NCBI RefSeq assembly: GCF_009914315.1 | Contig: NZ_CP042596.1 | Span: 186,001 to 250,000 of the forward strand | DNA: 64,000 nt | Direction of reading: 5' to 3' | Origin: Granulicella sp. WH15 | Lineage (GTDB): Bacteria > Acidobacteriota > Terriglobia > Terriglobales > Acidobacteriaceae | Part shown: positions 1-64,000 of the stretch, piece by piece | Layout: the number at the start of each line of letters is the position of its first letter | Numbering within the stretch: position 1 is the first letter of the stretch | Translations under genes and position numbers: made by a program | Notes under the pieces: model-generated | What the model was told of the DNA's origin: nothing | What the model saw: only the letters and a program-made list of their open reading frames with translations | Databases searched by the model: none

Positions 1-110
1 CCTGAAGGCAAACAAAAAACAAGCGACAGCAAGATCTCGATGGCCTATTCATACGCGGTTTTATCGCTCATGGGTGGGCCATCCGTTTTTGCACGGCCTC
101 AGGGGAAAGT
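1..110. other. Gene-free left edge
   Basis: No gene with a credible start, ribosome binding site or codon pattern is visible before the repeat that begins near position 111. The reading frames here run through into the repeat, so they are unlikely to be translated. Confidence 0.4.
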
Positions 111-270
111 GTCCTGCCGGACGGGCCTCCTGCGCGGAGGGCGGGCGTTTGCACGCCTTTTTACGGCTTCGCGTGGTCCTCCCGCTGGTCGGAAGAAAGA
201 TTCTCGCTGTCGACCAGCGGGAGGCTTCATGCCGCCCCGAGAACCGCACGAAGTGCCGACGTGCGGGGGT
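111..270. repeat. Composite dispersed repeat (B, hairpin E, partial A)
   Basis: A B unit (111-175, from GTCCTGCCGGAC to GCTTCGCGTG) is followed by a perfect 14-bp inverted repeat (CCTCCCGCTGGTCG at 178-191, CGACCAGCGGGAGG at 211-224). Next comes a truncated reverse-orientation A unit containing GCACGAAGTGC. The same modules recur in other gaps of the window in different orders and orientations. Confidence 0.85.
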
Positions 271-348
271 TACTCCCTGGCTCACCGCTGGCATGTGGCC
301 CGCGTCTTCCCGGCAAAGCCCTGTAGCATCTCAGATGAGGCTTTCCCC

Positions 349-588
349 GTGCCGTATATCTATATCGACAAGGTCCTGAATGAGCTGCGCGACGAGCTGC
401 TCTCCGCCATGCACGCGGCGGTGCAGCGCGAGCTGCGCCAGGGCCGGATCGACGTCGGAGCCCTCTACCGCTCGTTCACGCGGGCTGCGGCCAAGCAGTG
501 CTCGAACCCGGCGCTAGTCTCCGACAAGTGCATCGAGGCCAATACCGTACGGCCCAAGAAGGGCCGCAGCGTGCGGGCCGAGGAGTGA
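349..588 (+). CDS. Small hypothetical protein, 79 aa
   Basis: GTG start preceded by GATGAGG at a suitable distance. The longer in-frame version would have to translate the repeat upstream, so the GTG is preferred. The product has a predicted helical first half (YIYIDKVLNELRDELL), then a charged middle and a lysine/arginine-rich tail (RPKKGRSVRAEE). No family was recognised and no signal peptide or membrane segment is visible. It could be a small cytosolic or nucleic-acid-associated protein, but nothing proves this. Confidence 0.45.
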   Translation: MPYIYIDKVLNELRDELLSAMHAAVQRELRQGRIDVGALYRSFTRAAAKQCSNPALVSDKCIEANTVRPKKGRSVRAEE

Positions 589-731
589 TGATCCGTGTTT
601 CAACGTCTGATAACTGTTGATCTTGCACAAGTAGCCTGTAAGGGCGGGCTGTTTACGCCGTACACACGGGAAATCTTTGAATCCATGCAACCTTTCGGGA
701 GTCCTATGGATGTATGCGGAAGGAGGAGTCG

Positions 732-899
732 ATGACGAATCGCAGCTTGAAAACATTGTCGGTTCTTGCTCTTGTGCTGAGCCCCGCGCTCGCCTTCGCA
801 AGGCCCATCCAATCCAGCGGCGTTCACCAGCGCCCGGTACTGTTCCACGATCGCAGCGCGCGTATGCACGTTGATCGCGGCTCTGTTGCCCACCACTAA
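732..899 (+). CDS. Small secreted protein, 55 aa
   Basis: The ATG at 732 follows a strong Shine-Dalgarno, GGAAGGAGG. The N-terminus is a textbook Sec signal peptide: basic MTNRSLK, hydrophobic TLSVLALVLSPALAFA, and likely cleavage after AFA. Only about 30 residues remain after cleavage, and they are rich in His and Arg with no recognised domain. An upstream in-frame ATG at 714 is less likely because it places the Shine-Dalgarno inside the gene. The family is unknown. The convergent neighbour is trpF. Confidence 0.55.
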   Translation: MTNRSLKTLSVLALVLSPALAFARPIQSSGVHQRPVLFHDRSARMHVDRGSVAHH

Positions 900-951
900 A
901 CTGCTGTAAAGCACCTGATCTCCAGAGTTAGAGTTTCGGACGGCCGCGAAG

Positions 952-1620
952 CTAGCGCGCGGTAGCCCGGGCTCTCTGGATAAAGGCTTCAACCTTGGCC
1001 CGGTCCTTTACCCCGGCCGATTGCTCCACACCACTGGCAACGTCCACGCCCCACGGTTCAAGCGCCGCAATCGCTTCCCCCACATTCTCAGGAGTCAGGC
1101 CACCGGCTACGATCAGCCGCAAGGCATTGTGCTGCTTCAAAACGCCGCGGGCGCGGCCCCAGTCGAAGTGGACCCCGGTTCCGCCGGTCGCGGAGCCAAT
1201 CTTGGAATCGACCAGCACGCGGTAGCCCTCTGGTGCGCTGGCCACCTCGGCCAGTTGGCGGGTGGCTTCGTTTTCTTGCTCTGGGCCTCCATCGACGACC
1301 CAGGAGAGGGTGGGGATGATCTGGACGCCGGGCAGTTTGGCGGCCACGGCCCGCGCCAGGGCCAGATTGACGCCGCCGTGGAGCTGCACCGTATCGAGAC
1401 CGGCCTCGGTGGCGGCGCGGGCGATCTCCTCCGCGTCCGGCGTGGCGAAGACTCCGACCTTCTCGACGTGGCTGGGCAGATGTGGCGTAATAGCCGCTAC
1501 CTGTGCGGCGACCACGCGGCGCTTGCTGGGCGCGAAGACGAAGCCCACTGCGTCTGCACCGGCTTCGGCGGCCATCAGGGCGTCATCGAGAGTGGTGTTG
1601 GCACAGATCTTGATCCACAT
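952..1620 (-). CDS. trpF: Phosphoribosylanthranilate isomerase
   Basis: Catalyses the Amadori rearrangement of N-(5-phosphoribosyl)anthranilate to CdRP, third step of tryptophan synthesis, in the cytosol. The 222-residue protein has the expected length for a single TIM barrel. It opens with WIKICANT, giving the catalytic Cys at residue 6, and carries VDSK and the C-terminal GGLTPENV phosphate-binding region. It starts 3 bp after the trpC stop, so trpC-trpF are one transcription unit. trpB and trpA lie 5 kb away on the other strand, so the pathway is split here. Confidence 0.96.
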   Translation of the reverse strand: MWIKICANTTLDDALMAAEAGADAVGFVFAPSKRRVVAAQVAAITPHLPSHVEKVGVFATPDAEEIARAATEAGLDTVQLHGGVNLALARAVAAKLPGVQIIPTLSWVVDGGPEQENEATRQLAEVASAPEGYRVLVDSKIGSATGGTGVHFDWGRARGVLKQHNALRLIVAGGLTPENVGEAIAALEPWGVDVASGVEQSAGVKDRAKVEAFIQRARATAR

Positions 1621-1623
1621 GGC

Positions 1624-2427
1624 TTAAACCGCGCAGGGGGCAGCTTTGCCGATGAGCTGGGCCAGCGCCACCGCCGGGTCCGGCTCCCGCATCAGCGTTT
1701 CGCCGACGAGAAAGGCGTTGTAGCCCGCTCCGAGCAGACGCTCGATGTCTGCGGAGTCGCGGATGCCGCTCTCGGCCACGCGCAGGACGCCCGAGGGCAT
1801 GGCCGCGGCCAGCTCGGTGTGGGTCTCGGGCTTTACCTCGAGGGTCTTGAGGTCGCGGCTGTTGACGCCGATGACCTCGAACCCGAGGGCGACCGCACGC
1901 TCCAGCTCGGACAGGTTGTGGACCTCGCAGAGGACGTCGAGACCCCGGCGTGCGGCCTCAGAGGCCAGTTCGGCCAGCACTGCATCGGGGTGCGCCGCGA
2001 CGATCAGCAGGATGGCGTCGGCTCCGGCGGCACGGGCTTCGAGGATCTGGAAGGGATCGAGGATGAAGTCCTTGCGCAGCACGGGGATGGAGACGACGCG
2101 GGAGACCGCCTGCAAGTCGGCGAGCGAGCCCTGGAAGTAGTCCTCGTCGGTGAGCACGGAGATGGCCGCCGCACCTGCCGACTGGTAGCGCTGGGCGATC
2201 CACGCGGGCTGGAAGTCGGCCCGGATGACGCCGCGCGAGGGCGATGCCTTCTTGACCTCGGAGATGATGGCTGGGCCGGTGGAGGCGACGCTGCGCAGCC
2301 CGGCGGCAAAGCCACGCGGCTGGTGGGCCTTGGCGAGCGCCTCCAGATGGCCGAGGTCGGCTGCCTGCTTGCGCTCCATCACCCGCAGCAGCGTGGTGGC
2401 CATGATCTTTTCGAGGTGCGTGGACAT
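1624..2427 (-). CDS. trpC: Indole-3-glycerol-phosphate synthase
   Basis: Converts CdRP to indole-3-glycerol phosphate, the substrate of TrpA. The protein is 267 aa with start MSTHLEKI at 2427, supported by the Shine-Dalgarno AGGAG seven bases upstream. A longer ORF begins inside a terminator hairpin and is rejected. Family signatures include the KKASPSRG loop, VLTDEDYFQGS, RKDFILDPFQI and GVNSRDL. trpF follows directly. An intrinsic terminator and a tRNA-Leu lie immediately upstream, leaving almost no room for a separate promoter. Confidence 0.96.
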   Translation of the reverse strand: MSTHLEKIMATTLLRVMERKQAADLGHLEALAKAHQPRGFAAGLRSVASTGPAIISEVKKASPSRGVIRADFQPAWIAQRYQSAGAAAISVLTDEDYFQGSLADLQAVSRVVSIPVLRKDFILDPFQILEARAAGADAILLIVAAHPDAVLAELASEAARRGLDVLCEVHNLSELERAVALGFEVIGVNSRDLKTLEVKPETHTELAAAMPSGVLRVAESGIRDSADIERLLGAGYNAFLVGETLMREPDPAVALAQLIGKAAPCAV

Positions 2428-2460
2428 GCGATCTCCTGGAGAAAGTGTTACGAGCAACAA

Positions 2461-2490
2461 AACACCCCTCACGCTGGAGGGGTGTTTTTA
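2461..2490 (-). terminator. Intrinsic terminator between tRNA-Leu and trpC
   Basis: A perfect 10-bp stem (AACACCCCTC / GAGGGGTGTT) with a 6-nt loop and T runs on both sides, so it could act in either direction. On the minus strand it follows the tRNA-Leu by about 6 nt and ends about 33 nt before the trpC start. It may therefore also limit read-through into trpCF. Confidence 0.85.
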
Positions 2491-2496
2491 GAACTT

Positions 2497-2583
2497 TGGT
2501 GCCGAAGAAGGGACTCGAACCCCCACACCCTTGCGAGTACGTGGACCTGAACCACGCGCGTCTGCCAATTCCGCCACTACGGC
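2497..2583 (-). tRNA. tRNA-Leu (CAG)
   Basis: The minus strand reads as a class II tRNA with GCCGTAG at the 5' end, D-arm GCGGAATTGGCAGAC, anticodon stem CGTGG/CCACG around loop TTCAGGT (anticodon CAG), a long variable arm, T-arm GGGTTCGAGTCCC and an encoded CCA. The acceptor stem pairs except for a U5-U68 mismatch. It is transcribed toward trpC. Confidence 0.95.
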
Positions 2584-2636
2584 ACTACCTTCAAGCCATC
2601 CGGGGAGGCACTCCCGAACTCCTTGCCTGAATCCTG

Positions 2637-2665
2637 AGTATGCCAAATTTGGCCCCTGGTGTCAA
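2637..2665 (-). promoter_or_regulatory. Sigma70-type promoter of tRNA-Leu (and possibly trpCF)
   Basis: On the minus strand there is a consensus TTGACA (2660-2665), a 17-nt spacer, and CATACT (2637-2642). The expected start of transcription is near 2630, about 47 nt before the mature tRNA. This is the only strong promoter seen upstream of trpC. Confidence 0.8.
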
Positions 2666-2696
2666 TTCCGGCTGCCTTCGGTACACTGGGTTCAGG

Positions 2697-2724
2697 TTGA
2701 CGTCCCGAGTTCGGTTAGCATAAC
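2697..2724 (+). promoter_or_regulatory. Candidate promoter of the DHp-like gene
   Basis: TTGACG (2697-2702), 16-nt spacer, CATAAC (2719-2724), about 40 nt before the ATG at 2766. It is back to back with the tRNA-Leu promoter. Moderate match to sigma70 consensus. Confidence 0.45.
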
Positions 2725-2765
2725 TCCCTCCCTGGCGAGCGCCAACGCAAGAGGTCCTAATTTCT

Positions 2766-3038
2766 ATGACGCCAGTGCCGCCCAAACCGGCTCCAGCCGG
2801 GGCCACGGATGCCAATTCGGAGCTGATTCCCGACGAGCTTGCACTCGACATACGCCGCTACGCGCACGACCTGTCGAACGCGCTCGAGATCATCGTGCAG
2901 ACCAGCTACCTGCTCTCGACCGCCGAGCTGAAGGAACCGGCTGCGGCGTGGCTGGGGATGCTCGACGGCGGCGTGGAGAAGGCGCTCGAGATCAACCTGG
3001 CGCTACGCAACTACATCAAGGCGCACACGGCCAAGTAG
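2766..3038 (+). CDS. Stand-alone HisKA/DHp-like protein, 90 aa
   Basis: Short cytosolic protein. After a Pro/Ala-rich start, residues 25-60 (ELALDIRRYAHDLSNALEII) resemble the H-box helix of a histidine kinase dimerisation domain, with His34 followed by Asp-Leu-x-Asn as in HisKA-type H-boxes. The ATP-binding HATPase domain is entirely absent and the reading frame is intact, so it could act as a phosphotransfer protein or be a degraded kinase. Its stop codon abuts that of a convergent response regulator, which suggests a functional pair. Family assignment is inference. Confidence 0.6.
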   Translation: MTPVPPKPAPAGATDANSELIPDELALDIRRYAHDLSNALEIIVQTSYLLSTAELKEPAAAWLGMLDGGVEKALEINLALRNYIKAHTAK

Positions 3039-3049
3039 CTACTTGGCCG
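3028..3049. other. 22-bp perfect palindrome across two stop codons
   Basis: CGGCCAAGTAG followed directly by CTACTTGGCCG. Both convergent genes end with codons GCC AAG TAG, so the palindrome includes both stops. It may help separate the two transcripts, although it lacks a loop and a T tract. Confidence 0.6.
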
Positions 3050-3620
3050 CTTTCTTCGCGGCCTTCTTGACGACTTTCTTAGCCGTCCGCTTGGCCACAC
3101 GCGGGGCCGCTGCCTTTTTCGCGACCGTGGCGCGCCGCGCTCCCACAGCCTTCACCGGCTTGCCGACGCTCGCCGAGGCCAGCCCCGCCGCGAATCCCGC
3201 GGCCAGAGCTGCCTTGGTCCCATCCGTCGCGGACTCCAACTGCTTCAGCTTGTCGGCGTGGCTTTCGAGCAGCTTTTCGAGCGACTGGATCAGCGTGCGG
3301 GTCTGCATGGGCTTGACCAGCATCTTGTCCGCGCCCATGTTCTGCCAGTCTTCGTCGGCGACGGGGAAGGCGGTGAGCAGCGCCACGGCCGGATGGTAGG
3401 CCGCGGTGCGAGCCGCCACGATCACCTCGCGGCCAGCCTCGTCGGACTCCATCCGCATGTCGGTGATGACCATGTGGTACTCGCGGGCCTTCAGCCGGGC
3501 CCTGGCCTCGCGCGCGCTGGCCGCGGTGTCCACGTCGAAACCGCTGATCTCCAGCACGGCTTTCAGGGTAAGAAGCACAGCCACTTCATCGTCCACCAGC
3601 AGGATTCGACGCTTGCTCAC
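3039..3620 (-). CDS. Response regulator with lysine/alanine-rich H1-like tail
   Basis: The receiver domain (residues 4-125) has all the key residues: acidic pair Asp10/Asp11, phosphoacceptor Asp54, Thr83 and Lys103. A short linker leads to a tail (about 160-193) of repeated KKAAK/KKVVKKAAK type, like the C-terminus of histone H1 or bacterial Hc1/AlgP-like proteins. The tail suggests nucleic-acid binding or a role in localisation. The start is GTG, with GAGGAG eight bases upstream. There is no helix-turn-helix or enzymatic output domain. The convergent neighbour is a kinase-like H-box protein. Confidence 0.88.
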   Translation of the reverse strand: MSKRRILLVDDEVAVLLTLKAVLEISGFDVDTAASAREARARLKAREYHMVITDMRMESDEAGREVIVAARTAAYHPAVALLTAFPVADEDWQNMGADKMLVKPMQTRTLIQSLEKLLESHADKLKQLESATDGTKAALAAGFAAGLASASVGKPVKAVGARRATVAKKAAAPRVAKRTAKKVVKKAAKKAAK

Positions 3621-3838
3621 AGTTCAGCTCTCCTCAATTACCAGAGTCGTTCGATCCGGACTCATGTCATGCAGCATCTTTCTGCGCTCCTATCATCATC
3701 GCAGACCGCAGTCTCCGCAACCACGGAGGCCGAACGGTCATCTAATCGACTGTAAGCCCAGAAGCTATCCCGTTCCGGCACAACTTCTGGTGCAACGTGG
3801 GCCAGATACGCCGATATCACAGAAAAGACGTGGATTAG
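3621..3838. other. Intergenic region before infC
   Basis: No credible gene is visible. It holds the divergent 5' regions of the response regulator (minus) and infC (plus). No other element was recognised. Confidence 0.4.
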
Positions 3839-3847
3839 TGCTATACT
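3839..3847 (+). promoter_or_regulatory. Extended -10 promoter of infC
   Basis: TGCTATACT matches an extended -10 (TGn followed by TATACT at 3842-3847). No good -35 is seen. Transcription would begin near 3854, giving a leader of about 90 nt before the infC start. Confidence 0.55.
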
Positions 3848-3944
3848 CCACGTTGCAGCGGCTTTTGCCGAACTGGGGCAAACCCGCGTCTAAACTCCTA
3901 ACCACAGACATGGCCGGCCGGTGTGCCGTCCGTGGAGGCCACCT

Positions 3945-4592
3945 ATTCCACCGATTGATAAGCGTTCCGCAAAATCCTTTATCCGCACCAACGAGCGCAT
4001 TCGCGCCCGCGAAGTCCGCGTCATCGACGAGAACGGCGAGCAGTTGGGCGTCATGGTCCCCTTCGAGGCCCTGAAGCTGGCCCGCGAGCGCTCGCTCGAC
4101 CTGGTCGAGATTTCGCCCAATGCCGTTCCCCCTGTGTGCAAGATCCAGGACTACGGCAAGTTCCTTTATGAGAAGGACAAGTCCGACCGCGCCGCGCGCA
4201 AGAAGCAGAAAGTTATTGTTATCAAAGAGGTTAAGTTCTCCGTCACGGTAGACGAGCACGACTACCAGACCAAGAAGAACATGGCCGTGCGCTTCCTCGG
4301 TGAAGGCGACAAGGTAAAGGCTTCGCTGCGCTTCAAGGGCCGCCAGATGGCCCACCGCGATCTGGGCTACAAGATCATCAACCGCCTGATCGTCGATATC
4401 GGCGACGCCGGACTGGTCGAGTTTATGCCGCGCATGGAAGGCACCACCCTGCACGCGATCCTGGCACCTTCGAAGAAGGCCGAGCAGCAGCAGCAGGCTC
4501 CGCCGCCGAAGAAGCCGGCTCCTGCGGCCTCCACTCCCGCGGCACAGGCTCCGGCCGCGAAGGCCGAGCCCGTTGCGACGACTGCCGAGTAA
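3945..4592 (+). CDS. infC: Translation initiation factor IF-3
   Basis: Binds the 30S subunit and checks start-codon/initiator-tRNA pairing. The N-domain (SFIRTNERIRAREVRVID) and C-domain (KEVKFSVTVDEHDYQTK, VKASLRFKGRQMAH) are both complete. The start is placed at ATT (3945), six bases after GGAGG. No ATG fits, and a GTG at 3921 would put the ribosome site inside the gene. In E. coli an AUU start allows IF-3 to repress its own translation. A tail of about 40 residues rich in Ala, Pro and Gln extends past the usual length of about 175. The common partners rpmI and rplT do not follow. Confidence 0.95.
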   Translation: MPPIDKRSAKSFIRTNERIRAREVRVIDENGEQLGVMVPFEALKLARERSLDLVEISPNAVPPVCKIQDYGKFLYEKDKSDRAARKKQKVIVIKEVKFSVTVDEHDYQTKKNMAVRFLGEGDKVKASLRFKGRQMAHRDLGYKIINRLIVDIGDAGLVEFMPRMEGTTLHAILAPSKKAEQQQQAPPPKKPAPAASTPAAQAPAAKAEPVATTAE

Positions 4593-4941
4593 CGCGATTC
4601 TCCCAGTATCTTGAACTTTAGGTCCTGAAGAAGATCGACAAAGTCGGCGCGTCGGACATATAAAAACAGCAAAGTCGAGATCGCCCCCATCGGCACGATG
4701 AGGGGCGATTATTTTCGCCTCAAAAACGAGACGGATGTTACCTTTGTTGTCATAAATCAGATCGCCCCGGTTCATATCTACATCGAACAGATGGAGATGA
4801 TATTTAGCCGAAGCCTCATCTGCTGCAGAGTGAAGAGACGTACAGAGTTTGCCTCCGTCTCGGTCCAGTACTTCCGGCTGGTTCTGGATCGTCCAATTCA
4901 TGTAAAGCTTCGACGATAAGATCTCGAGTACACGTCTCACA
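4593..4941. other. Intergenic region downstream of infC
   Basis: Apart from the terminator described separately, no supported gene is seen. A 73-codon frame at 4698-4919 starts inside the terminator hairpin, lacks a ribosome site and is not called. The part at 4720-4920 is visibly more AT-rich than its surroundings. Confidence 0.4.
4680..4715 (+). terminator. Intrinsic terminator of infC
   Basis: Stem ATCGCCCC (4680-4687) / GGGGCGAT (4702-4709), followed by TATTTTC. It lies about 90 nt after the infC stop, consistent with monocistronic infC. Confidence 0.75.
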
Positions 4942-6705
4942 ATGACTGACTCCCCGATCTCCGACAACCCGATCTTTCCTCTGCCACGCTGGCTGAAGCT
5001 CGGCAGCATCTCCTCTCTGCTGTTTTCGGCAGTGCTGGCAGCGGCGTTCATCATCGCCGGCGGCTTCACGGTCTACTCCAATATGCGAAACACCGAGGAA
5101 GTCAGGGCCTGGGTGAGCCACTCGCAGGGCATCGTCACGAATCTGCAGGTGCAGGAGCAGCGGCTCGATCGAGTGGATTATGGCCTGCAACTGTACAGCC
5201 TGACCGGAGTGCGAGCCCATCTGAAGATGGCCTCGTCCAACCTGTCGACCCTCAGCATCAGCCTGGTGCAGCTACGCGATCAGATGAAGGATAACGACTC
5301 GCAGGAACGCCACGTGCAGGAGCTGGATCGGGCGGTGGCGGACCTGGTGAACGCGCTCAACCAACCCGATGTGGGCTCCGATAGCCGGACCGACCCCCAG
5401 AACCGGCCGGTACCTGAGCGACAGATCTCCGTCTGTCGCGACAAGCTCAGCATCCTGTTGCAGGAGGAGCGCGCTCTGCTGCGACAGCGGAGCGACGGCT
5501 CACGCAATAGCTTCTACCGCAGCTTTCTGCTGACAATCGGCTACCTGGGCGTCTCGACTGTGATCGTGGCGCTGCTCTTCGGCTTTCTCTTTCGCGATAG
5601 CTGGCGGCGGCGGCACGATGAGCGGAGGCTCTTCGCGGCCAACAACGAGCTGGAGGCGACGGTTCTCAAGCTGACGGAGCGGGTACACGAGTCGGCGCTG
5701 CTGACCTCGGCCCGCGACGAGCTGCAGCTCTGCACCTCGGCCCAGCAGGCGTATGATTGCGCGGCGCACCATATGCAGCGGCTGCTGCCGGATACGAATG
5801 GCGCGATCCTGATGATCAGCAACTCGCGGCGCATGGTGGAGATCGTCTCCGAGTGGGGGCACCCCACCGCGCTGCTGGACGGCGTCGATCTGAACGCGTG
5901 CTGCGGCCTGCGCGCAGGCAAGCTGCGCTGGCGCAAGCCGGGACTCTCGGAGCTGGACTGTGCGCACTTTCTCGGAGCGCCGCCCGATACTTACCTATGC
6001 GTGCCGCTGGCCGCCTACGGCGAGACGATGGGGTTCGCGTTCATCAGCTTCGAGAAGCCCGAGGCCGTGCCGCTGGCTGAGGCGCGTAGTCCGCTGGTGA
6101 TGGAGCTGGCCGAGCTGGGGTCGCTGTCGATCGCGGGCCTCAACCTGCGCGCGAGGCTGGAGCGGCAGTCGATCCGTGACGGGCTGACCGGGCTCTTCAA
6201 CCGGCACTTCATGGAGATTGCACTGGAGCGCGAGATCCGCCGGGTGAAGCGGCAGAAGACCACGCTGGCCGTGCTGATGCTGGATGTGGATCACTACAAG
6301 CAGTTCAACGACACCTTCGGGCACGAGGCCGGGGATATCGTGCTGCGGCAGGTGGCGGAGTGCTTCCGCAGGGCGGTGCGGGAGGAGGACGTGATCTGCC
6401 GGTATGGCGGCGAGGAGTTCATCATCATCATGCCGGATGTGACGGAGCAGATCGCGAGGCTGCGCGCGGAGTCGATTCTTACGAGTGTTGCCGAGACACA
6501 GATGCAGTTTCGCGGCGAGGTGCTGCGGTCGGTGACGGTGTCGGCGGGCATTGCGATGTATCCGGTGGCGGGCAAGCGGGGCGAGGAGCTGATCCGGATG
6601 GCGGATGCCGCGTTGTACCGCGCGAAACACAATGGCCGGAACCAGGTCCAGTCGGCCTCCACGAAGCTGGAGCCGGAGACCGCGACCACCCCGCAACCAG
6701 CCTGA
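4942..6705 (+). CDS. Membrane diguanylate cyclase (CHASE3-like, GAF, GGDEF)
   Basis: Makes cyclic di-GMP from GTP. Membrane helices at about residues 20-46 and 190-216 flank a periplasmic helical sensor of CHASE3 type. A GAF-like domain follows (about 250-400), then a GGDEF domain (about 405-570). The active site reads RYGGEEF near residue 487. The inhibitory I-site RxxD is intact five residues before it (REED), so product inhibition is expected. The ligand is unknown. There is no obvious Shine-Dalgarno before the ATG. Confidence 0.92.
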   Translation: MTDSPISDNPIFPLPRWLKLGSISSLLFSAVLAAAFIIAGGFTVYSNMRNTEEVRAWVSHSQGIVTNLQVQEQRLDRVDYGLQLYSLTGVRAHLKMASSNLSTLSISLVQLRDQMKDNDSQERHVQELDRAVADLVNALNQPDVGSDSRTDPQNRPVPERQISVCRDKLSILLQEERALLRQRSDGSRNSFYRSFLLTIGYLGVSTVIVALLFGFLFRDSWRRRHDERRLFAANNELEATVLKLTERVHESALLTSARDELQLCTSAQQAYDCAAHHMQRLLPDTNGAILMISNSRRMVEIVSEWGHPTALLDGVDLNACCGLRAGKLRWRKPGLSELDCAHFLGAPPDTYLCVPLAAYGETMGFAFISFEKPEAVPLAEARSPLVMELAELGSLSIAGLNLRARLERQSIRDGLTGLFNRHFMEIALEREIRRVKRQKTTLAVLMLDVDHYKQFNDTFGHEAGDIVLRQVAECFRRAVREEDVICRYGGEEFIIIMPDVTEQIARLRAESILTSVAETQMQFRGEVLRSVTVSAGIAMYPVAGKRGEELIRMADAALYRAKHNGRNQVQSASTKLEPETATTPQPA

Positions 6706-6777
6706 CGGTACTTCGTGCGATTCTGAGCCAGCGGAACAACCATGCGAGCGGCCTTGGACGCTTCGCATGGGCTCAAG
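6706..6777. repeat. Degenerate dispersed repeat A
   Basis: Shows GGTACTTCGTGCGATTCTGAG and, after a short interruption, TTGGACGCTTCGCATGG. These match the two hairpins of the A unit with an insertion between them. It lies between the diguanylate cyclase stop and the trp leader promoter. Confidence 0.5.
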
Positions 6778-6806
6778 TTGCAGATATCTCCGCCGCGGTG
6801 TAAGGT
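6778..6806 (+). promoter_or_regulatory. Candidate trp leader promoter
   Basis: TTGCAG (6778-6783), 17-nt spacer, TAAGGT (6801-6806). Predicted transcription start near 6813, four bases before the leader peptide ATG. Moderate consensus match, but ideal spacing. Confidence 0.5.
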
Positions 6807-6816
6807 AAAGGGCAAG

Positions 6817-6897
6817 ATGATCCAGAGCTTTAGCCCGTCGTTTACCATCCGCTTCTGGCGCGCCTATTGGCGTGTGGGGGCGGACTCGGCGGTGTAG
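6817..6897 (+). CDS. Putative trp leader peptide, 26 aa
   Basis: A short frame starting ATG ATC CAG with AAAGGG five bases upstream. It has Trp codons at positions 14 and 18 (segment FWRAYW), an unusual density for a 26-residue peptide, and ends in TAG about 60 nt before a strong intrinsic terminator in front of trpB. The layout is that of a transcription attenuator in which ribosome stalling at Trp codons controls terminator formation. The peptide itself would have no other function. The role is inferred from position and codon content. Confidence 0.6.
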   Translation: MIQSFSPSFTIRFWRAYWRVGADSAV

Positions 6898-6956
6898 ATA
6901 TAGGACTCATCTGACAGATTGCTTCACGCTTCAGACGATTCCATACGACCCACGAG

Positions 6957-6986
6957 CCGCTGCCCACATCCGGGTAGCGGTTTTTT
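6957..6986 (+). terminator. Intrinsic terminator / attenuator upstream of trpB
   Basis: A 9-bp stem, CCGCTGCCC (6957-6965) with GGGTAGCGG (6972-6980), including one G-U pair, has a 6-nt loop and six T residues. It ends 33 nt before the trpB ATG. A G-rich segment at 6876-6883 (GGGGGCGG), just after the second leader Trp codon, could pair with the left arm (one bulge) as an antiterminator. Confidence 0.8.
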
Positions 6987-7019
6987 AGTGTCAGCAGAGA
7001 GATTTTTGGAGAACAGGCA

Positions 7020-8249
<1,230 letters not shown>

Positions 8250-8282
8250 AACGTAGCTCTTAGAACGTAGTTCGAGGAACGC

Positions 8283-9074
8283 ATGGCAATCGAATTTCGC
8301 ACCAAACCCGGCATCGTAGCCTACCTGACGGCGGGCGACCCGGACCTGAACACCACCCGCGATATCGCGCTCGCCGCCATCGACAACGGCGCGGACGTCA
8401 TCGAGCTGGGCGTGCCCTTCTCGGACCCGCTGGCCGATGGCCCCGTCATCCAGCGGGCCAGCGAACGGGCCGTCGCGCGAGGCGTCCGCCTGACCGACGT
8501 GCTCGCCCTGGCGAAGGAGCTGCGCACGGCGCGCCCCAACTGCGGACTGGTGCTCTTCAGCTACCTGAACCCCGTCGTCCGCATGGGCATGAAGGCGTTC
8601 TGCGCGGCGGCGGCTGAGGCCGGGGCCGACGGCGTCCTGCTGACCGACATGATCGTCGAAGAGGCCGACGAGTATCGGGCCGAGATGGCCGCAAACAACC
8701 TGGCCCCCATCTTTCTGGCCGCGCCCACCAGCCCCGATGCCCGCCTGAAAGCCATCGGCGAGGCCTCACGCGGCTTCGTCTACGCCATCTCGCGAGTGGG
8801 CATCACGGGCGCGCAGCAGACCATCGCCGCGGACGCCGCGGAGCTGGTCGGGCGGCTGCGCCGGTTCACCCAGTTGCCTATCGCTGTAGGCTTTGGCATC
8901 TCGACGCCCGAGCATGTGCAGGCGGTCGGCCAGTTTGCCGACGCGGCGATTATCGGCTCGGCGCTGGTCGCGCTCATCGAGCGGTCGGCACCCGAAGAAG
9001 CAGCCACCGCAGTCGGAAGATTTATCGGCAGCTTGCGCGCCAACCCAGCCAGTCCAGCGGCGGGGACTCTATGA
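8283..9074 (+). CDS. trpA: Tryptophan synthase alpha chain
   Basis: Cleaves indole-3-glycerol phosphate to indole, which is channelled to TrpB. TIM barrel of 263 aa. Catalytic Glu41 (VIELGVPFSDP) and Asp52 (LADGP) are present, and GVGF-type phosphate binding is seen as AVGFGIS. Shine-Dalgarno GAGGAA lies just upstream. The 33-bp gap after trpB holds a tandem TTAGAACGTAG. The end overlaps an ATG of the next frame by four bases, so translation may be coupled. Confidence 0.98.
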   Translation: MAIEFRTKPGIVAYLTAGDPDLNTTRDIALAAIDNGADVIELGVPFSDPLADGPVIQRASERAVARGVRLTDVLALAKELRTARPNCGLVLFSYLNPVVRMGMKAFCAAAAEAGADGVLLTDMIVEEADEYRAEMAANNLAPIFLAAPTSPDARLKAIGEASRGFVYAISRVGITGAQQTIAADAAELVGRLRRFTQLPIAVGFGISTPEHVQAVGQFADAAIIGSALVALIERSAPEEAATAVGRFIGSLRANPASPAAGTL

Positions 9075-9103
9075 TGGAGGTTCAAGGTCTCGGAGGACGT
9101 TCT

Positions 9104-9361
9104 ATGGAAATTGTGGAATTGCGGCAAAGAATCGACGAGCTGGATGAACAGATCGTCAAGCTCATCAGCACGCGGGCCGAGGCGGCTCAGGCCATCGGCC
9201 AGTTGAAAAAGGTGACGGACATCCCCGTCTATGAACCGAAGCGCGAGAAGGAAGTGTTGGAGCACGTGCAGGCCGTGAACCCGGGGCCACTGGCCAATGC
9301 GGAGATCGTCCACGTTTACGAGCGCATTATGGATGTGATGCGGACCTTGCAGCGGCGGTAA
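9104..9361 (+). CDS. aroQ: Chorismate mutase, AroQ class
   Basis: Converts chorismate to prephenate, the branch to phenylalanine and tyrosine. The 85-residue protein is all-helical and starts MEIVELRQRIDELDEQIVKLI, the typical AroQ helix 1 with its catalytic Arg. The KREKEVL segment supplies further active-site residues. ATG 9104 is chosen because GGAGG lies seven bases upstream and the domain starts here. An alternative ATG at 9071 overlaps the trpA stop and would add 11 residues. The context is Trp/Phe/Tyr synthesis. Confidence 0.9.
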   Translation: MEIVELRQRIDELDEQIVKLISTRAEAAQAIGQLKKVTDIPVYEPKREKEVLEHVQAVNPGPLANAEIVHVYERIMDVMRTLQRR

Positions 9362-9486
9362 AGCAAAGCTTCACCGCAAAGTTTTAGCAATTAGCACCAA
9401 ACAAGTTACATATTTACCGCAGCAAAAATTCTGCTCAATTCTGGTTACAGATAAGAGCTTCTGGAAACGAAGAAGGAAGACACGCA

Positions 9487-10506
9487 ATGATCGTAGCGAT
9501 GCAGGATGAGGCTAAAGAAGAGCTAATACAACAGGTCATCGAAAAGATGGTGGAGATCGGCTTCGACGTCCACCGCACCACCGGAGCCACCTCGACGATT
9601 CTCGCCGGAGTCGGCAAGCCCGGACACTTCGATGTCGCCGAGTTCCAGGTGCTTGAGGGCGTTCACCAGGCCTACCGGATCAGCTCGCCGTACAAGCTGG
9701 CCGGACGCGGCTTCCGCCCCGAAGGCACCACCATCACGTTCCCCAACGGCGTCGTGGTCGGCGGCGAGAACGTAACCATCATGGCCGGGCCGTGCTCGGT
9801 CGAGTCGCCCGAGCAGATCCTGCTCAGCGCCCAGCAGGTGAAGGCTGCAGGCGGCCAGTTCCTGCGCGGCGGAGCCTTCAAGCCACGCAGCTCGCCGTAC
9901 AGCTTCCAGGGCATGGGGCTCGAGGGCCTGAAGCTGCTGCGCGAGGTCGCCGACGAGACCGGCCTGCTCGTTATCACCGAGGTCATGGAGATCTCGCAGA
10001 TCGAGCTCATGCTGCCTTACATCGACTGCTTCCAGGTGGGCGCGCGCAACATGCAGAACTTTAACCTGCTGCGCGAGCTGGGCTATGTGCGCAAGCCGGT
10101 GCTGCTGAAGCGCGGCATCGCCGCCACCATTGAAGAGGTGCTGCTCTCGGCCGAGTACATCCTCTCCGGCGGCAACTACGACCTGATGCTCTGCGAGCGC
10201 GGAATCCGCACCTTCGAGACCTACACACGCAACACGATGGATATCTCGGCCATCCCGGTGCTCAAGAAGCTGACGCACCTGCCTGTGCTGGGCGACCCCT
10301 CGCACGGCGTCGGCAAGCGGGAGTTCGTTGCGCCGATGGCCCTGGCCTCTGTAGCTGCGGGCGCGGACGGGCTGCTGATGGAGATGCACCCGAATCCCGA
10401 CAAGGCCCTCTCGGACGGTGCCCAGAGCCTCTTCCCGGAGCAGCTTGAGAAGCTGGTCGCGCAGTTGCGGCAGATTGCCCCCATCGTCGGCCGCAGCGTG
10501 GCGTAG
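9487..10506 (+). CDS. aroF: 3-deoxy-7-phosphoheptulonate synthase (DAHP synthase)
   Basis: First step of the shikimate pathway, condensing PEP with erythrose 4-phosphate. Residues 1-70 form a small ferredoxin-like regulatory domain (EEL..QVIEKMVEIGFDVHRTTGATSTILAGVG), as in the Thermotoga-type I-beta enzymes. The barrel follows with GPCSVES, GGAFKPRSSPYSFQG and LGDPSHGVGKRE. The N-terminal domain suggests feedback control by Tyr or Phe. Shine-Dalgarno AAGGAAG. tyrA follows after 12 bp. Confidence 0.96.
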   Translation: MIVAMQDEAKEELIQQVIEKMVEIGFDVHRTTGATSTILAGVGKPGHFDVAEFQVLEGVHQAYRISSPYKLAGRGFRPEGTTITFPNGVVVGGENVTIMAGPCSVESPEQILLSAQQVKAAGGQFLRGGAFKPRSSPYSFQGMGLEGLKLLREVADETGLLVITEVMEISQIELMLPYIDCFQVGARNMQNFNLLRELGYVRKPVLLKRGIAATIEEVLLSAEYILSGGNYDLMLCERGIRTFETYTRNTMDISAIPVLKKLTHLPVLGDPSHGVGKREFVAPMALASVAAGADGLLMEMHPNPDKALSDGAQSLFPEQLEKLVAQLRQIAPIVGRSVA

Positions 10507-10518
10507 TAGCATCGCGGA

Positions 10519-11358
10519 ATGGAACGAGTTGCAATCGTCGGAACGGGGCTGATCGGAACATCGATCGGCCTCGCTTTGCGTGAGGCGGGTTTTGCGGGCG
10601 AGATCGTCGGCGTAGACAACAACGCCGCGGAGCTGGAAACAGCCGTGGCGATGGGCGCGATCTCACGCGCGGGCGTTTTCGATGATGTGACGCAGGCCGA
10701 CGTCGCCGTGCTGGCCGTGCCCGTGCTCGCCATCATGGATTGGATGGAGCGGCTCGCGCCACGGATGGGCGCGCATCAGCTCATCACCGATGTGGGCAGC
10801 ACCAAGCTGGCCATCGTGGAGCACTCCCGCAAGCTGAAGCTCAATGGCGATGCGGCCCGCTTTCTGCCGGGGCATCCGATGGCGGGTAAGGAGTCGGGCG
10901 GAGCGGCTCTGGGTGAGGCGAAGTTGCTCGATAATGCGATGTGGCTCTTTACGCCGGTTGATGAAGAGACCTCCATCGAGGCCGCGTGGCGCGACTGGGT
11001 GGCGAAGTTCGGCTGCCGCAGCATGAACCTCGATCCGGCCCGCCACGACACGCTCTGCGCCTGGGTCAGCCACATGCCCCAGATGGTCGCGACCGCGATG
11101 GCTGCGCTGCTCGAAGATGAGCTGGCCGGAGCCGATGAGATTGCCGCCATCGGCGGACGTGCGCTGCGCGAGATGACTCGGCTAGGGGCCAGCCCCTACA
11201 GCATGTGGCGCGACGTCGCCATGACCAACACCGCGCCTGTCGCCGCAACGCTCTTCGCACTGGAGCAGCGGCTTGCCCACATCCGCGAGAACCTGAAGAC
11301 GCCGGAGCTGCGCGAAGAGTTCGGCAAGGCGAATCGCTTCCGCGCCCCGCGCAAGTAA
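10519..11358 (+). CDS. tyrA: Prephenate dehydrogenase
   Basis: Oxidatively decarboxylates prephenate to 4-hydroxyphenylpyruvate using NAD(P), committing carbon to tyrosine. The Rossmann motif VGTGLIGTSIG is at residues 6-16. The family motif GHPMAGKESGG carries the catalytic His. The C-terminal half is helical, and no ACT domain is visible, so direct feedback control is not evident. At 279 aa it is of usual length. TAGCAT lies exactly 6 nt before the ATG and no Shine-Dalgarno is seen, so an internal leaderless transcript is possible. Confidence 0.95.
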   Translation: MERVAIVGTGLIGTSIGLALREAGFAGEIVGVDNNAAELETAVAMGAISRAGVFDDVTQADVAVLAVPVLAIMDWMERLAPRMGAHQLITDVGSTKLAIVEHSRKLKLNGDAARFLPGHPMAGKESGGAALGEAKLLDNAMWLFTPVDEETSIEAAWRDWVAKFGCRSMNLDPARHDTLCAWVSHMPQMVATAMAALLEDELAGADEIAAIGGRALREMTRLGASPYSMWRDVAMTNTAPVAATLFALEQRLAHIRENLKTPELREEFGKANRFRAPRK

Positions 11359-11362
11359 AGGC

Positions 11363-11524
11363 ATGTCCTGCCGGACGGGCCTCCTGCGCGGAGGGCGGTC
11401 ACTTCGTGACGCGTATACCTTGTCTTGATGACTCAAAAGACATCGGTCCTCCCGCTGGTCGGAGACAAGCGGAAGGACCTCAGAGAATCAATTCCCCATA
11501 CCACCCCGAGAATGGCACGAAGTG
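11363..11524. repeat. Composite dispersed repeat (B, E, partial A)
   Basis: Starts GTCCTGCCGGACGGGCCTCC, diverges at GGTCACTTCGTGACGCG (a new 7-bp-arm hairpin GTCACTTCGTGAC), continues with an E-type inverted repeat around CCGCTGGTCGG, and ends with a reverse partial A unit reaching the stop codon of the convergent MFS gene. Confidence 0.75.
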
Positions 11525-13123
11525 CTAATGGGCTACAGCGTCTTCGGGTAGAGGCTTCTCAGCTTTGCTCGGCAGCCTCATCAGGAACGGCAGCGGGCAC
11601 AGGCAAAGAATCATCATCGACAACACTGCGAAGGCGTTCTTGTAACTCAACATCGAAGCCTGCCGAAGCATCTGCTGATAGGCGTATCCGGTAGCAGTCT
11701 GTGCGGCCTGGGCCGCAGTCATACCGCCCGAACGCAGCATCGAGACGATAGCGTCCATGTAGCCGCGATAGCCGGGGCTGCCGGGAATCACGTTACTCAC
11801 AAGCACCTGCTGGTGCGTCTGCGCCGTGCGCGCCAGGAACGTCGTCAACAGCGCCGTGCCCGCCGAGCCGCCGAGATTGCGAGCAAAGTTCGAGAGGCTA
11901 GAGATCTGGTTCGACTTCGAGCGCGGCACGCCCACGTAGTTCAACGTCGAGATGGGGATGAAGATGAACGGCAGTCCGATCACCTGCAACATACGCCAGA
12001 TCGTCACCGTGCCGAAGCTGCTGTCGAGCGAGAGCCGTGTCAGGTTGTAGATGCCGATGGACGTGGCCAGATACCCGAGGCAGACCGTCAGGCGCGGGTC
12101 GATCTTCCACCCTAGCGAGCGGCCCGCGATGATCATGCCGAACATCATCACAAAGCCCGCCGGCGACAGCACCATACCGGCGCGTTCGGCGGTGTAGCCG
12201 AGCAGAGATTGGAGATACTGCGGGATGAGGACCGTGGAGCCGAACAGCACCATGCCGAGGATGAGTTGCAAGAAGACAGCCGTGCCGAAGTTCCGATTTT
12301 GTAACAGTTTCAGGTCCACAATCGGATCGGGGTGCCGCCACTCCCAGAAGACGAAGGTGATGAGCAGGCAGGCCGCGAGGATGGCGACGGTCGTAATCAT
12401 CGGATCGCCGAACCAGTCCTTCTCCTGTCCCTTGTCGAGGAAGAACTCGAGGCAGCCGACACCCGACGCTACCAGCGCCAGTCCCATGAAATCGACGGGA
12501 GCTTTGATCTTGGTGCGCGCCTTCAACTGCGGTGGGTCTTCCACCATACGGTTCGAGAGCCAGAGCGACAGCAGGCCGATGGGCAGGTTGATGAAGAAGA
12601 TCCAATGCCAGTTGTAGTTGTCGGTGATGTAGCCGCCCAGCGTCGGCCCGATCGCCGGGGCGATGACGACGGCGGTGCCGTAGACCGCGAAGGCTTGCCC
12701 ACGCTTGGCTACCGAGAAGGTATCGGCCAGGATGGCCTGCTCCGATGGTGCAAGACCGCCGCCGCCTGCACCTTGCAGGATGCGGGCCAGGATCAGGATT
12801 GGCAGCGACGGCGCGAGTCCGCATAGCAGCGAGCAGACGGTAAAGACCGCGACGCACGTCATGTAAAAACGCTTGCGGCCGATGCGGTTCGAGAGCCAGC
12901 CGGAGATGGGCAGCACCACGGCCGAGCTGACCAGGTAGCTGGTCAGCACCCATGTCGCCTCCTCCTGCGATGCGCCGAGCGAACCGGCGATGTGCGGCAG
13001 AGCCACGTTGGCAATGGAGGTATCGAGCACTTCCATGAACGTGGCCAGCGTGACCGTGAGCGCGATCGCCCAGGGATTGTAACGCGGCTTCCACTCGTCT
13101 TCGTGATGCGCAGTATCAGGCAT
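11525..13123 (-). CDS. DHA2-family multidrug efflux MFS transporter
   Basis: Proton-driven exporter of the EmrB/QacA type in the inner membrane, 532 aa with about 14 predicted helices. The DHA2 signature LDTSIANVALPHI lies near residue 33, followed by WLSNRIGRKRF (MFS motif A). Divergent to a MarR regulator with only 33 bp between the start codons. That gap is filled by two palindromes, one reaching its start codon, so it is very likely repressed by the MarR protein. There is no adjacent membrane-fusion (EmrA) or outer-membrane gene, so partners must come from elsewhere. The substrate is unknown. Confidence 0.93.
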   Translation of the reverse strand: MPDTAHHEDEWKPRYNPWAIALTVTLATFMEVLDTSIANVALPHIAGSLGASQEEATWVLTSYLVSSAVVLPISGWLSNRIGRKRFYMTCVAVFTVCSLLCGLAPSLPILILARILQGAGGGGLAPSEQAILADTFSVAKRGQAFAVYGTAVVIAPAIGPTLGGYITDNYNWHWIFFINLPIGLLSLWLSNRMVEDPPQLKARTKIKAPVDFMGLALVASGVGCLEFFLDKGQEKDWFGDPMITTVAILAACLLITFVFWEWRHPDPIVDLKLLQNRNFGTAVFLQLILGMVLFGSTVLIPQYLQSLLGYTAERAGMVLSPAGFVMMFGMIIAGRSLGWKIDPRLTVCLGYLATSIGIYNLTRLSLDSSFGTVTIWRMLQVIGLPFIFIPISTLNYVGVPRSKSNQISSLSNFARNLGGSAGTALLTTFLARTAQTHQQVLVSNVIPGSPGYRGYMDAIVSMLRSGGMTAAQAAQTATGYAYQQMLRQASMLSYKNAFAVLSMMILCLCPLPFLMRLPSKAEKPLPEDAVAH

Positions 13124-13157
13124 ATCAGTGTACTGATATAGTATCAGCTAGCTGATA
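13123..13157. promoter_or_regulatory. Tandem MarR operator palindromes
   Basis: TATCAGTGTACTGATA (13123-13138, 7-bp arms, 2-bp centre) and the perfect 16-bp palindrome TATCAGCTAGCTGATA (13142-13157). Centres are 19 bp apart. The outer ends touch the start codons of the MFS and marR genes. The shared half-site TATCAG suggests binding by the same dimeric regulator. Confidence 0.85.
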
Positions 13158-13648
13158 TGAAAACGCCTCAGGAGAAGATTAAGAAATCAACACGCGAGAC
13201 GGAGATGCGCCGGGCCGGTGTCAACATTAAGCATCTGCTAATTGCGCTGCGCGGCCGTATGGATGAACGTCTCCGCGAGCGCAAGATCACCTCGGCGCAA
13301 CTGCGGTTGCTGCGTGAGTTGCAGGTGACTCCCGGCATCTCCGGGGCGAAGCTTGCGCGGGCGTGCTCGATTACGCCGCAGACTGCGCAGGCGATGCTGG
13401 TGCGCTCGGTGAAGGCGGGATGGATTGTTCGCGGGGCGGACAAAGAGAATGGACGGCTGGTGACGGCGCGCCTGACTCCGGCGGGGGAGAAGCTGCTTGC
13501 CTACGCCGAGCAGATCGTCCGCGAGGTGGAGGCGGATGCCTGGGCGGGCCTCTCGGTCGGGGAGCTTCGCAGCCTTAGCGTTGTTCTCGAGCGTGTCCTC
13601 GCCAACCTTGACACCGAGTGCGGTTCTCGGGGCTGCATGGGGAAGTAA
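13157..13648 (+). CDS. MarR-family transcriptional regulator
   Basis: Winged-helix repressor of 163 aa. The core (residues 45-105) reads LRLLRELQVTPGISGAKLARACSITPQTAQAMLVRSVKAGWIVR, followed by the wing ADKENGRLVTARLTPAGEKLL. It is expected to sense a small molecule, autoregulate and repress the divergent efflux pump through the two palindromes. No Shine-Dalgarno precedes the ATG at 13157, and an AGGAG occurs only inside the gene, so a leaderless mRNA or a later start (Met17) is possible. Confidence 0.92.
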   Translation: MKTPQEKIKKSTRETEMRRAGVNIKHLLIALRGRMDERLRERKITSAQLRLLRELQVTPGISGAKLARACSITPQTAQAMLVRSVKAGWIVRGADKENGRLVTARLTPAGEKLLAYAEQIVREVEADAWAGLSVGELRSLSVVLERVLANLDTECGSRGCMGK

Positions 13649-13686
13649 CCTCAGCGAGAATCTTTTATCCCGACCAAGGGTAGGAC

Positions 13687-13818
13687 CACGCGAAGCCGTA
13701 AAAAGGCGTGTAAACGCCCGCCCTCCGCGCAGGAGGCCCGTCCGGCAGGACAAGCAACAACAAAAGCGCCCTAACGCCGGGCGGGCGGCACTTCGTGCTG
13801 TTCTCGATGCTTCGCGTG
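13687..13818. repeat. Complete composite repeat with 10-bp terminal inverted repeats
   Basis: CACGCGAAGC (13687-13696) and GCTTCGCGTG (13809-13818) are perfect inverted ends. Inside are a reverse B unit (hairpin GGCGTGTAAACGCC, CTCCGCGCAGGAG, CCGGCAGGAC), a CAACAACAAAAG linker and a forward A unit (GGGCGGCACTTCGTGC). MITE- or BIME-like layout with no coding capacity. Confidence 0.9.
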
Positions 13819-13828
13819 AACGATGTCT

Positions 13829-15373
13829 TCAGGAGATGAGGAACTTCTCCACCGAGCGCAGCGCCAGAGCCATGATCGTCAGGGCCGGGTTCGCCGCTAA
13901 TGCGCTGGGGAAGATGGAGTTGTCGCAGATCCAGAGGTTCGGAATCTCATGACTGCGCCCCCACGGATCGACCACGCTGGTATCCGGGTCGTTACCCATG
14001 CGGGCGGTGCCGATGACGTGGGCCGAGCGCTCGAAGGTCCAGATGTCGCTGGCCCCGGCGGCCTCCCACGCCGCCGTCATCAGGTGGGCGCTGTGGCGCG
14101 AGAGAGCCCACTCGTTCTCGCCGTAGCTGAAGTGGATGCGGGCGCGGGGGACGCCGAACTCGTCGGTTTCCTCGGCCAGCTCGAGGAAGTTGTGGTCGTA
14201 GGGCAGGCAGTCGCCGCTGATGCCGAGGCCCGCAACGTAGTTGTAGCGAGTCAGGTAGTCGACCAGCGGCTGGCCCCACAGGCCGCGGCCTCGGGCAACC
14301 TGCTGGGCGAAGGTGACAGGCACGACGCCGAGGCTCTGGACCAGATAGCCTCCGGCGAAGTCGGCGTTCTCGGGGCGCATTGTGGCGTCGGACTCGGAGA
14401 TGAGCGAGGCGGGGAAGCCTCGGTGGCCGCGCATCAGCTCGTCAAAGGTGCCCCAGACCTGCGTGGAGACGTGCGCCATGAAGTTGCGGCCAAGCTGCCC
14501 GGAGCCGTTGGCGAGGCTGTTGTGCAGCAGCAGGCGCGGGGTCTCGACGGCTCCGCCGCAGAGGTAGAGGGCGCGGCAGGGTTGGCGGACATTTTCGCCG
14601 CCCGAGCTGTAGACGACGGCGGTGATGAGGCCGGACGCATCGCGCTCGAGGGTGTGAACGAAACAGCCGGGACGAATCTCGGCTCCGGCGGCGACGGCCG
14701 AGGGGATGAAGGTGACGTCCATGCTGGACTTCGCGCCGAAGACGCAGCCCTGGTGGCAGTAGCCGCAGCCCACGCAGGCGCGGCGCTCGGGGTAGCCGGG
14801 CTGCTGGTAGGGCCGCGAGGCCGTGGCCACGGGGGCCTCGGCGGTTGTGAGTCCCAGGGCCTCGAAGCCGCGCTGCATGGCCTGCGCGGGGGCGTTCAGG
14901 GGCACGGGGCCGAGGGGATAGCGGCGGGTCGGGTCCCAGGGGTAGTGGGCCGGGCCGGAGACGCCGATGAAGCGCTCGGTCTCCTCGTAGTAAGGGAGGA
15001 GGTCGGCGTAGGTGAGGGGCCAGTCGATCTCCGGGGCCAGGCCGGATTCGGTGGCGAGGCGCAGGTCGCGTGGGTAGGCGCGGGGGACGAAGGCTCCCCA
15101 GTGCAGGGTCGAGCCGCCGACGCCGGTGCCGCTATTGTTGCCCCCGAAGGCCGTTGGGGTCTCGCCCGCGCTCAGGCGGTCGCCGAGCCAGTAGAGGTCG
15201 GCTGCGGCGACCTCATCGGCGGCGAACTCGTGCGCGGGATCACGCCACTTACCGGCTTCGAGAGCCACGACCGAAAGCCCGGCTCGGGCCAGGCGCTCGG
15301 TTACGGGCGCGCCTCCGGCTCCGGTGCCGATGACGACTACATCTACTGTCTCTGAGGTGCTGTATTGCTTCAT
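13829..15373 (-). CDS. GMC-family FAD oxidoreductase (dehydrogenase large subunit)
   Basis: Flavoprotein of the glucose-methanol-choline family, 514 aa. The FAD-binding motif VIGTGAGGAPVTERLARAG is at residues 14-32 and the C-terminal GMC signature ends with NPALTIMALALR. A cysteine cluster CVGCGYCHQGCVFGAK near residue 200 is typical of the gluconate-2-dehydrogenase/long-chain alcohol oxidase branch. There is no signal peptide or Tat motif. It overlaps by four bases the upstream gene whose C-terminus resembles the small subunit of such dehydrogenases, so they likely form a complex. The substrate is unknown. Confidence 0.88.
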   Translation of the reverse strand: MKQYSTSETVDVVVIGTGAGGAPVTERLARAGLSVVALEAGKWRDPAHEFAADEVAAADLYWLGDRLSAGETPTAFGGNNSGTGVGGSTLHWGAFVPRAYPRDLRLATESGLAPEIDWPLTYADLLPYYEETERFIGVSGPAHYPWDPTRRYPLGPVPLNAPAQAMQRGFEALGLTTAEAPVATASRPYQQPGYPERRACVGCGYCHQGCVFGAKSSMDVTFIPSAVAAGAEIRPGCFVHTLERDASGLITAVVYSSGGENVRQPCRALYLCGGAVETPRLLLHNSLANGSGQLGRNFMAHVSTQVWGTFDELMRGHRGFPASLISESDATMRPENADFAGGYLVQSLGVVPVTFAQQVARGRGLWGQPLVDYLTRYNYVAGLGISGDCLPYDHNFLELAEETDEFGVPRARIHFSYGENEWALSRHSAHLMTAAWEAAGASDIWTFERSAHVIGTARMGNDPDTSVVDPWGRSHEIPNLWICDNSIFPSALAANPALTIMALALRSVEKFLIS

Positions 15374-16692
15374 GAGGCTGGTTCCCAGGGTTCGGTGGTG
15401 CCGGGGTCGAGGGTGACGAATCCCGCGTGAGGGGTATGCGCGCCGCCGATGCCGATGCCGCTGTAGCCGATGCGGGCGAGGGTCTGGGGGTGCGCCATCC
15501 AGAACTTGACGGCGTCGGCGCGGAGGTCCTCGAACCAGCGGGCTTGCGCGGATGGCGTGGCGGCGATCTGGTGGAGGATGGCGTCCTGATCGGCTGCGGG
15601 GAGGATGCTGAAAGACTGGGCAGCCAGCGCGTCGAGGGAGGCAGCGTAAGCCTCGCGGTCGGGCGGCAGGACGTCGTAGCGCCAGCCGTCGGTGTGGCCT
15701 GCGGCTAGTCGCTCGTCGATGAATCCGGCGAGGTCGATGGGGTTCTGCTGCTGGGGGATGACGCGGGCGACGACGGCTCGTAGCGTCGTCATCTGGGCTT
15801 CGGTGAGGGCGCGGGGTGTGGCGCTACGGGGTTTCGTGCGTTCTAAAAGAAGCTCGCGGGTGCGCGGGGAGACGCGGTCGGAGTGGATGAAGTTCAGGTA
15901 GGGCTGCGGAATACTGAGGGTTGCGAGGAACTCGGCGATAAGGGTGGCCAGCTCGTGGGGTTTTTCCATGGGAACCAGGTGCCCGCACTCGGCAACGACT
16001 TTGGTGATGGCGTTGGGGAAGTGGGACAGGGTGGTCTGCTGCTGGATTGCGAGGCCGAGGGAGGTGTCACGGTCGCCGGTGACCAGCAGCGTGGGCAGCG
16101 TGAGGGTGCCGACGCGGGCGGACCAGTCCTCGAGGCTGCCGCGCTCGATCCAGGCCGTCCACGCGGCGCGGTTCATGCGCAGCACGTCCTCGGTGGCGCG
16201 GGCCAGCACGTCTTCGGCGAGGATGCGCTCCTCGTACTTGGTGACGTAGGCGCGGGCGCGGAGGTGGTCGTCGGGCTGGAGTGCGCCGAAGGCCGCCAGC
16301 ATCTTCTCGCGCTTGCCGGGGGCCATGGGCTCGGGGCCAGGGGGGGATGGGGCGATCAGGATGATGCCCTCGAGGCCGGTGGGGCGGCGGGCGGCCAGCA
16401 CGGCGGCAACCTTGCCGGACAGGCTGTGGCCGACGAGGAGGTAACGCTCGAGGTGGAGGGAGTCGATCAGCTCGGCGACGGCGTCGGCCATCTCGGTGAC
16501 GGTGTAGCCGGGGAGGTGGGCCGAGTCGCCGAAGCCGGGGAGATCGACCGCGACGGTGTGGACCTGGGGGCCGAGCGCGGCGACGACTTCTTGCCACTCC
16601 CGCGCGGAGCCGCCGAGGAAGTGCATCAGGATGAGTGTGGGTGATCCGGTGCCGGTCGAGTTGGCTGCGAGCATCGTGATGCGTGTCTCCAC
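15370..16692 (-). CDS. Alpha/beta-hydrolase fused to gluconate 2-dehydrogenase subunit 3-like domain
   Basis: The 440-residue protein has two parts. Residues 1-265 form an alpha/beta-hydrolase: MHFLGGSAREW (oxyanion region), nucleophile elbow GHSLSG, acid VTGDRDTS, and catalytic His in ECGHLVPMEKP. Residues about 290-430 match the gluconate-2-dehydrogenase subunit 3 pattern (LRAVVARVIPQ....DLAGFIDERLAAG, then a helical segment ending GYSGIGIGG). Subunit 3 normally accompanies a GMC flavoprotein, and one follows here with a 4-bp overlap. The fusion suggests that an ester or lactone substrate is hydrolysed and oxidised by one complex. Domain calls are by eye. Confidence 0.8.
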   Translation of the reverse strand: METRITMLAANSTGTGSPTLILMHFLGGSAREWQEVVAALGPQVHTVAVDLPGFGDSAHLPGYTVTEMADAVAELIDSLHLERYLLVGHSLSGKVAAVLAARRPTGLEGIILIAPSPPGPEPMAPGKREKMLAAFGALQPDDHLRARAYVTKYEERILAEDVLARATEDVLRMNRAAWTAWIERGSLEDWSARVGTLTLPTLLVTGDRDTSLGLAIQQQTTLSHFPNAITKVVAECGHLVPMEKPHELATLIAEFLATLSIPQPYLNFIHSDRVSPRTRELLLERTKPRSATPRALTEAQMTTLRAVVARVIPQQQNPIDLAGFIDERLAAGHTDGWRYDVLPPDREAYAASLDALAAQSFSILPAADQDAILHQIAATPSAQARWFEDLRADAVKFWMAHPQTLARIGYSGIGIGGAHTPHAGFVTLDPGTTEPWEPAS

Positions 16693-16734
16693 TTCTCGTT
16701 ATACGTGGGTCGGGTAGAAGGAGTGTCAGGGGGC

Positions 16735-16881
16735 CACGCGAAGCAGTAAAAAGGCGTGCAAACGCCCGCCCTTCGCGTAGGAGGCCCGTCCGGCAGGACG
16801 TTTTTCTTCTTTAGAAGCAAAAGCAAAAACGCCCTTGCGCCGGGCGGGCGGCACTTCGTGCGGTTTTGGACGCTTCGCGTA
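16735..16881. repeat. Complete composite dispersed repeat (B + A)
   Basis: Starts CACGCGAAGC (16735-16744) and ends with GCTTCGCGT at 16872-16880. Reverse B unit, a linker with GAAGCAAAAGC, then a forward A unit. Same architecture as the copies at 13687 and 48532. Confidence 0.88.
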
Positions 16882-16924
16882 ACAGACAGGAACTCAAGGC
16901 TCCTTTGCCATTAAGATTGAAGAT

Positions 16925-17356
16925 ATGCCTACGATTAAGGTTCTCTGTCTCAACCCCAATGCGCAGTTGCCGCGCTACTCCCACACCGGCCCCTGGGGGG
17001 ATCTGGCCGCCGATCTCTACGCGCTCGAAGCTACGACCCTGCCGCCGGGGAAGAGTGCGTTGGTTTCGACCGGCATCGCGCTTGAGTTCCCTTCCGACTA
17101 CGGTGCGCTGGTCGAAGACCGCTCCGGGCTGGCCGTCAAAGGGGTTACGACTCTGGCGGGCGTCATCGACCCCGGCTATCGCGGGGAGATCAAAGTCGTC
17201 GTCCTGAACCTGAACGAGACCCCCTACGAGGTCGCCGCCGGGGACCGGATCGCGCAGTTGCGGATCGTGCAGAGGATTACGGCGGAGTTCGTTGAAGCGG
17301 ATGCGATCGCCGAGGCGGCCCGGGGAGAGCGCGGTTTTGGGTCTACGGGGGCCTGA
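16925..17356 (+). CDS. dut: dUTP diphosphatase
   Basis: Hydrolyses dUTP to dUMP and PPi, keeping uracil out of DNA and feeding dTMP synthesis. Trimeric beta-fold enzyme of 143 aa with the five motifs visible, including DRSGLAVKG (motif 2), [11 protein letters not shown] (motif 3), GDRIAQLRI (motif 4) and the C-terminal [10 protein letters not shown] (motif 5). TAAGAT lies 7 nt before the ATG with no Shine-Dalgarno, suggesting a leaderless transcript. purL follows after about 90 bp. Confidence 0.97.
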
Positions 17357-17448
17357 CCGGGGTCTACCGGTACTTAAACAAGCCTACGGACGCATTTACC
17401 ACAGGTTCATCTCACGCGCAGCCATGCGACAATCGTTACCAGCGAGCC

Positions 17449-19914
17449 ATGCCAAATCAGCACGTTCAGCCCAGCCGCACCCTTCCTAGCCCGGCTACCA
17501 TTACTCCCGCCCTGCTCAAGACCCACAGCATCACGGCGGAGGAGTACACCCGCATCGAAGCCGCCCTCGGGCGCACGCCCTCGCTCACCGAGCTGGGGAT
17601 CTTTTCGGTGATGTGGTCCGAGCACTGCTCTTACAAGTCTTCGCGCGTCCACCTGAAGCGGCTTCCGACTAAGTCGGAGCTGGTCGTGCAGGGTCCGGGC
17701 GAGAACGCCGGTATCATCGAGGTGGGTGATGGCTGGGCGTGCGCGTTCAAGATCGAAAGCCACAACCACCCCAGCTACATCGAGCCCTACCAGGGCGCGG
17801 CGACGGGCGTCGGCGGCATTCTGCGCGACATCTTCACCATGGGCGCAAGGCCGCTGGCGGTGATGGACTCGCTGCGCTTTGGCCCTCTGATGGGCGAGGA
17901 GCAGGGTGTCGATTACCATCGCAACCGGACGACCATGAAGGGCGTCGTGCATGGCGTGGGCGGGTATGGGAACTGCTTCGGCGTGCCCAACCTGGGCGGC
18001 GAGACGCGGTTCGAGGAGTGCTACTCGGGCAATCCCCTGCTGAACGCCTTTGCGTTGGGCATGGTGCGGATGGATGAGATCTTCTACGCCAAGGCGACCG
18101 GCGTGGGTAACCCGGTGCTGTACGTCGGGGCCAAGACGGGCCGCGACGGCATCCACGGGGCCACGATGGCGTCCGAGGAGTTCACCGAAGGTTCGGAGCA
18201 GAAGCGTCCCAACGTCCAGATGGGTGACCCGTTCCTTGAGAAGCTGTTGCTTGAGGCTTGCCTTGAGGCCATGAAGACCGGCGCTGTGCTGGGGATTCAG
18301 GATATGGGTGCGGCCGGGCTTACCTGCTCGACCTGCGAGATGGGCGCGCGCGGAGAACTGGGCCTGACGATTGAGCTGGACCTGGTGCCGCAGCGTGAGA
18401 CCGGCATGAACTCGTACGAGATCATGCTCTCGGAGTCGCAGGAGCGGATGCTGTTGGTGGCCGAGAAGGGCCGCGAGGACGAGGTCAAGGCGGTCTTCAC
18501 CAAGTGGGGGCTGGACTGCTCGGAGATTGGGATTGTGACCGCCGACGATGTGATGCGGGTGACGCATCATGGCGAGCTGGTGGCGGAGATTCCGAACAAG
18601 TCCCTAACCGACGATGCGCCGCTCTACCACCGGCCTGTGGGCGTGTGGAATCCGCCGGTTCCTAAAGACCCGACGGCTGCGGTGCTCGCTGAGCTGAACA
18701 AGCCGCGGGACTATAAGGCTGATCTGAAGAAGCTGCTGGCCAGCGCGAATATCTGCGATAAGAAGTACATCTTTGAGCAGTACGACTCGATGGTTCAGAC
18801 CAACACCGTGCAGGGTCCGGGCGGCGAAGCCGGCGTGATGCGGATCAAGGGCACCGGGCATCCGGCGATGCACACGTCGCCCTCGCTCGACACGATGATG
18901 CCGGGCGTGATTGGATTTGCGCCGTTGGGCGGGGATGAATCGACCGTGATCGAGGCCGCCAAGGGCGAGCGCGGGCTGGCGATGGCGCTGGCGGGCAATG
19001 GCCGCTGGACGTATCTCGACCCGAAGCTGGGCGCGATGCACGCAGTGGCTGAAGCCGCTCGGAAGGTCGCCTGTACCGGGGCCAAGCCGGTGGCGGCGAC
19101 CAACTGCCTGAACTTCGGCAACCCCGAGAAGCCGGAGATTATGGCGCAGCTTTCGAACGCCATCGACGGCATCGCGGAGGCTTGCACTGCGCTGGGCACG
19201 CCGATTACAGGTGGCAATGTTTCTCTCTATAACGAGACCAAAGGTGAAGGAATCTATCCGACTCCGGTGCTTGGGATCGTGGGTATCCACGAGGATACGA
19301 CCAAGGCTGTGCCGTCGAGCTTCCAGTGGGCTGGCGATGCGCTGCTGCTACTCTCGACCTTTACCGGTAAGGGACGCGATGCGAAGCAGGAGTTCGGCTC
19401 GACCGAGTACGCCCGAACTGTGCTGGGCGAGCTATGGGGTACTCCTCCGGTGCTGGATGTGACGGCAGAGGCTGTGCTGCATCGCTGCCTGATCGAGCTG
19501 GGAGCCACAGGATTGGTGCACTCGGCCTGCGATATCTCCGATGGCGGCGCGTTTGCTGCAATGATCGAGGCTGGTTTCTCGCGCGGTCTGGGTGTCGAGG
19601 TAAAGCAGACGCTGCGGAGCGAGGCCGCCGAGGCAGAGTGGACCTTGAAGGAGCGGATCTTCAGCGAGATTCCCTCTTCGGTGCTGCTCTCGGCCGATCC
19701 GGCTTCTGTCGAAGAGATCCAGAAGATTGTGGCCCGGCACACGGGTGCGTGGCTGGCTCCGCTGGGGACGATTACGGCGGGAGAGGTCAATATCAGCTTT
19801 GTGGACGAGGCTTCGACGGCGCAACTGGCCGTCATCTCCGGGCCGGTCGCGGAGTTCAAAACTGCGTGGTCGGATGCTCTCGAAGCGCAGCTTGCTGAAG
19901 AGGTTCTGGCGTGA
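17449..19914 (+). CDS. purL: Phosphoribosylformylglycinamidine synthase subunit II
   Basis: ATP-dependent conversion of FGAR to FGAM in purine synthesis, together with PurS and PurQ, which are not in this window. At 821 aa it is of the small, three-subunit type. Motifs include SEHCSYKSS near the N-terminus, [21 protein letters not shown], the PurM-like [10 protein letters not shown], and [14 protein letters not shown] in the C-terminal half. It overlaps purF by four bases (GTGA), so the two are translationally coupled. Confidence 0.97.
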
Positions 19915-21428
19915 ACGAAGAGTTGCTGAAGGATGGTTTGCTGCTGGCTGAAAGCTCCTGTCGCCAAGGGGATGCTGACCTTGAGGAGGATGAGACGCCC
20001 TTCGACAAGCTGCGCGAAGAGTGCGGCGTGATGGCGATCTATAACCATCCCGATGCAGCCCGGATGACGTATTGGGGCTTGTACTCGTTGCAGCATCGCG
20101 GGCAGGAGTCGGGCGGAATCGCCTCGGCCGATGGCGAGATTGTCCACGATATCAAGGGCATGGGGCTGGTGTCGGAGATCTTTACCGACGATGTGCTGGC
20201 CAAGCTGCCGGGGCACATCGCAATCGGGCATACGCGCTATTCGACCACAGGAGACTCGGCGCTGCTGAACGCGCAGCCGATCTCGGTCGAGTCGACCAAG
20301 GGGCTGATTGCGATTGCGCATAACGGCAACCTCATCAACCTGGGCACGGCCAAAGAGCGGCTGGAACGCGACGGCGCGATCTTCCAGACGACCTCGGACT
20401 CCGAGATCATCATCCAACTGATCGCGCACTGCACCAAGAACACCCTGATCGACTGCATGGCCGACGCTCTGAGCCAGGTGGAGGGCGCGTTCTCCATCGT
20501 GATGATGACGCGCAACCGCATCTTCGCCGCGCGCGACCCCCACGGCTTCCGCCCGCTGTGCATGGGGCGGATCGACGGCAAGGACGGCGAGCCGGATACC
20601 TTCGTCTTCGCCAGCGAGACCTGTGCGCTGGACCTGCTGCACGCCCGCTATGAGCGGGACGTGGAGCCGGGCGAGCTGGTGATGGTGTCCGAGGACGGAG
20701 TGACCAGCCGGAGATTCTCGCCGCAGAGCACGCCCACGGCCTCGTGCATCTTCGAGCATGTTTACTTTGCCCGGCCGGATTCCAGAATCTATGGCCGCTG
20801 GGTCCAGACCAGCCGCGAGGAGATGGGGCGGCAGTTGGCGCGGGAGTCGGGCGTTCCGGCGGACCTGGTGGTGCCGGTGCCGGATTCGGGCGTAACGGCG
20901 GCGCTGGGGTATGCGGCAGAGTCGGGGATTCCGTTCAATTTTGGGCTGATCCGCAATCATTATGTAGGGCGTACGTTTATCGAGCCGACCCAGCGGGTGC
21001 GGGACTTCGGCGTGCGGATGAAGCTGAATCCGAGCCGGGCGCTGCTTGAGGGCAAGCGCGTGATCCTGATCGACGACTCGATTATTCGCGGGACGACCTC
21101 GCGCAAGATCGTCCGGATGGTTCGGGCGGCGGGAGCGATCGAGGTTCATATGCGGATCTCGTGTCCGCCGACGATCTCGCCCTGTTTTTACGGGGTGGAT
21201 ACTCCGTCGAAGAAGGACCTGATCGCGGCGAACAAGTCTTTGCAGGAGATCTGCGAGTTTATCGAGGCGGATTCGCTGGCGTATCTCTCGCTGGTGGGGC
21301 TGACGCACTCGTGTACGACGGGGGAGCCGCCGACGGGGCTTTCTCCGGCTTCGTTTTGCTCGGCTTGCTATACGGGGCATTATCCGACGCAATGGGTGGA
21401 TGTGGCGGAGATTCTTCCGGCCAAGTAA
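19911..21428 (+). CDS. purF: Amidophosphoribosyltransferase
   Basis: First committed step of purine synthesis, PRPP plus glutamine to phosphoribosylamine. GTG start overlapping the purL stop. A propeptide of about 37 residues precedes the nucleophile Cys38 ([10 protein letters not shown]), as in the Bacillus-type enzyme that is self-processed. The glutaminase domain (GIASADG, HTRYST) and phosphoribosyltransferase motif [14 protein letters not shown] are intact. Cysteines at FASETCA, SPCFYG and CSACYTG fit the [4Fe-4S] cluster of that type. An intrinsic terminator follows. Confidence 0.96.
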
Positions 21429-21447
21429 AAGAAGAAAAGACACGGAG

Positions 21448-21482
21448 AAAAAGAGCGGCGATCATCTCGCCGCTCTTTTTTG
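21448..21482 (+). terminator. Intrinsic terminator of purL-purF
   Basis: GAGCGGCGA (21453-21461) pairs with TCGCCGCTC (21467-21475) around a TCATC loop. The stem is flanked by an A tract and followed by TTTTTTGTTTT. Confidence 0.93.
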
Positions 21483-21486
21483 TTTT

Positions 21487-21553
21487 CACGCGAAGCGTCG
21501 AGAACCGCACGAAGTGCCTCCCGCCCGGCGTCAGGGCGCTTTTGCTGCTGTTT
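21487..21553 (-). repeat. Dispersed repeat A, reverse copy
   Basis: From CACGCGAAGC to GCGCTTTTGCTGCTG, with the hairpin GCACGAAGTGC intact. It sits directly between the purF terminator and the hsp20 leader. Confidence 0.85.
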
Positions 21554-21694
21554 TGAAAAGTACGAATCACTGCAAATATATGAGTGGGTTATTGTCATAT
21601 TATTTGCAACCTTTTTATCCGCCATGCGTCTTATTGAGTGCGTGGGCTTGGCCCCGCACCCATAGATTTCAGGTAACGAAAAGGAGAAAGTGCC
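21553..21694 (+). promoter_or_regulatory. hsp20 promoter and structured leader
   Basis: Candidate promoter TTGAAA (21553-21558), 18-nt spacer, TATATG (21577-21582). The implied leader is about 105 nt. In it CCTTTT (21610-21615) is complementary to AAAAGG (21679-21684) of the Shine-Dalgarno, with a GTGCG/CGCAC hairpin in between (near 21638-21660). This resembles a FourU-type RNA thermometer. The structure is inferred by eye only. Confidence 0.4.
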
Positions 21695-22180
21695 ATGACC
21701 ATGACCCGATTTGTACCGTTCCGCACCCCGTTGCGCGATGTTGCCGTACTGCAGAACCGTTTGAACTCGATCTTCAGTGACTTCACCACGCCCGAGAGCC
21801 TCGGTGCCGGCAGCTTTGTGCCCGCTGTGGACGTGTATGAGGACGCCCAGAAGGTCGTTCTGAAGCTGGAGGTCCCGGGCATCCGCCAGGAGGATCTGGA
21901 TATCCGCGTTGAGAATCAGACACTTACCGTGAAGGGTGAGCGCAAGTTCGAGGCCGAGGAGAAGGAAGAGAACTTCCATCGCATTGAGCGGCGCTTCGGC
22001 AGCTTCGTCCGCAGCTTTACCCTGCCCCAGACGGTCGATACCGCCGAGGTGCAGGCGAAGTACGATAACGGCGTGCTCGCGGTGACGTTGCCCAAGAAGG
22101 AGGCAGCCAGGCCGAAGCAGGTCAAGATCGAGATCGGCTCCGCTACCCCGAAGCAGGTGGAGGCTCCGCAGGCAGCGTAA
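21695..22180 (+). CDS. Small heat shock protein, Hsp20/alpha-crystallin family
   Basis: ATP-independent holdase chaperone that keeps unfolding proteins soluble for ClpB/DnaK, forming oligomers in the cytosol. The alpha-crystallin domain spans residues about 42-140 (PAVDVYEDAQKVVLKLEVPG, VENQTLTVKGERK, DNGVLAVTLPKKE). The 161-aa length is typical. The Shine-Dalgarno AAGGAG is strong, and the leader may act as a thermosensor. The downstream neighbour is clpB, its functional partner, separated by a terminator. Confidence 0.95.
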   Translation: MTMTRFVPFRTPLRDVAVLQNRLNSIFSDFTTPESLGAGSFVPAVDVYEDAQKVVLKLEVPGIRQEDLDIRVENQTLTVKGERKFEAEEKEENFHRIERRFGSFVRSFTLPQTVDTAEVQAKYDNGVLAVTLPKKEAARPKQVKIEIGSATPKQVEAPQAA

Positions 22181-22207
22181 GGCTGGAGTAGTGTGATCTT
22201 TGGATGT

Positions 22208-22242
22208 GAGGGAGATCATAGCCGGTCTCCCTCTTTTTGTTT
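22208..22242 (+). terminator. Intrinsic terminator of hsp20
   Basis: GAGGGAGA (22208-22215) and TCTCCCTC (22226-22233) form an 8-bp stem with a 10-nt loop, followed by TTTTTGTTT. Confidence 0.85.
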
Positions 22243-22260
22243 ATAAGGTTTAGGAGCAAT

Positions 22261-22320
22261 GGCAAGTGCGTCCTCACGCCGGACAGGCGGCACTTCGTGC
22301 AGTGCTCGACGTTTCGCGTG
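22261..22320 (+). repeat. Dispersed repeat A, forward copy
   Basis: GCGTCCTCACGCCGGACAGG then GGCACTTCGTGC and ACGTTTCGCGT. It ends 15 bp before the clpB start and may lie in the clpB leader. The second hairpin has a G-T in place of a G-C pair. Confidence 0.8.
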
Positions 22321-22334
22321 GGAGGAGAGAACGT

Positions 22335-24938
<2,604 letters not shown>

Positions 24939-24948
24939 GTGAGTGCTT

Positions 24949-25059
24949 CCGTTGGTCGGAGATGAGAATTTCAACTCCGACCAACGGGAGGACCGCGCGA
25001 AGCAGTAAAAAGGCGTGTAAACGCCCGCCCTCCGCGCAGGAGGCCCGTCCGGCAGGACA
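24949..25059. repeat. Composite dispersed repeat (hairpin E + reverse B)
   Basis: E hairpin CCGTTGGTCGG (24949-24959) pairs with CCGACCAACGG. Compared with the copy at 178-224 (CCGCTGGTCG / CGACCAGCGG) both arms carry the matching change, C to T and G to A. The reverse B unit then ends at the CCGGCAGGAC motif. Confidence 0.85.
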
Positions 25060-25073
25060 GTTTTTGCTGATTC

Positions 25074-25165
25074 GAAAGAAAGCATACCTCGGGGCTAAAA
25101 CCCTATGCGCGTCCGGGTTAAAACCCGGACCTACCAGCCCGGACCTACCCCAGAAGCAACAGCAA
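25074..25165. repeat. Dispersed repeat C
   Basis: AAAGCATACCTCGGGGCTAA and CCCGGACCTACCCCAGAAGC also occur at 31189-31235. This copy has an extra inserted piece with a CCGGGTTAAAACCCGG hairpin. It runs almost to the -10 of the next gene. Confidence 0.75.
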
Positions 25166-25188
25166 ACGCGACTATACTTAGAAGTTGC

Positions 25189-26760
25189 GTGAGTAAACGA
25201 GCCATTATCATCGGAGCCGGGCCAGCGGGGCTTACAGCCGGGCTGGAGCTTCTGCGTCGGACGGACATTCAGCCAATAATCCTCGAGGCGAGCGGCGAGA
25301 TCGGCGGCATCTCGCGGACGATCCGGTACAAGGGCAACCGCATGGATATCGGCGGGCACCGCTTCTTCTCGAAGTCCGATAGGGTGATGCAGTGGTGGAT
25401 GGAGCTGATGCCACCGGCGGAGGCGGCGGAGGCGATCTCGTACCAGGGCAAGACGCGTGCGGTGCCCGAGCAGCCTGCTGAGACGCAGCCGGTTGATCCT
25501 GATCTGGTAATGCTGATTCGTCCGCGCAAGAGCCGTATTTATTATCTGCGCAAGTTCTTCGATTACCCGATTCGGTTGACGGCCAGCACGCTGACCAACC
25601 TCGGCATCACGCGGACTTGGCGAGTCGGCACCAGCTATCTGGCGTCGCGGATGCACCAGATTACGCCCGAGAAGAGCCTTGAGGATTTTCTGATTAATCG
25701 CTTCGGGCGCGAGCTGTACCTCACTTTCTTCAAGAGCTACACCGAGAAGGTCTGGGGAACGCCGTGCGACCGCATCTCCGCCGAGTGGGGCGCGCAGCGG
25801 ATCAAGGGCCTGTCGCTGACGACGGCGGTGAAGCACTTTGTCAGCCGTGCGTTTGCCCGCAAGAGTGAGGGCGACGTCTCGCAGAAGGACACGGACACCA
25901 GCCTGATCGAGCGGTTCATGTACCCGAAGTTCGGTCCCGGACAACTGTGGGAGCATGTGGCCGATCTTATTTATAACGGTATCGGTGGCAAATCCGGCGA
26001 GATCCACATGGGCTGGAAGGTAGAAGGCATTCACTGCGACGGCAAGCGCGTCACCGCCGTTACGGCGATCAATGAACAGGGCGAGCGGCAGCGGTTCGAG
26101 GGAGATTACTTCTTCTCCACGATGCCGATGAAGGAGTTGACGCGGGCGCTCGATTGCCCCATTCCAGCCAATGTTCAAGAGGTCTCCGACGGGTTGGAGT
26201 ATCGCGACTTCATTACGGTGGGGTTGCTGGCCGATAAGTTGAAGGTGACTGAACCGGACGGCGGGCTGCTGCAGGATACGTGGATCTACGTACAGGAGCC
26301 GGATGTGTTACTGGGACGGTTACAAATCTTCAACAACTGGAGCCCGTACCTCGTGGCCGATCCGAGCAAGGTGTGGATTGGTCTGGAGTACTTCTGCTAC
26401 GACACGGACCCGCTGTGGAAGATGCCCGACGAAGAGATGAAGGCGTTCGCGATCGCCGAGGTGGAGAAGATCGGGATTCTGGCTCCGGGCGCGGTGAGCG
26501 ATGGTCATGTGGTGCGGGTGCCTAAGACCTATCCGGCTTACTTTGGCACTTACGACCGCTTTGACGAGCTACGGAGCTTTACGGACTCGTTCGAGAACCT
26601 GTTTCTGGTTGGGCGGAATGGGATGCACAAGTACAACAACCAGGATCACTCCATGCTGACGGCGATGACGGTGGTGGATGGGCTGGTGGCCGGGCGAGTG
26701 GATAAGGCTGGCATCTGGAGCATCAACACCGAGCAGGAGTACCACGAAGAAAAGAAATAA
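25189..26760 (+). CDS. NAD(P)/FAD-dependent amine-oxidase-like oxidoreductase
   Basis: 523-aa flavoprotein. The dinucleotide-binding motif [20 protein letters not shown] at residues 5-24 and the GGHRFFSKS segment resemble the UDP-galactopyranose mutase and protoporphyrinogen oxidase-like branch. No membrane segment is seen. The exact substrate is not evident; cell-envelope sugar or carotenoid-like chemistry are possibilities only. The start is GTG 25189; TATACT (25173-25178) lies 10 nt before it and no Shine-Dalgarno is present. The family is clear and the function is not. Confidence 0.82.
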
Positions 26761-26768
26761 ACGCTTCT

Positions 26769-26909
26769 CACGCGAAGCGTTCAAGACCGCACGAAGTGCC
26801 GCCCGCCCGGCGTTAGGGCGTCTTTGCTTTTGTTTCTAAAACAAGCAACAACAACTGCGCCCTAACGCCGGGCGGGCGGCACTTCGTGCGGTGCTCGACG
26901 CTGCGCGTG
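26769..26909. repeat. Inverted pair of dispersed repeat A
   Basis: A reverse A unit (from CACGCGAAGC) and a forward A unit (ending GCTGCGCGTG) face each other across a TTTTGTTTCTAAAACAAGC linker. The whole 141 bp could fold into one long hairpin. It lies in the gap between a flavoprotein and a lipoprotein gene. The rest of that gap (26910-27079) shows no gene. Confidence 0.88.
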
Positions 26910-27079
26910 GGAAAGTTTATTTCCTCTCATTCGTCGTTTGCCCGGAAATTGAATACACTTGTCTGCACAAGTCCTTAATCTTTTTGCTTCATCCAAAGCT
27001 CCTCTCCCAGGGGAGGGCTTCGGGATCCATCTGCGGTGGCTTAAGGCTTATTTTCTTTATCTGTTTTCCGGAGCGAATC

Positions 27080-28792
27080 ATGCGTAGCCAATACATTGCA
27101 GCTTGTCTTGTACTCGGTCTCGGCTTGACCGGATGCACGAAACAGAAGTCCAGCGCACCGCCTCCTCCTACCGCAGCCAAGACGCTCGGTATCCGCCCCT
27201 ACGGCGATGAGACGGTCAAGATAGACACCAGCTCGATGCCGGACGCGGAGAAGAAGGTGTTCTCGTTCATCGACGAGCATATCGACGAGCACGTCGAGAA
27301 CCTGCAGAAGTGGATTCAACAGCCCAGCATCTCGAACAGCGGCGAGGGCATTCCCGAGTCGGCCGAGATGGTGAAGGGCTTCTTCGACAAGCTGGGCTGC
27401 CAGACCACCCGCGTCTTCGACGTGGGCGTGACCAAGTGGGGCCAGCCCGGTAACCCCGTCGTCTACGCTAAGTGCGACGAGGGTGCGCCCAAGACGCTGC
27501 TGGTGTACTGGATGTACGACACCATGCCGATCACGCAGCCGGATGTGTGGATCGCGCCGCCGTTCGAGGCACGCCTGGTGGACGGAGCGACGGCGGGTAT
27601 CGACCCGTCCTTCAAGAAGGTGTTGATTGGGCGCGGCGCGGTGAACTCGAAGGGGCCTGAGATGACTGAGCTGAACGCGCTCATGTCGATCAAGGCCGTC
27701 AACGGCAAGCTGCCGGTGAACCTGATCTTTGTGGCAGAGGGCGACGAAGAGCGCATGTCGATGGGCCTGAACAAGTTTGTGACCACGCATCCCGAGCTGT
27801 TGAAGCCCGCCGATGCGATGCTGATGTTCGGCGGCCAGAACGGCGCGCGCGCCGCCTCGGTGATGGGCGCGTCCGAGGGCCTGATGTACATCGAGCTTTC
27901 GACCAGCGGCAAGGACTGGGGCCGCGGACCGACGGTATCGGATATCCACGGCATCTTCAAGCGCTCGGTGGATAGCCCGGCCTGGCGGCACATCAAGATG
28001 CTCTCGAGCCTGATGGGCAGCGATGGAAACACGCCTGCGATTGCCGGCTTTAGCGACAACATCGTCCCGATCTCGCCCGAGGCCGACAAGCGGATGCACG
28101 ACGCCGCGGCCAAGATGGACCTGAAGAAGATGGCGGCGGGTGTGGGCGTGGCGCGGTTCATCTCGGACGATCCGTACACGGTGCTCAAGATGTCGAGCTT
28201 CGGCACGGCGTTCAACCTGGACGGCATCTGGGGCGGCAATATGTATCCGGGCGGCTCGGGCGCGATCCTGCCGAACAAGATCACGTCCAAGCACAGCATC
28301 CGCTATGTGCCGAACATGACCAGCGCGGACCTGCTGAAGAAGATTCGGGCGCAGCTCGACAAGAACGGCTACCAGGACGTGAAGCTGACGCTGATCGGCG
28401 ACCAGCCCTGGTCGACGATGGACTTCGATACCGACGTGGCACACGCGGTCGAGAAGATGTTCGATCACTTCGGGATTCCGTGGACGCCGCCGATGAGCAA
28501 GACCAACACCATGAACGCGACCGATGCGGCAGATACGAATATGTCCGGCGCCTGGCCGGGCTACCTGTTCACCAACGGCAAGCAGGGCGATCCGGGCACG
28601 ACGCCGATCAGCCTGCCGATCGCTGGCGGCAGCGCCGGGTACGGTGGCGGAGCGCACGCGGCGAACGAGTTCTGGGTGATCGAGGGCGCGGGCAAGGTGT
28701 ACGGTATGGCCGGTGCGGAGAAGTCGATCGTCGATGAGCTTTACAACTACGCCGCTACGACGACTGTTCCTCCCAAGGGACAGACGAAGTAA
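27080..28792 (+). CDS. M20-family peptidase-like lipoprotein with altered zinc ligands
   Basis: 570 aa. N-terminal lipoprotein signal ending in lipobox LTGC, so anchored outside the cytoplasmic membrane. The M20 dipeptidase fold is recognisable, but the first ligand motif is WMYDTMP (Met145 where M20 enzymes have His) and the bridging-Asp motif reads GRGAVNSKG (Asn189 for Asp). The catalytic pair EGDEE and a C-terminal His (GGGAHAANE) remain. Zinc binding is thus doubtful; it may be a binding protein or an enzyme with changed metal use. ATG 27080 follows CGGAG. A terminator follows. Confidence 0.85.
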   Translation: MRSQYIAACLVLGLGLTGCTKQKSSAPPPPTAAKTLGIRPYGDETVKIDTSSMPDAEKKVFSFIDEHIDEHVENLQKWIQQPSISNSGEGIPESAEMVKGFFDKLGCQTTRVFDVGVTKWGQPGNPVVYAKCDEGAPKTLLVYWMYDTMPITQPDVWIAPPFEARLVDGATAGIDPSFKKVLIGRGAVNSKGPEMTELNALMSIKAVNGKLPVNLIFVAEGDEERMSMGLNKFVTTHPELLKPADAMLMFGGQNGARAASVMGASEGLMYIELSTSGKDWGRGPTVSDIHGIFKRSVDSPAWRHIKMLSSLMGSDGNTPAIAGFSDNIVPISPEADKRMHDAAAKMDLKKMAAGVGVARFISDDPYTVLKMSSFGTAFNLDGIWGGNMYPGGSGAILPNKITSKHSIRYVPNMTSADLLKKIRAQLDKNGYQDVKLTLIGDQPWSTMDFDTDVAHAVEKMFDHFGIPWTPPMSKTNTMNATDAADTNMSGAWPGYLFTNGKQGDPGTTPISLPIAGGSAGYGGGAHAANEFWVIEGAGKVYGMAGAEKSIVDELYNYAATTTVPPKGQTK

Positions 28793-28804
28793 GGTAGATG
28801 CAGC

Positions 28805-28848
28805 AACCGGGGATGGCCTGAGAGGGCTGTCCCCGGTTTTCTTTTTAA
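28805..28848 (+). terminator. Intrinsic terminator
   Basis: AACCGGGGA (28805-28813) / TCCCCGGTT (28830-28838), followed by TTCTTTTT, just after the M20-like lipoprotein gene. Confidence 0.9.
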
Positions 28849-28917
28849 CAAGCAACAGCAAGTGCGCCCTCACGCCGGGCGGGCGGCACTTCGTGCGGTT
28901 CTCGATGCTTCGCGTGG
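28849..28917 (+). repeat. Dispersed repeat A, forward copy
   Basis: Linker AACAAGCAACAGC, then GCGCCCTCACGCCGGGCG, GGCACTTCGTGCGG and ATGCTTCGCGTG. It directly follows the terminator and ends 25 bp before the ABC gene. Confidence 0.85.
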
Positions 28918-28941
28918 GCGTTGCGGTGCTAACATCCGGAG

Positions 28942-29724
28942 ATGCCGCCGCTTGCGCCGACAGAACCCGACGTGCTCGTCTCCGCTACGGGGCTGGTGAA
29001 GTCCTATGGCTCGGCACGTGTGGTCGATGGCGTCTCGCTCTCGATCCGGCGTGGGCAGACCCTTGGCTTGGTGGGCGAATCCGGCTCGGGTAAGAGCACC
29101 GTGGCGCGGATGATTCTGCGGCTGATCGAGCCGACGGCCGGTGAGGTGCGGTTCGAGGGAGAAGATGTTCTGGCGGCTTCATCCTCTCGGCTGCGTGCGC
29201 TGCGGCAGAGGATGCAGATCGTCTTTCAAGACCCGTATGCCGCGCTCAACCCACGCATGAGCGTTCGCCAGATCGTCGCCGAGCCGTTTGCCATTCACGG
29301 CGGCTACACGCGCAGCGACGTGCGGGAGCGCGTGTTCGGGCTGATGGCCAGCGTGGGGCTGGAGGCGGACGTGCTCGACCGCTACCCGCACGAGTTCAGC
29401 GGAGGCCAGCGACAGCGCATCAACATCGCTCGGGCGCTCGCGCTCAAGCCCGAGTTTCTGGTGCTCGACGAGCCGGTCAGCGCGCTCGACGTCTCGGTGG
29501 GGGCGCAGGTCATCAACCTGTTGCGCGATCTGCAACGCGCCCACGGGCTTACCTGCCTGTTCATCTCGCACTCCATGCCGCTGGTGCGCTACCTCTGCGA
29601 CCAGGTGGCGGTGATGCAGCGCGGCCGTCTGGTCGAGGTGGGCGACGTGCTCAGCGTCTGCGAGCACCCGAGCGAGCCCTACACGCAGCAGCTCATCGCC
29701 GCCACGCCCGAGCTGCCCGCCTGA
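28942..29724 (+). CDS. Peptide ABC transporter ATPase, OppF/DppF type (orphan)
   Basis: Nucleotide-binding subunit, 260 aa. Walker A GESGSGKST near residue 47, Q-loop VFQDPYAALNPRMS (typical of the Opp/Dpp family), signature FSGGQRQR, Walker B FLVLDEPVSALD, switch His in FISHSM. No permease, second ATPase or binding-protein gene is adjacent, so it must work with subunits encoded elsewhere. Peptidase genes flank it on both sides, hinting at peptide use. TAACAT lies exactly 6 nt before the ATG. Confidence 0.9.
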   Translation: MPPLAPTEPDVLVSATGLVKSYGSARVVDGVSLSIRRGQTLGLVGESGSGKSTVARMILRLIEPTAGEVRFEGEDVLAASSSRLRALRQRMQIVFQDPYAALNPRMSVRQIVAEPFAIHGGYTRSDVRERVFGLMASVGLEADVLDRYPHEFSGGQRQRINIARALALKPEFLVLDEPVSALDVSVGAQVINLLRDLQRAHGLTCLFISHSMPLVRYLCDQVAVMQRGRLVEVGDVLSVCEHPSEPYTQQLIAATPELPA

Positions 29725-29779
29725 AGCGAAGCGGGCCGGTGTGCAATCATGTTCCTATCCCTTTTGTTGGAGACGATCC

Positions 29780-31048
29780 ATGAAGCATCGCGCCCTCGCG
29801 CTTGTGGCAACATCCCTTTGCCTTATTGCTCTCGCCTCAACCTCCGTACTGGCTCAGTCGAAGAAGACCGCCGAGCAGTTTCTCGCCGACCCTGCCGTCA
29901 AGGCCGTCATGCAGTCGATCCAGACCAACGAGCCGCACTTCATCGACGAAGAGGCGCGCATCACCGAGATTGCCGCGCCGCCCTTCCACGAGCAGACGCG
30001 CGCTGCCGAACTGAAGAAGCTCTTCCTCGCTGCCGGGCTCCAGAACGTACGCATCGACGCCACCGGCAACGTGCTGGGCGACCGTCCCGGCGTCTCAGCG
30101 CACCCGCGCCTCGTTATTGCCGCGCACCTCGACACTGTCTTCCCCGAGGGTACGGACGTGCATGTGAAGCGTAACGGCAATATGCTTGCGGCTCCTGGCA
30201 TCAGCGACGACGGCCGCGGCCTGGCCTCGATGCTGGCGCTCATATCGGCGCTGCAAGGCTCGAAGATCAGCACTCCCGGCACGGTCACTTTCGTGGCCAA
30301 CGTGGGCGAAGAGGGCCTGGGCGACTCGCGCGGCGTGAAGGCGCTCTTCAACGACACGCTCAAGGGCCAGATCGATGCGTTCATCTCGATCGACGGCACC
30401 GACCCCTCGCGCATCGTCAACGTGGGTGTGGGCAGCTACCGCTACAAGGTCACTTTTACCGGACCTGGCGGGCATAGCTACGGAGCATTCGGGCTGGTGA
30501 ACCCGGCCAACGCGCAGGGCCTCGCCATCGCGAAGATCGCTCATATTCAGGTGCCGACCAAGATCAAGACCACCTTCAACGTCGGCCGCATCGGCGGCGG
30601 TACGTCAGTCAACTCGATTCCGTTTGAGACGTGGTTCGAGTTCGACGAGCGCTCGTCGGACCAGGCCTCGCTCGATGAGGTGGATGCGAAGTTCAAGAAG
30701 GCCGTTGCGGACGGTGTGGCCGAGGAGAACGCGCTGCATCCGGGCAAGGGCACCATTACGGTGAAGCTCGAGACGGTGGGCAATCGTCCCTGTGGCAACA
30801 CGCCTGCGGATGCGGCAATCGTGAAGGCGGTGGGGGCGTCGATTACGGCGATGCACCTGGGCAAGCCGGAGCTGGAGGCCAGCTCGACCGACTCGAATGT
30901 GCCGATGCACCTCGGCATCCCTGCGGTGACGATGGGGGGCGGTGGTGTTGGGTTGAATGCTCATGCTCTGAGCGAGAGTTTTGATGCGACGGATTCGTAT
31001 AAGGGTGTGCAGAATCTGCTGCTGACGACGTTGTTGCTGACGCAGTAG
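29780..31048 (+). CDS. Secreted M20-family metallopeptidase
   Basis: 422 aa with Sec signal MKHRALALVATSLCLIALASTSVLA, so likely periplasmic. All M20 ligand motifs are intact: AAHLDTVFP (His, Asp), ISDDGRG (bridging Asp), GEEGLGD (catalytic and ligand Glu) and a late NAHALSE His. The lid domain lies at about 200-320 (GPGGHSYGAFG). Similar to peptidase T-like tripeptidases, with specificity not provable. ATG 29780 follows TTGGAGA. It contrasts with the M20 relative upstream that has lost ligands. Confidence 0.9.
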   Translation: MKHRALALVATSLCLIALASTSVLAQSKKTAEQFLADPAVKAVMQSIQTNEPHFIDEEARITEIAAPPFHEQTRAAELKKLFLAAGLQNVRIDATGNVLGDRPGVSAHPRLVIAAHLDTVFPEGTDVHVKRNGNMLAAPGISDDGRGLASMLALISALQGSKISTPGTVTFVANVGEEGLGDSRGVKALFNDTLKGQIDAFISIDGTDPSRIVNVGVGSYRYKVTFTGPGGHSYGAFGLVNPANAQGLAIAKIAHIQVPTKIKTTFNVGRIGGGTSVNSIPFETWFEFDERSSDQASLDEVDAKFKKAVADGVAEENALHPGKGTITVKLETVGNRPCGNTPADAAIVKAVGASITAMHLGKPELEASSTDSNVPMHLGIPAVTMGGGGVGLNAHALSESFDATDSYKGVQNLLLTTLLLTQ

Positions 31049-31064
31049 GGGTTTTTGCTTTTGG

Positions 31065-31090
31065 AAAAGCCCCGTCTCGACGGGGCTTTT
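31065..31090 (+). terminator. Intrinsic terminator
   Basis: AAAAGCCCCG (31065-31074) / CGGGGCTTTT (31081-31090), 10-bp stem with TCTCGA loop, after the M20 peptidase gene. The A and T runs allow function in both directions. Confidence 0.9.
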
Positions 31091-31108
31091 CTGCGTGAAG
31101 AGGTTTTT

Positions 31109-31375
31109 ACGCGCAGCGTCGAGCACCGCACGAAGTGCCGCCCGCCCGGCGCGAGGGCGTTTTTGCTGTTGCTTCTATGGCCGAGAGAAGAAAGCATACC
31201 TCGGGGCTAAAGCCCGGACCTACCCCAGAAGCAACCGCAACGGCAGAAGCAAAGACAACAGCAAAAGCAGATTCCTCCGCTTCGCTCCTGAATGACAACC
31301 AAGAAAACAAGCAACGGCAAGTGCGTCCTCACGCCGGACGGGCGGCACTTCGTGCGGTTTTGGACGTTGCGCGTG
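31109..31375. repeat. 267-bp mosaic of dispersed repeats A, C, D and A
   Basis: Reverse A unit (ACGCGCAGCGTC at 31109), C unit (31189-31235, CCTCGGGGCTAAAGCCC), D unit (about 31268-31310, GCAGATTCCTCCGCTTCGCT) and forward A unit (ending GACGTTGCGCGT, 31364-31375). The outer ends form 12-bp inverted repeats with one mismatch. Both ends carry GCGC where most copies have GCGA, suggesting that they evolved together. Confidence 0.85.
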
Positions 31376-32983
31376 TTAAGACTGAAGGAAGGCTGACAGA
31401 TCAGTTCGGGCTACCTTGGTTTGATCGCCGGTGGCGAAGGTCTTCACCGTCAGGATGCCGCTGGTCAGCTCGTCCTCGCCCAGAATCACTACGCGGCGAG
31501 CGGCCTTGTCGGCTGCCTCGAAGCTCTTCTTCAGGCGGAAGCTGCCGTCTCCCAGCTCCACCGACAACCCGGCCCGGCGCAGCTCCCGAGCCAGTGCCAG
31601 CGCAGCCGCGTTCTGAGCGGTGCCCATGGGGGCGATGTACGCGTCCAGCTTCTTCGTCTCCGCCGTCTTGGCCTGCGCTTCCAGCGTCAGGATCAGGCGA
31701 TCTTCACCAATGGCGAAGCCGATCCCCGGAGCCTTGGGGCCGCCGAGCATCTCGCTCAGCCCGTCGTAGCGGCCGCCGCCCAGCAGCGCGTTCTGCGTGC
31801 CCAGGCCGCTGCCGTCCGGCACCGTGAACTCGAAGGTGGTGCGGGTGTAGTAGTCCAGCCCTCGCACCAGCCGCGGGTTTACGTGGTAGGGCACGCCTGC
31901 CGCGTCGAGCGCCGCCAGCACCTGTCGGAAGTGGTCGGTCGAGGCCTCGTCCAGATAGTCGGCGATCTTCGGCAGGCCGTTAATCAGCTCCTGATCGTTG
32001 GGGTCCTTCGAGTCCAGCACGCGCAGCGGATTGGTCTCGGCGCGGCGCTGGTTGTCCTCGCACATCTGATGCTTGATGGGGGCCAGCGCCTCACGCAGCG
32101 CGGCCACGTAGCGGGGGCGGTCGGTGGCCGAGCCGACCGAGTTGACCTCCAGCCGCCAGCCGGTGACGCCCAGCTCATCGAGCAGCGTGGCCAGCATCTC
32201 CAGCACCTCGGCATCGCGGATGGCGGACTCCGCGCCGGAGCTGACCGGGCCGAGGACCTCCGCGCCGATCTGCCAGAACTGGCGGTAGCGGCCCCGCTGC
32301 GGGCGCTCGCGGCGGAACTGCGGGCCGATGTAAAAGAGCTTCTGGAGCTGGCCGGTGTCGCCGAGCTTGTGCTCGATGTAGGCGCGGACGACCCCGGCGG
32401 TGTTCTCGGGGCGCAGGGTCAGGAGCTGGGTACTAGTTTCGAATGTACCTGCCATCGGCTCGAGAAGAATGCTCGATGCCTCGTAACTTGATTGAGCCAA
32501 AGCATCGATTTTGCTTCTAGGTACAACTACTATGTGATTCAGCCCCAATAGCACAAGACATTCATGACGAGCGCGCAAGTCTACATCGATTGTAGTTGGA
32601 GGTTTGACGCGAAACTCAATGAAGATACGCTGATCAAAGTTTCGGGCAATGACAAATTCATCTGGGAGTGGCTTGATTGCGCCTATTCCAATTGGCGGAT
32701 CTTCGATCTCATATTGAGGGTTTGCTTGGAGCCATGTGCGTTTAAGAAGTTTGATTTCGGGACGGCCACCATCTTCCCAGGTGTACATCTCCTTGGAGAC
32801 AATATCGGTTTCTTCGCCCACGCCGCGGGCGAAGAGTTCGGTGGCTTCGATGATGGGGGTGCGGATCTCGCCGAAGCCGTAGCGGCTGAAGACGGAGCGG
32901 GCGGTGGCTTCTACGCGGTTCCAGAGATCGGTGTCGGGCGGCAGTAAGTCCCGGGTGCCGCGAACGGCCTTGAGAGTCGACAT
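31376..32983 (-). CDS. hisS: Histidyl-tRNA synthetase with a large insertion
   Basis: Charges tRNA-His. Class II catalytic core: KAVRGTRDLLPP at the start, TLRPENTAGVVRAYIEH and FRRERPQRGRYRQFWQIGAE (motif 2), histidine-binding RGLDYYTRTTFEF, LLGGGRYDGLSEMLGG, motif 3 GIGFAIGEDRL, then a C-terminal anticodon-binding domain. It is 535 aa against the usual 420-430. The excess is one block at about residues 76-186 between EMYTWEDGGRP and LLTLRPENT. That block is in frame, about 47 percent GC by hand count, and unlike any HisRS part I know. Confidence 0.95.
   Translation of the reverse strand: MSTLKAVRGTRDLLPPDTDLWNRVEATARSVFSRYGFGEIRTPIIEATELFARGVGEETDIVSKEMYTWEDGGRPEIKLLKRTWLQANPQYEIEDPPIGIGAIKPLPDEFVIARNFDQRIFIEFRVKPPTTIDVDLRARHECLVLLGLNHIVVVPRSKIDALAQSSYEASSILLEPMAGTFETSTQLLTLRPENTAGVVRAYIEHKLGDTGQLQKLFYIGPQFRRERPQRGRYRQFWQIGAEVLGPVSSGAESAIRDAEVLEMLATLLDELGVTGWRLEVNSVGSATDRPRYVAALREALAPIKHQMCEDNQRRAETNPLRVLDSKDPNDQELINGLPKIADYLDEASTDHFRQVLAALDAAGVPYHVNPRLVRGLDYYTRTTFEFTVPDGSGLGTQNALLGGGRYDGLSEMLGGPKAPGIGFAIGEDRLILTLEAQAKTAETKKLDAYIAPMGTAQNAAALALARELRRAGLSVELGDGSFRLKKSFEAADKAARRVVILGEDELTSGILTVKTFATGDQTKVARTDLSAFLQS
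32426..32758 (-). other. Low-GC in-frame insertion within hisS
   Basis: Encodes about 110 residues (from EIKLLKRTW to TFETSTQ) interrupting the HisRS catalytic domain just before TLRPE. Two 60-base lines counted by hand gave 28 and 29 G+C, against well over 60 percent in the flanks. There is no Cys/Ser at the start and no His-Asn at the end, so it is not an intein. No stop codon occurs in frame. Confidence 0.75.
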
Positions 32984-33002
32984 AAGAGTTTCATTTTATA
33001 GA

Positions 33003-33068
33003 AACAACGGCAAAAGCGCCCTCGCGCCGGGCGGGCGGCACTTCGTGCGGTTCTCGACGCTTCGCGTG
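33003..33068 (+). repeat. Dispersed repeat A, forward copy (near consensus)
   Basis: AACAACGGCAAAAGCGCCC, CGCCGGGCGGGCGGCACTTC, GTGCGGTTCTCGACGCTTCG, then CGTGAAAGG. Located between the divergently placed ends of hisS (5') and the carbonic anhydrase-like gene (3'). Confidence 0.88.
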
Positions 33069-33076
33069 AAAGGCTT

Positions 33077-33589
33077 TTAAGTCTCTTTCAGGTACATCTC
33101 CACGTAATCCAGATAGTTGTGCGCGTACTTCAGGATCGACTCCATATCCGCGTCGGTGATGGAACGGCGGATCTTGCCCGGAACCCCGGCCACCAGCGAG
33201 CGCGGCGGAATCACCGTCTGCTCCGGAATCACCGAACCGGCGGCGATGATCGACCCCTCGCCAATGCGGGCATTGTTCAGGATCGTCGCGCCGATGCCGA
33301 CCAGCACCTTATCCTCCAGCACGCAGCCGTGAACGGTGGCGTTGTGGCCGATCGTCACCAGCTCACCGACGATGACCGGGTAGAGGTAGCGCATCCCGTG
33401 CAGCACGGCGCAGTCCTGCACATTAGACCGCGCGCCGATCCGGATGGCGTTCACATCGCCGCGCAGGACGGCGTTCATCCAGACGCTGGCGTGCTCGCCG
33501 AGCTGGACGTCGCCGATAACCTGCGCGCTGATATCGACATAACAGGTGGCCGGAACGGTGGGGCGGATTCCCTGATAGCTACGGATCAT
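33077..33589 (-). CDS. Gamma-carbonic anhydrase family protein
   Basis: Left-handed beta-helix protein of 170 aa with hexapeptide repeats (IGDVQLGEHASVWMNAVLRGD, IGIGATILNNARIGEGSIIAAGS). The histidine ligands of gamma-carbonic anhydrases appear at QDCAVLHG and GHNATVHG. Trimeric, metal-binding, probably CO2/bicarbonate related; many family members have unproven activity. Cytosolic, no signal peptide. Monocistronic between repeats and the divergent rpsU promoter region. Confidence 0.9.
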   Translation of the reverse strand: MIRSYQGIRPTVPATCYVDISAQVIGDVQLGEHASVWMNAVLRGDVNAIRIGARSNVQDCAVLHGMRYLYPVIVGELVTIGHNATVHGCVLEDKVLVGIGATILNNARIGEGSIIAAGSVIPEQTVIPPRSLVAGVPGKIRRSITDADMESILKYAHNYLDYVEMYLKET

Positions 33590-33728
33590 GGTTTGGATTC
33601 CTCGGCGTTGATTCTAGCCGGTTGCGACATATCGTAAAAAAAGTACGAGTTTTCTGATACATCCGGCCCACATAGGGGGTAATCTAGAAGATAGCCTGAT
33701 TAAGGCCCGATTGTGAGGTGTATTTCCC

Positions 33729-33926
33729 TTGGCAGAGATTCGCGTTCAGGAAGGCGAACCCCTCGAAAATGCCCTGCGCCGCTTCAAGCGCAAAGTCCAG
33801 ACCGAAGACATTATCAAAGAGGTCAAGCGTCACTCCTTTTATCTGAAGCCAGGCGAGAAGAAGCGTGTTAAAGAGGCGCTCGCCCGGAAACGTAATCGCA
33901 AGAAGGTCCGTAAGGAACAGGACTAG
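33729..33926 (+). CDS. rpsU: 30S ribosomal protein S21
   Basis: Small basic protein of the 30S platform near the anti-Shine-Dalgarno end of 16S rRNA. It is 65 aa, with AEIRVQEGEPLENALRRFKRKVQTEDIIKEVKRHSFYLKPGEKKR and a lysine/arginine-rich tail. The start codon is TTG (33729), preceded by GAGGTG. A strong terminator follows, so it is transcribed alone. Confidence 0.96.
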   Translation: MAEIRVQEGEPLENALRRFKRKVQTEDIIKEVKRHSFYLKPGEKKRVKEALARKRNRKKVRKEQD

Positions 33927-33946
33927 CTTGTAAGCAACACGGTTGG

Positions 33947-33977
33947 GCCGCCTTCAGCGATGAAGGCGGCTCTTCTT
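33947..33977 (+). terminator. Intrinsic terminator of rpsU
   Basis: GCCGCCTTCA (33947-33956), GCGA tetraloop, TGAAGGCGGC (33961-33970), followed by TCTTCTT. Confidence 0.9.
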
Positions 33978-34092
33978 CCCAACACAAGTACCCCGACAAC
34001 TACTCCCCAGACAGATCGTACCCGGGCCCGTTCCTCTGCTGTATCAGCAGACACGCTTGTTTCAAGTGGATGGCCCATACGGGAGAAGTGAG

Positions 34093-34704
34093 ATGGAGTA
34101 CAGATTCGTTGACCGATTGCTGACGTGCTCAGACTGCGGTGGAGAGTTCATCTTCACGGCAGGGGAGCAGCTTTTTTTCGCGGATAAACAGTTTAAAAAC
34201 GATCCCAAACGTTGTAAGCCGTGCAAGTCGCGGCGCGCCGGACTGGCCGGAAAGCCCGCCTCCGGGCCGGTTGCCGCGGGTATCTCCCGCACCGAAACAC
34301 GCACCGAGTGCTCGGAGTGCGGGGTCGAGACTACCGTTCCCTTCAAGCCGACCCAGGGCCGCCCCGTGCTGTGCCGCCAGTGCTTCCAGGTCAAGCTCAA
34401 GGCTGCTCCCCCCGCCGCACCCCCGCCTGCCGTTCTCACCGGCGATGCGACCGCGACCGCGCTGACCGACCTCTCGACGAACACCTATGGCGCGATCCTG
34501 GCACCTGAAGCCGCTGTGCTGGCTTCCACTTCTATCGCCAACGCCTCGGCGAACTCGTCGGTCGCTACCGCTGCCGATCTCGCCTCCATCACGGCGGATA
34601 TCGCCGCGCCTGTCCCCGTCAACCTGGCGAATGTCCTCTCGCAGTCGGATACCGAGGTCTCGGCGGGAATGATCGCTGCTGCGGCTGAGGCGCCAAAAGC
34701 TTAA
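34093..34704 (+). CDS. Zinc-ribbon protein with alanine-rich tail
   Basis: 203 aa. The first zinc ribbon (residues 9-38) is CSDCGGEFIFTAGEQLFF....CKPCK. The second (about 77-102) is CSECGVETTVPFKP....CRQCF, the CxxC-x17-CxxC type. The last 90 residues are rich in Ala, Ser and Thr with low complexity. Probably nucleic-acid or protein binding; no enzyme domain. ATG 34093 is supported by GGGAG upstream. Near rpsU, which may hint at a translation-linked role, but this is weak. Confidence 0.8.
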   Translation: MEYRFVDRLLTCSDCGGEFIFTAGEQLFFADKQFKNDPKRCKPCKSRRAGLAGKPASGPVAAGISRTETRTECSECGVETTVPFKPTQGRPVLCRQCFQVKLKAAPPAAPPPAVLTGDATATALTDLSTNTYGAILAPEAAVLASTSIANASANSSVATAADLASITADIAAPVPVNLANVLSQSDTEVSAGMIAAAAEAPKA

Positions 34705-34764
34705 CAACAAAAGCATCCTCACTCCGGACGGGCGGCACTTCGTGCGGTTCTGGACGTTTCGTGT
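34705..34764 (+). repeat. Dispersed repeat A, forward copy
   Basis: AACAAAAGCATCCTCACTCC, GGACGGGCGGCACTTCGTGC, then ACGTTTCGTGT. It begins immediately after the stop codon of the zinc-ribbon gene. The second hairpin is weakened to G-T pairs. Confidence 0.82.
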
Positions 34765-34833
34765 AAAAGCTCTTTTGTTTCTCCTTTCCTGGCTACGGGC
34801 AACGCAGATTCCCCTGCACCACTCCGACAGACT

Positions 34834-35730
34834 ATGCACCCAGCAGCTCTCCCGACCGACGACAATCTTGTCCGTGCCCGTTTCGCCCTCGGCGACTTTG
34901 AGACCATCATCTGCTCCGACGGCACCTACCTGCTCGACGGCGGAGCCATGTTCGGCGTGGTGCCCAAGACCATGTGGCAGCGCCGCATGAAGCCCGACGA
35001 CGACAACCGCATCCTGCTTGGGCTGAACACAACCGTCATTCGGACCGGGCGGCACACCGTTTTGATCGAGACCGGCATCGGCAACAAGCAGAGCGCCAAG
35101 ATGCAGGAGATCCACCAGAACCAGGCGCGACTGCCTGCGTCGCTGGCCGCCGCAGGCATCAGGCCGGAGGAGGTGGACGTGGTCATCAACACGCACCTGC
35201 ACTTCGACCACTGCGGCTGGAATACGACGCTGTATCCGGATGGCTCCGTGACTCCGACCTTTCCCAATGCGCGGTACTTCGCGCATCGCGGCGAGATGGA
35301 GCACGGGCACCTGCAACTGGATCGTGACCGTGTGAGCTACCTGTCGCCGAACTACGATCCGCTGATCGAGAGCGGGCAGATGATTCTGGTCGATGACGAC
35401 GCGATTGAGGCCGACCCGGAGATTGTGCCGGGGATCTCGCTGGAGGTCTTTCCGGGGCACACGGCGCAGATGATGGGGGTGCATATCGAATCGGGAGGTG
35501 AGCACGCGTGCTACATCGGCGATCTGCATCCGACGTCGAACCATCTCGATCCGACGTGGGTGATGGGGTACGACCTGGACCCGGTGCGGTGTATTGCGGA
35601 GAGGAAACGGTTTCTGGCGCGGGCGATTCCGGAGCGGTGGCTGGTACTGTTTACGCACGACCATCATGTTCCGGCGGCGTATGTCGAGCTGAACGACAAG
35701 GGTAAGCCGGTGGCCATCCCGAAGATTTGA
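34834..35730 (+). CDS. Metallo-beta-lactamase-fold hydrolase
   Basis: 298-aa MBL-superfamily enzyme. The metal-binding motif HLHFDH (in INTHLHFDHCGWN) is near residue 128, and later ligands are at FPGHTA, YIGDLHP (Asp) and FTHDHH. The overall pattern resembles quorum-quenching lactonase/AttM-like or arylesterase-like MBL proteins, but the substrate cannot be assigned. No signal peptide, and no clear Shine-Dalgarno before the ATG. Confidence 0.88.
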   Translation: MHPAALPTDDNLVRARFALGDFETIICSDGTYLLDGGAMFGVVPKTMWQRRMKPDDDNRILLGLNTTVIRTGRHTVLIETGIGNKQSAKMQEIHQNQARLPASLAAAGIRPEEVDVVINTHLHFDHCGWNTTLYPDGSVTPTFPNARYFAHRGEMEHGHLQLDRDRVSYLSPNYDPLIESGQMILVDDDAIEADPEIVPGISLEVFPGHTAQMMGVHIESGGEHACYIGDLHPTSNHLDPTWVMGYDLDPVRCIAERKRFLARAIPERWLVLFTHDHHVPAAYVELNDKGKPVAIPKI

Positions 35731-35739
35731 AAGGTCTTT

Positions 35740-35880
35740 CACGCGAAGCGTCGAGCACCGCACGAAGTGCCGCCCGCCCGGCGTCAGGGTGCTCTTGCTG
35801 TTGCATTTGCGGCTGAGAAGCAAGAACAAAGACAGAAGCAGATTCCTCCGCTTCGCTCCTGAATGACAACCAAGAACAGG
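35740..35880. repeat. Dispersed repeats A (reverse) and D
   Basis: A unit from CACGCGAAGC to GCTCTTGCTGTTGC (35740-35808), then the D unit GCAGATTCCTCCGCTTCGCT, CCTGAATGACAACCAAGAA (about 35836-35878), which is nearly identical to the copy in the 31109-31375 mosaic. Confidence 0.85.
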
Positions 35881-35908
35881 CAACGGCAAGGGCGGGCAAA
35901 CGCAGAAA

Positions 35909-35928
35909 AGCCCTGCCGGAGCAGGGCT
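35909..35928 (-). terminator. Intrinsic terminator of rplU-rpmA
   Basis: Stem AGCCCTGC / GCAGGGCT around CGGA. On the minus strand it is followed by TTTTCTGCG, 25 nt after the rpmA stop. Confidence 0.8.
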
Positions 35929-35952
35929 CTTTCAGATTTTTTGCAGCAAAGA

Positions 35953-36228
35953 CTACGCGTGGACCGCGACGACTTCAGCCGGATCGATGGAGACGAAACG
36001 GCCCTTCTGGCCACGATCCTGGAAGCGGACTACGCCGGAGATCTTGGCGAAGAGGGTATCGTCCTTGCCGCGGCCGACGTTGGCGCCGGGCTTGAGCGGT
36101 GTGCCGCGCTGACGGACCAGAATGGAGCCGCCAAGGACTGCTTCGCCGCCAAACCGCTTGACGCCGAGCCGTTGTGCATTCGAGTCGCGGCCGTTTTTGG
36201 AGGAGCCTAGACCTTTTTTATGTGCCAT
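35953..36228 (-). CDS. rpmA: 50S ribosomal protein L27
   Basis: Reaches the peptidyl-transferase centre with its N-terminal tail. 91 aa: [22 protein letters not shown], the L27 signature RQRGT, and HPGxNVGxGKDxTLFA seen as [16 protein letters not shown]. No cleavable Firmicutes-type N-extension. Downstream of rplU by about 50 bp in the standard rplU-rpmA order, ended by a terminator. Confidence 0.97.
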
Positions 36229-36280
36229 CTCTGTACCTCTTCCGCGCCGTCGCTAAAGGACTGGCGCTCTCAAAATAAAT

Positions 36281-36604
36281 TTACGCGGTGAAGCTTTTGC
36301 CGTTGACCAGAACCTCGTTGATCTTCACTTCCGTGAAGGCCTGACGGTGGCCCTGCATCCGCTTGTACTGCTTCTTGCGCTTGAACTTGAAGACCAGGAT
36401 CTTCTCGCCGCGGCCCTGGCCGAGGACGGTGCCGGTGACCTTGGCGCCGGTCAGCTCCTGCTCGAAGTTGCCCTCGGAGCCGGAGACGGCGAGCACGTCG
36501 GCGAACTCGATCGCGCCGTTCTCGTGTGCGGCGGTCTCGATCTTGAGGACATCACCCGGAGCGACCCGGTACTGCTTGCCACCTGTGCGAATTACTGCGT
36601 ACAT
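36281..36604 (-). CDS. rplU: 50S ribosomal protein L21
   Basis: 107-aa protein of the large subunit: MYAVIRTGGKQYRVAPGDVL at the start, then KILVFKFKRKKQYKRMQGHRQ, the conserved RNA-binding tail motif. ATG 36604 is preferred over a 19-residue longer frame because of the family start and AGAGGG eight bases upstream. Confidence 0.97.
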   Translation of the reverse strand: MYAVIRTGGKQYRVAPGDVLKIETAAHENGAIEFADVLAVSGSEGNFEQELTGAKVTGTVLGQGRGEKILVFKFKRKKQYKRMQGHRQAFTEVKINEVLVNGKSFTA

Positions 36605-36845
36605 AGCCAAACCCTCTTCAGCGCTGGTGCGCTTGCATTCCCTTAGAAATATGTAGTTCAAGGGGCGTATACAGGATGATCTGCATCAAGTCCGCCTGCC
36701 GGTGAGGCTTTATGATACCAAGCTCTCAGGCTGGCCGACCCTGCAGCCTGTATTTTCCCAACCTTCTTCGCGGGAGAACAAGCTGCATCGCCAAACTTAA
36801 CGAGTGTACCGTGGTTTGGGGGTCGGGTCAATGGAGATTGCGAAA
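36605..36845. other. Intergenic region upstream of rplU
   Basis: No gene supported. It should contain the rplU promoter on the minus strand, but no convincing -35/-10 pair was found. No recognised L21 leader structure was identified by eye. Confidence 0.35.
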
Positions 36846-36911
36846 AGCAGCGGCAAAAGCGTCCTCACGCCGGGCGGGCGGCACTTCATGCTGTCTTGGA
36901 CGCTTCGCGCA
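36846..36911 (+). repeat. Dispersed repeat A, forward copy
   Basis: AGCGGCAAAAGCGTCCTCAC, GCCGGGCGGGCGGCACTTCA, TGCTGTCTTGGACGCTTCGC. First hairpin has one mismatch (GCACTTCATGC). It abuts the 3' end of the convergent membrane protein gene. Confidence 0.82.
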
Positions 36912-36930
36912 AATTTTTTTTGAGGCTTTC

Positions 36931-37647
36931 TTACTCCGGCACAGCGACGAGGAGCGACTCCTCATCGAGCTGCGTCGCGAAGCGGGGCGAAGAGGCCTCC
37001 ACGGTCGTCAGTAGGTCGAGTACGGTCTCGATCTGCGCCGGGTCGGACTGCGTGCGGTTGGTGCGGGAGAGGAGCTTGCGGTAGAGAGCCAGGTGTTCGG
37101 TGGGCGTTAGCTGCAGGTCTTTGCTGAGGCTGTCGGTGAGACGGGTGCGCAGGTGCTTCAGATAGTGCGGCAGCAGGAGCTTGTACGCCTCCTCGGCCAC
37201 AGTGGCGCTGATGTGGTGCTGCGCCGCAAAGCCGATGAACTCCTCCATGGTGATGGGCTTGCGCGCGGCGCGGCTGCGAGCCCTCTGGCGGAACTTCAGC
37301 TCATCGACGACAAGGAAGAGGCCGAGCAGGGCGGAGAAGACCAGGAGCGTCATCCAGGTATGCGGGATGGCGGCTGCAAGGGCTTTATTTTCGAACTGAA
37401 CGGAGAGAATCAGCTTGCTGAAGAAACCGTCCAGAAAATCCTGGAATCCGCCAACGTTGAAGGCGTAGAGGATAAAGGCCACGCCGGTGGCAACGAAGAG
37501 GCTGTTGGAGGGGGCGAAGAAGCTTTTACGGTTGGGATCGGGTGAACTCTGGTTGTGGGCTTCGATATTGGCCTTGGCGCGAGCTACGGCTTCGCGTCTT
37601 TCGGCCTCTGTCCAGACTGCTCGAGTAGATGGATTAGGGACACTCAT
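36931..37647 (-). CDS. Hypothetical two-helix membrane protein
   Basis: 238 aa, family not recognised. A charged N-terminal cytosolic stretch precedes hydrophobic segments at about residues 48-70 (NSLFVATGVAFILYAFNVGG) and 96-115 (TWMTLLVFSALLGLFLVVD). A basic segment (KFRQRARSRAARK) and a helical C-terminal domain of about 110 residues follow. The topology suggests a membrane-anchored cytosolic helical domain. No operon partner. Confidence 0.7.
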   Translation of the reverse strand: MSVPNPSTRAVWTEAERREAVARAKANIEAHNQSSPDPNRKSFFAPSNSLFVATGVAFILYAFNVGGFQDFLDGFFSKLILSVQFENKALAAAIPHTWMTLLVFSALLGLFLVVDELKFRQRARSRAARKPITMEEFIGFAAQHHISATVAEEAYKLLLPHYLKHLRTRLTDSLSKDLQLTPTEHLALYRKLLSRTNRTQSDPAQIETVLDLLTTVEASSPRFATQLDEESLLVAVPE

Positions 37648-37936
37648 TTGTCACCGCCGTGTGGAAAGTGATAGAGAATGGCCGATTGCCATGATTCAGG
37701 GGAAGATAACCAAACTTTAGTGCAGGGAAAATGCCGTGTCAATGAGAAATACGCCTATTTATGTGATATTGAAATTAGGTTTTTAGCGGGATTTTGTTGA
37801 GAAGCGACAGCAAAAAATACCACCGGCGGTACTTCATACTGCTGTCGACACTTCAAGTATAGGGTTCCAAATTGGGCCTTGTCGGGAGGGCTCGGTCCCG
37901 GTAGGCTTGGGGTGCAAAAAGAAGCGAGGGAACGGA
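37648..37936. other. Intergenic region with a decayed repeat A copy
   Basis: Relatively AT-rich. At about 37800-37862 there is a decayed A unit: GCGACAGCAAAAAATACCAC, GGCGGTACTTCATACTGC, GACACTTCAAGT. No gene supported. Confidence 0.5.
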
Positions 37937-38467
37937 ATGAAGCGGATCGTAAGTGCGTGTACGGCGGTAGCGAGTGTGGTGTTCACCGGTGTGATGCTGG
38001 CGCAGGCTCCGGCTGCGATGACGGCCACGGGGCCTGGTGTCGAGGCGCAGGGCAGCTACTCCAGGCTGAAGCCTAACGTTATCAAGGCTGCCGAGAAGAT
38101 GCCCGCGGCAGACTACCAGTACAAGCCGACGCCGGATATCCGGACGTTTGCGCGGGTGGTCAACCATATCACCGAGGCGCAGTTCCATAGCTGCGGCGCG
38201 ATCAACCATACGCCGTGGGATGCGTCGAAGATGCCCTCGGATACGGCCTCGAAGGAGGAGATCGTGGCGGCGCTGAAGGCGTCGTTCGATGAGTGCGACA
38301 AGGCTTACGCGTCGGTGCTGGATGGCGAGCTGTTGCAGGTGGGGCAGGCGAAGCGGTCGAAGCTGGGGATTGCGTGGGGCAATGTGTCGCACGACAACGA
38401 GCAGTATGCAACGCTGTCGCTCTACCTGCGGTTGAAGGGGCTTGTGCCGCCTACCAGCGAGAAGTAG
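37937..38467 (+). CDS. Secreted DinB-like protein
   Basis: 176 aa with signal peptide MKRIVSACTAVASVVFTGVMLAQA. The rest is a four-helix-bundle DinB/DUF664-type domain: ARVVNHITEAQFHSCGAINH has the first metal-type His, and NVSHDNEQYATLSLYLRLKG the C-terminal His pair region. DinB-like proteins often bind a divalent metal and some use bacillithiol or related thiols; an exported member is less usual. ATG 37937 follows GAGGG. Confidence 0.82.
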   Translation: MKRIVSACTAVASVVFTGVMLAQAPAAMTATGPGVEAQGSYSRLKPNVIKAAEKMPAADYQYKPTPDIRTFARVVNHITEAQFHSCGAINHTPWDASKMPSDTASKEEIVAALKASFDECDKAYASVLDGELLQVGQAKRSKLGIAWGNVSHDNEQYATLSLYLRLKGLVPPTSEK

Positions 38468-38600
38468 TACTTCGAACTGTTCTCGGGGAGTCATGGGGCC
38501 TCCTCGCTGCCGACCAGCGGGAGGCCCTCAGAAGATGATCCCGCCCATGCAGCCCCGAGAACGGTACGAAGTACTGCCCGCCCGGCGTGAGGGCGCTTTT
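38466..38600. repeat. Long inverted repeat with E hairpin and partial A
   Basis: Arms of 23 nt, 38466-38488 (starts AGTACTTCG, ends CTCGGGG) and 38553-38575 (starts CCCCGAG, ends CGAAGTACT), differ at two positions. Between them is an E hairpin (CTCGCTG / CAGCGGG). The left arm overlaps the stop codon of the DinB gene. The A unit continues to the stop of the next gene, with TACGAAGTA in place of GCACGAAGTGC. Confidence 0.85.
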
Positions 38601-39090
38601 AATATTCCAAGATATGCGGCGCGGGCCAGGTCAGGCTGCCGTCGCTACGCTGATACCACATGAAGACCTTGTGGTCGCCGTTGACGCGTACCGCGACGAT
38701 GACGCCTGAGCCGAAGGTGCCGGAGCCATCGGTCTTCGAGATGTCGATGTGGTGGTTGACGATGGCGGTCTTGACCGGGCTCTCGGTGGTCCAGTCCTCG
38801 GTGAAGCGGCGCAGGGGGTAGTCCTTGTGCTGGTCGGGGTGCTGCTGCCACTGGGGGTCGTTGGTGTAGATGGCGTAGGCTCCGCCGAAGTCTTTGGCCT
38901 CGAGCGCGGTAAAGAAGCGGTCGACCTTGTGCTCGATGGGCAGGTTCGAGAAGAACCAGCCGTGGCCCAGCAGGAAGCCCGCCAGGCAGACCACGACAGC
39001 GACGGCGAAGATAACGCCGGAGCCTATGATCAGCGAGCGTTTGCGCTTCTCTGCCTTGGAGTCGAACTGCGGTGCGTTGAGTAAGGTCAT
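38599..39090 (-). CDS. Hypothetical membrane-anchored protein, NTF2-like
   Basis: 163 aa. One transmembrane segment (about 20-42, IIGSGVIFAVAVVVCLAGFLL) precedes an extracytoplasmic domain. HKVDRFFTALEAKDFGGAYAIYTNDPQW resembles the first helix-strand of NTF2/SnoaL-like or DUF4864-type domains, and VKTAIVNHHIDISKTDGSGT...VIVAVRVNG forms later strands. Probably a small lipid- or ligand-binding or scaffold domain. The start follows AAGGAAG. Function unknown. Confidence 0.7.
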   Translation of the reverse strand: MTLLNAPQFDSKAEKRKRSLIIGSGVIFAVAVVVCLAGFLLGHGWFFSNLPIEHKVDRFFTALEAKDFGGAYAIYTNDPQWQQHPDQHKDYPLRRFTEDWTTESPVKTAIVNHHIDISKTDGSGTFGSGVIVAVRVNGDHKVFMWYQRSDGSLTWPAPHILEY

Positions 39091-39142
39091 CGGGCTTCCT
39101 TGGGGTGGTCTCTACAACACGATATACGCCTGAATGATATAG

Positions 39143-39209
39143 AAACAAAAGCAAGTGCGTCCTTACGCCGGACGGGCGGTGCTTCGCACGGTTCTCGACG
39201 CTTCGCGTG
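39143..39209 (+). repeat. Dispersed repeat A, forward copy with compensatory stem change
   Basis: The usual GCACTTCGTGC hairpin is here GTGCTTCGCAC (39179-39189). Both arms changed, so pairing is kept. The second hairpin ACGCTTCGCGT is consensus. Confidence 0.88.
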
Positions 39210-39243
39210 AAAGGCGCGGCCAGCGGCTAGAATCAGGCTTACG

Positions 39244-40527
39244 ATGCGAGCGCGCCTGAAGGCCTTCTTTCAACCCCATACCATCGGTGTCACCGCTCCC
39301 TGGCGGGTCTTCTGGGTGGCTCTGGGCGTGCGCCTGGCGTTCATAACCCTGGCCCACACCTTTCGCTTTCACGGCTGGGGCGAGCGCTTTGACTTCGGCT
39401 ACGAGGCCGGGCGGATTGCGGCTGCGTTGGTCTCGGGTCACGGCTACGCGGACCCGTTCTCCAACATCGTCGTCCGCCACACAGGGCCAACGGCGTGGCT
39501 GCCGCCGGTCTATCCCCTGTTGCTGGCCGGGGTGTTTCGGCTCTTCGGAATCTATACGCACCTATCGGGATGGGTCATCCTGGCGATCAACAGCATCTTC
39601 AGCGCGTTTACCGCGATGTCGGTATGGGAGATAGGCTTCCGCTTCGCGGGTCGGCGCTGCGGAGTGTGGGCGGGGTGGCTGTGGGCGCTGCATCCGTCGG
39701 CCATGCAGTACGCGGTGAAGTGGGTATGGGAGATGAGCATCACCACCGCGCTGTTCCTGTGGGTCATCGTGCTGGCACTGCGTATGCGGGAGTCCGGTTC
39801 TTCCGATACCAGGCAGACGCGGCGGTGGTTGTTGTTCGGGCTGCTCTGGGGTTTGATCGCGCTTTCGAACTCGACGCTGCTGCTCTTTCTGCCGGTGTGC
39901 GGCCTTTGGGTGTTGGCGGGGACGCGTTGGCGCGTAAGCGGCGCGGTGCTGGCCGGAGTGGTGTTTCTAGCCTGTGTAACGCCGTGGACGGTGCGGAACT
40001 ATACGGTGTTTCACAAGTTCATTCCGCTGCGAGGGAACTTCGGCGCGGAGCTTTACCTGGGCAATGGGCCGGGGGCCACAGGCTTCTTGATGGAGTACGA
40101 CCATCCTTTTCTGGCGCAGGATCAGCTTCGGCTGTACGCCAGAATGGGCGAGGTAAAGTACGTGGCCATGCGCGGCGAGGCGGCCAAGGCGGTCATCAAG
40201 GCCGACCCGAAGCACTTCGTCGCGGATACCCTGCTGCGGGTTTACTTCTTCTGGGCAGGGGTGCCTCATGCTGCGGACGAGAGCGCGGCCTCCGAGGTGG
40301 GGCGGCTGTTGAACCACGGGTTCATCAGCCTGTGCGGGTTCTTCGGGTTGGCGTTGGCGATTGCTCGGGGGAAGGACGGGGCGTGGGTGTTTGCGTGGGC
40401 GTTTTTGTTGCTGCCGCTGCCGTATTACCTGGTGACGGCTCATGCACGGTTTCGTCATCCGTTGGAACCGATCATCTGCGTGTTGGCGGTCTATCTTTTT
40501 CAGAGCGCAGAGCCAAAGAAAGCATAG
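39244..40527 (+). CDS. GT39-like membrane glycosyltransferase
   Basis: 427 aa with about 9-10 predicted transmembrane helices. After the first helix comes DFGYEAGRIAAALVSGHGYADPF...GPTAWLPPVYPLLLAG, the typical first-loop pattern of PMT/ArnT-like (GT-C) glycosyltransferases using polyprenyl-phosphate sugars. Acts at the periplasmic face of the inner membrane. The acceptor is unknown. TAGAAT lies 10 nt before the ATG and no Shine-Dalgarno is present. Flanked by repeats on both sides. Confidence 0.82.
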   Translation: MRARLKAFFQPHTIGVTAPWRVFWVALGVRLAFITLAHTFRFHGWGERFDFGYEAGRIAAALVSGHGYADPFSNIVVRHTGPTAWLPPVYPLLLAGVFRLFGIYTHLSGWVILAINSIFSAFTAMSVWEIGFRFAGRRCGVWAGWLWALHPSAMQYAVKWVWEMSITTALFLWVIVLALRMRESGSSDTRQTRRWLLFGLLWGLIALSNSTLLLFLPVCGLWVLAGTRWRVSGAVLAGVVFLACVTPWTVRNYTVFHKFIPLRGNFGAELYLGNGPGATGFLMEYDHPFLAQDQLRLYARMGEVKYVAMRGEAAKAVIKADPKHFVADTLLRVYFFWAGVPHAADESAASEVGRLLNHGFISLCGFFGLALAIARGKDGAWVFAWAFLLLPLPYYLVTAHARFRHPLEPIICVLAVYLFQSAEPKKA

Positions 40528-40539
40528 TTATTTGCCTTT

Positions 40540-40603
40540 CACGCGAAGCGTCGAGAACGGTACGAAGTACCGCCCGCCCGGCGTGAGGGCGTTTTTGCTG
40601 TTG
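40540..40603 (-). repeat. Dispersed repeat A, reverse copy with compensatory stem change
   Basis: CACGCGAAGCGTCGAGAAC, then GGTACGAAGTACC (40559-40571), where the common copies have CGCACGAAGTGCCG. The matched C-to-T and G-to-A change keeps the stem. Confidence 0.88.
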
Positions 40604-40605
40604 TC

Positions 40606-41952
40606 TTAGTTCGCTGTGACTAAAGCATCGGCCAGGGACAGGTGGCGGTCGAGGGTGTCGATGCCGTGGTCCAGCTCCTCCTTCGTGACGATGAGGGGCG
40701 GCGCGATGATGAAGTGCGAGACCCAGGCTTGCAGGATGACGCCGTCGGCCATGCACTTGGCGGCGATCTGATCGACCACGAGCGGTGCGCCGGAGATCTT
40801 CTCGGTGTAGTTGTTGAAGGGTTCTTTGGTGGTTTGATTCTTGACCAACTCGACCGCCCAGAAGAGGCCCTTGCCGCGGACGTTGCCGACGCTGGGGTGT
40901 TTGGCTTTGAGGGCTTCGAGCTTGCTCTGAACGTAAGGCGCTAACTCAGCGGCGCGCTCGACCAAGCCAAGCCGCTGCATCTCCTTGATGGTAGCGACAG
41001 CGGGGGCGAGCGTGATGGGGTGGGCCTCGTAGGTGTGGCCGTGGGCGAAGAGGTGGTCGTGAAAGTATGCTCCAATCGCTTCGCTCGTTACGCATAGTCC
41101 CAAAGGCGAGTAGGCGCTGGTGATGCCCTTGGCCGTGGTCATGATGTCGGGCACGACGCCCCAGTGCTCCATGCAGAACCACTTGCCGGTGCGGCCCCAG
41201 CCGGTCATCACCTCGTCGGCGATAAGGAGCGTTCCGGTCTCGTCGCAGATGCGGCGGAGCTTCGGCATGTACTCGTCGGGCGGTACGATGACGCCGTTGG
41301 TGCCGACGATCGGCTCGACTAAAACTGCGGCCACGTCGGACTCGTTGCGGATCATGTGCTCGAGGTAGTCGGCGCAGGCGATGCCGCACTGCGGGTAGGT
41401 GTGCTTGATGGGGCAGCGGTAGCAGTTGGCCTCGGGCGCGAAGATGACGCCGGGAGTCTTCGCGCGCGGCTCGGCGGCCCAGCGGCGCGGGTCGCCCGTG
41501 GCGGCGATGCTGCCGGAGGTGCTGCCGTGGTAGCTGCGGTAGCGCGCGATGATCTTAGTCTTACCGGTGTACATGCGGGCGATCTTGAAGGCGGCCTCGT
41601 TGGCGTCGGTGCCGCTGGTGGTGAAGAAGAACTTGTTGAGGCTGGGCGGCAGCAGGGGCAGCAGCAGCTCGGATAGCTCGGCGCGGCAGGTGGTGGCGTA
41701 GCTCGGCATGACGTAGGCGAGCTGCTCGGCCTGAAGGGCGATGGAGGCGATGACGGCCGGGTTCTTGTGGCCGAGGTTTGAGCACATGAGCTGGGCGGAG
41801 AGGTCGAGGTAACGCTTGCCCGCCGCGTCGATGATGGTGGAGTCGATGGCGTCGACGATGTGAAGAGGGTTCCAGGTTTTCTGGAAGCGCCAGGTGCCGT
41901 AGTTAGTGGTGCGGATAGTGTCGACTACCTGCTGAGTGGTGAGTTCGGACAT
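40606..41952 (-). CDS. Class III aminotransferase, probable beta-alanine transaminase
   Basis: PLP aminotransferase of 448 aa. FTTSGTDANEAAFKIAR (phosphate loop), YHGSTSGSIAATG, LLIADEVMTGWGRTG with the ring-stacking Asp, and the PLP Lys in TTAKGITSAYSPLG. It is the last gene of the pyrimidine catabolism cluster, where beta-alanine or beta-aminoisobutyrate from the hydrolase step would be transaminated to a semialdehyde. The substrate is inferred from context. The start is preceded by AAAGGGG. Confidence 0.9.
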   Translation of the reverse strand: MSELTTQQVVDTIRTTNYGTWRFQKTWNPLHIVDAIDSTIIDAAGKRYLDLSAQLMCSNLGHKNPAVIASIALQAEQLAYVMPSYATTCRAELSELLLPLLPPSLNKFFFTTSGTDANEAAFKIARMYTGKTKIIARYRSYHGSTSGSIAATGDPRRWAAEPRAKTPGVIFAPEANCYRCPIKHTYPQCGIACADYLEHMIRNESDVAAVLVEPIVGTNGVIVPPDEYMPKLRRICDETGTLLIADEVMTGWGRTGKWFCMEHWGVVPDIMTTAKGITSAYSPLGLCVTSEAIGAYFHDHLFAHGHTYEAHPITLAPAVATIKEMQRLGLVERAAELAPYVQSKLEALKAKHPSVGNVRGKGLFWAVELVKNQTTKEPFNNYTEKISGAPLVVDQIAAKCMADGVILQAWVSHFIIAPPLIVTKEELDHGIDTLDRHLSLADALVTAN

Positions 41953-41965
41953 GGATTCGCCCCTT

Positions 41966-42363
41966 TCAAGTGCCGAGCTTTTTGCCTGTGTGAATCGTAA
42001 TCAGCCAAGCGGTAACTGCCCAAGCGCCTGGCAGTGCAGTCAGAATAAGAGAAAAGACGAAGCCAGTTTTGAAGAGAGTGACACGTCTTTGACCTATCCG
42101 AAAGAGCACATCCGAAAGAGGGCCAAGAAAGTAACAAAGGTTGGCTAGTACTGCATAAACCGGAGGCCCAAGAATCATCATGAATGGTTCTTCGAAATCT
42201 TCTCCGGGTTTTACGGCATTTGAACCAGCAATAAGAACGAGAAGCCAGGTAATGATTCCTACAACAAAGAGCGAAAGGTTGAATAGGGGAAGGCGAGCAA
42301 TCCACCAGCGAATGGTTTCCCGAGGGGAGAGATCATGCGAACCTTCGAATATCTGCTTGCCTT

Positions 42364-42370
<7 letters not shown>
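41966..42370 (-). CDS. Hypothetical membrane protein (low GC)
   Basis: 134 aa, starting MLEGKQIFEGSHDLSPRETIRWW at 42370. Three predicted helices: LFNLSLFVVGIITWLLVLIAG, PVYAVLANLCYFLG and GFVFSLILTALPGAWAVTAWLI. Two 60-base lines gave 28 G+C each by hand, about 47 percent, against neighbours above 60 percent. It overlaps the NCS1 permease end by 7 bp and stops 13 bp before the aminotransferase. Family not recognised. Likely acquired and lodged in the operon. Confidence 0.65.
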
Positions 42371-43772
<1,402 letters not shown>

Positions 43773-43776
<4 letters not shown>

Positions 43777-45164
43777 GCGAGTCCTCCGGCGTTGGCGGCG
43801 CGATGGAGGAAGCGGCCTCGGCCGGGTATGCCGATGAACTTGCCTTGATCGACGACCAGTTCGCCGCGAGAGAAGACCTTGGCTACGTTGCCCTGTACCT
43901 GCCAGCCCTCGAACATGGAGTAGTCGGTGTTCATGGCCTGGGTGGCGGCGGAGATGGTGTACTGCGCGGCGGGGTCCCAGAGGAGGATGTCGGCGTCCTT
44001 GCCGGGGGCGATGACGCCCTTGGTGGGTATCCCGAAGATGCGGGCGGGGGCTGCGGCGGTCAGCTCGACGAACTGCTGTGGCGTGATGCGACCCGCGTTG
44101 ACGCCGTGGTGCCAGAGGAGCTGGAGGCGGTTCTCGATGCCGGGGCCGCCGTTGGGGATCTTGGTGAAGTCGTCCTTGCCCAGTGCCTTCTGGTCGAGCC
44201 GGAAGGGGCAGTGGTCGGTGGAGACAACTGTGAGCGAGCCGTCCTGAAGTGCAGCCCATAACGGTGCGTGGTTTTCTTTTCTGCGCAGCGGCGGGGTGAA
44301 GACGTACTTCGCTTCATCGAAGCTGAGGCCGGGCATCTGCTCTTCGAGCGAGAGCACGAGATACTGGGTGCAGGTCTCGGCCAGGGCCTTCAGACCACGG
44401 GCCTGCGCTGCGCGTAGCTCGCGGAGGGAGTCGGAGTTAGACAGGTGAACGATGTAGACCGTGGCTCCTGCCATCTCGGCCAGGGCGATGGCGCGGTGAG
44501 TGGCCTCGGCCTCGGCCAGCGTGCTGCGGCTAAGCGCGTGGAAGTGCGGCGCGGTGTGTCCGGCAGCGAGCGTCTGGGCCACGACGACGTCGATGGCAGC
44601 GCCGTTCTCGGCGTGGATGCAAACGAGCGCGTTGAGCGCGGCGGCGCGCTGCATGACGCGGAACATCAGGCCGTCGTCGATCATCAGCGAGTCGGGGTAG
44701 GCCATGAAGAGCTTGAAGGAAGTGATGCCCTCGGCGACCATCTGGTCCATCTCGGCGAGGTTCTCGAAGCGTGGGCCGAGGTCGGTAACGGCCATGTGGA
44801 GGGCATAGTCGATGCAGGCTTTGCCCGCAGCCTTCTTGCGCCAGATGTCGAGCGCCTCGCGCATAGTGTGGCCGCGAGATTGCAGGGCGAAGTCGATCAC
44901 CGTTGTCGTCCCGCCGATAGCGGCGGCGCGGGTGCCGGTCAGGTAGTCGTCAGCCGAGGTGGTGCCGCCGAAGGGCATGTCGAGATGGGTGTGAACGTCG
45001 ATGCCGCCGGGCATTACGAGCAAGCCGGTGGCGTCGATGAGCTGGTGGTTCTCCGTGGGGAGGCTTGGGCCAACGGCGTCGACGCGCTTACCTTCGATGA
45101 GGACGTCGGCCTTGGTGGTGGAGTCGGCATTGATGACAGTGCCGTGTTGAATCAAAATGCCCAT
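43773..45164 (-). CDS. Dihydropyrimidinase (hydantoinase)
   Basis: Opens the dihydrouracil/dihydrothymine ring to N-carbamoyl-beta-alanine. Amidohydrolase of 463 aa: metal motif GGIDVHTHLDMPFGG, the carbamylated bridging Lys in SFKLFMAYPDSL near residue 150, and further ligands at CIHAENG, YIVHLSNS and STDHCPF. N-terminal beta-sandwich. Together with PreA/PreT upstream and the carbamoyl hydrolase it gives the full reductive pathway. Usual names are hydA or pydB. Confidence 0.93.
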
Positions 45165-45181
45165 GATGCCCTCGCCAGAAA

Positions 45182-45628
45182 CTAGTGCCTCATCTTTTCC
45201 ATAAGTGTCTCCGGCCTCACTGCGATAACAAGGCGGCCTGGAGTCGTTTGAAAAGTACGGATGGTGCAGTGATTGACTGAAACTCCTTGATTTACGATGC
45301 TCTCAAGTTCAATAGTTCTACTGGCAAAGTCAGTTCCACATAATTGGTGCCAATCCACTGATACCTGCAAGAGCGTTGAGGTCTTCGCGGTTTCAGGAAG
45401 AGGAGCGAGACCGTCTTTATTCGTAGTCAATTCTGCATGTTGTCCTAAGGATCGTAAGTCATCGGTTGTGGTGCCGAAGAAGAGTAGGACATGATTGTTG
45501 GCTATGGGTTTGCCAGTTTTTGCATCGAGAATTTGTATGCTGAGATTTTTTGATTGCGCAGGAAGCTTTGAGGCAATGCAAAGATAAAAAGACAATAGAA
45601 AAGCCTTGAACGCCAACTTCTTTGTCAT
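45182..45628 (-). CDS. Small secreted protein with Ig/CarboxypepD-like fold (low GC)
   Basis: 148 aa. Signal peptide MTKKLAFKAFLLSFYLCIASKLPAQS, then SIQILDAKTGKPIANNHVLLFFG, the usual start of a carboxypeptidase-regulatory-like beta-sandwich. ATG 45628 has GGGAG six bases upstream, better than the ATG at 45640. One 60-base line had 26 G+C, about 43 percent, clearly below the operon. It sits between preA and dihydropyrimidinase without an obvious pathway role, so it may be horizontally acquired. Confidence 0.65.
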   Translation of the reverse strand: MTKKLAFKAFLLSFYLCIASKLPAQSKNLSIQILDAKTGKPIANNHVLLFFGTTTDDLRSLGQHAELTTNKDGLAPLPETAKTSTLLQVSVDWHQLCGTDFASRTIELESIVNQGVSVNHCTIRTFQTTPGRLVIAVRPETLMEKMRH

Positions 45629-45805
45629 AGGTTCTCCCATACCAACAAGAGCAAATAGGCAGAGGCATTCTTAAAGTCTTGTTTGCTTGTCGATATTGCT
45701 TTCCTCTTAGTCATATAGGTGCATTTAGTCTCTTTATAAAGAGAGGCAACGGCAACTGTAAAAGCGAACTCTGGAGCGACTGCGGCAATTTGGGCATAGG
45801 TAAGA

Positions 45806-47179
45806 CTAATGCGTTGCTGTAGGAGAGGCCGTGCGTTCTTCCCATGTTTGTGGTGGCATGTTGTCGATGCGTTCCATCGTAATGCACTCTTCTACCGGGC
45901 AGACCAGCGAGCAGAGGTTGCAGCCTACGCACTCGTGTTCATCGACGCGGGGGATGCGGTCGAGCGGCGTGCCTGCGGTTTGCGGGCCGGCGTCGTCCAG
46001 CTTGGGGATAGGCGTCGTGGTGATGCGCGTAGAGGATACGGCCTGTATCTGCGCGGGTGTGCGAGTAGTATCCGGCGTGGGCAGGGTGCGGTCGAGGTGG
46101 ATGCATTGGTGCGCGCCGTCCCAGCAGGCGGTGTAGCAGAGCTGGCAGCCGATACACTTCGCCGCGTCGATGCGGGCGACAATCTTGTAGTTCAGGTTCA
46201 GGTGCTTCCACTCGCGGACGTTGGGCAGCGAGAGGCCGCGGAAGTCTTCGATGGTCTCGAAGCCCTTCTGGCGCATCCACTCGAGCAGGCCGTCGGCCAT
46301 GTCTTCGACGATGCGGTAGCCGTAGTGCATAGCCGCAGTGCAGACCTGCACGTTGCCGCAGCCGAGCAGGATGAACTCAGCCGCGTCGCGCCAACTGCCG
46401 ATGCCGCCGATGCCCGAGAGCGGCAGCACTGAGGCGGGGTCGGCGTTGATCTGCTGGACCATGTTGAGAGCGATGGGCTTGACCGCCGGACCGCAGTAAC
46501 CACCGTGTGAAGAGAGGCCATCGACGTTGGGGTTGGGGACCAGCGTGTCGAGGTCGATGCCCGTGATGGAGTTGATCGTGTTGATGGCCGAGAGCGCGTC
46601 GGCCCCACCGCGTTTAGCGGCGCGTGCGGCCATGCGGATGTCGGTGATGTTGGGCGTCAGCTTGACGATGACGGGCGTGCGCGCGCGCTCCTTCACCCAG
46701 TAGGTGATCTGCTCGGCGTACTCGGGCACCTGGCCCACGGCCGAGCCCATGCCGCGCTCGCTCATGCCGTGCGGGCAGCCGAAGTTCAGTTCGAGGCCGT
46801 CGGCCCCGGCGTCTTCGGCGCGGGCGACGATCTCGTGCCACGCCTCGCGCTTGCTCTCGACCATCAGCGACGCGATGACGACGTGCTTCGGATAGCGGCG
46901 CTTGACCTCGGCGATCTCACGCAGGTTGGTGGCTATCGGTCGGTCGCTGATGAGCTCGATATTGTTGAGCCCCATCATGCGCTGCCCGGCCCAGTCGATG
47001 GAACTGTAGCGGGAGCTGACGTTGGTAATGGGCTCGCCGATGGTCTTCCAGACGGCTCCGCCCCAGCCTGCATCGAAAGCGCGCATCACCTGCTCGCCGC
47101 AGTTAGTGGGCGGCGCGCTGGCCAGCCAGAAGGGGTTCAGGCATTTGATACCGGAAAAGTTACATTCTAATGTCGGCAT
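45806..47179 (-). CDS. preA: NAD-dependent dihydropyrimidine dehydrogenase, catalytic subunit
   Basis: Reduces uracil and thymine to the dihydro forms with PreT. 457 aa. FMN-binding dihydroorotate-dehydrogenase-like barrel (residues 1-310) with GLELNFGCPHGMSERGMG carrying the catalytic Cys region, SAINTINSITGIDLDT, LSGIGGIGSWRDA. Then two [4Fe-4S] motifs, CIGCQLCYTACWDGAH and CVGCNLCSLVCPVEEC, in the C-terminal part, with a longer spacer between them than I would expect. It overlaps preT by 20 bp. Confidence 0.95.
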   Translation of the reverse strand: MPTLECNFSGIKCLNPFWLASAPPTNCGEQVMRAFDAGWGGAVWKTIGEPITNVSSRYSSIDWAGQRMMGLNNIELISDRPIATNLREIAEVKRRYPKHVVIASLMVESKREAWHEIVARAEDAGADGLELNFGCPHGMSERGMGSAVGQVPEYAEQITYWVKERARTPVIVKLTPNITDIRMAARAAKRGGADALSAINTINSITGIDLDTLVPNPNVDGLSSHGGYCGPAVKPIALNMVQQINADPASVLPLSGIGGIGSWRDAAEFILLGCGNVQVCTAAMHYGYRIVEDMADGLLEWMRQKGFETIEDFRGLSLPNVREWKHLNLNYKIVARIDAAKCIGCQLCYTACWDGAHQCIHLDRTLPTPDTTRTPAQIQAVSSTRITTTPIPKLDDAGPQTAGTPLDRIPRVDEHECVGCNLCSLVCPVEECITMERIDNMPPQTWEERTASPTATH

Positions 47180-48491
47180 GGTTTGCCTCCCTCCGCGTGC
47201 CTGTGAGTAAGGCGGCGATGCCGAGCGCGGCGCGCTTGCCGTCGGCTACGGCGTCGACGACCTCGCGGCCTCCGTTGGTGCAGTCGCCGCCGGAGAAGTA
47301 TCTGGGGTTGGAGGTTTGGCCGGTGGCGCGGTCGATGAGGATGCGGCCGCGTTCGGTGGATACCTTGTCGGCGAAGACGTGGCTGTGGGTGGACTGGCCG
47401 ATGGCGAGAATGATGGTGTCCACGGGTAGGTGGAAGCTGCTGTCATCTGTAGTGCGGATGAGAGCAAGGGCTTCGACCCGCTCTGTGCCCAAGATGGCGG
47501 CGGGCTGCGTGTGCCAGAGGAAGCGGATGCCCTCTCGTTTGGCGTGCTCGTATTCGAAGGCGAAGGCCGAGATCTGGCCGGGGCCGCGGCGGTAGATCAT
47601 CGTGACCTCTTCCGCGCCCAGACGGATGGAGGCGATGGCTGCGTCGATGGCCGTGTTGCCCGCGCCGATGACGGCTACGCGCGGCGGTGATGTAAGGACC
47701 GCGCCGGACTTGTACCCTGCGATGAGGTCGAGTGCGTTGGTGACGCCGGGGAGCTGCTCGCCCGCGATGCCGAGGGCGTGGATAGCTCCGAGGCCGATGC
47801 CGAGGAAGATGGCGTCGTGGGTGCGCTCCAGCTCTTCCAGTTGGGCCGCGTCGATGGTGGTGTTGAAGCGGAACTCGACGCCGAGGCGGGGGATGAGGTC
47901 GATCTCGCGGAGGCTCTCGGCGAGGGGCAGCTTGTACTCGGCGATGCCGTAGGTGTTGAGACCGCCGGGCCGCGGGCGGGCATCGTAGATCGTTGCGGCG
48001 ATGCCGTGTCGGCGCAACTCAGCCGCGCAGGCGAGTGAGGCGGGACCGGCTCCGATAAGGGCTACCTTATGGCCAGAGGCGGGTGCGGGCGTGAAGGGCA
48101 GCGGTGCTCCGGCGGACTGGTGTGCGTCCATGGCGAAGCGTTGCAGGCGGGCGATCTCGATGGGCTGCTGGCCGGAGTGGTGGAGGACGCAGGCTCCCTC
48201 GCAGAGGACCTCGACCGGGCAGGCACGGCTGCAGGAGCCGCCGAGGATATTGGCTTCGAGGATGGTGCGGGCCGAGCCTGCGACGTTGCCGGAGGCGATC
48301 TTGTGGATGAAGCGCGGAACGTCGATGTGGGTGGGACAGGCGGTAGTGCAGGGCGCGTCGAAGCAGAAGAGGCAGCGGTTAGCCTCGGGGATGGCGGCCT
48401 GCGGGGTGAGTGCGGGGTGGAGATCGGGGAAGCGAGCGCGGGTCTCTGCGGGCGTTGGCGGATGGTCGGAGAAGAGGAGAGGCTTGCTCAC
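47160..48491 (-). CDS. preT: NAD-dependent dihydropyrimidine dehydrogenase, FAD subunit
   Basis: 443-aa electron-input subunit, GltD-like. N-terminal Fe-S cysteines CLFCFDAPCTTACPTHIDVP and CSRACPVEVLCEGACV, FAD site ALIGAGPASLACAAELRRHG near residue 150, NAD site VAVIGAGNTAIDAAIASIRLGA near 275, and a C-terminal FAD motif ending FSGGDCTNGG. Reads into preA with a 20-bp overlap, so the subunits are probably coupled in translation. Confidence 0.94.
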   Translation of the reverse strand: MSKPLLFSDHPPTPAETRARFPDLHPALTPQAAIPEANRCLFCFDAPCTTACPTHIDVPRFIHKIASGNVAGSARTILEANILGGSCSRACPVEVLCEGACVLHHSGQQPIEIARLQRFAMDAHQSAGAPLPFTPAPASGHKVALIGAGPASLACAAELRRHGIAATIYDARPRPGGLNTYGIAEYKLPLAESLREIDLIPRLGVEFRFNTTIDAAQLEELERTHDAIFLGIGLGAIHALGIAGEQLPGVTNALDLIAGYKSGAVLTSPPRVAVIGAGNTAIDAAIASIRLGAEEVTMIYRRGPGQISAFAFEYEHAKREGIRFLWHTQPAAILGTERVEALALIRTTDDSSFHLPVDTIILAIGQSTHSHVFADKVSTERGRILIDRATGQTSNPRYFSGGDCTNGGREVVDAVADGKRAALGIAALLTGTRREANHADIRM

Positions 48492-48531
48492 GCGGCGGCG
48501 CTCCTTGGGAGGTTTGATTATCGCATTGGAG

Positions 48532-48673
48532 CACGCGAAGCGTTAAAAAGGCGTGTGAACGCCCGCACTGCGCGCAGCGGGCCCGTCCGGCAGGACATGC
48601 CTTTAAAAACAACAGCAAGTGCGTCCTCACGCCGGACGGGCGGCACTTCGTGCGGTTCTCGACGCTTCGCGTG
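48532..48673. repeat. Complete composite dispersed repeat (B + A)
   Basis: Perfect 10-bp inverted ends CACGCGAAGC (48532-48541) and GCTTCGCGTG (48664-48673). Reverse B unit in which the central hairpin is changed to CTGCGCGCAG, then CAACAGCAAG linker and forward A unit. It separates preT from the carbamoyl hydrolase gene and could split their transcripts. Confidence 0.9.
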
Positions 48674-48678
48674 AAAGG

Positions 48679-49938
48679 CTACTCTGCGATGATCCAGTCG
48701 ATGGTCCTTTCGGCGAGTTGAGCGAAGGCTTCTACCGCCTGTTCGATGTGCTCGCGTCGTGTGTCTTCAGCGGCGTTGTGGCTCAGGCCGCGCAGCGACT
48801 GCACAAACATCATCACCGTGGGGATGCCGCAGTGCGCGACCTCGGCCGCGTCGTGGAGCGGGCCGGAGGGAAGCTGTGTGACCTCCGTCTGGCCGGTAAC
48901 GTCGGCGATGGCGGCGGTGCATAGCTCGATGAGCTTGGGGTGAAAGGGGACCGGCTCGATGGACCAGATGCGGGCCCACTCGACCGTGCAACCCTCCTGT
49001 TCGGCGAAGCGTCGGCTTGCGCTCTGCGCGTCGGCGTACATGCCCGCCAGGACGGCGGCGTCGAGATCGCGCATGTCCAGCGTCATCTCCGCGCGGCCGA
49101 CGACGGCGGTGACGATGCCGGGGAAGGTCTTGAGCAAGCCGACCGTGGCGACGGCGTCGGGGTGGCGGCGGGCGATGGGGCGGATCTCGAGCGCGAGCTG
49201 CGCGGCGGCGGCGAGAGCGTCGCGCCGCACCGACATGGGCGTGGAGCCGGAGTGCGCCTCCTGGCCGTGGAAGGTGATTGCGTGGCGCTCGACGCCCTTG
49301 GTGCCGAGGACGACGGCCAGCGGCTCGTTGCGGGCTTCGAGCACGGGGCCTTGCTCGATGTGCAGCTCGAGGTAGGCGGCGGCATTCTGGCGCTCGATGG
49401 CGGCGTCACCGATGCGCTCGATGGCCACGCCGTAGGGGGCGACAGCGTCCTCCATGGTGATGCCGTTGCGGTCGGTACGAGCGCGGTCGGCGTCGATGGA
49501 GTGCGTGCCCGCGAAGGCCGAGGAGCCGAAGAGGCTGCGGCCGAAGCGCGCGCCCTCCTCGTCGGCCCAGTCGACGAGGCGAATGGTACAAGGGGGATGA
49601 CCACTATGCGCCTCGCCCAGCGCACGCAGGACCTCAAGCGCGGTGACCACGCCGATGGCTCCGTCGAGCCAGCCGCCATTGGGGACCGAGTCTAGGTGGC
49701 TGCCGAGGATGAGGGCGCGCGGCGAAGTGCCGGGCAGCGTGATCCAGCGGTTGCCCGCGGCGTCCTGGTGGCGTTCGAGCAGAGCGGCGAAGGGCAGTTC
49801 GTCGAGCTTGCGGTCGAACCAGGCGCGGGCCGCGGCCCAGGTGGGTGTCCAGGCTATGCGCTGGGCTCCGTACACGTCGGAGGTGAGGGCGCGCAGCTCG
49901 TCGAGATGGGTAAGAACGGTCTTGGGCGACAGGTTCAT
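48679..49938 (-). CDS. N-carbamoyl-amino-acid hydrolase / beta-ureidopropionase (M20)
   Basis: Hydrolyses N-carbamoyl-beta-alanine to beta-alanine, CO2 and NH3. 419 aa, start at 49938 with GGAGACC upstream. All zinc ligands are present: GSHLDSVPNGG (His), GGWLDGAIGV (Asp), DWADEEGARFG (Glu), LELHIEQGP (His) and SGPLHDAAEV (His). Of the allantoate amidohydrolase/carbamoylase family, so related substrates are possible; the neighbours favour the pyrimidine pathway (pydC role). Confidence 0.9.
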   Translation of the reverse strand: MNLSPKTVLTHLDELRALTSDVYGAQRIAWTPTWAAARAWFDRKLDELPFAALLERHQDAAGNRWITLPGTSPRALILGSHLDSVPNGGWLDGAIGVVTALEVLRALGEAHSGHPPCTIRLVDWADEEGARFGRSLFGSSAFAGTHSIDADRARTDRNGITMEDAVAPYGVAIERIGDAAIERQNAAAYLELHIEQGPVLEARNEPLAVVLGTKGVERHAITFHGQEAHSGSTPMSVRRDALAAAAQLALEIRPIARRHPDAVATVGLLKTFPGIVTAVVGRAEMTLDMRDLDAAVLAGMYADAQSASRRFAEQEGCTVEWARIWSIEPVPFHPKLIELCTAAIADVTGQTEVTQLPSGPLHDAAEVAHCGIPTVMMFVQSLRGLSHNAAEDTRREHIEQAVEAFAQLAERTIDWIIAE

Positions 49939-50245
49939 CTGGGTCTCCGTCCGAGCCCCGAAGAGGGGTTGGATCGAGTGTAACTTGCGTTGCAAAACAA
50001 TGAATCCAGTGCGAGTGGAAGGCCATAAACCACAGATTTCTTAAGGTTTTCTTAAGGTCTGTTTACTGTACGTTCTCGAAACATTCACATTCCGCTCACG
50101 CCTCCAGAGCGACCGGCTGACAAACTCAAATCCGTCAACTATTTCAACCGTAGTCAACGGAGAAGCCTTGAGAGTACGACCACAAGGGGCCGGGCAGCGC
50201 TTTGGGCGAAGCCTCGTTTCGCACGGCCAGACGGTCCCGTCATCC
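49939..50245. other. Divergent intergenic region upstream of the PAP2 gene
   Basis: Contains the PmrA-like direct repeat at 50037-50069 described separately and a pair GTCAAC (near 50138 and 50154) around ATTTCAACC. No gene is supported; the frame running from 50168 into the PAP2 gene lacks a signal peptide at its own start. Confidence 0.45.
50037..50069 (+). promoter_or_regulatory. PmrA/OmpR-family direct-repeat box
   Basis: Two perfect tandem 11-bp units TTTCTTAAGGT (50037-50047 and 50048-50058), giving CTTAAG-N5-CTTAAG, and a weaker third unit CTGTTTACTGT. This equals the PmrA box layout YTTAAK-N5-YTTAAK and the 11-bp period of PhoB-type regulators. It is about 190 bp upstream of the PAP2 phosphatase ATG, oriented toward that gene and the TonB receptor. 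Confidence 0.6.
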
Positions 50246-50992
50246 ATGCACCGTAACACCTGTCTGCTGGCTGCATGGGCTGTGCTCTGCTGCTCCGCTG
50301 GAGCGTGGGCGCAGGAGGCGAAGCCCGCCAAGGAAGCGAAGGAGCATAGCGCCTACTACATCGACGCCTCTGTTGTTCGACTGGCGGCCCTGCTGCCCGC
50401 GCCGCCCGCTGCGGGTTCGGCCACGGTGCAGGAGGAGCTGGCGACGCTGCATCGCATCGAGGCGGCGCGCACTCCGGCGCAGGTAGCGGCCGCGAAGGCC
50501 GACGATGAAGAGGAAGATATCTTCAGCTTCCGCACCGTGCTGGGAGATAGCTTCCGCGCCGACCTGCTGCCGTTGACAGCGGCGCTCTCGGCTCATGTGC
50601 ATAACGAAGAGGGTGTGGCCAGTGGCGAGGCGAAGAAGATGTTTGCGCGTCCGCGTCCCTACCAGGCGGATAAGACGCTGCACCCGGTCTGCGCCGTGAC
50701 CGAGGCTCGGAACTCCTATCCCAGCGGCCACACACTCTCCGGCTATCTGCTGGCGTTCACGCTGGCCGAGCTGCTGCCGGAGCGGAAGCAGCAGATCCTC
50801 GACCGCGCCGACGACTACGCGCACAACCGGCTGGTCTGCGGGGTCCACTACCCCAGCGACCTCGACGCCAGCCGTCGTGCAGCCTACCTCGTCTTCGGCT
50901 ACATGCTGGCTACACCGCGCTTCGCCCACGACCTCGATGCAGCACGCATCGAGCTGCGCGCGCACCCCGAGTTTACTTCGGCCTCGAAGTGA
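50246..50992 (+). CDS. Secreted PAP2-family acid phosphatase
   Basis: 248 aa with signal peptide MHRNTCLLAAWAVLCCSAGAWA. The three-part phosphatase signature is present: KKMFARPRP (KX6RP), SYPSGHT (PSGH) and NRLVCGVHYPSD (RX5HX3D, with Asn for the usual Ser before Arg). Like class A non-specific acid phosphatases of the periplasm, releasing phosphate from organic esters or lipids. The start is chosen at the signal peptide. The TonB receptor gene follows after about 117 bp and a PmrA-like box lies upstream. Confidence 0.9.
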   Translation: MHRNTCLLAAWAVLCCSAGAWAQEAKPAKEAKEHSAYYIDASVVRLAALLPAPPAAGSATVQEELATLHRIEAARTPAQVAAAKADDEEEDIFSFRTVLGDSFRADLLPLTAALSAHVHNEEGVASGEAKKMFARPRPYQADKTLHPVCAVTEARNSYPSGHTLSGYLLAFTLAELLPERKQQILDRADDYAHNRLVCGVHYPSDLDASRRAAYLVFGYMLATPRFAHDLDAARIELRAHPEFTSASK

Positions 50993-51109
50993 AGCAACGC
51001 TGGCGGCCGGGGCCAATGGCGCGCAGGCATCCACACCACGCAACATCACGACCCACACCCAGAAGCTATGGGGAATTGACTGACTAGAACGCAACTAAAG
51101 GAAGCCACA

Positions 51110-53833
51110 GTGAAGACGCTACGAAACTCAATTCGACTTATCGCAGGAGTGTTCCTGTTCGCCCTCTCGGCGGTGCTGATGCACGCGCAGGGAACGGGCG
51201 CACCGCTACAGGGCTCGGTCAGCGATGCCAAGGGCGGCATGATCGCCGGGGCAAAGGTGAACGTGCTCAACGAGAGCACAGGCCGCACTGCCACTACCTC
51301 AACCGACGCCCAGGGACACTTCTCCGTGTCGGGTCTGCCGGTCGGGAGCTACACCGTCGAGGCGACCGCTCCGGGCTTTGGCCTGGTCTCGCGCAAGACG
51401 CTGCACGTCGCCGCAGACCACTCCGATAGCGCAGAGCTGACATTGCAGATTGGCGGCACCAGCGCCGATGTTACCGTCGAGGCCGCGGCCACCGGCTCAA
51501 TCGCCGCGGCGCTGGCTCCGATGGACGCGCTGCTCGAGGCGCGCTCGGCCCGCACCGTGATCACCTCGGCGTTCATCAACAACTTCACCTCGCCGGTATC
51601 GGACTTCGGCGAAGCAGTCGAGATGGCCCCCGGAACCTTTACCACCAACGGCAACGGCGTCGGACTGGGACAGAGCGCGACCTACTTCCGTGGCTTTCCC
51701 GACGGCAACTACGACATAGACTTTGACGGCATCCCGTTCTACGACACCAACACGCCGACGCACCACTCGTGGGCCTTCTTCCCCGCGCAGTTCCTGGGCG
51801 GAATCGACTTCGACCGCAGCCCCGGTACAGCCTCTACCATTGGGCCTACCCCGTTCGGCGGCTCCATTCACCTGCTCTCGAAGGATATGTCGCCCATCCA
51901 GAACACGCGGGTGCAGTTCTCGGGCGGCTCGTATCACACCTATCTCTACGACCTGGAGTATGACTCGGGAAATCTCCTTCCCAGCCACAAACTGAACTTC
52001 CAGATCGACGTGCATCACCTGCAATCGGATGGCTACCAGACTAACAACGACCAGACCCGCAACGCGGGCGCGATCAAGCTGGTGTACAAGCTCGGCGAGC
52101 GCACCACGCTGACAGGCTTCTCGGGCGTCATCTGGCTGGATGCGAATACGCCGAACTTCAACGCCACGCGCTGCCAGATGTACGGTGCCTCAAACGCCAA
52201 CTCGACCACGACGTGTATCGCGACGGGCAAGGTCCTGCTGCCGTATACGGGCGCGGGCATCAACTTCCTGAACGCGGATAACTCGGACCCGATCAACTAC
52301 CTGGACAAGCAGTACAACTACTACCATGTGCCCACGGACTTCGAGTACGTCGGCGTGCACTCGGAGCTGGGCCGTGGCGTGACTCTGGACATCAAGCCCT
52401 ACACCTACAACTACGACAACTCGGAGAAGTACTCGAACGCCGCGCCGATCACCGAGTCGAAGACGGTGAACTTCAACGGCAACCCCAACTCGACCACATG
52501 GTTCGGCATCGCGGTTCAGCCGTGTAATGTGCAGGTCAAGGGCAAGCTGCCCTGCGGCGTGGACAAGTACAACAGCTATCGCAAGTACGGTGAGACCGGA
52601 GCCCTGAGCCAGGTATCGCGGTTCGGTATCCTGCGCGCGGGCCTCTGGTACGAGTGGGCCGCGACGAACCGTCACCAGTTCCCCTCTGACCCCTTGAACA
52701 ACTGGGCCGACCAGCCGCTCTCGAACTTCAACGAGCAGTTCTGGACGAACTCCTACCAGCCCTATGGCGAGTACGAGTTCCACGTGCTGAAGAAGCTGAG
52801 CATCACGGCGGGAACGAAGTTCTCTTACTACACCATCCATACCAAGCAGTTCGCCGACAACGGCAAGACCATCGGCGGCCTGGGCACGAACGACCCGAAC
52901 ACCTTCATCACCAACAGCGGCAGCTATTCGGCGTGGCTGCCCTCGATCGACGCCAACTACCGGATCAAGAACATCTGGTCGGTGTACGGGCAGCTTTCGA
53001 CCGGCAGCGTGGTGCCGCCGAGCAAGGTCTTCGACTACACGCAGAGCGCGGCCGGTATTCCGGTCAAGACACTGCCTAAGCAGCAGCGCTCTACCACCTA
53101 TCAGGGCGGAACGGTGCTGAAGCTGAAGCACGTGACCTTCGATGCGGATGCGTATCATATCCGTTTCCAGAACAGCTACTCGTCCACGCCGGATTCCAGC
53201 GGCGAGCCGCAGTACTTCCTGCAGCCCAGCTCGATCACCAAGGGCTTTGAAGCGGAGAGCAACGTTTACATCGCACACGGCCTGAGCGTGTACCTGAACG
53301 CGAGCGTCGGACGGGCCACGTACGTGGGCGTGCTGCCGGTGGCCTGTGCGCCGAGCAAATGCACGGCCGCGCCGATCACGGTACAGGCTCCGAGCGGGCT
53401 CTGGGTGCAGAATACTCCATCGGATGTGGAGACCATAGGCGTGACCTATCAGCACAAGAGCTGGGACATGGGCCTGTTCAACAAGCGGGTCGGCACGTTC
53501 TATTACGATAACGGGGCCTACCATAACCAGGCCACCATCGACCCGTTCACGCTGACGAACCTGTTCTTCAACTACACCATCCGCAACAACTCGCGCTTCG
53601 ATCAGACCAAGATCAGGCTGAGCTTCAACAATATCTTCGACCAGCACAACATCACCAGCGACAACATTGTGGGCTCGGCGTTGACGCAGACGATCGCGGC
53701 CAACGGCACCACCTATACCGATCCCTTCAACACCAAGGGGCAGACCCCGATCAACGGAGGCGATAACCTTGGCGTGCTTCCGGGCCGCAGCGTGATGGTC
53801 TCGGTAATCTTCGGCTTTTCCATAAAACACTAA
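51110..53833 (+). CDS. TonB-dependent receptor with CarboxypepD_reg-like N-domain
   Basis: 907-aa outer-membrane protein. GTG start behind AAGGAAG. Sec signal to MHAQ (about 27), beta-sandwich domain (30-115, GSVSDAKGGMIAGAKVNVLNESTG), plug domain (about 125-260, TYFRGFPDGNYDIDFDGIPFYD, FGGSIHLLSKD), then the beta-barrel ending GRSVMVSVIFGFSIKH with a terminal aromatic pattern. Two Cys pairs in the loops may form disulfides. The substrate is unknown; the phosphatase partner suggests a phosphorylated or metal-chelating ligand. A terminator follows. Confidence 0.93.
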   Translation: MKTLRNSIRLIAGVFLFALSAVLMHAQGTGAPLQGSVSDAKGGMIAGAKVNVLNESTGRTATTSTDAQGHFSVSGLPVGSYTVEATAPGFGLVSRKTLHVAADHSDSAELTLQIGGTSADVTVEAAATGSIAAALAPMDALLEARSARTVITSAFINNFTSPVSDFGEAVEMAPGTFTTNGNGVGLGQSATYFRGFPDGNYDIDFDGIPFYDTNTPTHHSWAFFPAQFLGGIDFDRSPGTASTIGPTPFGGSIHLLSKDMSPIQNTRVQFSGGSYHTYLYDLEYDSGNLLPSHKLNFQIDVHHLQSDGYQTNNDQTRNAGAIKLVYKLGERTTLTGFSGVIWLDANTPNFNATRCQMYGASNANSTTTCIATGKVLLPYTGAGINFLNADNSDPINYLDKQYNYYHVPTDFEYVGVHSELGRGVTLDIKPYTYNYDNSEKYSNAAPITESKTVNFNGNPNSTTWFGIAVQPCNVQVKGKLPCGVDKYNSYRKYGETGALSQVSRFGILRAGLWYEWAATNRHQFPSDPLNNWADQPLSNFNEQFWTNSYQPYGEYEFHVLKKLSITAGTKFSYYTIHTKQFADNGKTIGGLGTNDPNTFITNSGSYSAWLPSIDANYRIKNIWSVYGQLSTGSVVPPSKVFDYTQSAAGIPVKTLPKQQRSTTYQGGTVLKLKHVTFDADAYHIRFQNSYSSTPDSSGEPQYFLQPSSITKGFEAESNVYIAHGLSVYLNASVGRATYVGVLPVACAPSKCTAAPITVQAPSGLWVQNTPSDVETIGVTYQHKSWDMGLFNKRVGTFYYDNGAYHNQATIDPFTLTNLFFNYTIRNNSRFDQTKIRLSFNNIFDQHNITSDNIVGSALTQTIAANGTTYTDPFNTKGQTPINGGDNLGVLPGRSVMVSVIFGFSIKH

Positions 53834-53852
53834 CCCGTTGCAGCAGCCTCGC

Positions 53853-53895
53853 ATCCGTGCAGGGGGAACTTTCCTCCCTGCACGGATTTTTTTTG
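53853..53895 (+). terminator. Intrinsic terminator of the TonB receptor gene
   Basis: Perfect 12-bp stem ATCCGTGCAGGG (53853-53864) / CCCTGCACGGAT (53876-53887), followed by TTTTTTT. Confidence 0.95.
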
Positions 53896-53925
53896 CTTCG
53901 GGAATTGGAACTCATTGTGGCGAAG

Positions 53926-54001
<76 letters not shown>

Positions 54002-54089
54002 TGCCCGGCACACGTCTCAACACCCGGCCGAGAGGACAGGGGAACGCGCCCCATTGATTGTACTGTGCGGAGCGCCGTGCGCAGGACGG

Positions 54090-54284
54090 TTACTTTTCGC
54101 CGACTGTGCCGGGCGTCGCATTGGCGTCTTCGGGCGAAGGATTCAGGTGGCCGGTGCGGTTCTCGGGCGTGGAGGACTGGACCTCGGTCTTGCCGGGGCC
54201 TGCGGTCGCGGGGTTGTCGCCGCGGTAGCCGGAGGGCTCGACCGCTGGGTTGCGTGTTGTGCCACTGCGGGGATTGACTGACAT
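54090..54284 (-). CDS. Small disordered hypothetical protein, 64 aa
   Basis: Start ATG 54284 behind AGAAAGAGG with good spacing. The protein is rich in Pro, Gly, Asn, Thr and Ser (MSVNPRSGTTRNPAVEPSGY...) with no hydrophobic core, so it is probably intrinsically disordered. The family is unknown. It resembles small general-stress-type polypeptides in composition only. An upstream in-frame ATG at 54368 is less likely. Confidence 0.5.
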   Translation of the reverse strand: MSVNPRSGTTRNPAVEPSGYRGDNPATAGPGKTEVQSSTPENRTGHLNPSPEDANATPGTVGEK

Positions 54285-54777
54285 CGGGGCCTCTTTCTCT
54301 GGCAGCTTCGGGAGCTGAATCGGGAATCCGGCAGCCCGGAGCGCGCCTGTCTCTCTGATGGGGCACACCGGGTCTCGAAGTTGCCCGCACCTCGCAGAAG
54401 ATTAGACGGAAGGCTCCTGCGAATACCCGTGCCTGATTGCATACGTCCGGCGAGACCCCCGTTATTTCTCTGCTGCCGACCGTGGCCGAGGGGTATCATC
54501 CTTAGATGATTTGCTGCATTGAGCCATGTGCGAAGATGCAATGGAACTTATCGGGAGATGGTATTTTATTAGCTTGTTTGAAAGATTTTTTCCTCGAGGA
54601 CTGATCGTACTAGGCCACGGGATAAAGTCTCTGTGAGCGATGAATTGCGTGGTCGGCAGGGCGAATCCTGGTGTGTTTGGGTAGACAAGATCCACCTGTG
54701 TGGGGTCATTCAGAGTATCTAGATCCCCCATGAAAGCAAGGCATGGGACGGGTGTTGCGGTTGAAAGGGAATTGCGG
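54285..54777. other. Long intergenic region
   Basis: No credible gene. The part from about 54500 to 54720 is AT-rich compared with the surroundings and has no recognised repeat. It probably carries the rfbBAD promoter. A frame at 54462-54731 on the minus strand lacks support. Confidence 0.4.
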
Positions 54778-55875
54778 TTGAAAACTATTTTAGTTACCGG
54801 CGGCGCGGGCTTTATCGGGTCGAACTTCGTGCTTCACATGCTCGAGCAGGGAGACTGCTCGATCGTGAACCTCGACAAGCTGACCTATGCGGGGAACCCG
54901 GCCAATCTGGCCTCGCTTGAAGGCCGCCCGGAGTACACACTGGTGCGGGGAGATATATGCGATGCGGCCCTGGTCGCCTCGCTGCTCGAGCAGTACCGGC
55001 CCGAGGCAATCGTACACTTCGCCGCCGAAAGCCACGTCGACCGCTCCATCGCCGGGCCGGAGGCCTTCCTCAAGACCAATATCGACGGTACATTTACCCT
55101 CTTGCAGGCCGCGCGGATTTACTTCGGCAAGCTCACCGGGGCCGAGCGCGATGCCTTCCGTTTTCTGCATGTTTCGACCGACGAGGTCTACGGCACGCTG
55201 ACCCCTGAAGACCCCGCCTTTCACGAAGAGACGCCCTACGCGCCCAACAGCCCGTACGCCGCCTCGAAGGCCGCGTCCGATCACCTGGTGCGTGCCTGGG
55301 TCCATACCTACGGGTTGCCCGCCATCGTCACCAACTGCTCCAACAACTACGGTCGTTTCCAGTTTCCGGAGAAGCTGATTCCGCTGATGATCCTGCACGC
55401 GCTCGCGGGCAAGCCGCTGCCGATCTACGGCGATGGCCTGCAGGTCCGCGACTGGCTCTACGTGGAAGACCACTGCAGCGCGCTGCGCACAGTGCTGGCC
55501 ACAGGCCGCGTGGGCGAGACGTACAACGTCGGAGGCGGCAATCAGCGCAGCAATCTCGAGGTCGTCAAGACGCTCTGTGCGCTGCTCGATGAGCTGGTGC
55601 CCGATTCCAAGTTCGTGCCCCACGTGCGACTGATCACCTACGTGCAGGATCGCCCCGGCCACGACCGGCGCTACGCCATCGACGCGCGCAAGTTAGAGAC
55701 GGAACTAGGCTGGACAGCAAAGGAGAGCTTCGAGACAGGGTTGCGGCGCACCGTGGAGTGGTATCTGGCTAATCGCGATTGGGTCGAGGGCGTGACCAGC
55801 GGGGCCTACCAGCAATGGATCGGCCAGAACTACGGCAGTCGCGCCGTGGTGGAAGCAGGCGAGGCCGCCCGATGA
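54778..55875 (+). CDS. rfbB: dTDP-glucose 4,6-dehydratase
   Basis: Second step of dTDP-L-rhamnose synthesis. SDR enzyme, 365 aa: NAD motif [11 protein letters not shown] at the start, [10 protein letters not shown], active-site STDEVYG and [11 protein letters not shown] (Tyr-x3-Lys), [14 protein letters not shown]. Start taken as TTG 54778, giving MKTILVTGG, with AAAGGGA seven bases upstream. The ATG at 54730 would add 16 unusual residues. Overlaps rfbA by 4 bp. Confidence 0.95.
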
Positions 55876-56747
55876 AGGGAATCATTCTGGCCGGAGGCTC
55901 CGGCACGCGGCTGCATCCGGTCACCCAGTCCATCTCCAAGCAACTGCTGCCCGTCTACGACAAGCCGATGATCTACTACCCGCTCTCGGTGCTGATGCTG
56001 GCGGGGATTCGCGAGATCCTCATCATCTCGACGCCCGACGACACGCCGCGTTTTGAGCAGCTTCTCGGCGACGGTTCTCAATGGGGCTTATCGCTTCAGT
56101 ACAAGGTCCAGCCTTCGCCCGATGGGCTGGCGCAGGCCTTCCTCATCGGTCGTGAGTTTCTCGCCGGAGAGGGCTGTTGCCTGGTGTTGGGCGACAACAT
56201 CTTCTACGGTCACGACTTCGCCCGGACGCTGCGCGCAGCCGGTGCGCACCAGAGTGGCGCGACCGTCTTCGCGTACCCGGTGCTGGACCCTGAGCGTTAC
56301 GGCGTGGTGGAGTTCGACTCGCAACGGCGCGCCATCTCGCTCGAAGAGAAGCCGCGCAAGCCCAAGTCGCGCTACGCGGTGACGGGCATCTACTTCTACG
56401 ACGCGCAGGTGGTCTCTGTGGCTGAGGGGCTGAAGCCCTCGCCGCGCGGCGAGCTGGAGATCACGGACGTCAACCGCTGGTACCTGGAGCGCGGCCAGCT
56501 GCGCACAGAGCTGCTGGGGCGAGGCATGGCGTGGCTCGACACCGGCACGCACGACTCGCTGCTTGAGGCCTCGAACTTCATCCAGACGATCGAGCGGCGG
56601 CAGGGCCTGAAGGTTGCCTGCCCCGAGGAGATCGCCTACCGGCTCGGATACATCGACGCCGATACGCTGCGGCAGCTCGCGTCCAAGATCGCCAAGAGCA
56701 GCTATGGACAGTACCTGCTGCGCCTGCTGGAAGACGTGGTCTATTGA
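55872..56747 (+). CDS. rfbA: Glucose-1-phosphate thymidylyltransferase
   Basis: Makes dTDP-glucose from glucose 1-phosphate and dTTP, the first step of the rhamnose pathway and target of feedback inhibition. 291 aa: [17 protein letters not shown] (nucleotide loop), [62 protein letters not shown] overlaps the rfbB stop (ATGA). rfbD follows after 7 bp. Confidence 0.97.
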
Positions 56748-56754
56748 TTTGGGC

Positions 56755-57633
56755 ATGAGGATTTTACTGACGGGTTCGACGGGGCAGGTGGGGAGCGAGC
56801 TTCTGCCGGTGCTGGAGCGGCTGGGAGAGGTCATCGCGCCGAGCCGGGGCGAGTTGGATCTGGCAGACCCAACCGCCGTAGGCAGCCTGATTCGAGAGCT
56901 GCGGCCACGCTGGATCGTCAACCCCGCGGCCTATACGGCGGTGGACAAGGCGGAATCGGAGCCGGAGCTGGCCGATGCGATCAATCACCGAAGCGTCGGA
57001 GCGATGGGCCTCGCGGCCAAAGCGGTTGGGGCGACAATCCTGCATTTTTCTACCGATTACGTCTTCGACGGCGAGGGCGCGCAGCCCTATCGCGAGATCG
57101 ACCCGACCCACCCGGCAGGCGTCTACGGGGCCAGCAAACTGGCCGGAGAGCAGGCCCTTGCTGCAAGCGGCGCGGCGTATCTGATCTTTCGCACCAGCTG
57201 GGTCTACGGAGCCACGGGCAAGAACTTTCTGCGGACGATCCTCGGCCTCGCCCGCCAGCGCGAGCAGATGAAGATCGTCGCCGACCAGCACGGTGCGCCG
57301 ACGTGGAGCCGCGATCTGGCCAACATGGCGGCGCACGTCATTCAGTTCTGTGAGCAGCGGGAGGCTGTGGCCCCGCTGAGCGGCATCTACCACGCCGCCG
57401 GTGAGGGCGAGACGAGCTGGTTCGGCTTCGCCCGGCGCGGCATCGAGCTGCGGCAGCCATTCGAGCCTGAAACCCGGTTCGCCGAGCTGCTGCCCATTCC
57501 GACCAGCGAGTATCCCACCCCCGCGCGCCGCCCGCTGAACAGCCGTCTCGACTGCCGCAAGCTCCAGCAGACCTTCGGCTGGCGGATGATGGACTGGCAG
57601 GAGTCGTTGGCGCAGGTAGTGTCTGATCTGTAA
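56755..57633 (+). CDS. rfbD: dTDP-4-dehydrorhamnose reductase
   Basis: Final step of the pathway, reducing dTDP-4-keto-L-rhamnose with NAD(P)H. 292 aa SDR: ILLTGSTGQVGSELLPVL, NPAAYTAVDKAESEPELADAIN, FSTDYVFDGE, Tyr-x3-Lys in VYGASKLAGEQ, RTSWVYGATGKNFLRT. Immediately downstream of rfbA. The epimerase rfbC is found 0.7 kb away on the other strand, so all four steps are encoded here. Confidence 0.96.
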   Translation: MRILLTGSTGQVGSELLPVLERLGEVIAPSRGELDLADPTAVGSLIRELRPRWIVNPAAYTAVDKAESEPELADAINHRSVGAMGLAAKAVGATILHFSTDYVFDGEGAQPYREIDPTHPAGVYGASKLAGEQALAASGAAYLIFRTSWVYGATGKNFLRTILGLARQREQMKIVADQHGAPTWSRDLANMAAHVIQFCEQREAVAPLSGIYHAAGEGETSWFGFARRGIELRQPFEPETRFAELLPIPTSEYPTPARRPLNSRLDCRKLQQTFGWRMMDWQESLAQVVSDL

Positions 57634-57686
57634 GAAGATCGGGGCTGTAAGCGCCGTCGGGTAAAGTGCATAGAGGGGAGACTGAA

Positions 57687-58238
57687 ATGGCCGGACGGGC
57701 GTTGTTTCTCGATCGCGACGGTGTCATCAACCACGAGGTCGGCTATCTGCACCGGGCCGAGGACGTGCGCTTCGTCGACGGCATCTTCCCGCTCTGCCGC
57801 ACGGCGCAGAGCCTGGGGTACCGGCTGATCGTGGTTACGAACCAGTCCGGCATCGCACGCGGCTACTACACGACCGGCCAGTTCGACGAGCTGATGGCGT
57901 GGATGCGGCTGGAGTTCGAGCGGGAGGGGATCGCGCTGGACGCGGTGTACCACTGCCCATACCACCCCGAGCACGGCGTCGGTGAGTTCCGGCGCGAGCA
58001 CGAGGACCGCAAGCCCGGCGCGGGGATGCTGCGGCGCGGCGCGGCGGCGTTCGGGTTGGAGCTGGAGGAGTCGGTGATGGTGGGGGATCGCTGCTCGGAT
58101 ATCGCCGCAGCCAACACGGCGGGGCTGCGGCAGGCGTTCCTGATCGCCGGGACCGAAGAGCACGGCTGCTCCGGCGAGTATCTGGCCGTGGAGACGCTGG
58201 CCGAGGTCAGAAGCTGGCTGATCGAGAACCCAGATTAA
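57687..58238 (+). CDS. gmhB: GmhB-like HAD phosphatase (heptose bisphosphate type)
   Basis: 183 aa HAD enzyme: nucleophile motif FLDRDGVIN, VTNQSGIARGYY, later motif VGDRCSDIAAA. Family members remove the 7-phosphate of D-glycero-manno-heptose 1,7-bisphosphate in LPS core synthesis, or act on histidinol phosphate. The zinc loop begins CPYHP as in E. coli GmhB, but the second Cys-x-Cys is replaced by His-x-Asp (REHEDRKP), so zinc binding may be altered or lost. Start with GAGGGGAG upstream. Confidence 0.85.
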   Translation: MAGRALFLDRDGVINHEVGYLHRAEDVRFVDGIFPLCRTAQSLGYRLIVVTNQSGIARGYYTTGQFDELMAWMRLEFEREGIALDAVYHCPYHPEHGVGEFRREHEDRKPGAGMLRRGAAAFGLELEESVMVGDRCSDIAAANTAGLRQAFLIAGTEEHGCSGEYLAVETLAEVRSWLIENPD

Positions 58239-58240
58239 AG

Positions 58241-58360
58241 CCGCTGGTCAGAGAGAAAGATCCCGCTGCCGACCAACGGGAGGCCCTCAGAAGACAATCT
58301 TGCCCATACCGCCCCGAGAACCGCACGAAGTGCCGCCCGCCCGGCGTGAGGGCGCTTTTA
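58241..58360. repeat. Composite dispersed repeat (E + reverse partial A)
   Basis: CCGCTGGTC (58241-58249) pairs with GACCAACGG. Then a conserved spacer (GGAGGCCCTCAGAAGA, ACCGCCCCGAGAACC), GCACGAAGTGC and CCGGCGTGAGGGCGCTTTTA. The spacer matches the 38466-38600 copy. The last bases include the rfbC stop codon. Confidence 0.83.
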
Positions 58361-58918
58361 GGCTTCCGGCAGTTCAGCCTCTAAGAAGTTCGCGCCCTTG
58401 GCGTCCTTGTCGCTGACGACCGGCGTAATTCCCGCAAGCGGCCAAGGTATGGCGAGCGTCGGATCGTCCCAGCGAACGCACCGCTCCCCCTCCGGGTAGT
58501 AGCCGTCGGTGGTCTTGTAGAGGACCTCCGCCGTCTCCGAGAGGACGACGAATCCGTGGGCGAAACCCTCTGGAATCCACAACATCTGCAGCTCGCCCGC
58601 GTCCGAGACCGGCTTCAGCGAGACGCCGACATACTTGCCGAAATCCGGCGAGCCGCGCCGGAGATCCACCGCCACATCCCAGATATGGCCGGAGACGCAA
58701 CGCACCAGCTTGCCCTGGGGCTTTCCCAGTTGGTAGTGCAGCCCGCGCAGAACGCCACGGGTAGAGAAGGACTGGTTGTCCTGAACGAAACTGGTGGGAA
58801 GCCCGGCTGACTGAAACTTGGTCTGGCTGTAGAACTCTGCGAACCATCCCCGATCGTCGCCAAAGCGCCTGGGTTGAAGTAATTTGACGTCCTGTAAAGC
58901 CGTGTTCAAAACCTGCAT
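58358..58918 (-). CDS. rfbC: dTDP-4-dehydrorhamnose 3,5-epimerase
   Basis: Cupin enzyme converting dTDP-4-keto-6-deoxyglucose to the L-rhamnose precursor. 186 aa: RRFGDDRGWFAEFYS, NQSFSTRGVLRGLHYQ with the catalytic His, GKLVRCVSGHIWDVAVDLR, PEGFAHGFVVLS, YKTTDGYYPEGERCVRWDDP. ATG 58918 starts MQVLNTALQDV. A TATTAT -10 lies exactly 6 nt before it and no Shine-Dalgarno is present, so it is probably leaderless. Divergent to the GT4 gene. Confidence 0.95.
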   Translation of the reverse strand: MQVLNTALQDVKLLQPRRFGDDRGWFAEFYSQTKFQSAGLPTSFVQDNQSFSTRGVLRGLHYQLGKPQGKLVRCVSGHIWDVAVDLRRGSPDFGKYVGVSLKPVSDAGELQMLWIPEGFAHGFVVLSETAEVLYKTTDGYYPEGERCVRWDDPTLAIPWPLAGITPVVSDKDAKGANFLEAELPEA

Positions 58919-59039
58919 CTGTGCATAATACCGGGAAAGTTCGGTAGTGAAGGGGGGCGAACCGCCTAGAAGAGGGGGGCAACGTTCAAAATCAGGAATC
59001 TTGTTCCCGCTATGGACCTCGACAGCGCATACTAGTCGG
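58919..59039. promoter_or_regulatory. Divergent promoter region rfbC / glycosyltransferase
   Basis: Minus strand: TATTAT at 58925-58930, 6 nt before the rfbC ATG. Plus strand: CATACT at 59028-59033, 6 nt before the GTG at 59040. Each start codon would be at or next to +1. No clear -35 for either. Confidence 0.5.
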
Positions 59040-60203
59040 GTGCGGGTAGCCATCGTTCATCACTGGTTTGTAACGCGGGGCGGCGGTGAGCGCGTCGCCG
59101 AGTGCATCGCCTCGCTCTTTCCCGAGGCGGAGATCTTTACGCTGGTCTCGGGCGAAGAGGGGCTGCCCGAGTCTCTGGCCAGCCGCAAGCTGCACACCTC
59201 TTTTTTGCAAAAACTGCCCTTCGGCAAGAGCCACCACCGCCACATGATGCCGCTGTACCCCGCGGCAACCGAGGGGCTGGACCTGCGCGGCTTCGGCCTG
59301 GTTATCTCGTCCGACTCCGGCCCTATGAAGGGGGTGCGGCTCGATCCGGGCGCGGTCCACTTCTGCTACTGTCACTCACCCATGCGCTACCTGTACGACA
59401 GCTACGACGCCTACCGGAGCCAGATGAGGGGGCTGACGCGAGCGCTGTTCACCGCCACTGCCGGACGGCTGCGCCGCTGGGACACGCAGGCCGCCCAGCG
59501 GGTCGATTACTTCATCGCCAACTCGAACTACGTCGCCAAGCGCATCCAGCGTTTTTATAACCGCGAGAGCACGGTCATCCACCCGCCCATCGACCTGCAC
59601 CGTGCCCAGCTTGCTGCGGCGCCGGGAGACCATTACCTCTGCGCCGGGCGGCTGGTCGGCTACAAGCAGACCGAACTGCTGATGGAGGCCTGCCGCCGTC
59701 TGGGGCGGAAGCTGCGCATCGTGGGCACCGGCCCCGAGGAGGCAAAGCTACGCCGTCTGGCGGCTGCGGACGCGGGATCTCAAGTTGAATTTTTAGGCGC
59801 ACTGCCGAGCAAAGAACTCTGGCGCGAGTACTCCGAGTGCCGCGCGCTGCTCTTCGCCGCCGACGAGGACTTCGGCATGGTGCCGCTGGAGGCACAGGCC
59901 TGCGGGCGTCCAGTCATCTGCTACGGCTCGGGCGGCTCGCTGGAGACGGTGCGGGGCACGGGCGACCACCCCACCGGCGTCTACTTCGAGCACCAGACGG
60001 TCGAGTCGGCGATGGAGGGCATCCAGCGCTTCGAGGCGCAGGAGTCGCGCTTCACCCCCGAGACCGCGCAGGCGTGGGCCGCCGAGTTCGCCACGCCCGT
60101 CTTTCTGGAGCGGATGCGCGCGCTGATCCTCGAAAAAGTCCCCGCCGCAGCAGCCGAGATGGAGCCTGCTCCTACGATAGCTTCTGCGGAAAAGAGAGCC
60201 TGA
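59040..60203 (+). CDS. GT4-family glycosyltransferase
   Basis: 387 aa, GT-B fold. N-terminal VRVAIVHHWFVTRGGGERVAECIASLFPEAEIFTLV, then CYCHSPMRYLYDSYDAYR. The C-terminal half has YLCAGRLVGYKQTELLMEA, a nucleotide-sugar site, and EDFGMVPLEAQACGRPVICYGSGGSLETV with the E-x7-E motif. Likely adds a sugar, perhaps rhamnose or mannose, to a cell-envelope glycan. Start GTG 59040 because homologous GT4 proteins start here and a -10 lies 6 nt upstream. Overlaps the next gene by one base. Confidence 0.9.
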   Translation: MRVAIVHHWFVTRGGGERVAECIASLFPEAEIFTLVSGEEGLPESLASRKLHTSFLQKLPFGKSHHRHMMPLYPAATEGLDLRGFGLVISSDSGPMKGVRLDPGAVHFCYCHSPMRYLYDSYDAYRSQMRGLTRALFTATAGRLRRWDTQAAQRVDYFIANSNYVAKRIQRFYNRESTVIHPPIDLHRAQLAAAPGDHYLCAGRLVGYKQTELLMEACRRLGRKLRIVGTGPEEAKLRRLAAADAGSQVEFLGALPSKELWREYSECRALLFAADEDFGMVPLEAQACGRPVICYGSGGSLETVRGTGDHPTGVYFEHQTVESAMEGIQRFEAQESRFTPETAQAWAAEFATPVFLERMRALILEKVPAAAAEMEPAPTIASAEKRA

Positions 60204-60481
60204 TGGAAGGGATGCGGGATATGTTGCGCCGGAGCCTGGGCCGGAGCCTCGCGCCCCTGCCCGCGCTCGACCGGCTGGCCGCCGCCTGGCCCGTGGCCTG
60301 CGGCAAGACGATGGCCGACCGGGGCGAGATCGCGAGCTTCGAGGAGGGCGTCGTGCACGTCGAGGTGCAGGACTCCACCTGGCTGGCGCAGATGCTCTCC
60401 ATGCGCTCGATCCTGCAGCACGATCTGGCCCGGATCGCGGCAGTGAAGGTCACCGGGATACACTTTGAATTGAAGAAGTAA
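60203..60481 (+). CDS. DUF721 / DciA-family protein
   Basis: 92 aa. The core LDRLAAAWPVACGKTMADRG......GVVHVEVQDSTWLAQMLSMRSILQHDLA fits the DUF721 (DciA) family, whose studied members load or stimulate the replicative helicase DnaB in bacteria lacking DnaC. The ATG shares one base with the glycosyltransferase stop. A single-domain short form without the C-terminal extension of proteobacterial DciA. Function by family only. Confidence 0.82.
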   Translation: MEGMRDMLRRSLGRSLAPLPALDRLAAAWPVACGKTMADRGEIASFEEGVVHVEVQDSTWLAQMLSMRSILQHDLARIAAVKVTGIHFELKK

Positions 60482-60539
60482 TCGGCCCGGCCTGTCGTCC
60501 ACAAACAACAGGCGCGGGAGCTACCTGGAGGACGTGTGC

Positions 60540-60869
60540 ATGAGTGATGCAGGAACCGTCACGCTCGAAGATGTTCGGCGTGTCGCGGAGCTGGCCAACC
60601 TGGAACTGACGCCGGAGGAGGAGCCGCGGATGCAGCGCGACCTGAACGCCATCCTCGGGCACATCGCGCAGCTCAACCAGCTCGCGACCGACGACGTCCC
60701 GGCGATGGCGCAGGTGGGTGACGTACTCGCAACCGGCCACGCGGAGGAGACCGGCGAGGATCTCCGCGTCGATGCGGTGCGGCCCTCGGTCGACCGCCGC
60801 GCCGTCATGTCCAGCGCCCCCGAGACGGATGGGCGATTCTTCAAGGTTCCCAAGGTGATCGAGCGATAG
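60540..60869 (+). CDS. gatC: Aspartyl/glutamyl-tRNA amidotransferase subunit C
   Basis: Small stabilising subunit of GatCAB. 109 aa: VTLEDVRRVAELANLELTPEEEPRMQRDLNAILGHIAQLNQLATDDVPAM, then a C-terminal FFKVPKVIER. ATG 60540 has GGAGG eight bases upstream. Its stop directly abuts the gatA ATG. gatB is not in the window. Confidence 0.95.
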   Translation: MSDAGTVTLEDVRRVAELANLELTPEEEPRMQRDLNAILGHIAQLNQLATDDVPAMAQVGDVLATGHAEETGEDLRVDAVRPSVDRRAVMSSAPETDGRFFKVPKVIER

Positions 60870-62339
60870 ATGAACTCTACTGAAACCCAAATCGAGAACA
60901 AGCTACTTACGATTGACGAGGCGCGCGCCGCCGTTCAGGCGACCTCCGCCACCGCCGTGGCCGAGCGCCAGTACACCCTCATCGCGCAGGACGACGTGGC
61001 CACAGGCAAGGGCATCAACAGCTTCCTCGCGCTGAGCCGCGAGCGTGCCCTGGCCCAGGCGGCCCGCATCGACGAGCTGACCGCACAGGGCAAGCCTCTG
61101 CCGCCGCTGGCCGGAGTGCCCATCGGCATCAAGGACGTGCTGGCCATGACCGGCTCGCCCGCCACCGCCGGATCGCTGATTCTAAAGGGCTACATGCCCC
61201 CCTACGACGCTACTGCGGTGGCCAAGCTAGAGGCGGCGGGAGCCGTTCTGCTGGGCAAGCTCAACTGCGATGAGTTCGCCATGGGCTCCTCGAACGAGAA
61301 CTCGGCCTATGGCCCCGTCCGCAACCCGCGTGCGCTCGACCGCGTTCCCGGCGGCTCCAGCGGCGGCTCGGCGGCGGCGGTGGCGGCTGGGTTTGCCGCG
61401 GCCACACTCGGCACCGATACCGGCGGCTCCATCCGCCAACCCGCGGCCTTCTGCGGCGTGGTCGGCGTGCTGCCCACCTATGGGCGCGTCAGCCGCTACG
61501 GCCTCATCGCCTTCGCTTCGTCGCTCGACCGCGTCGGCCCCTTTACGGCCAACGTGAAGGACGCGGCCACGCTGCTCGGCGTGCTTGCGGGCAAGGACCC
61601 GCTGGACGCCACCAGCTCCGACCGGCCCGTGGACGACTATGTGGGCGCTCTGGCCAAGCCTGTCGAGGGCCTCCGCATCGGCGTGCCCGAGGAGTACTTC
61701 GGCGAGGGCCTCGACCCCGAGATCCGCGCCGCCGTTGAGCGCGTCATCGCGGGCCTTAAGGACGCGGGCTGCACCATCGTCCCTGTGCGCCTGCCCCACA
61801 CCGCCTACGCGATCCCGACCTACTACGTCATCGCCACGGCGGAGGCCAGCTCGAACCTCTCGCGCTTCGACGGCGTGCGCTTCGGTCTGCGCGCCCCCGA
61901 GGGTAAAACCCTCTCCGGCATGTACCGCAAGACCCGCGACGAGGGCTTCGGGGCCGAGGTCAAGAGGCGCATTCTGCTGGGCACCTACGCGCTCAGCGCA
62001 GGCTACTACGACGCGTACTACCGCAAGGCCCAGCAGGTCCGGACGCTGCTGACCCGCGACTTCCTGACGGCCTTCGAGAGCTGCGACGCCATCGTCGGCC
62101 CCATGACGCCGACGCCGCCGTTCAAGATCGGCGAGAAGACCGACGACCCGGTCTCGATGTACCTGGCCGACATCTACTCGGTGGCCGCGTCGCTGGCGGG
62201 CATCTGCGGCATGAGCGTGCCCTGCGGAGAGACTGCGGGCAAGCTGCCCATCGGCGTCCAGATCATGGCGCGTCACTTCGACGAAGCCACCATGCTGCGC
62301 GTCGGCCTCGCCGTCGAAAAGATGCAGGCGAACTCCTAA
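60870..62339 (+). CDS. gatA: Aspartyl/glutamyl-tRNA amidotransferase subunit A
   Basis: Releases ammonia from glutamine for converting misacylated Glu-tRNA-Gln or Asp-tRNA-Asn. 489-aa amidase-signature enzyme. Lys88 ([10 protein letters not shown]), Ser163 (PGGSSGGS) and nucleophile Ser187 (DTGGSIRQP) form the Ser-cisSer-Lys triad with the same spacing (75 and 24) as in characterised GatA. Starts at the base after the gatC stop. The last 24 bp, including the stop, are tandemly duplicated downstream. Confidence 0.97.
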
Positions 62340-62364
62340 CAAAAGATGCAGGCGAATTTTTAAC
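62317..62364 (+). repeat. 24-bp tandem duplication over the gatA stop
   Basis: AAAAGATGCAGGCGAA followed by CTCCTAAC, then AAAAGATGCAGGCGAA followed by TTTTTAAC. The two units differ at three positions. The second copy lies after the gatA stop and would also encode KMQAN-stop. Confidence 0.85.
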
Positions 62365-62394
62365 TAATCAGTAGCCAATGAATTTGAGGTCGGA

Positions 62395-64000
62395 ATGGGT
62401 TTTGTAGATCGTATGAACAAGAAGGAAGACGAGAAGACCGAGCAGGAGAACGCCCTGCCGATCGGCGAGCACGAGGCGGGCGAGTCCTTCGAGTCGATGA
62501 TTCCGCCGGTCATGGTCGGCCAAAGCGCCGAGCCGGCCCCCGAGCACGAGGCTCAGGCCCCGGCCCAGCCGGACGTCGTCCGCGCCTTCGACCAAGATGG
62601 CCGTGAGGTGCTGGTTCCCCGCGCCGAGTGGCGGGAGCAGGTCCTGCCGAACCTAGTCCAGTCCGCGTGGGAGAACCCCGAGCAGCTCTACCTGCTCATC
62701 GTCAACTCGCTCAACGAGGGCTTCACCAGCGAGATGGCCGCAGCAGCCCAGCAGCTCTACGCCATCGACACCATCCCCGCGCGCGGAGCCTGCATGTGGG
62801 CCGTTATCCTCATCCAGGAGGGGCGTCTGGACGAGGCGGAGGAGATTCTGAACGGCTACCTCGCCAAGCACGGCGACGAAGGTTCGGTCCTGACCAACCT
62901 CGCCCAGATCGCCGCCATGCGCGGCAACCAGGAGCAGGCCGAGACGACGCTCTGGAGAGCCATCCAGGCGGAGCCGAACATCGATAACGCGCTGGGCTGG
63001 TACGTCTCGCTGCAACAGCAGAAGGGCGGCGAGGCCGCTGCCAACGCCGCTTTGCAGACCATCGCGACGCTGCCCGGAAGCTGGCGCGCGCAGCTCTGGC
63101 AGGCTCGAGCGGCGATGCTGGCGCAGGATATGCCCACGGCTGTCTCGCTCTACCAGGAGTCGCTCGAGCGCGCTCCCCGGCCGGTTCCGGGCGACCTGCT
63201 GATGCAGATGAGCGGCGACCTCGGCGGCAACGGACGCCTGATCGAGCTGATCGGGCTCACCAGCCCGCACTTCGACCCGGAGGTCCACGGCCTGCCGGTG
63301 GGCAACAACCTCATCAAGGCCAATCTCGACCAGGGCAACGCCGACGCAGCCGAGCAGCTTGTCAAGACGCTGGCGCAGTTCGGACGCCCGGATTGGAAGT
63401 CGGGCCTCGAGTTCTGGGAACAGGAGATCGCGAAACTCCGTGGGGCGCAGGGTACGGCGGCGGCACCCGATCAGATTCAGGTTGGCATGTTGCGGATGGA
63501 AGGGCCGGTCTGGCTGCCTGCCGGGTCGCCGGGGCGCGGTCTCTTCGGGCCGAAGGCTGCGGGCGGGCCGACGGTCACCTTTATCGGCGGAACCGCCGAG
63601 ACCAGCAGCCAGGAGGCCCAGGTACTCGACGGCCCGGGTCGCATGAGCCGGGCGCTGCCGCTGTTTCTGGCCGAGCAGGTGGAGATGCGTACCGCCGCCA
63701 ACGGCCGGTCGATGCTGCCGTGGGCGATGGGCCAGCAGAGCGGCTTCGTCGTCGGCGCGGCGGCGTGGACGCCGGAGATGGCCGTGCAGGGCGTCGCGGC
63801 GGACGGCAGCGGAAGCCAGTACGTCGTCACCGTGCATATCGACGCGGCGGTGGAGCCGTGGACGGCGGAGCTGGTCTTCATCCGCACCAGCGACGGCGTG
63901 ACCATCGGTGAGCTGGACGCGGAGTTCCCCTCGGCCAGCCCGGAGGACGGGCTGCTGGGGTTGGCGAACGAGGTGGTCGAGCTGCTGGGCGGCGATGAGC
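62395..64000 (+). CDS. TPR-like protein (partial, runs off the window)
   Basis: At least 535 codons without a stop, from ATG 62395 (GAGG just upstream) or ATG 62413. An acidic, proline-rich N-terminus (about 1-60) is followed by helical repeats at about 95-320 (RGACMWAVILIQEGRLDEAEEIL, GSVLTNLAQIAAMRGNQEQAETTLWRAIQAEPN, WQARAAMLAQDMPTAVSLYQESLERAP) matching tetratricopeptide units. A beta-rich domain with VWLPAGSPGRGLFGPK starts near 375. No signal peptide. Likely a scaffold or assembly protein; the family is not recognised further. Confidence 0.8.
   Translation, partial: MGFVDRMNKKEDEKTEQENALPIGEHEAGESFESMIPPVMVGQSAEPAPEHEAQAPAQPDVVRAFDQDGREVLVPRAEWREQVLPNLVQSAWENPEQLYLLIVNSLNEGFTSEMAAAAQQLYAIDTIPARGACMWAVILIQEGRLDEAEEILNGYLAKHGDEGSVLTNLAQIAAMRGNQEQAETTLWRAIQAEPNIDNALGWYVSLQQQKGGEAAANAALQTIATLPGSWRAQLWQARAAMLAQDMPTAVSLYQESLERAPRPVPGDLLMQMSGDLGGNGRLIELIGLTSPHFDPEVHGLPVGNNLIKANLDQGNADAAEQLVKTLAQFGRPDWKSGLEFWEQEIAKLRGAQGTAAAPDQIQVGMLRMEGPVWLPAGSPGRGLFGPKAAGGPTVTFIGGTAETSSQEAQVLDGPGRMSRALPLFLAEQVEMRTAANGRSMLPWAMGQQSGFVVGAAAWTPEMAVQGVAADGSGSQYVVTVHIDAAVEPWTAELVFIRTSDGVTIGELDAEFPSASPEDGLLGLANEVVELLGGDE

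What the first reader, a model, noticed from the sequence alone, without database searches (positions are those of the whole stretch)
32426..32758. Low-GC insertion of about 110 codons inside the catalytic domain of HisRS
The sequence shows an uninterrupted in-frame block (residues about 76-186) between EMYTWEDGGRP and LLTLRPENT, which are close together in ordinary HisRS. The protein is 535 aa against the usual 420-430. Hand counts give about 47 percent GC in the block against more than 60 percent around it, so it looks foreign. It has none of the splice residues of an intein. It could be a new appended domain acquired by transfer, or a mobile element that uses in-frame insertion in an essential gene. 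I recognise no homolog.
Basis: partly seen in the sequence, partly recalled or inferred. Interest (0 to 1): 0.72.

Follow-up and report, generated by a model that had tools for sequence, protein, structure and literature searches.

The report
Swappable nuclease-fold domain inside HisRS
In some soil acidobacteria the essential enzyme that loads histidine onto its tRNA carries an extra, highly variable folded domain, shaped like a DNA-cutting enzyme but apparently not a cutter, whose versions have been swapped between genera at one exact spot in the gene.

The parts
31376..32983 (-). hisS, histidyl-tRNA synthetase, 535 aa, the only HisRS-family gene found in the genome
   Evidence: ORF; Pfam PF13393, PF03129; TIGR00442 hisS 454.5 bits against cut-off 286.75; own-genome PF13393 search gives two matches, both inside this one ORF
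32768..32983 (-). HisRS N-terminal part, residues 1-72, through EMYTWEDG
   Evidence: window residues 3-72 aligned to 1kmm positions 4-73
32426..32767 (-). inserted domain, residues 73-186; predicted alpha-beta-beta-beta-alpha-beta fold of PD-(D/E)XK type
32756..32776 (-). entry linker, residues 70-76 (EDGGRPE); similar start in other carriers
   Evidence: second position D in 31 of 31, fifth position R in 29 of 31 inserts
32414..32449 (-). exit linker back into the HisRS strand, residues 179-190 (GTFETSTQLLTL); other carriers typically G-N-F-F-x-S-S-Q-S-L-T-L
   Evidence: alignment A4, junction DNA
31376..32425 (-). HisRS remainder: TLRPE, motif 2, RGLDYY, motif 3, anticodon-binding domain, all readable in the sequence (motif names recalled)
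   Evidence: window residues 187-534 aligned to 1kmm positions 77-420

Best explanation
The block is an extra folded domain in the beta-hairpin turn that precedes the TLRPE histidine-binding strand of an otherwise complete, essential HisRS. SHOWN by computation: it belongs to one very divergent domain family found, in the searches made, only at this turn of HisRS and only in a minority of genomes of this acidobacterial family; it is predicted to adopt a PD-(D/E)XK-type alpha/beta fold; its allelic types do not follow the HisRS core or the genus, so DNA for this domain has been exchanged between hisS genes. INFERRED: exchange happens by homologous recombination through the conserved hisS flanks, which lets an empty allele become occupied, an occupied one empty, or one type replace another without harming the essential enzyme. 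INFERRED: the domain is no longer a nuclease (no invariant catalytic set) and works as a binding appendage, for nucleic acid or a protein partner, whose partner varies, which would keep many divergent versions in circulation.
For: Same turn in 31 carriers with sequence in hand, each an open HisRS frame, three of them cut by contig ends; 32 of 398 family genomes by profile, 12 of 79 genera, one match each. Two AF2 models of inserts 25% identical to each other both give mostly PD-(D/E)XK structures as best VIA rows (XisH 8.4, NucS 7.8; NucS 9.3, EndoMS 8.7, XisH 7.1; superfamily labels recalled). The core tree of 85 HisRS (quick method) needs 7 changes for 8 genera together, the minimum, while the carrier label needs 23. 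The insert tree rejects genus clades by AU test: g1 p=0.006, g22 1.5e-6, g18 1e-70, g21 2.6e-5, g243 1.3e-4. Cross-genus pair G506/G512 72% insert, 71% core; same-genus G000/G017 23% insert, 85% core. In 114 class-A proteins, 30 of 78 pairs with cores at least 90% identical have inserts at most 60% identical. Closely similar genes with and without insert: G512 against G491, 89-95% DNA identity in the flanks; G451 against G001, 86-98% by window. Insert dN/dS 0.09-0.20 in 6 pairs and 0.40-0.51 in the 3 g235 pairs, against core 0.08-0.25. In the register the Lys position is V 27, I 3, F 1 of 31.
Confidence: 0.6

Rival explanations
1. Selfish or neutral passenger: descendant of a homing-type nuclease domain that once spread between hisS alleles without splicing, tolerated because it sits in a turn; now catalytically decayed and kept only because it must fold.
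For: Fixed site, empty and filled alleles side by side, exchange between genera, nuclease-type fold, low GC in 30 of 31 carriers.
Against: No shared catalytic residues across 31 members; no co-conversion signal; the G506 insert has no relative in viral contigs, plasmids or phages, the window insert none in viral contigs or plasmids; decayed passengers should be lost quickly (inference), yet subtypes are widespread and constrained.
Confidence: 0.25
2. Active nuclease: the domain still cleaves DNA or RNA (for instance tRNA held by the same enzyme), with a substituted or migrated catalytic Lys.
For: Fold; window variant reads P107-D108 ... E123-F124-R125, a PD...ExR pattern (sequence); E69 and R108 are at 1.00 conservation, rounded, in 120 class-A inserts.
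Against: In the family alignment no acidic or basic residue inside the domain is invariant (only D2, W15, V110, L145 are, D2 and L145 lying in the linkers); Lys position V/I/F in 31 of 31. A free nuclease fused to every HisRS molecule would be costly (inference).
Confidence: 0.12
3. Ancestral domain inherited vertically, lost many times and evolving fast; no exchange.
For: g235 inserts stay together (98/54); G506/G512 synonymous divergence is similar in insert and core (0.62 and 0.66), and their genera lie in one starred clade of the core tree; deep divergence between subtypes.
Against: Genus clades rejected for 5 of 6 genera; same-genus inserts 23% identical with cores at 85%, while different genera share inserts at 67-72%; cores at 90% or more with inserts at 60% or less in 30 of 78 pairs.
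Confidence: 0.1
4. Artefact, intein or intron.
For: None found.
Against: Independent genomes and metagenomes carry it; no intein domain in Pfam or NCBIfam scans; no Rfam intron, 4 hits all below gathering scores; single open frame.
Confidence: 0.01

Closest known systems
PD-(D/E)XK (restriction-endonuclease-like) fold: XisH (2inb, 2okf) and NucS/EndoMS C-terminal domain (2vld, 5gke, 5gkj)
   Different: no sequence match; Lys of (D/E)xK absent in the family in the register used; seen only inside HisRS, never free-standing, in the searches made
RPB5-type jaw domain of RNA polymerases (inactive nuclease-like fold; label recalled)
   Same: appears repeatedly in the VIA list (8q3b, 7vba, 7f4g): a nuclease-type fold used structurally
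   Different: another protein, from eukaryotes and a virus in the rows shown; no sequence relation found
Insertion domains of aminoacyl-tRNA synthetases (editing domains, ProRS INS; recalled)
   Same: extra folded domain inside the catalytic domain of a synthetase
   Different: those are fixed in large clades and have known roles (recalled); this one is sporadic, hypervariable and exchanged between genera
Inteins with homing endonucleases (recalled)
   Same: fixed site in an essential gene, filled and empty alleles, lateral exchange
   Different: no splicing domain or residues here; the domain presumably stays in the protein
Rickettsia palindromic elements (recalled; only a search listing seen)
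   Same: in-frame insertion kept in the protein
   Different: those occur at many loci per genome (recalled); this one matches once per genome

Membership tests
Histidyl-tRNA synthetase (class II) | hisS equivalog profile and conserved core on both sides of the insert | tested here: met
   TIGR00442 454.5 bits against cut-off 286.75; alignment to 1kmm positions 4-73 and 77-420
PD-(D/E)XK nuclease superfamily | alpha-beta-beta-beta-alpha-beta core fold | tested here: met
PD-(D/E)XK nuclease superfamily | catalytic PD ... (D/E)xK residues conserved | tested here: not met
   Lys position V/I/F in 31 of 31; E in 21 of 31; no invariant acidic/Lys set. Register inferred from alignment; window variant has PD...ExR. 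So: nuclease-like fold, not filed as a nuclease.
XisH family (PF08814) | sequence profile match | tested here: not met
   PF08814 not among Pfam hits of 17 inserts; hhalign against 3 XisH proteins P-value 0.25
Intein | HINT splicing domain and junction residues | tested here: not met
   no such family; junctions read W-E-D-G at the start and Q-x-L-T at the end in the window; required residues recalled
Group I/II intron or other structured RNA | Rfam covariance match | tested here: not met
   4 weak hits, all below gathering scores, 31000-34000
Homing element | fixed site with empty and filled alleles and lateral spread | tested here: met
Homing element | co-conversion of flanks | tested here: inconclusive
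   no excess at the junction at protein level; DNA windows of G000 resemble other genera 5' of the insert, but base composition confounds this
Homing element | sequence-specific cleavage of the empty allele | not testable with these tools
   needs purified protein
In-frame repeated elements (RPE-like) | copies in several genes of one genome | tested here: not met
   one match per genome in 32 of 32 carriers at E up to 0.01

The most novel reading that the evidence does not exclude
A new kind of in-frame mobile domain: a nuclease-derived module that colonises one exact turn of an essential tRNA synthetase, spreads between genera by exchange of hisS alleles, needs no splicing because it folds out of the way, and diversifies like an immunity or specificity module, so that HisRS doubles as a carrier for a variable recognition domain.
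Probability: 0.25. Interest if true: 0.9.

Novelty: new variant of a known kind. Interest (0 to 1): 0.7.

Why it matters
Synthetases with extra domains are common, but those domains normally mark whole clades (recalled). Here an essential, single-copy synthetase carries a hypervariable domain that is present or absent between closely similar genes and is swapped between genera at one precise site. That either reveals a variable recognition module riding on HisRS (and asks what it recognises), or a splicing-free way for nuclease-derived passengers to live inside essential genes. Both are testable by deleting the domain from a sole-copy gene.

Tried and rejected
Searched for homologues outside HisRS: Pfam, NCBIfam and PHROGs scans, PDB sequences, 5.8 billion proteins with the window insert (only itself), with the 17-insert profile (3 HisRS fragments) and with the G506 insert (260 hits, the 120 listed all with PF13393); these searches need shared 5-residue words and have length limits. 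Viral contigs with both inserts, plasmids with both (76, 77), phages with the G506 insert only (78): none. A first genome-contig scan found nothing; a second found two carriers and a hit in a Sumerlaeota MAG, which is chance: the ORF there looks dihydroorotase-like (label recalled). In the phylum scan with the 3-row profile one hit outside the window's own gene was under 0.001 (G135, 5.9e-5, in a poly(A)-polymerase-like ORF); it did not recur at E up to 0.001 with the 31-row profile. I opened one more of the weak ones (L041); the rest were not opened. Two weak hits in the genus lie in or beside trehalose-synthase-like and SIS/aminotransferase-like ORFs.

Tested whether the insert compensates for an unusual tRNA-His: tRNA-His is identical in carrier/non-carrier pairs G506/G578 and G512/G491, so not in those two pairs. 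The first pattern for this was wrong and found tRNA-Thr-like matches and noise; the second gave tRNA-His in 2 of 22 loci checked; one search did not recover tRNA-His of the window genome.

Tested for co-conversion: protein partial correlations negative at the junction; DNA block trees put G000 and G017 in a set with 9 rows of other genera in the 5' block, but composition differs strongly between rows, so I do not use this.

Foldseek alone was not decisive: best PDB E-value 0.012; for the second model gelsolin-type chains head the list. The VIA re-alignment carries the fold claim.

Rows dropped: G750 (a carrier, no locus, never fetched); G024, G759, G530 and G483 in the block trees (broken or partial genes; G008 was also listed for exclusion but had no sequence in the set); P0087 in the counts, after it dominated the count; near-identical rows too (103 of 114 kept); G568 is missing from A2 (17 of the 18 carriers then known, my pattern missed it) but is in A4. 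The 85-row set is enriched for carriers by my choice. Literature searches showed nothing on such a HisRS insert in the rows listed (searches listed only 10 of 98 and 8 of 53); no paper was opened; one look-up failed.

Full report
OBSERVATION. The window codes on the minus strand for a 535-aa HisRS (31376-32983). Its best NCBI family is hisS TIGR00442, 454.5 bits against a cut-off of 286.75. Against E. coli HisRS (1kmm) the alignment breaks cleanly: window residues 3-72 match chain positions 4-73 and residues 187-534 match positions 77-420. The extra block is therefore residues 73-186, window 32426-32767, at the turn just before the TLRPE strand. GC drops to 0.44-0.49 there against 0.65-0.76 on one side and 0.61-0.68 on the other; the insert is 0.47 GC and 0.41 GC3, the rest of the gene 0.68 and 0.88.

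SOLE COPY. A search of the own genome (one contig, 4,673,153 bases) with PF13393 gives two matches, both pieces of this gene. No second HisRS and no HisZ-type gene was found, so the inserted protein must do the cell's histidylation (inference from essentiality).

DISTRIBUTION. Searching 61 relatives with the whole HisRS showed most same-genus genomes with the plain turn and two others (G036, G017) with a long, different block. A profile of these three inserts found 4 strong carriers among 62 genomes of the genus. Searching 200 genomes of the order exposed more, and a profile of 17 inserts matched 32 of 398 genomes of the family, 12 of 79 genera, one match each; I read the gene in 31 of these 32. 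Outside the family none was found: a 31-insert profile matched 2 of 396 genomes of the phylum at E up to 0.001, both in the window's own family. In the protein collection the G506 subtype alone has 260 matches at E up to 1; all 120 listed carry PF13393.

ONE FAMILY. The 31 inserts in hand mostly begin with an ED-G-x-R-like linker and end in a Q-S-L-T-L-like linker, and share D2, W15, V110 and L145 (G506 numbering) as invariant columns. Pairwise identity is low: median 26% over 465 pairs, while their HisRS cores have median 73%. Insert GC is below flank GC in 30 of 31; G623 is the exception.

CATALYSIS. In the register suggested by the alignment, the (D/E)xK strand reads E-F/L-V-x-F: E in 21 of 31; the Lys position is V 27, I 3, F 1. 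In 120 class-A inserts E69, V71 and R108 are at 1.00 conservation, rounded. Independently of register, no acidic or basic residue inside the domain is invariant over 31 members. I therefore expect no nuclease activity in general. The window variant itself has PD (107-108) and E-F-R (123-125), so activity cannot be excluded for it.

EXCHANGE. The tree of 85 HisRS cores (insert removed, quick method) follows genera (7 changes for 8 groups together, the minimum; g1 and g23 are not each one clade), while carrier state needs 23 changes (the set is enriched for carriers). The insert tree does not follow genera: AU tests reject g1 (p 0.006), g22 (1.5e-6), g18 (1e-70), g21 (2.6e-5) and g243 (1.3e-4); g235 stays together. 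G000 and G623 are flagged there as long branches, so the g1 result is the weakest. Examples that need no tree: G017 (g1) and G580 (g243) 67% insert identity; G523 (g231) and G782 (g18) 72%; G000 and G017, same genus, 23% with cores at 85%. In 114 class-A proteins 30 of 78 pairs with cores at least 90% identical have inserts at most 60% identical, and 54 of 6441 pairs show inserts at least 75% with cores at most 75%. Closely similar genes differ by presence: G512 against G491, flanks 89-95% at DNA level; G451 against G001, 86-98% by window. At DNA level the filled allele replaces the turn codons without target-site duplication in the 9 carriers compared. G017 also keeps a 42-codon copy of the hisS start upstream of its hisS, with a PEGA-like ORF (label recalled) between, not found in the other loci held, many of which reach only 0.5-1.5 kb; this looks like a scar of imported DNA (inference).

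SELECTION. dN/dS (Nei-Gojobori) for 13 insert pairs: 0.09-0.20 for six pairs, 0.40-0.51 for the three g235 pairs, and not measurable (synonymous sites saturated) for four; core 0.08-0.25 in twelve, one saturated. Insert dN exceeds core dN in 12 of 13 pairs; G506/G512 is the exception (0.15 against 0.23). The domain is constrained but usually evolves faster than the core. Constraint alone does not prove function, because a passenger inside an essential protein must still fold.

NEGATIVE RESULTS. No co-conversion footprint at protein level: partial correlation with the insert is near zero next to the junction (0.004 and 0.035), 0.166 in the two more distant N-terminal windows, and highest at the C-terminal end (0.233). 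tRNA-His is identical in two carrier/non-carrier pairs. Nothing in viral contigs or plasmids for the window and G506 inserts, nor in phages for G506. No RNA family above its gathering score in the region. Eight literature searches showed nothing on this in the rows listed; no paper was opened.

READING. An accessory, catalytically degenerate nuclease-fold domain in the HisRS hairpin, whose versions are exchanged between hisS genes. Fold and exchange I hold at about 0.85; a binding role under diversifying pressure at about 0.5; a selfish or neutral passenger at about 0.25; an active nuclease at about 0.12.

Noticed in passing
window 13786, 21485, 28884, 31106, 33036, 35738, 40538, 48641: A 35-base sequence (CGGCACTTCGTGCGGTTCTCGACGCTTCGCGTGAA) occurs 8 times on both strands with up to 3 mismatches (0 expected in shuffles); copies in opposite orientation lie on either side of hisS (31106 and 33036). 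Looks like a repeated intergenic element.
   Followed up: partly
L032:4991-6057 (genome G017): A second, 42-codon copy of the hisS 5' end lies about 0.8 kb upstream of the insert-bearing hisS, with a PEGA-like ORF between; possible scar of imported DNA.
   Followed up: partly
L130:503-1849 (genome G142): HisRS with a 40-residue turn at the same site, unlike the domain and unlike the usual 15-20 residues; possibly a scar or an independent expansion.
   Followed up: no
window 31376-32788: The protein collection holds this HisRS as a 470-aa protein starting at Met66 (P0002), i.e. without the N-terminal 65 residues that the DNA encodes in frame; probably a start mis-call.
   Followed up: no
G024:C8:321567-322851: HisRS hits fall in separate pieces (186-391 and 388-533) whose positions overlap by a few bases, a frameshift or assembly error in that genome.
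   Followed up: no
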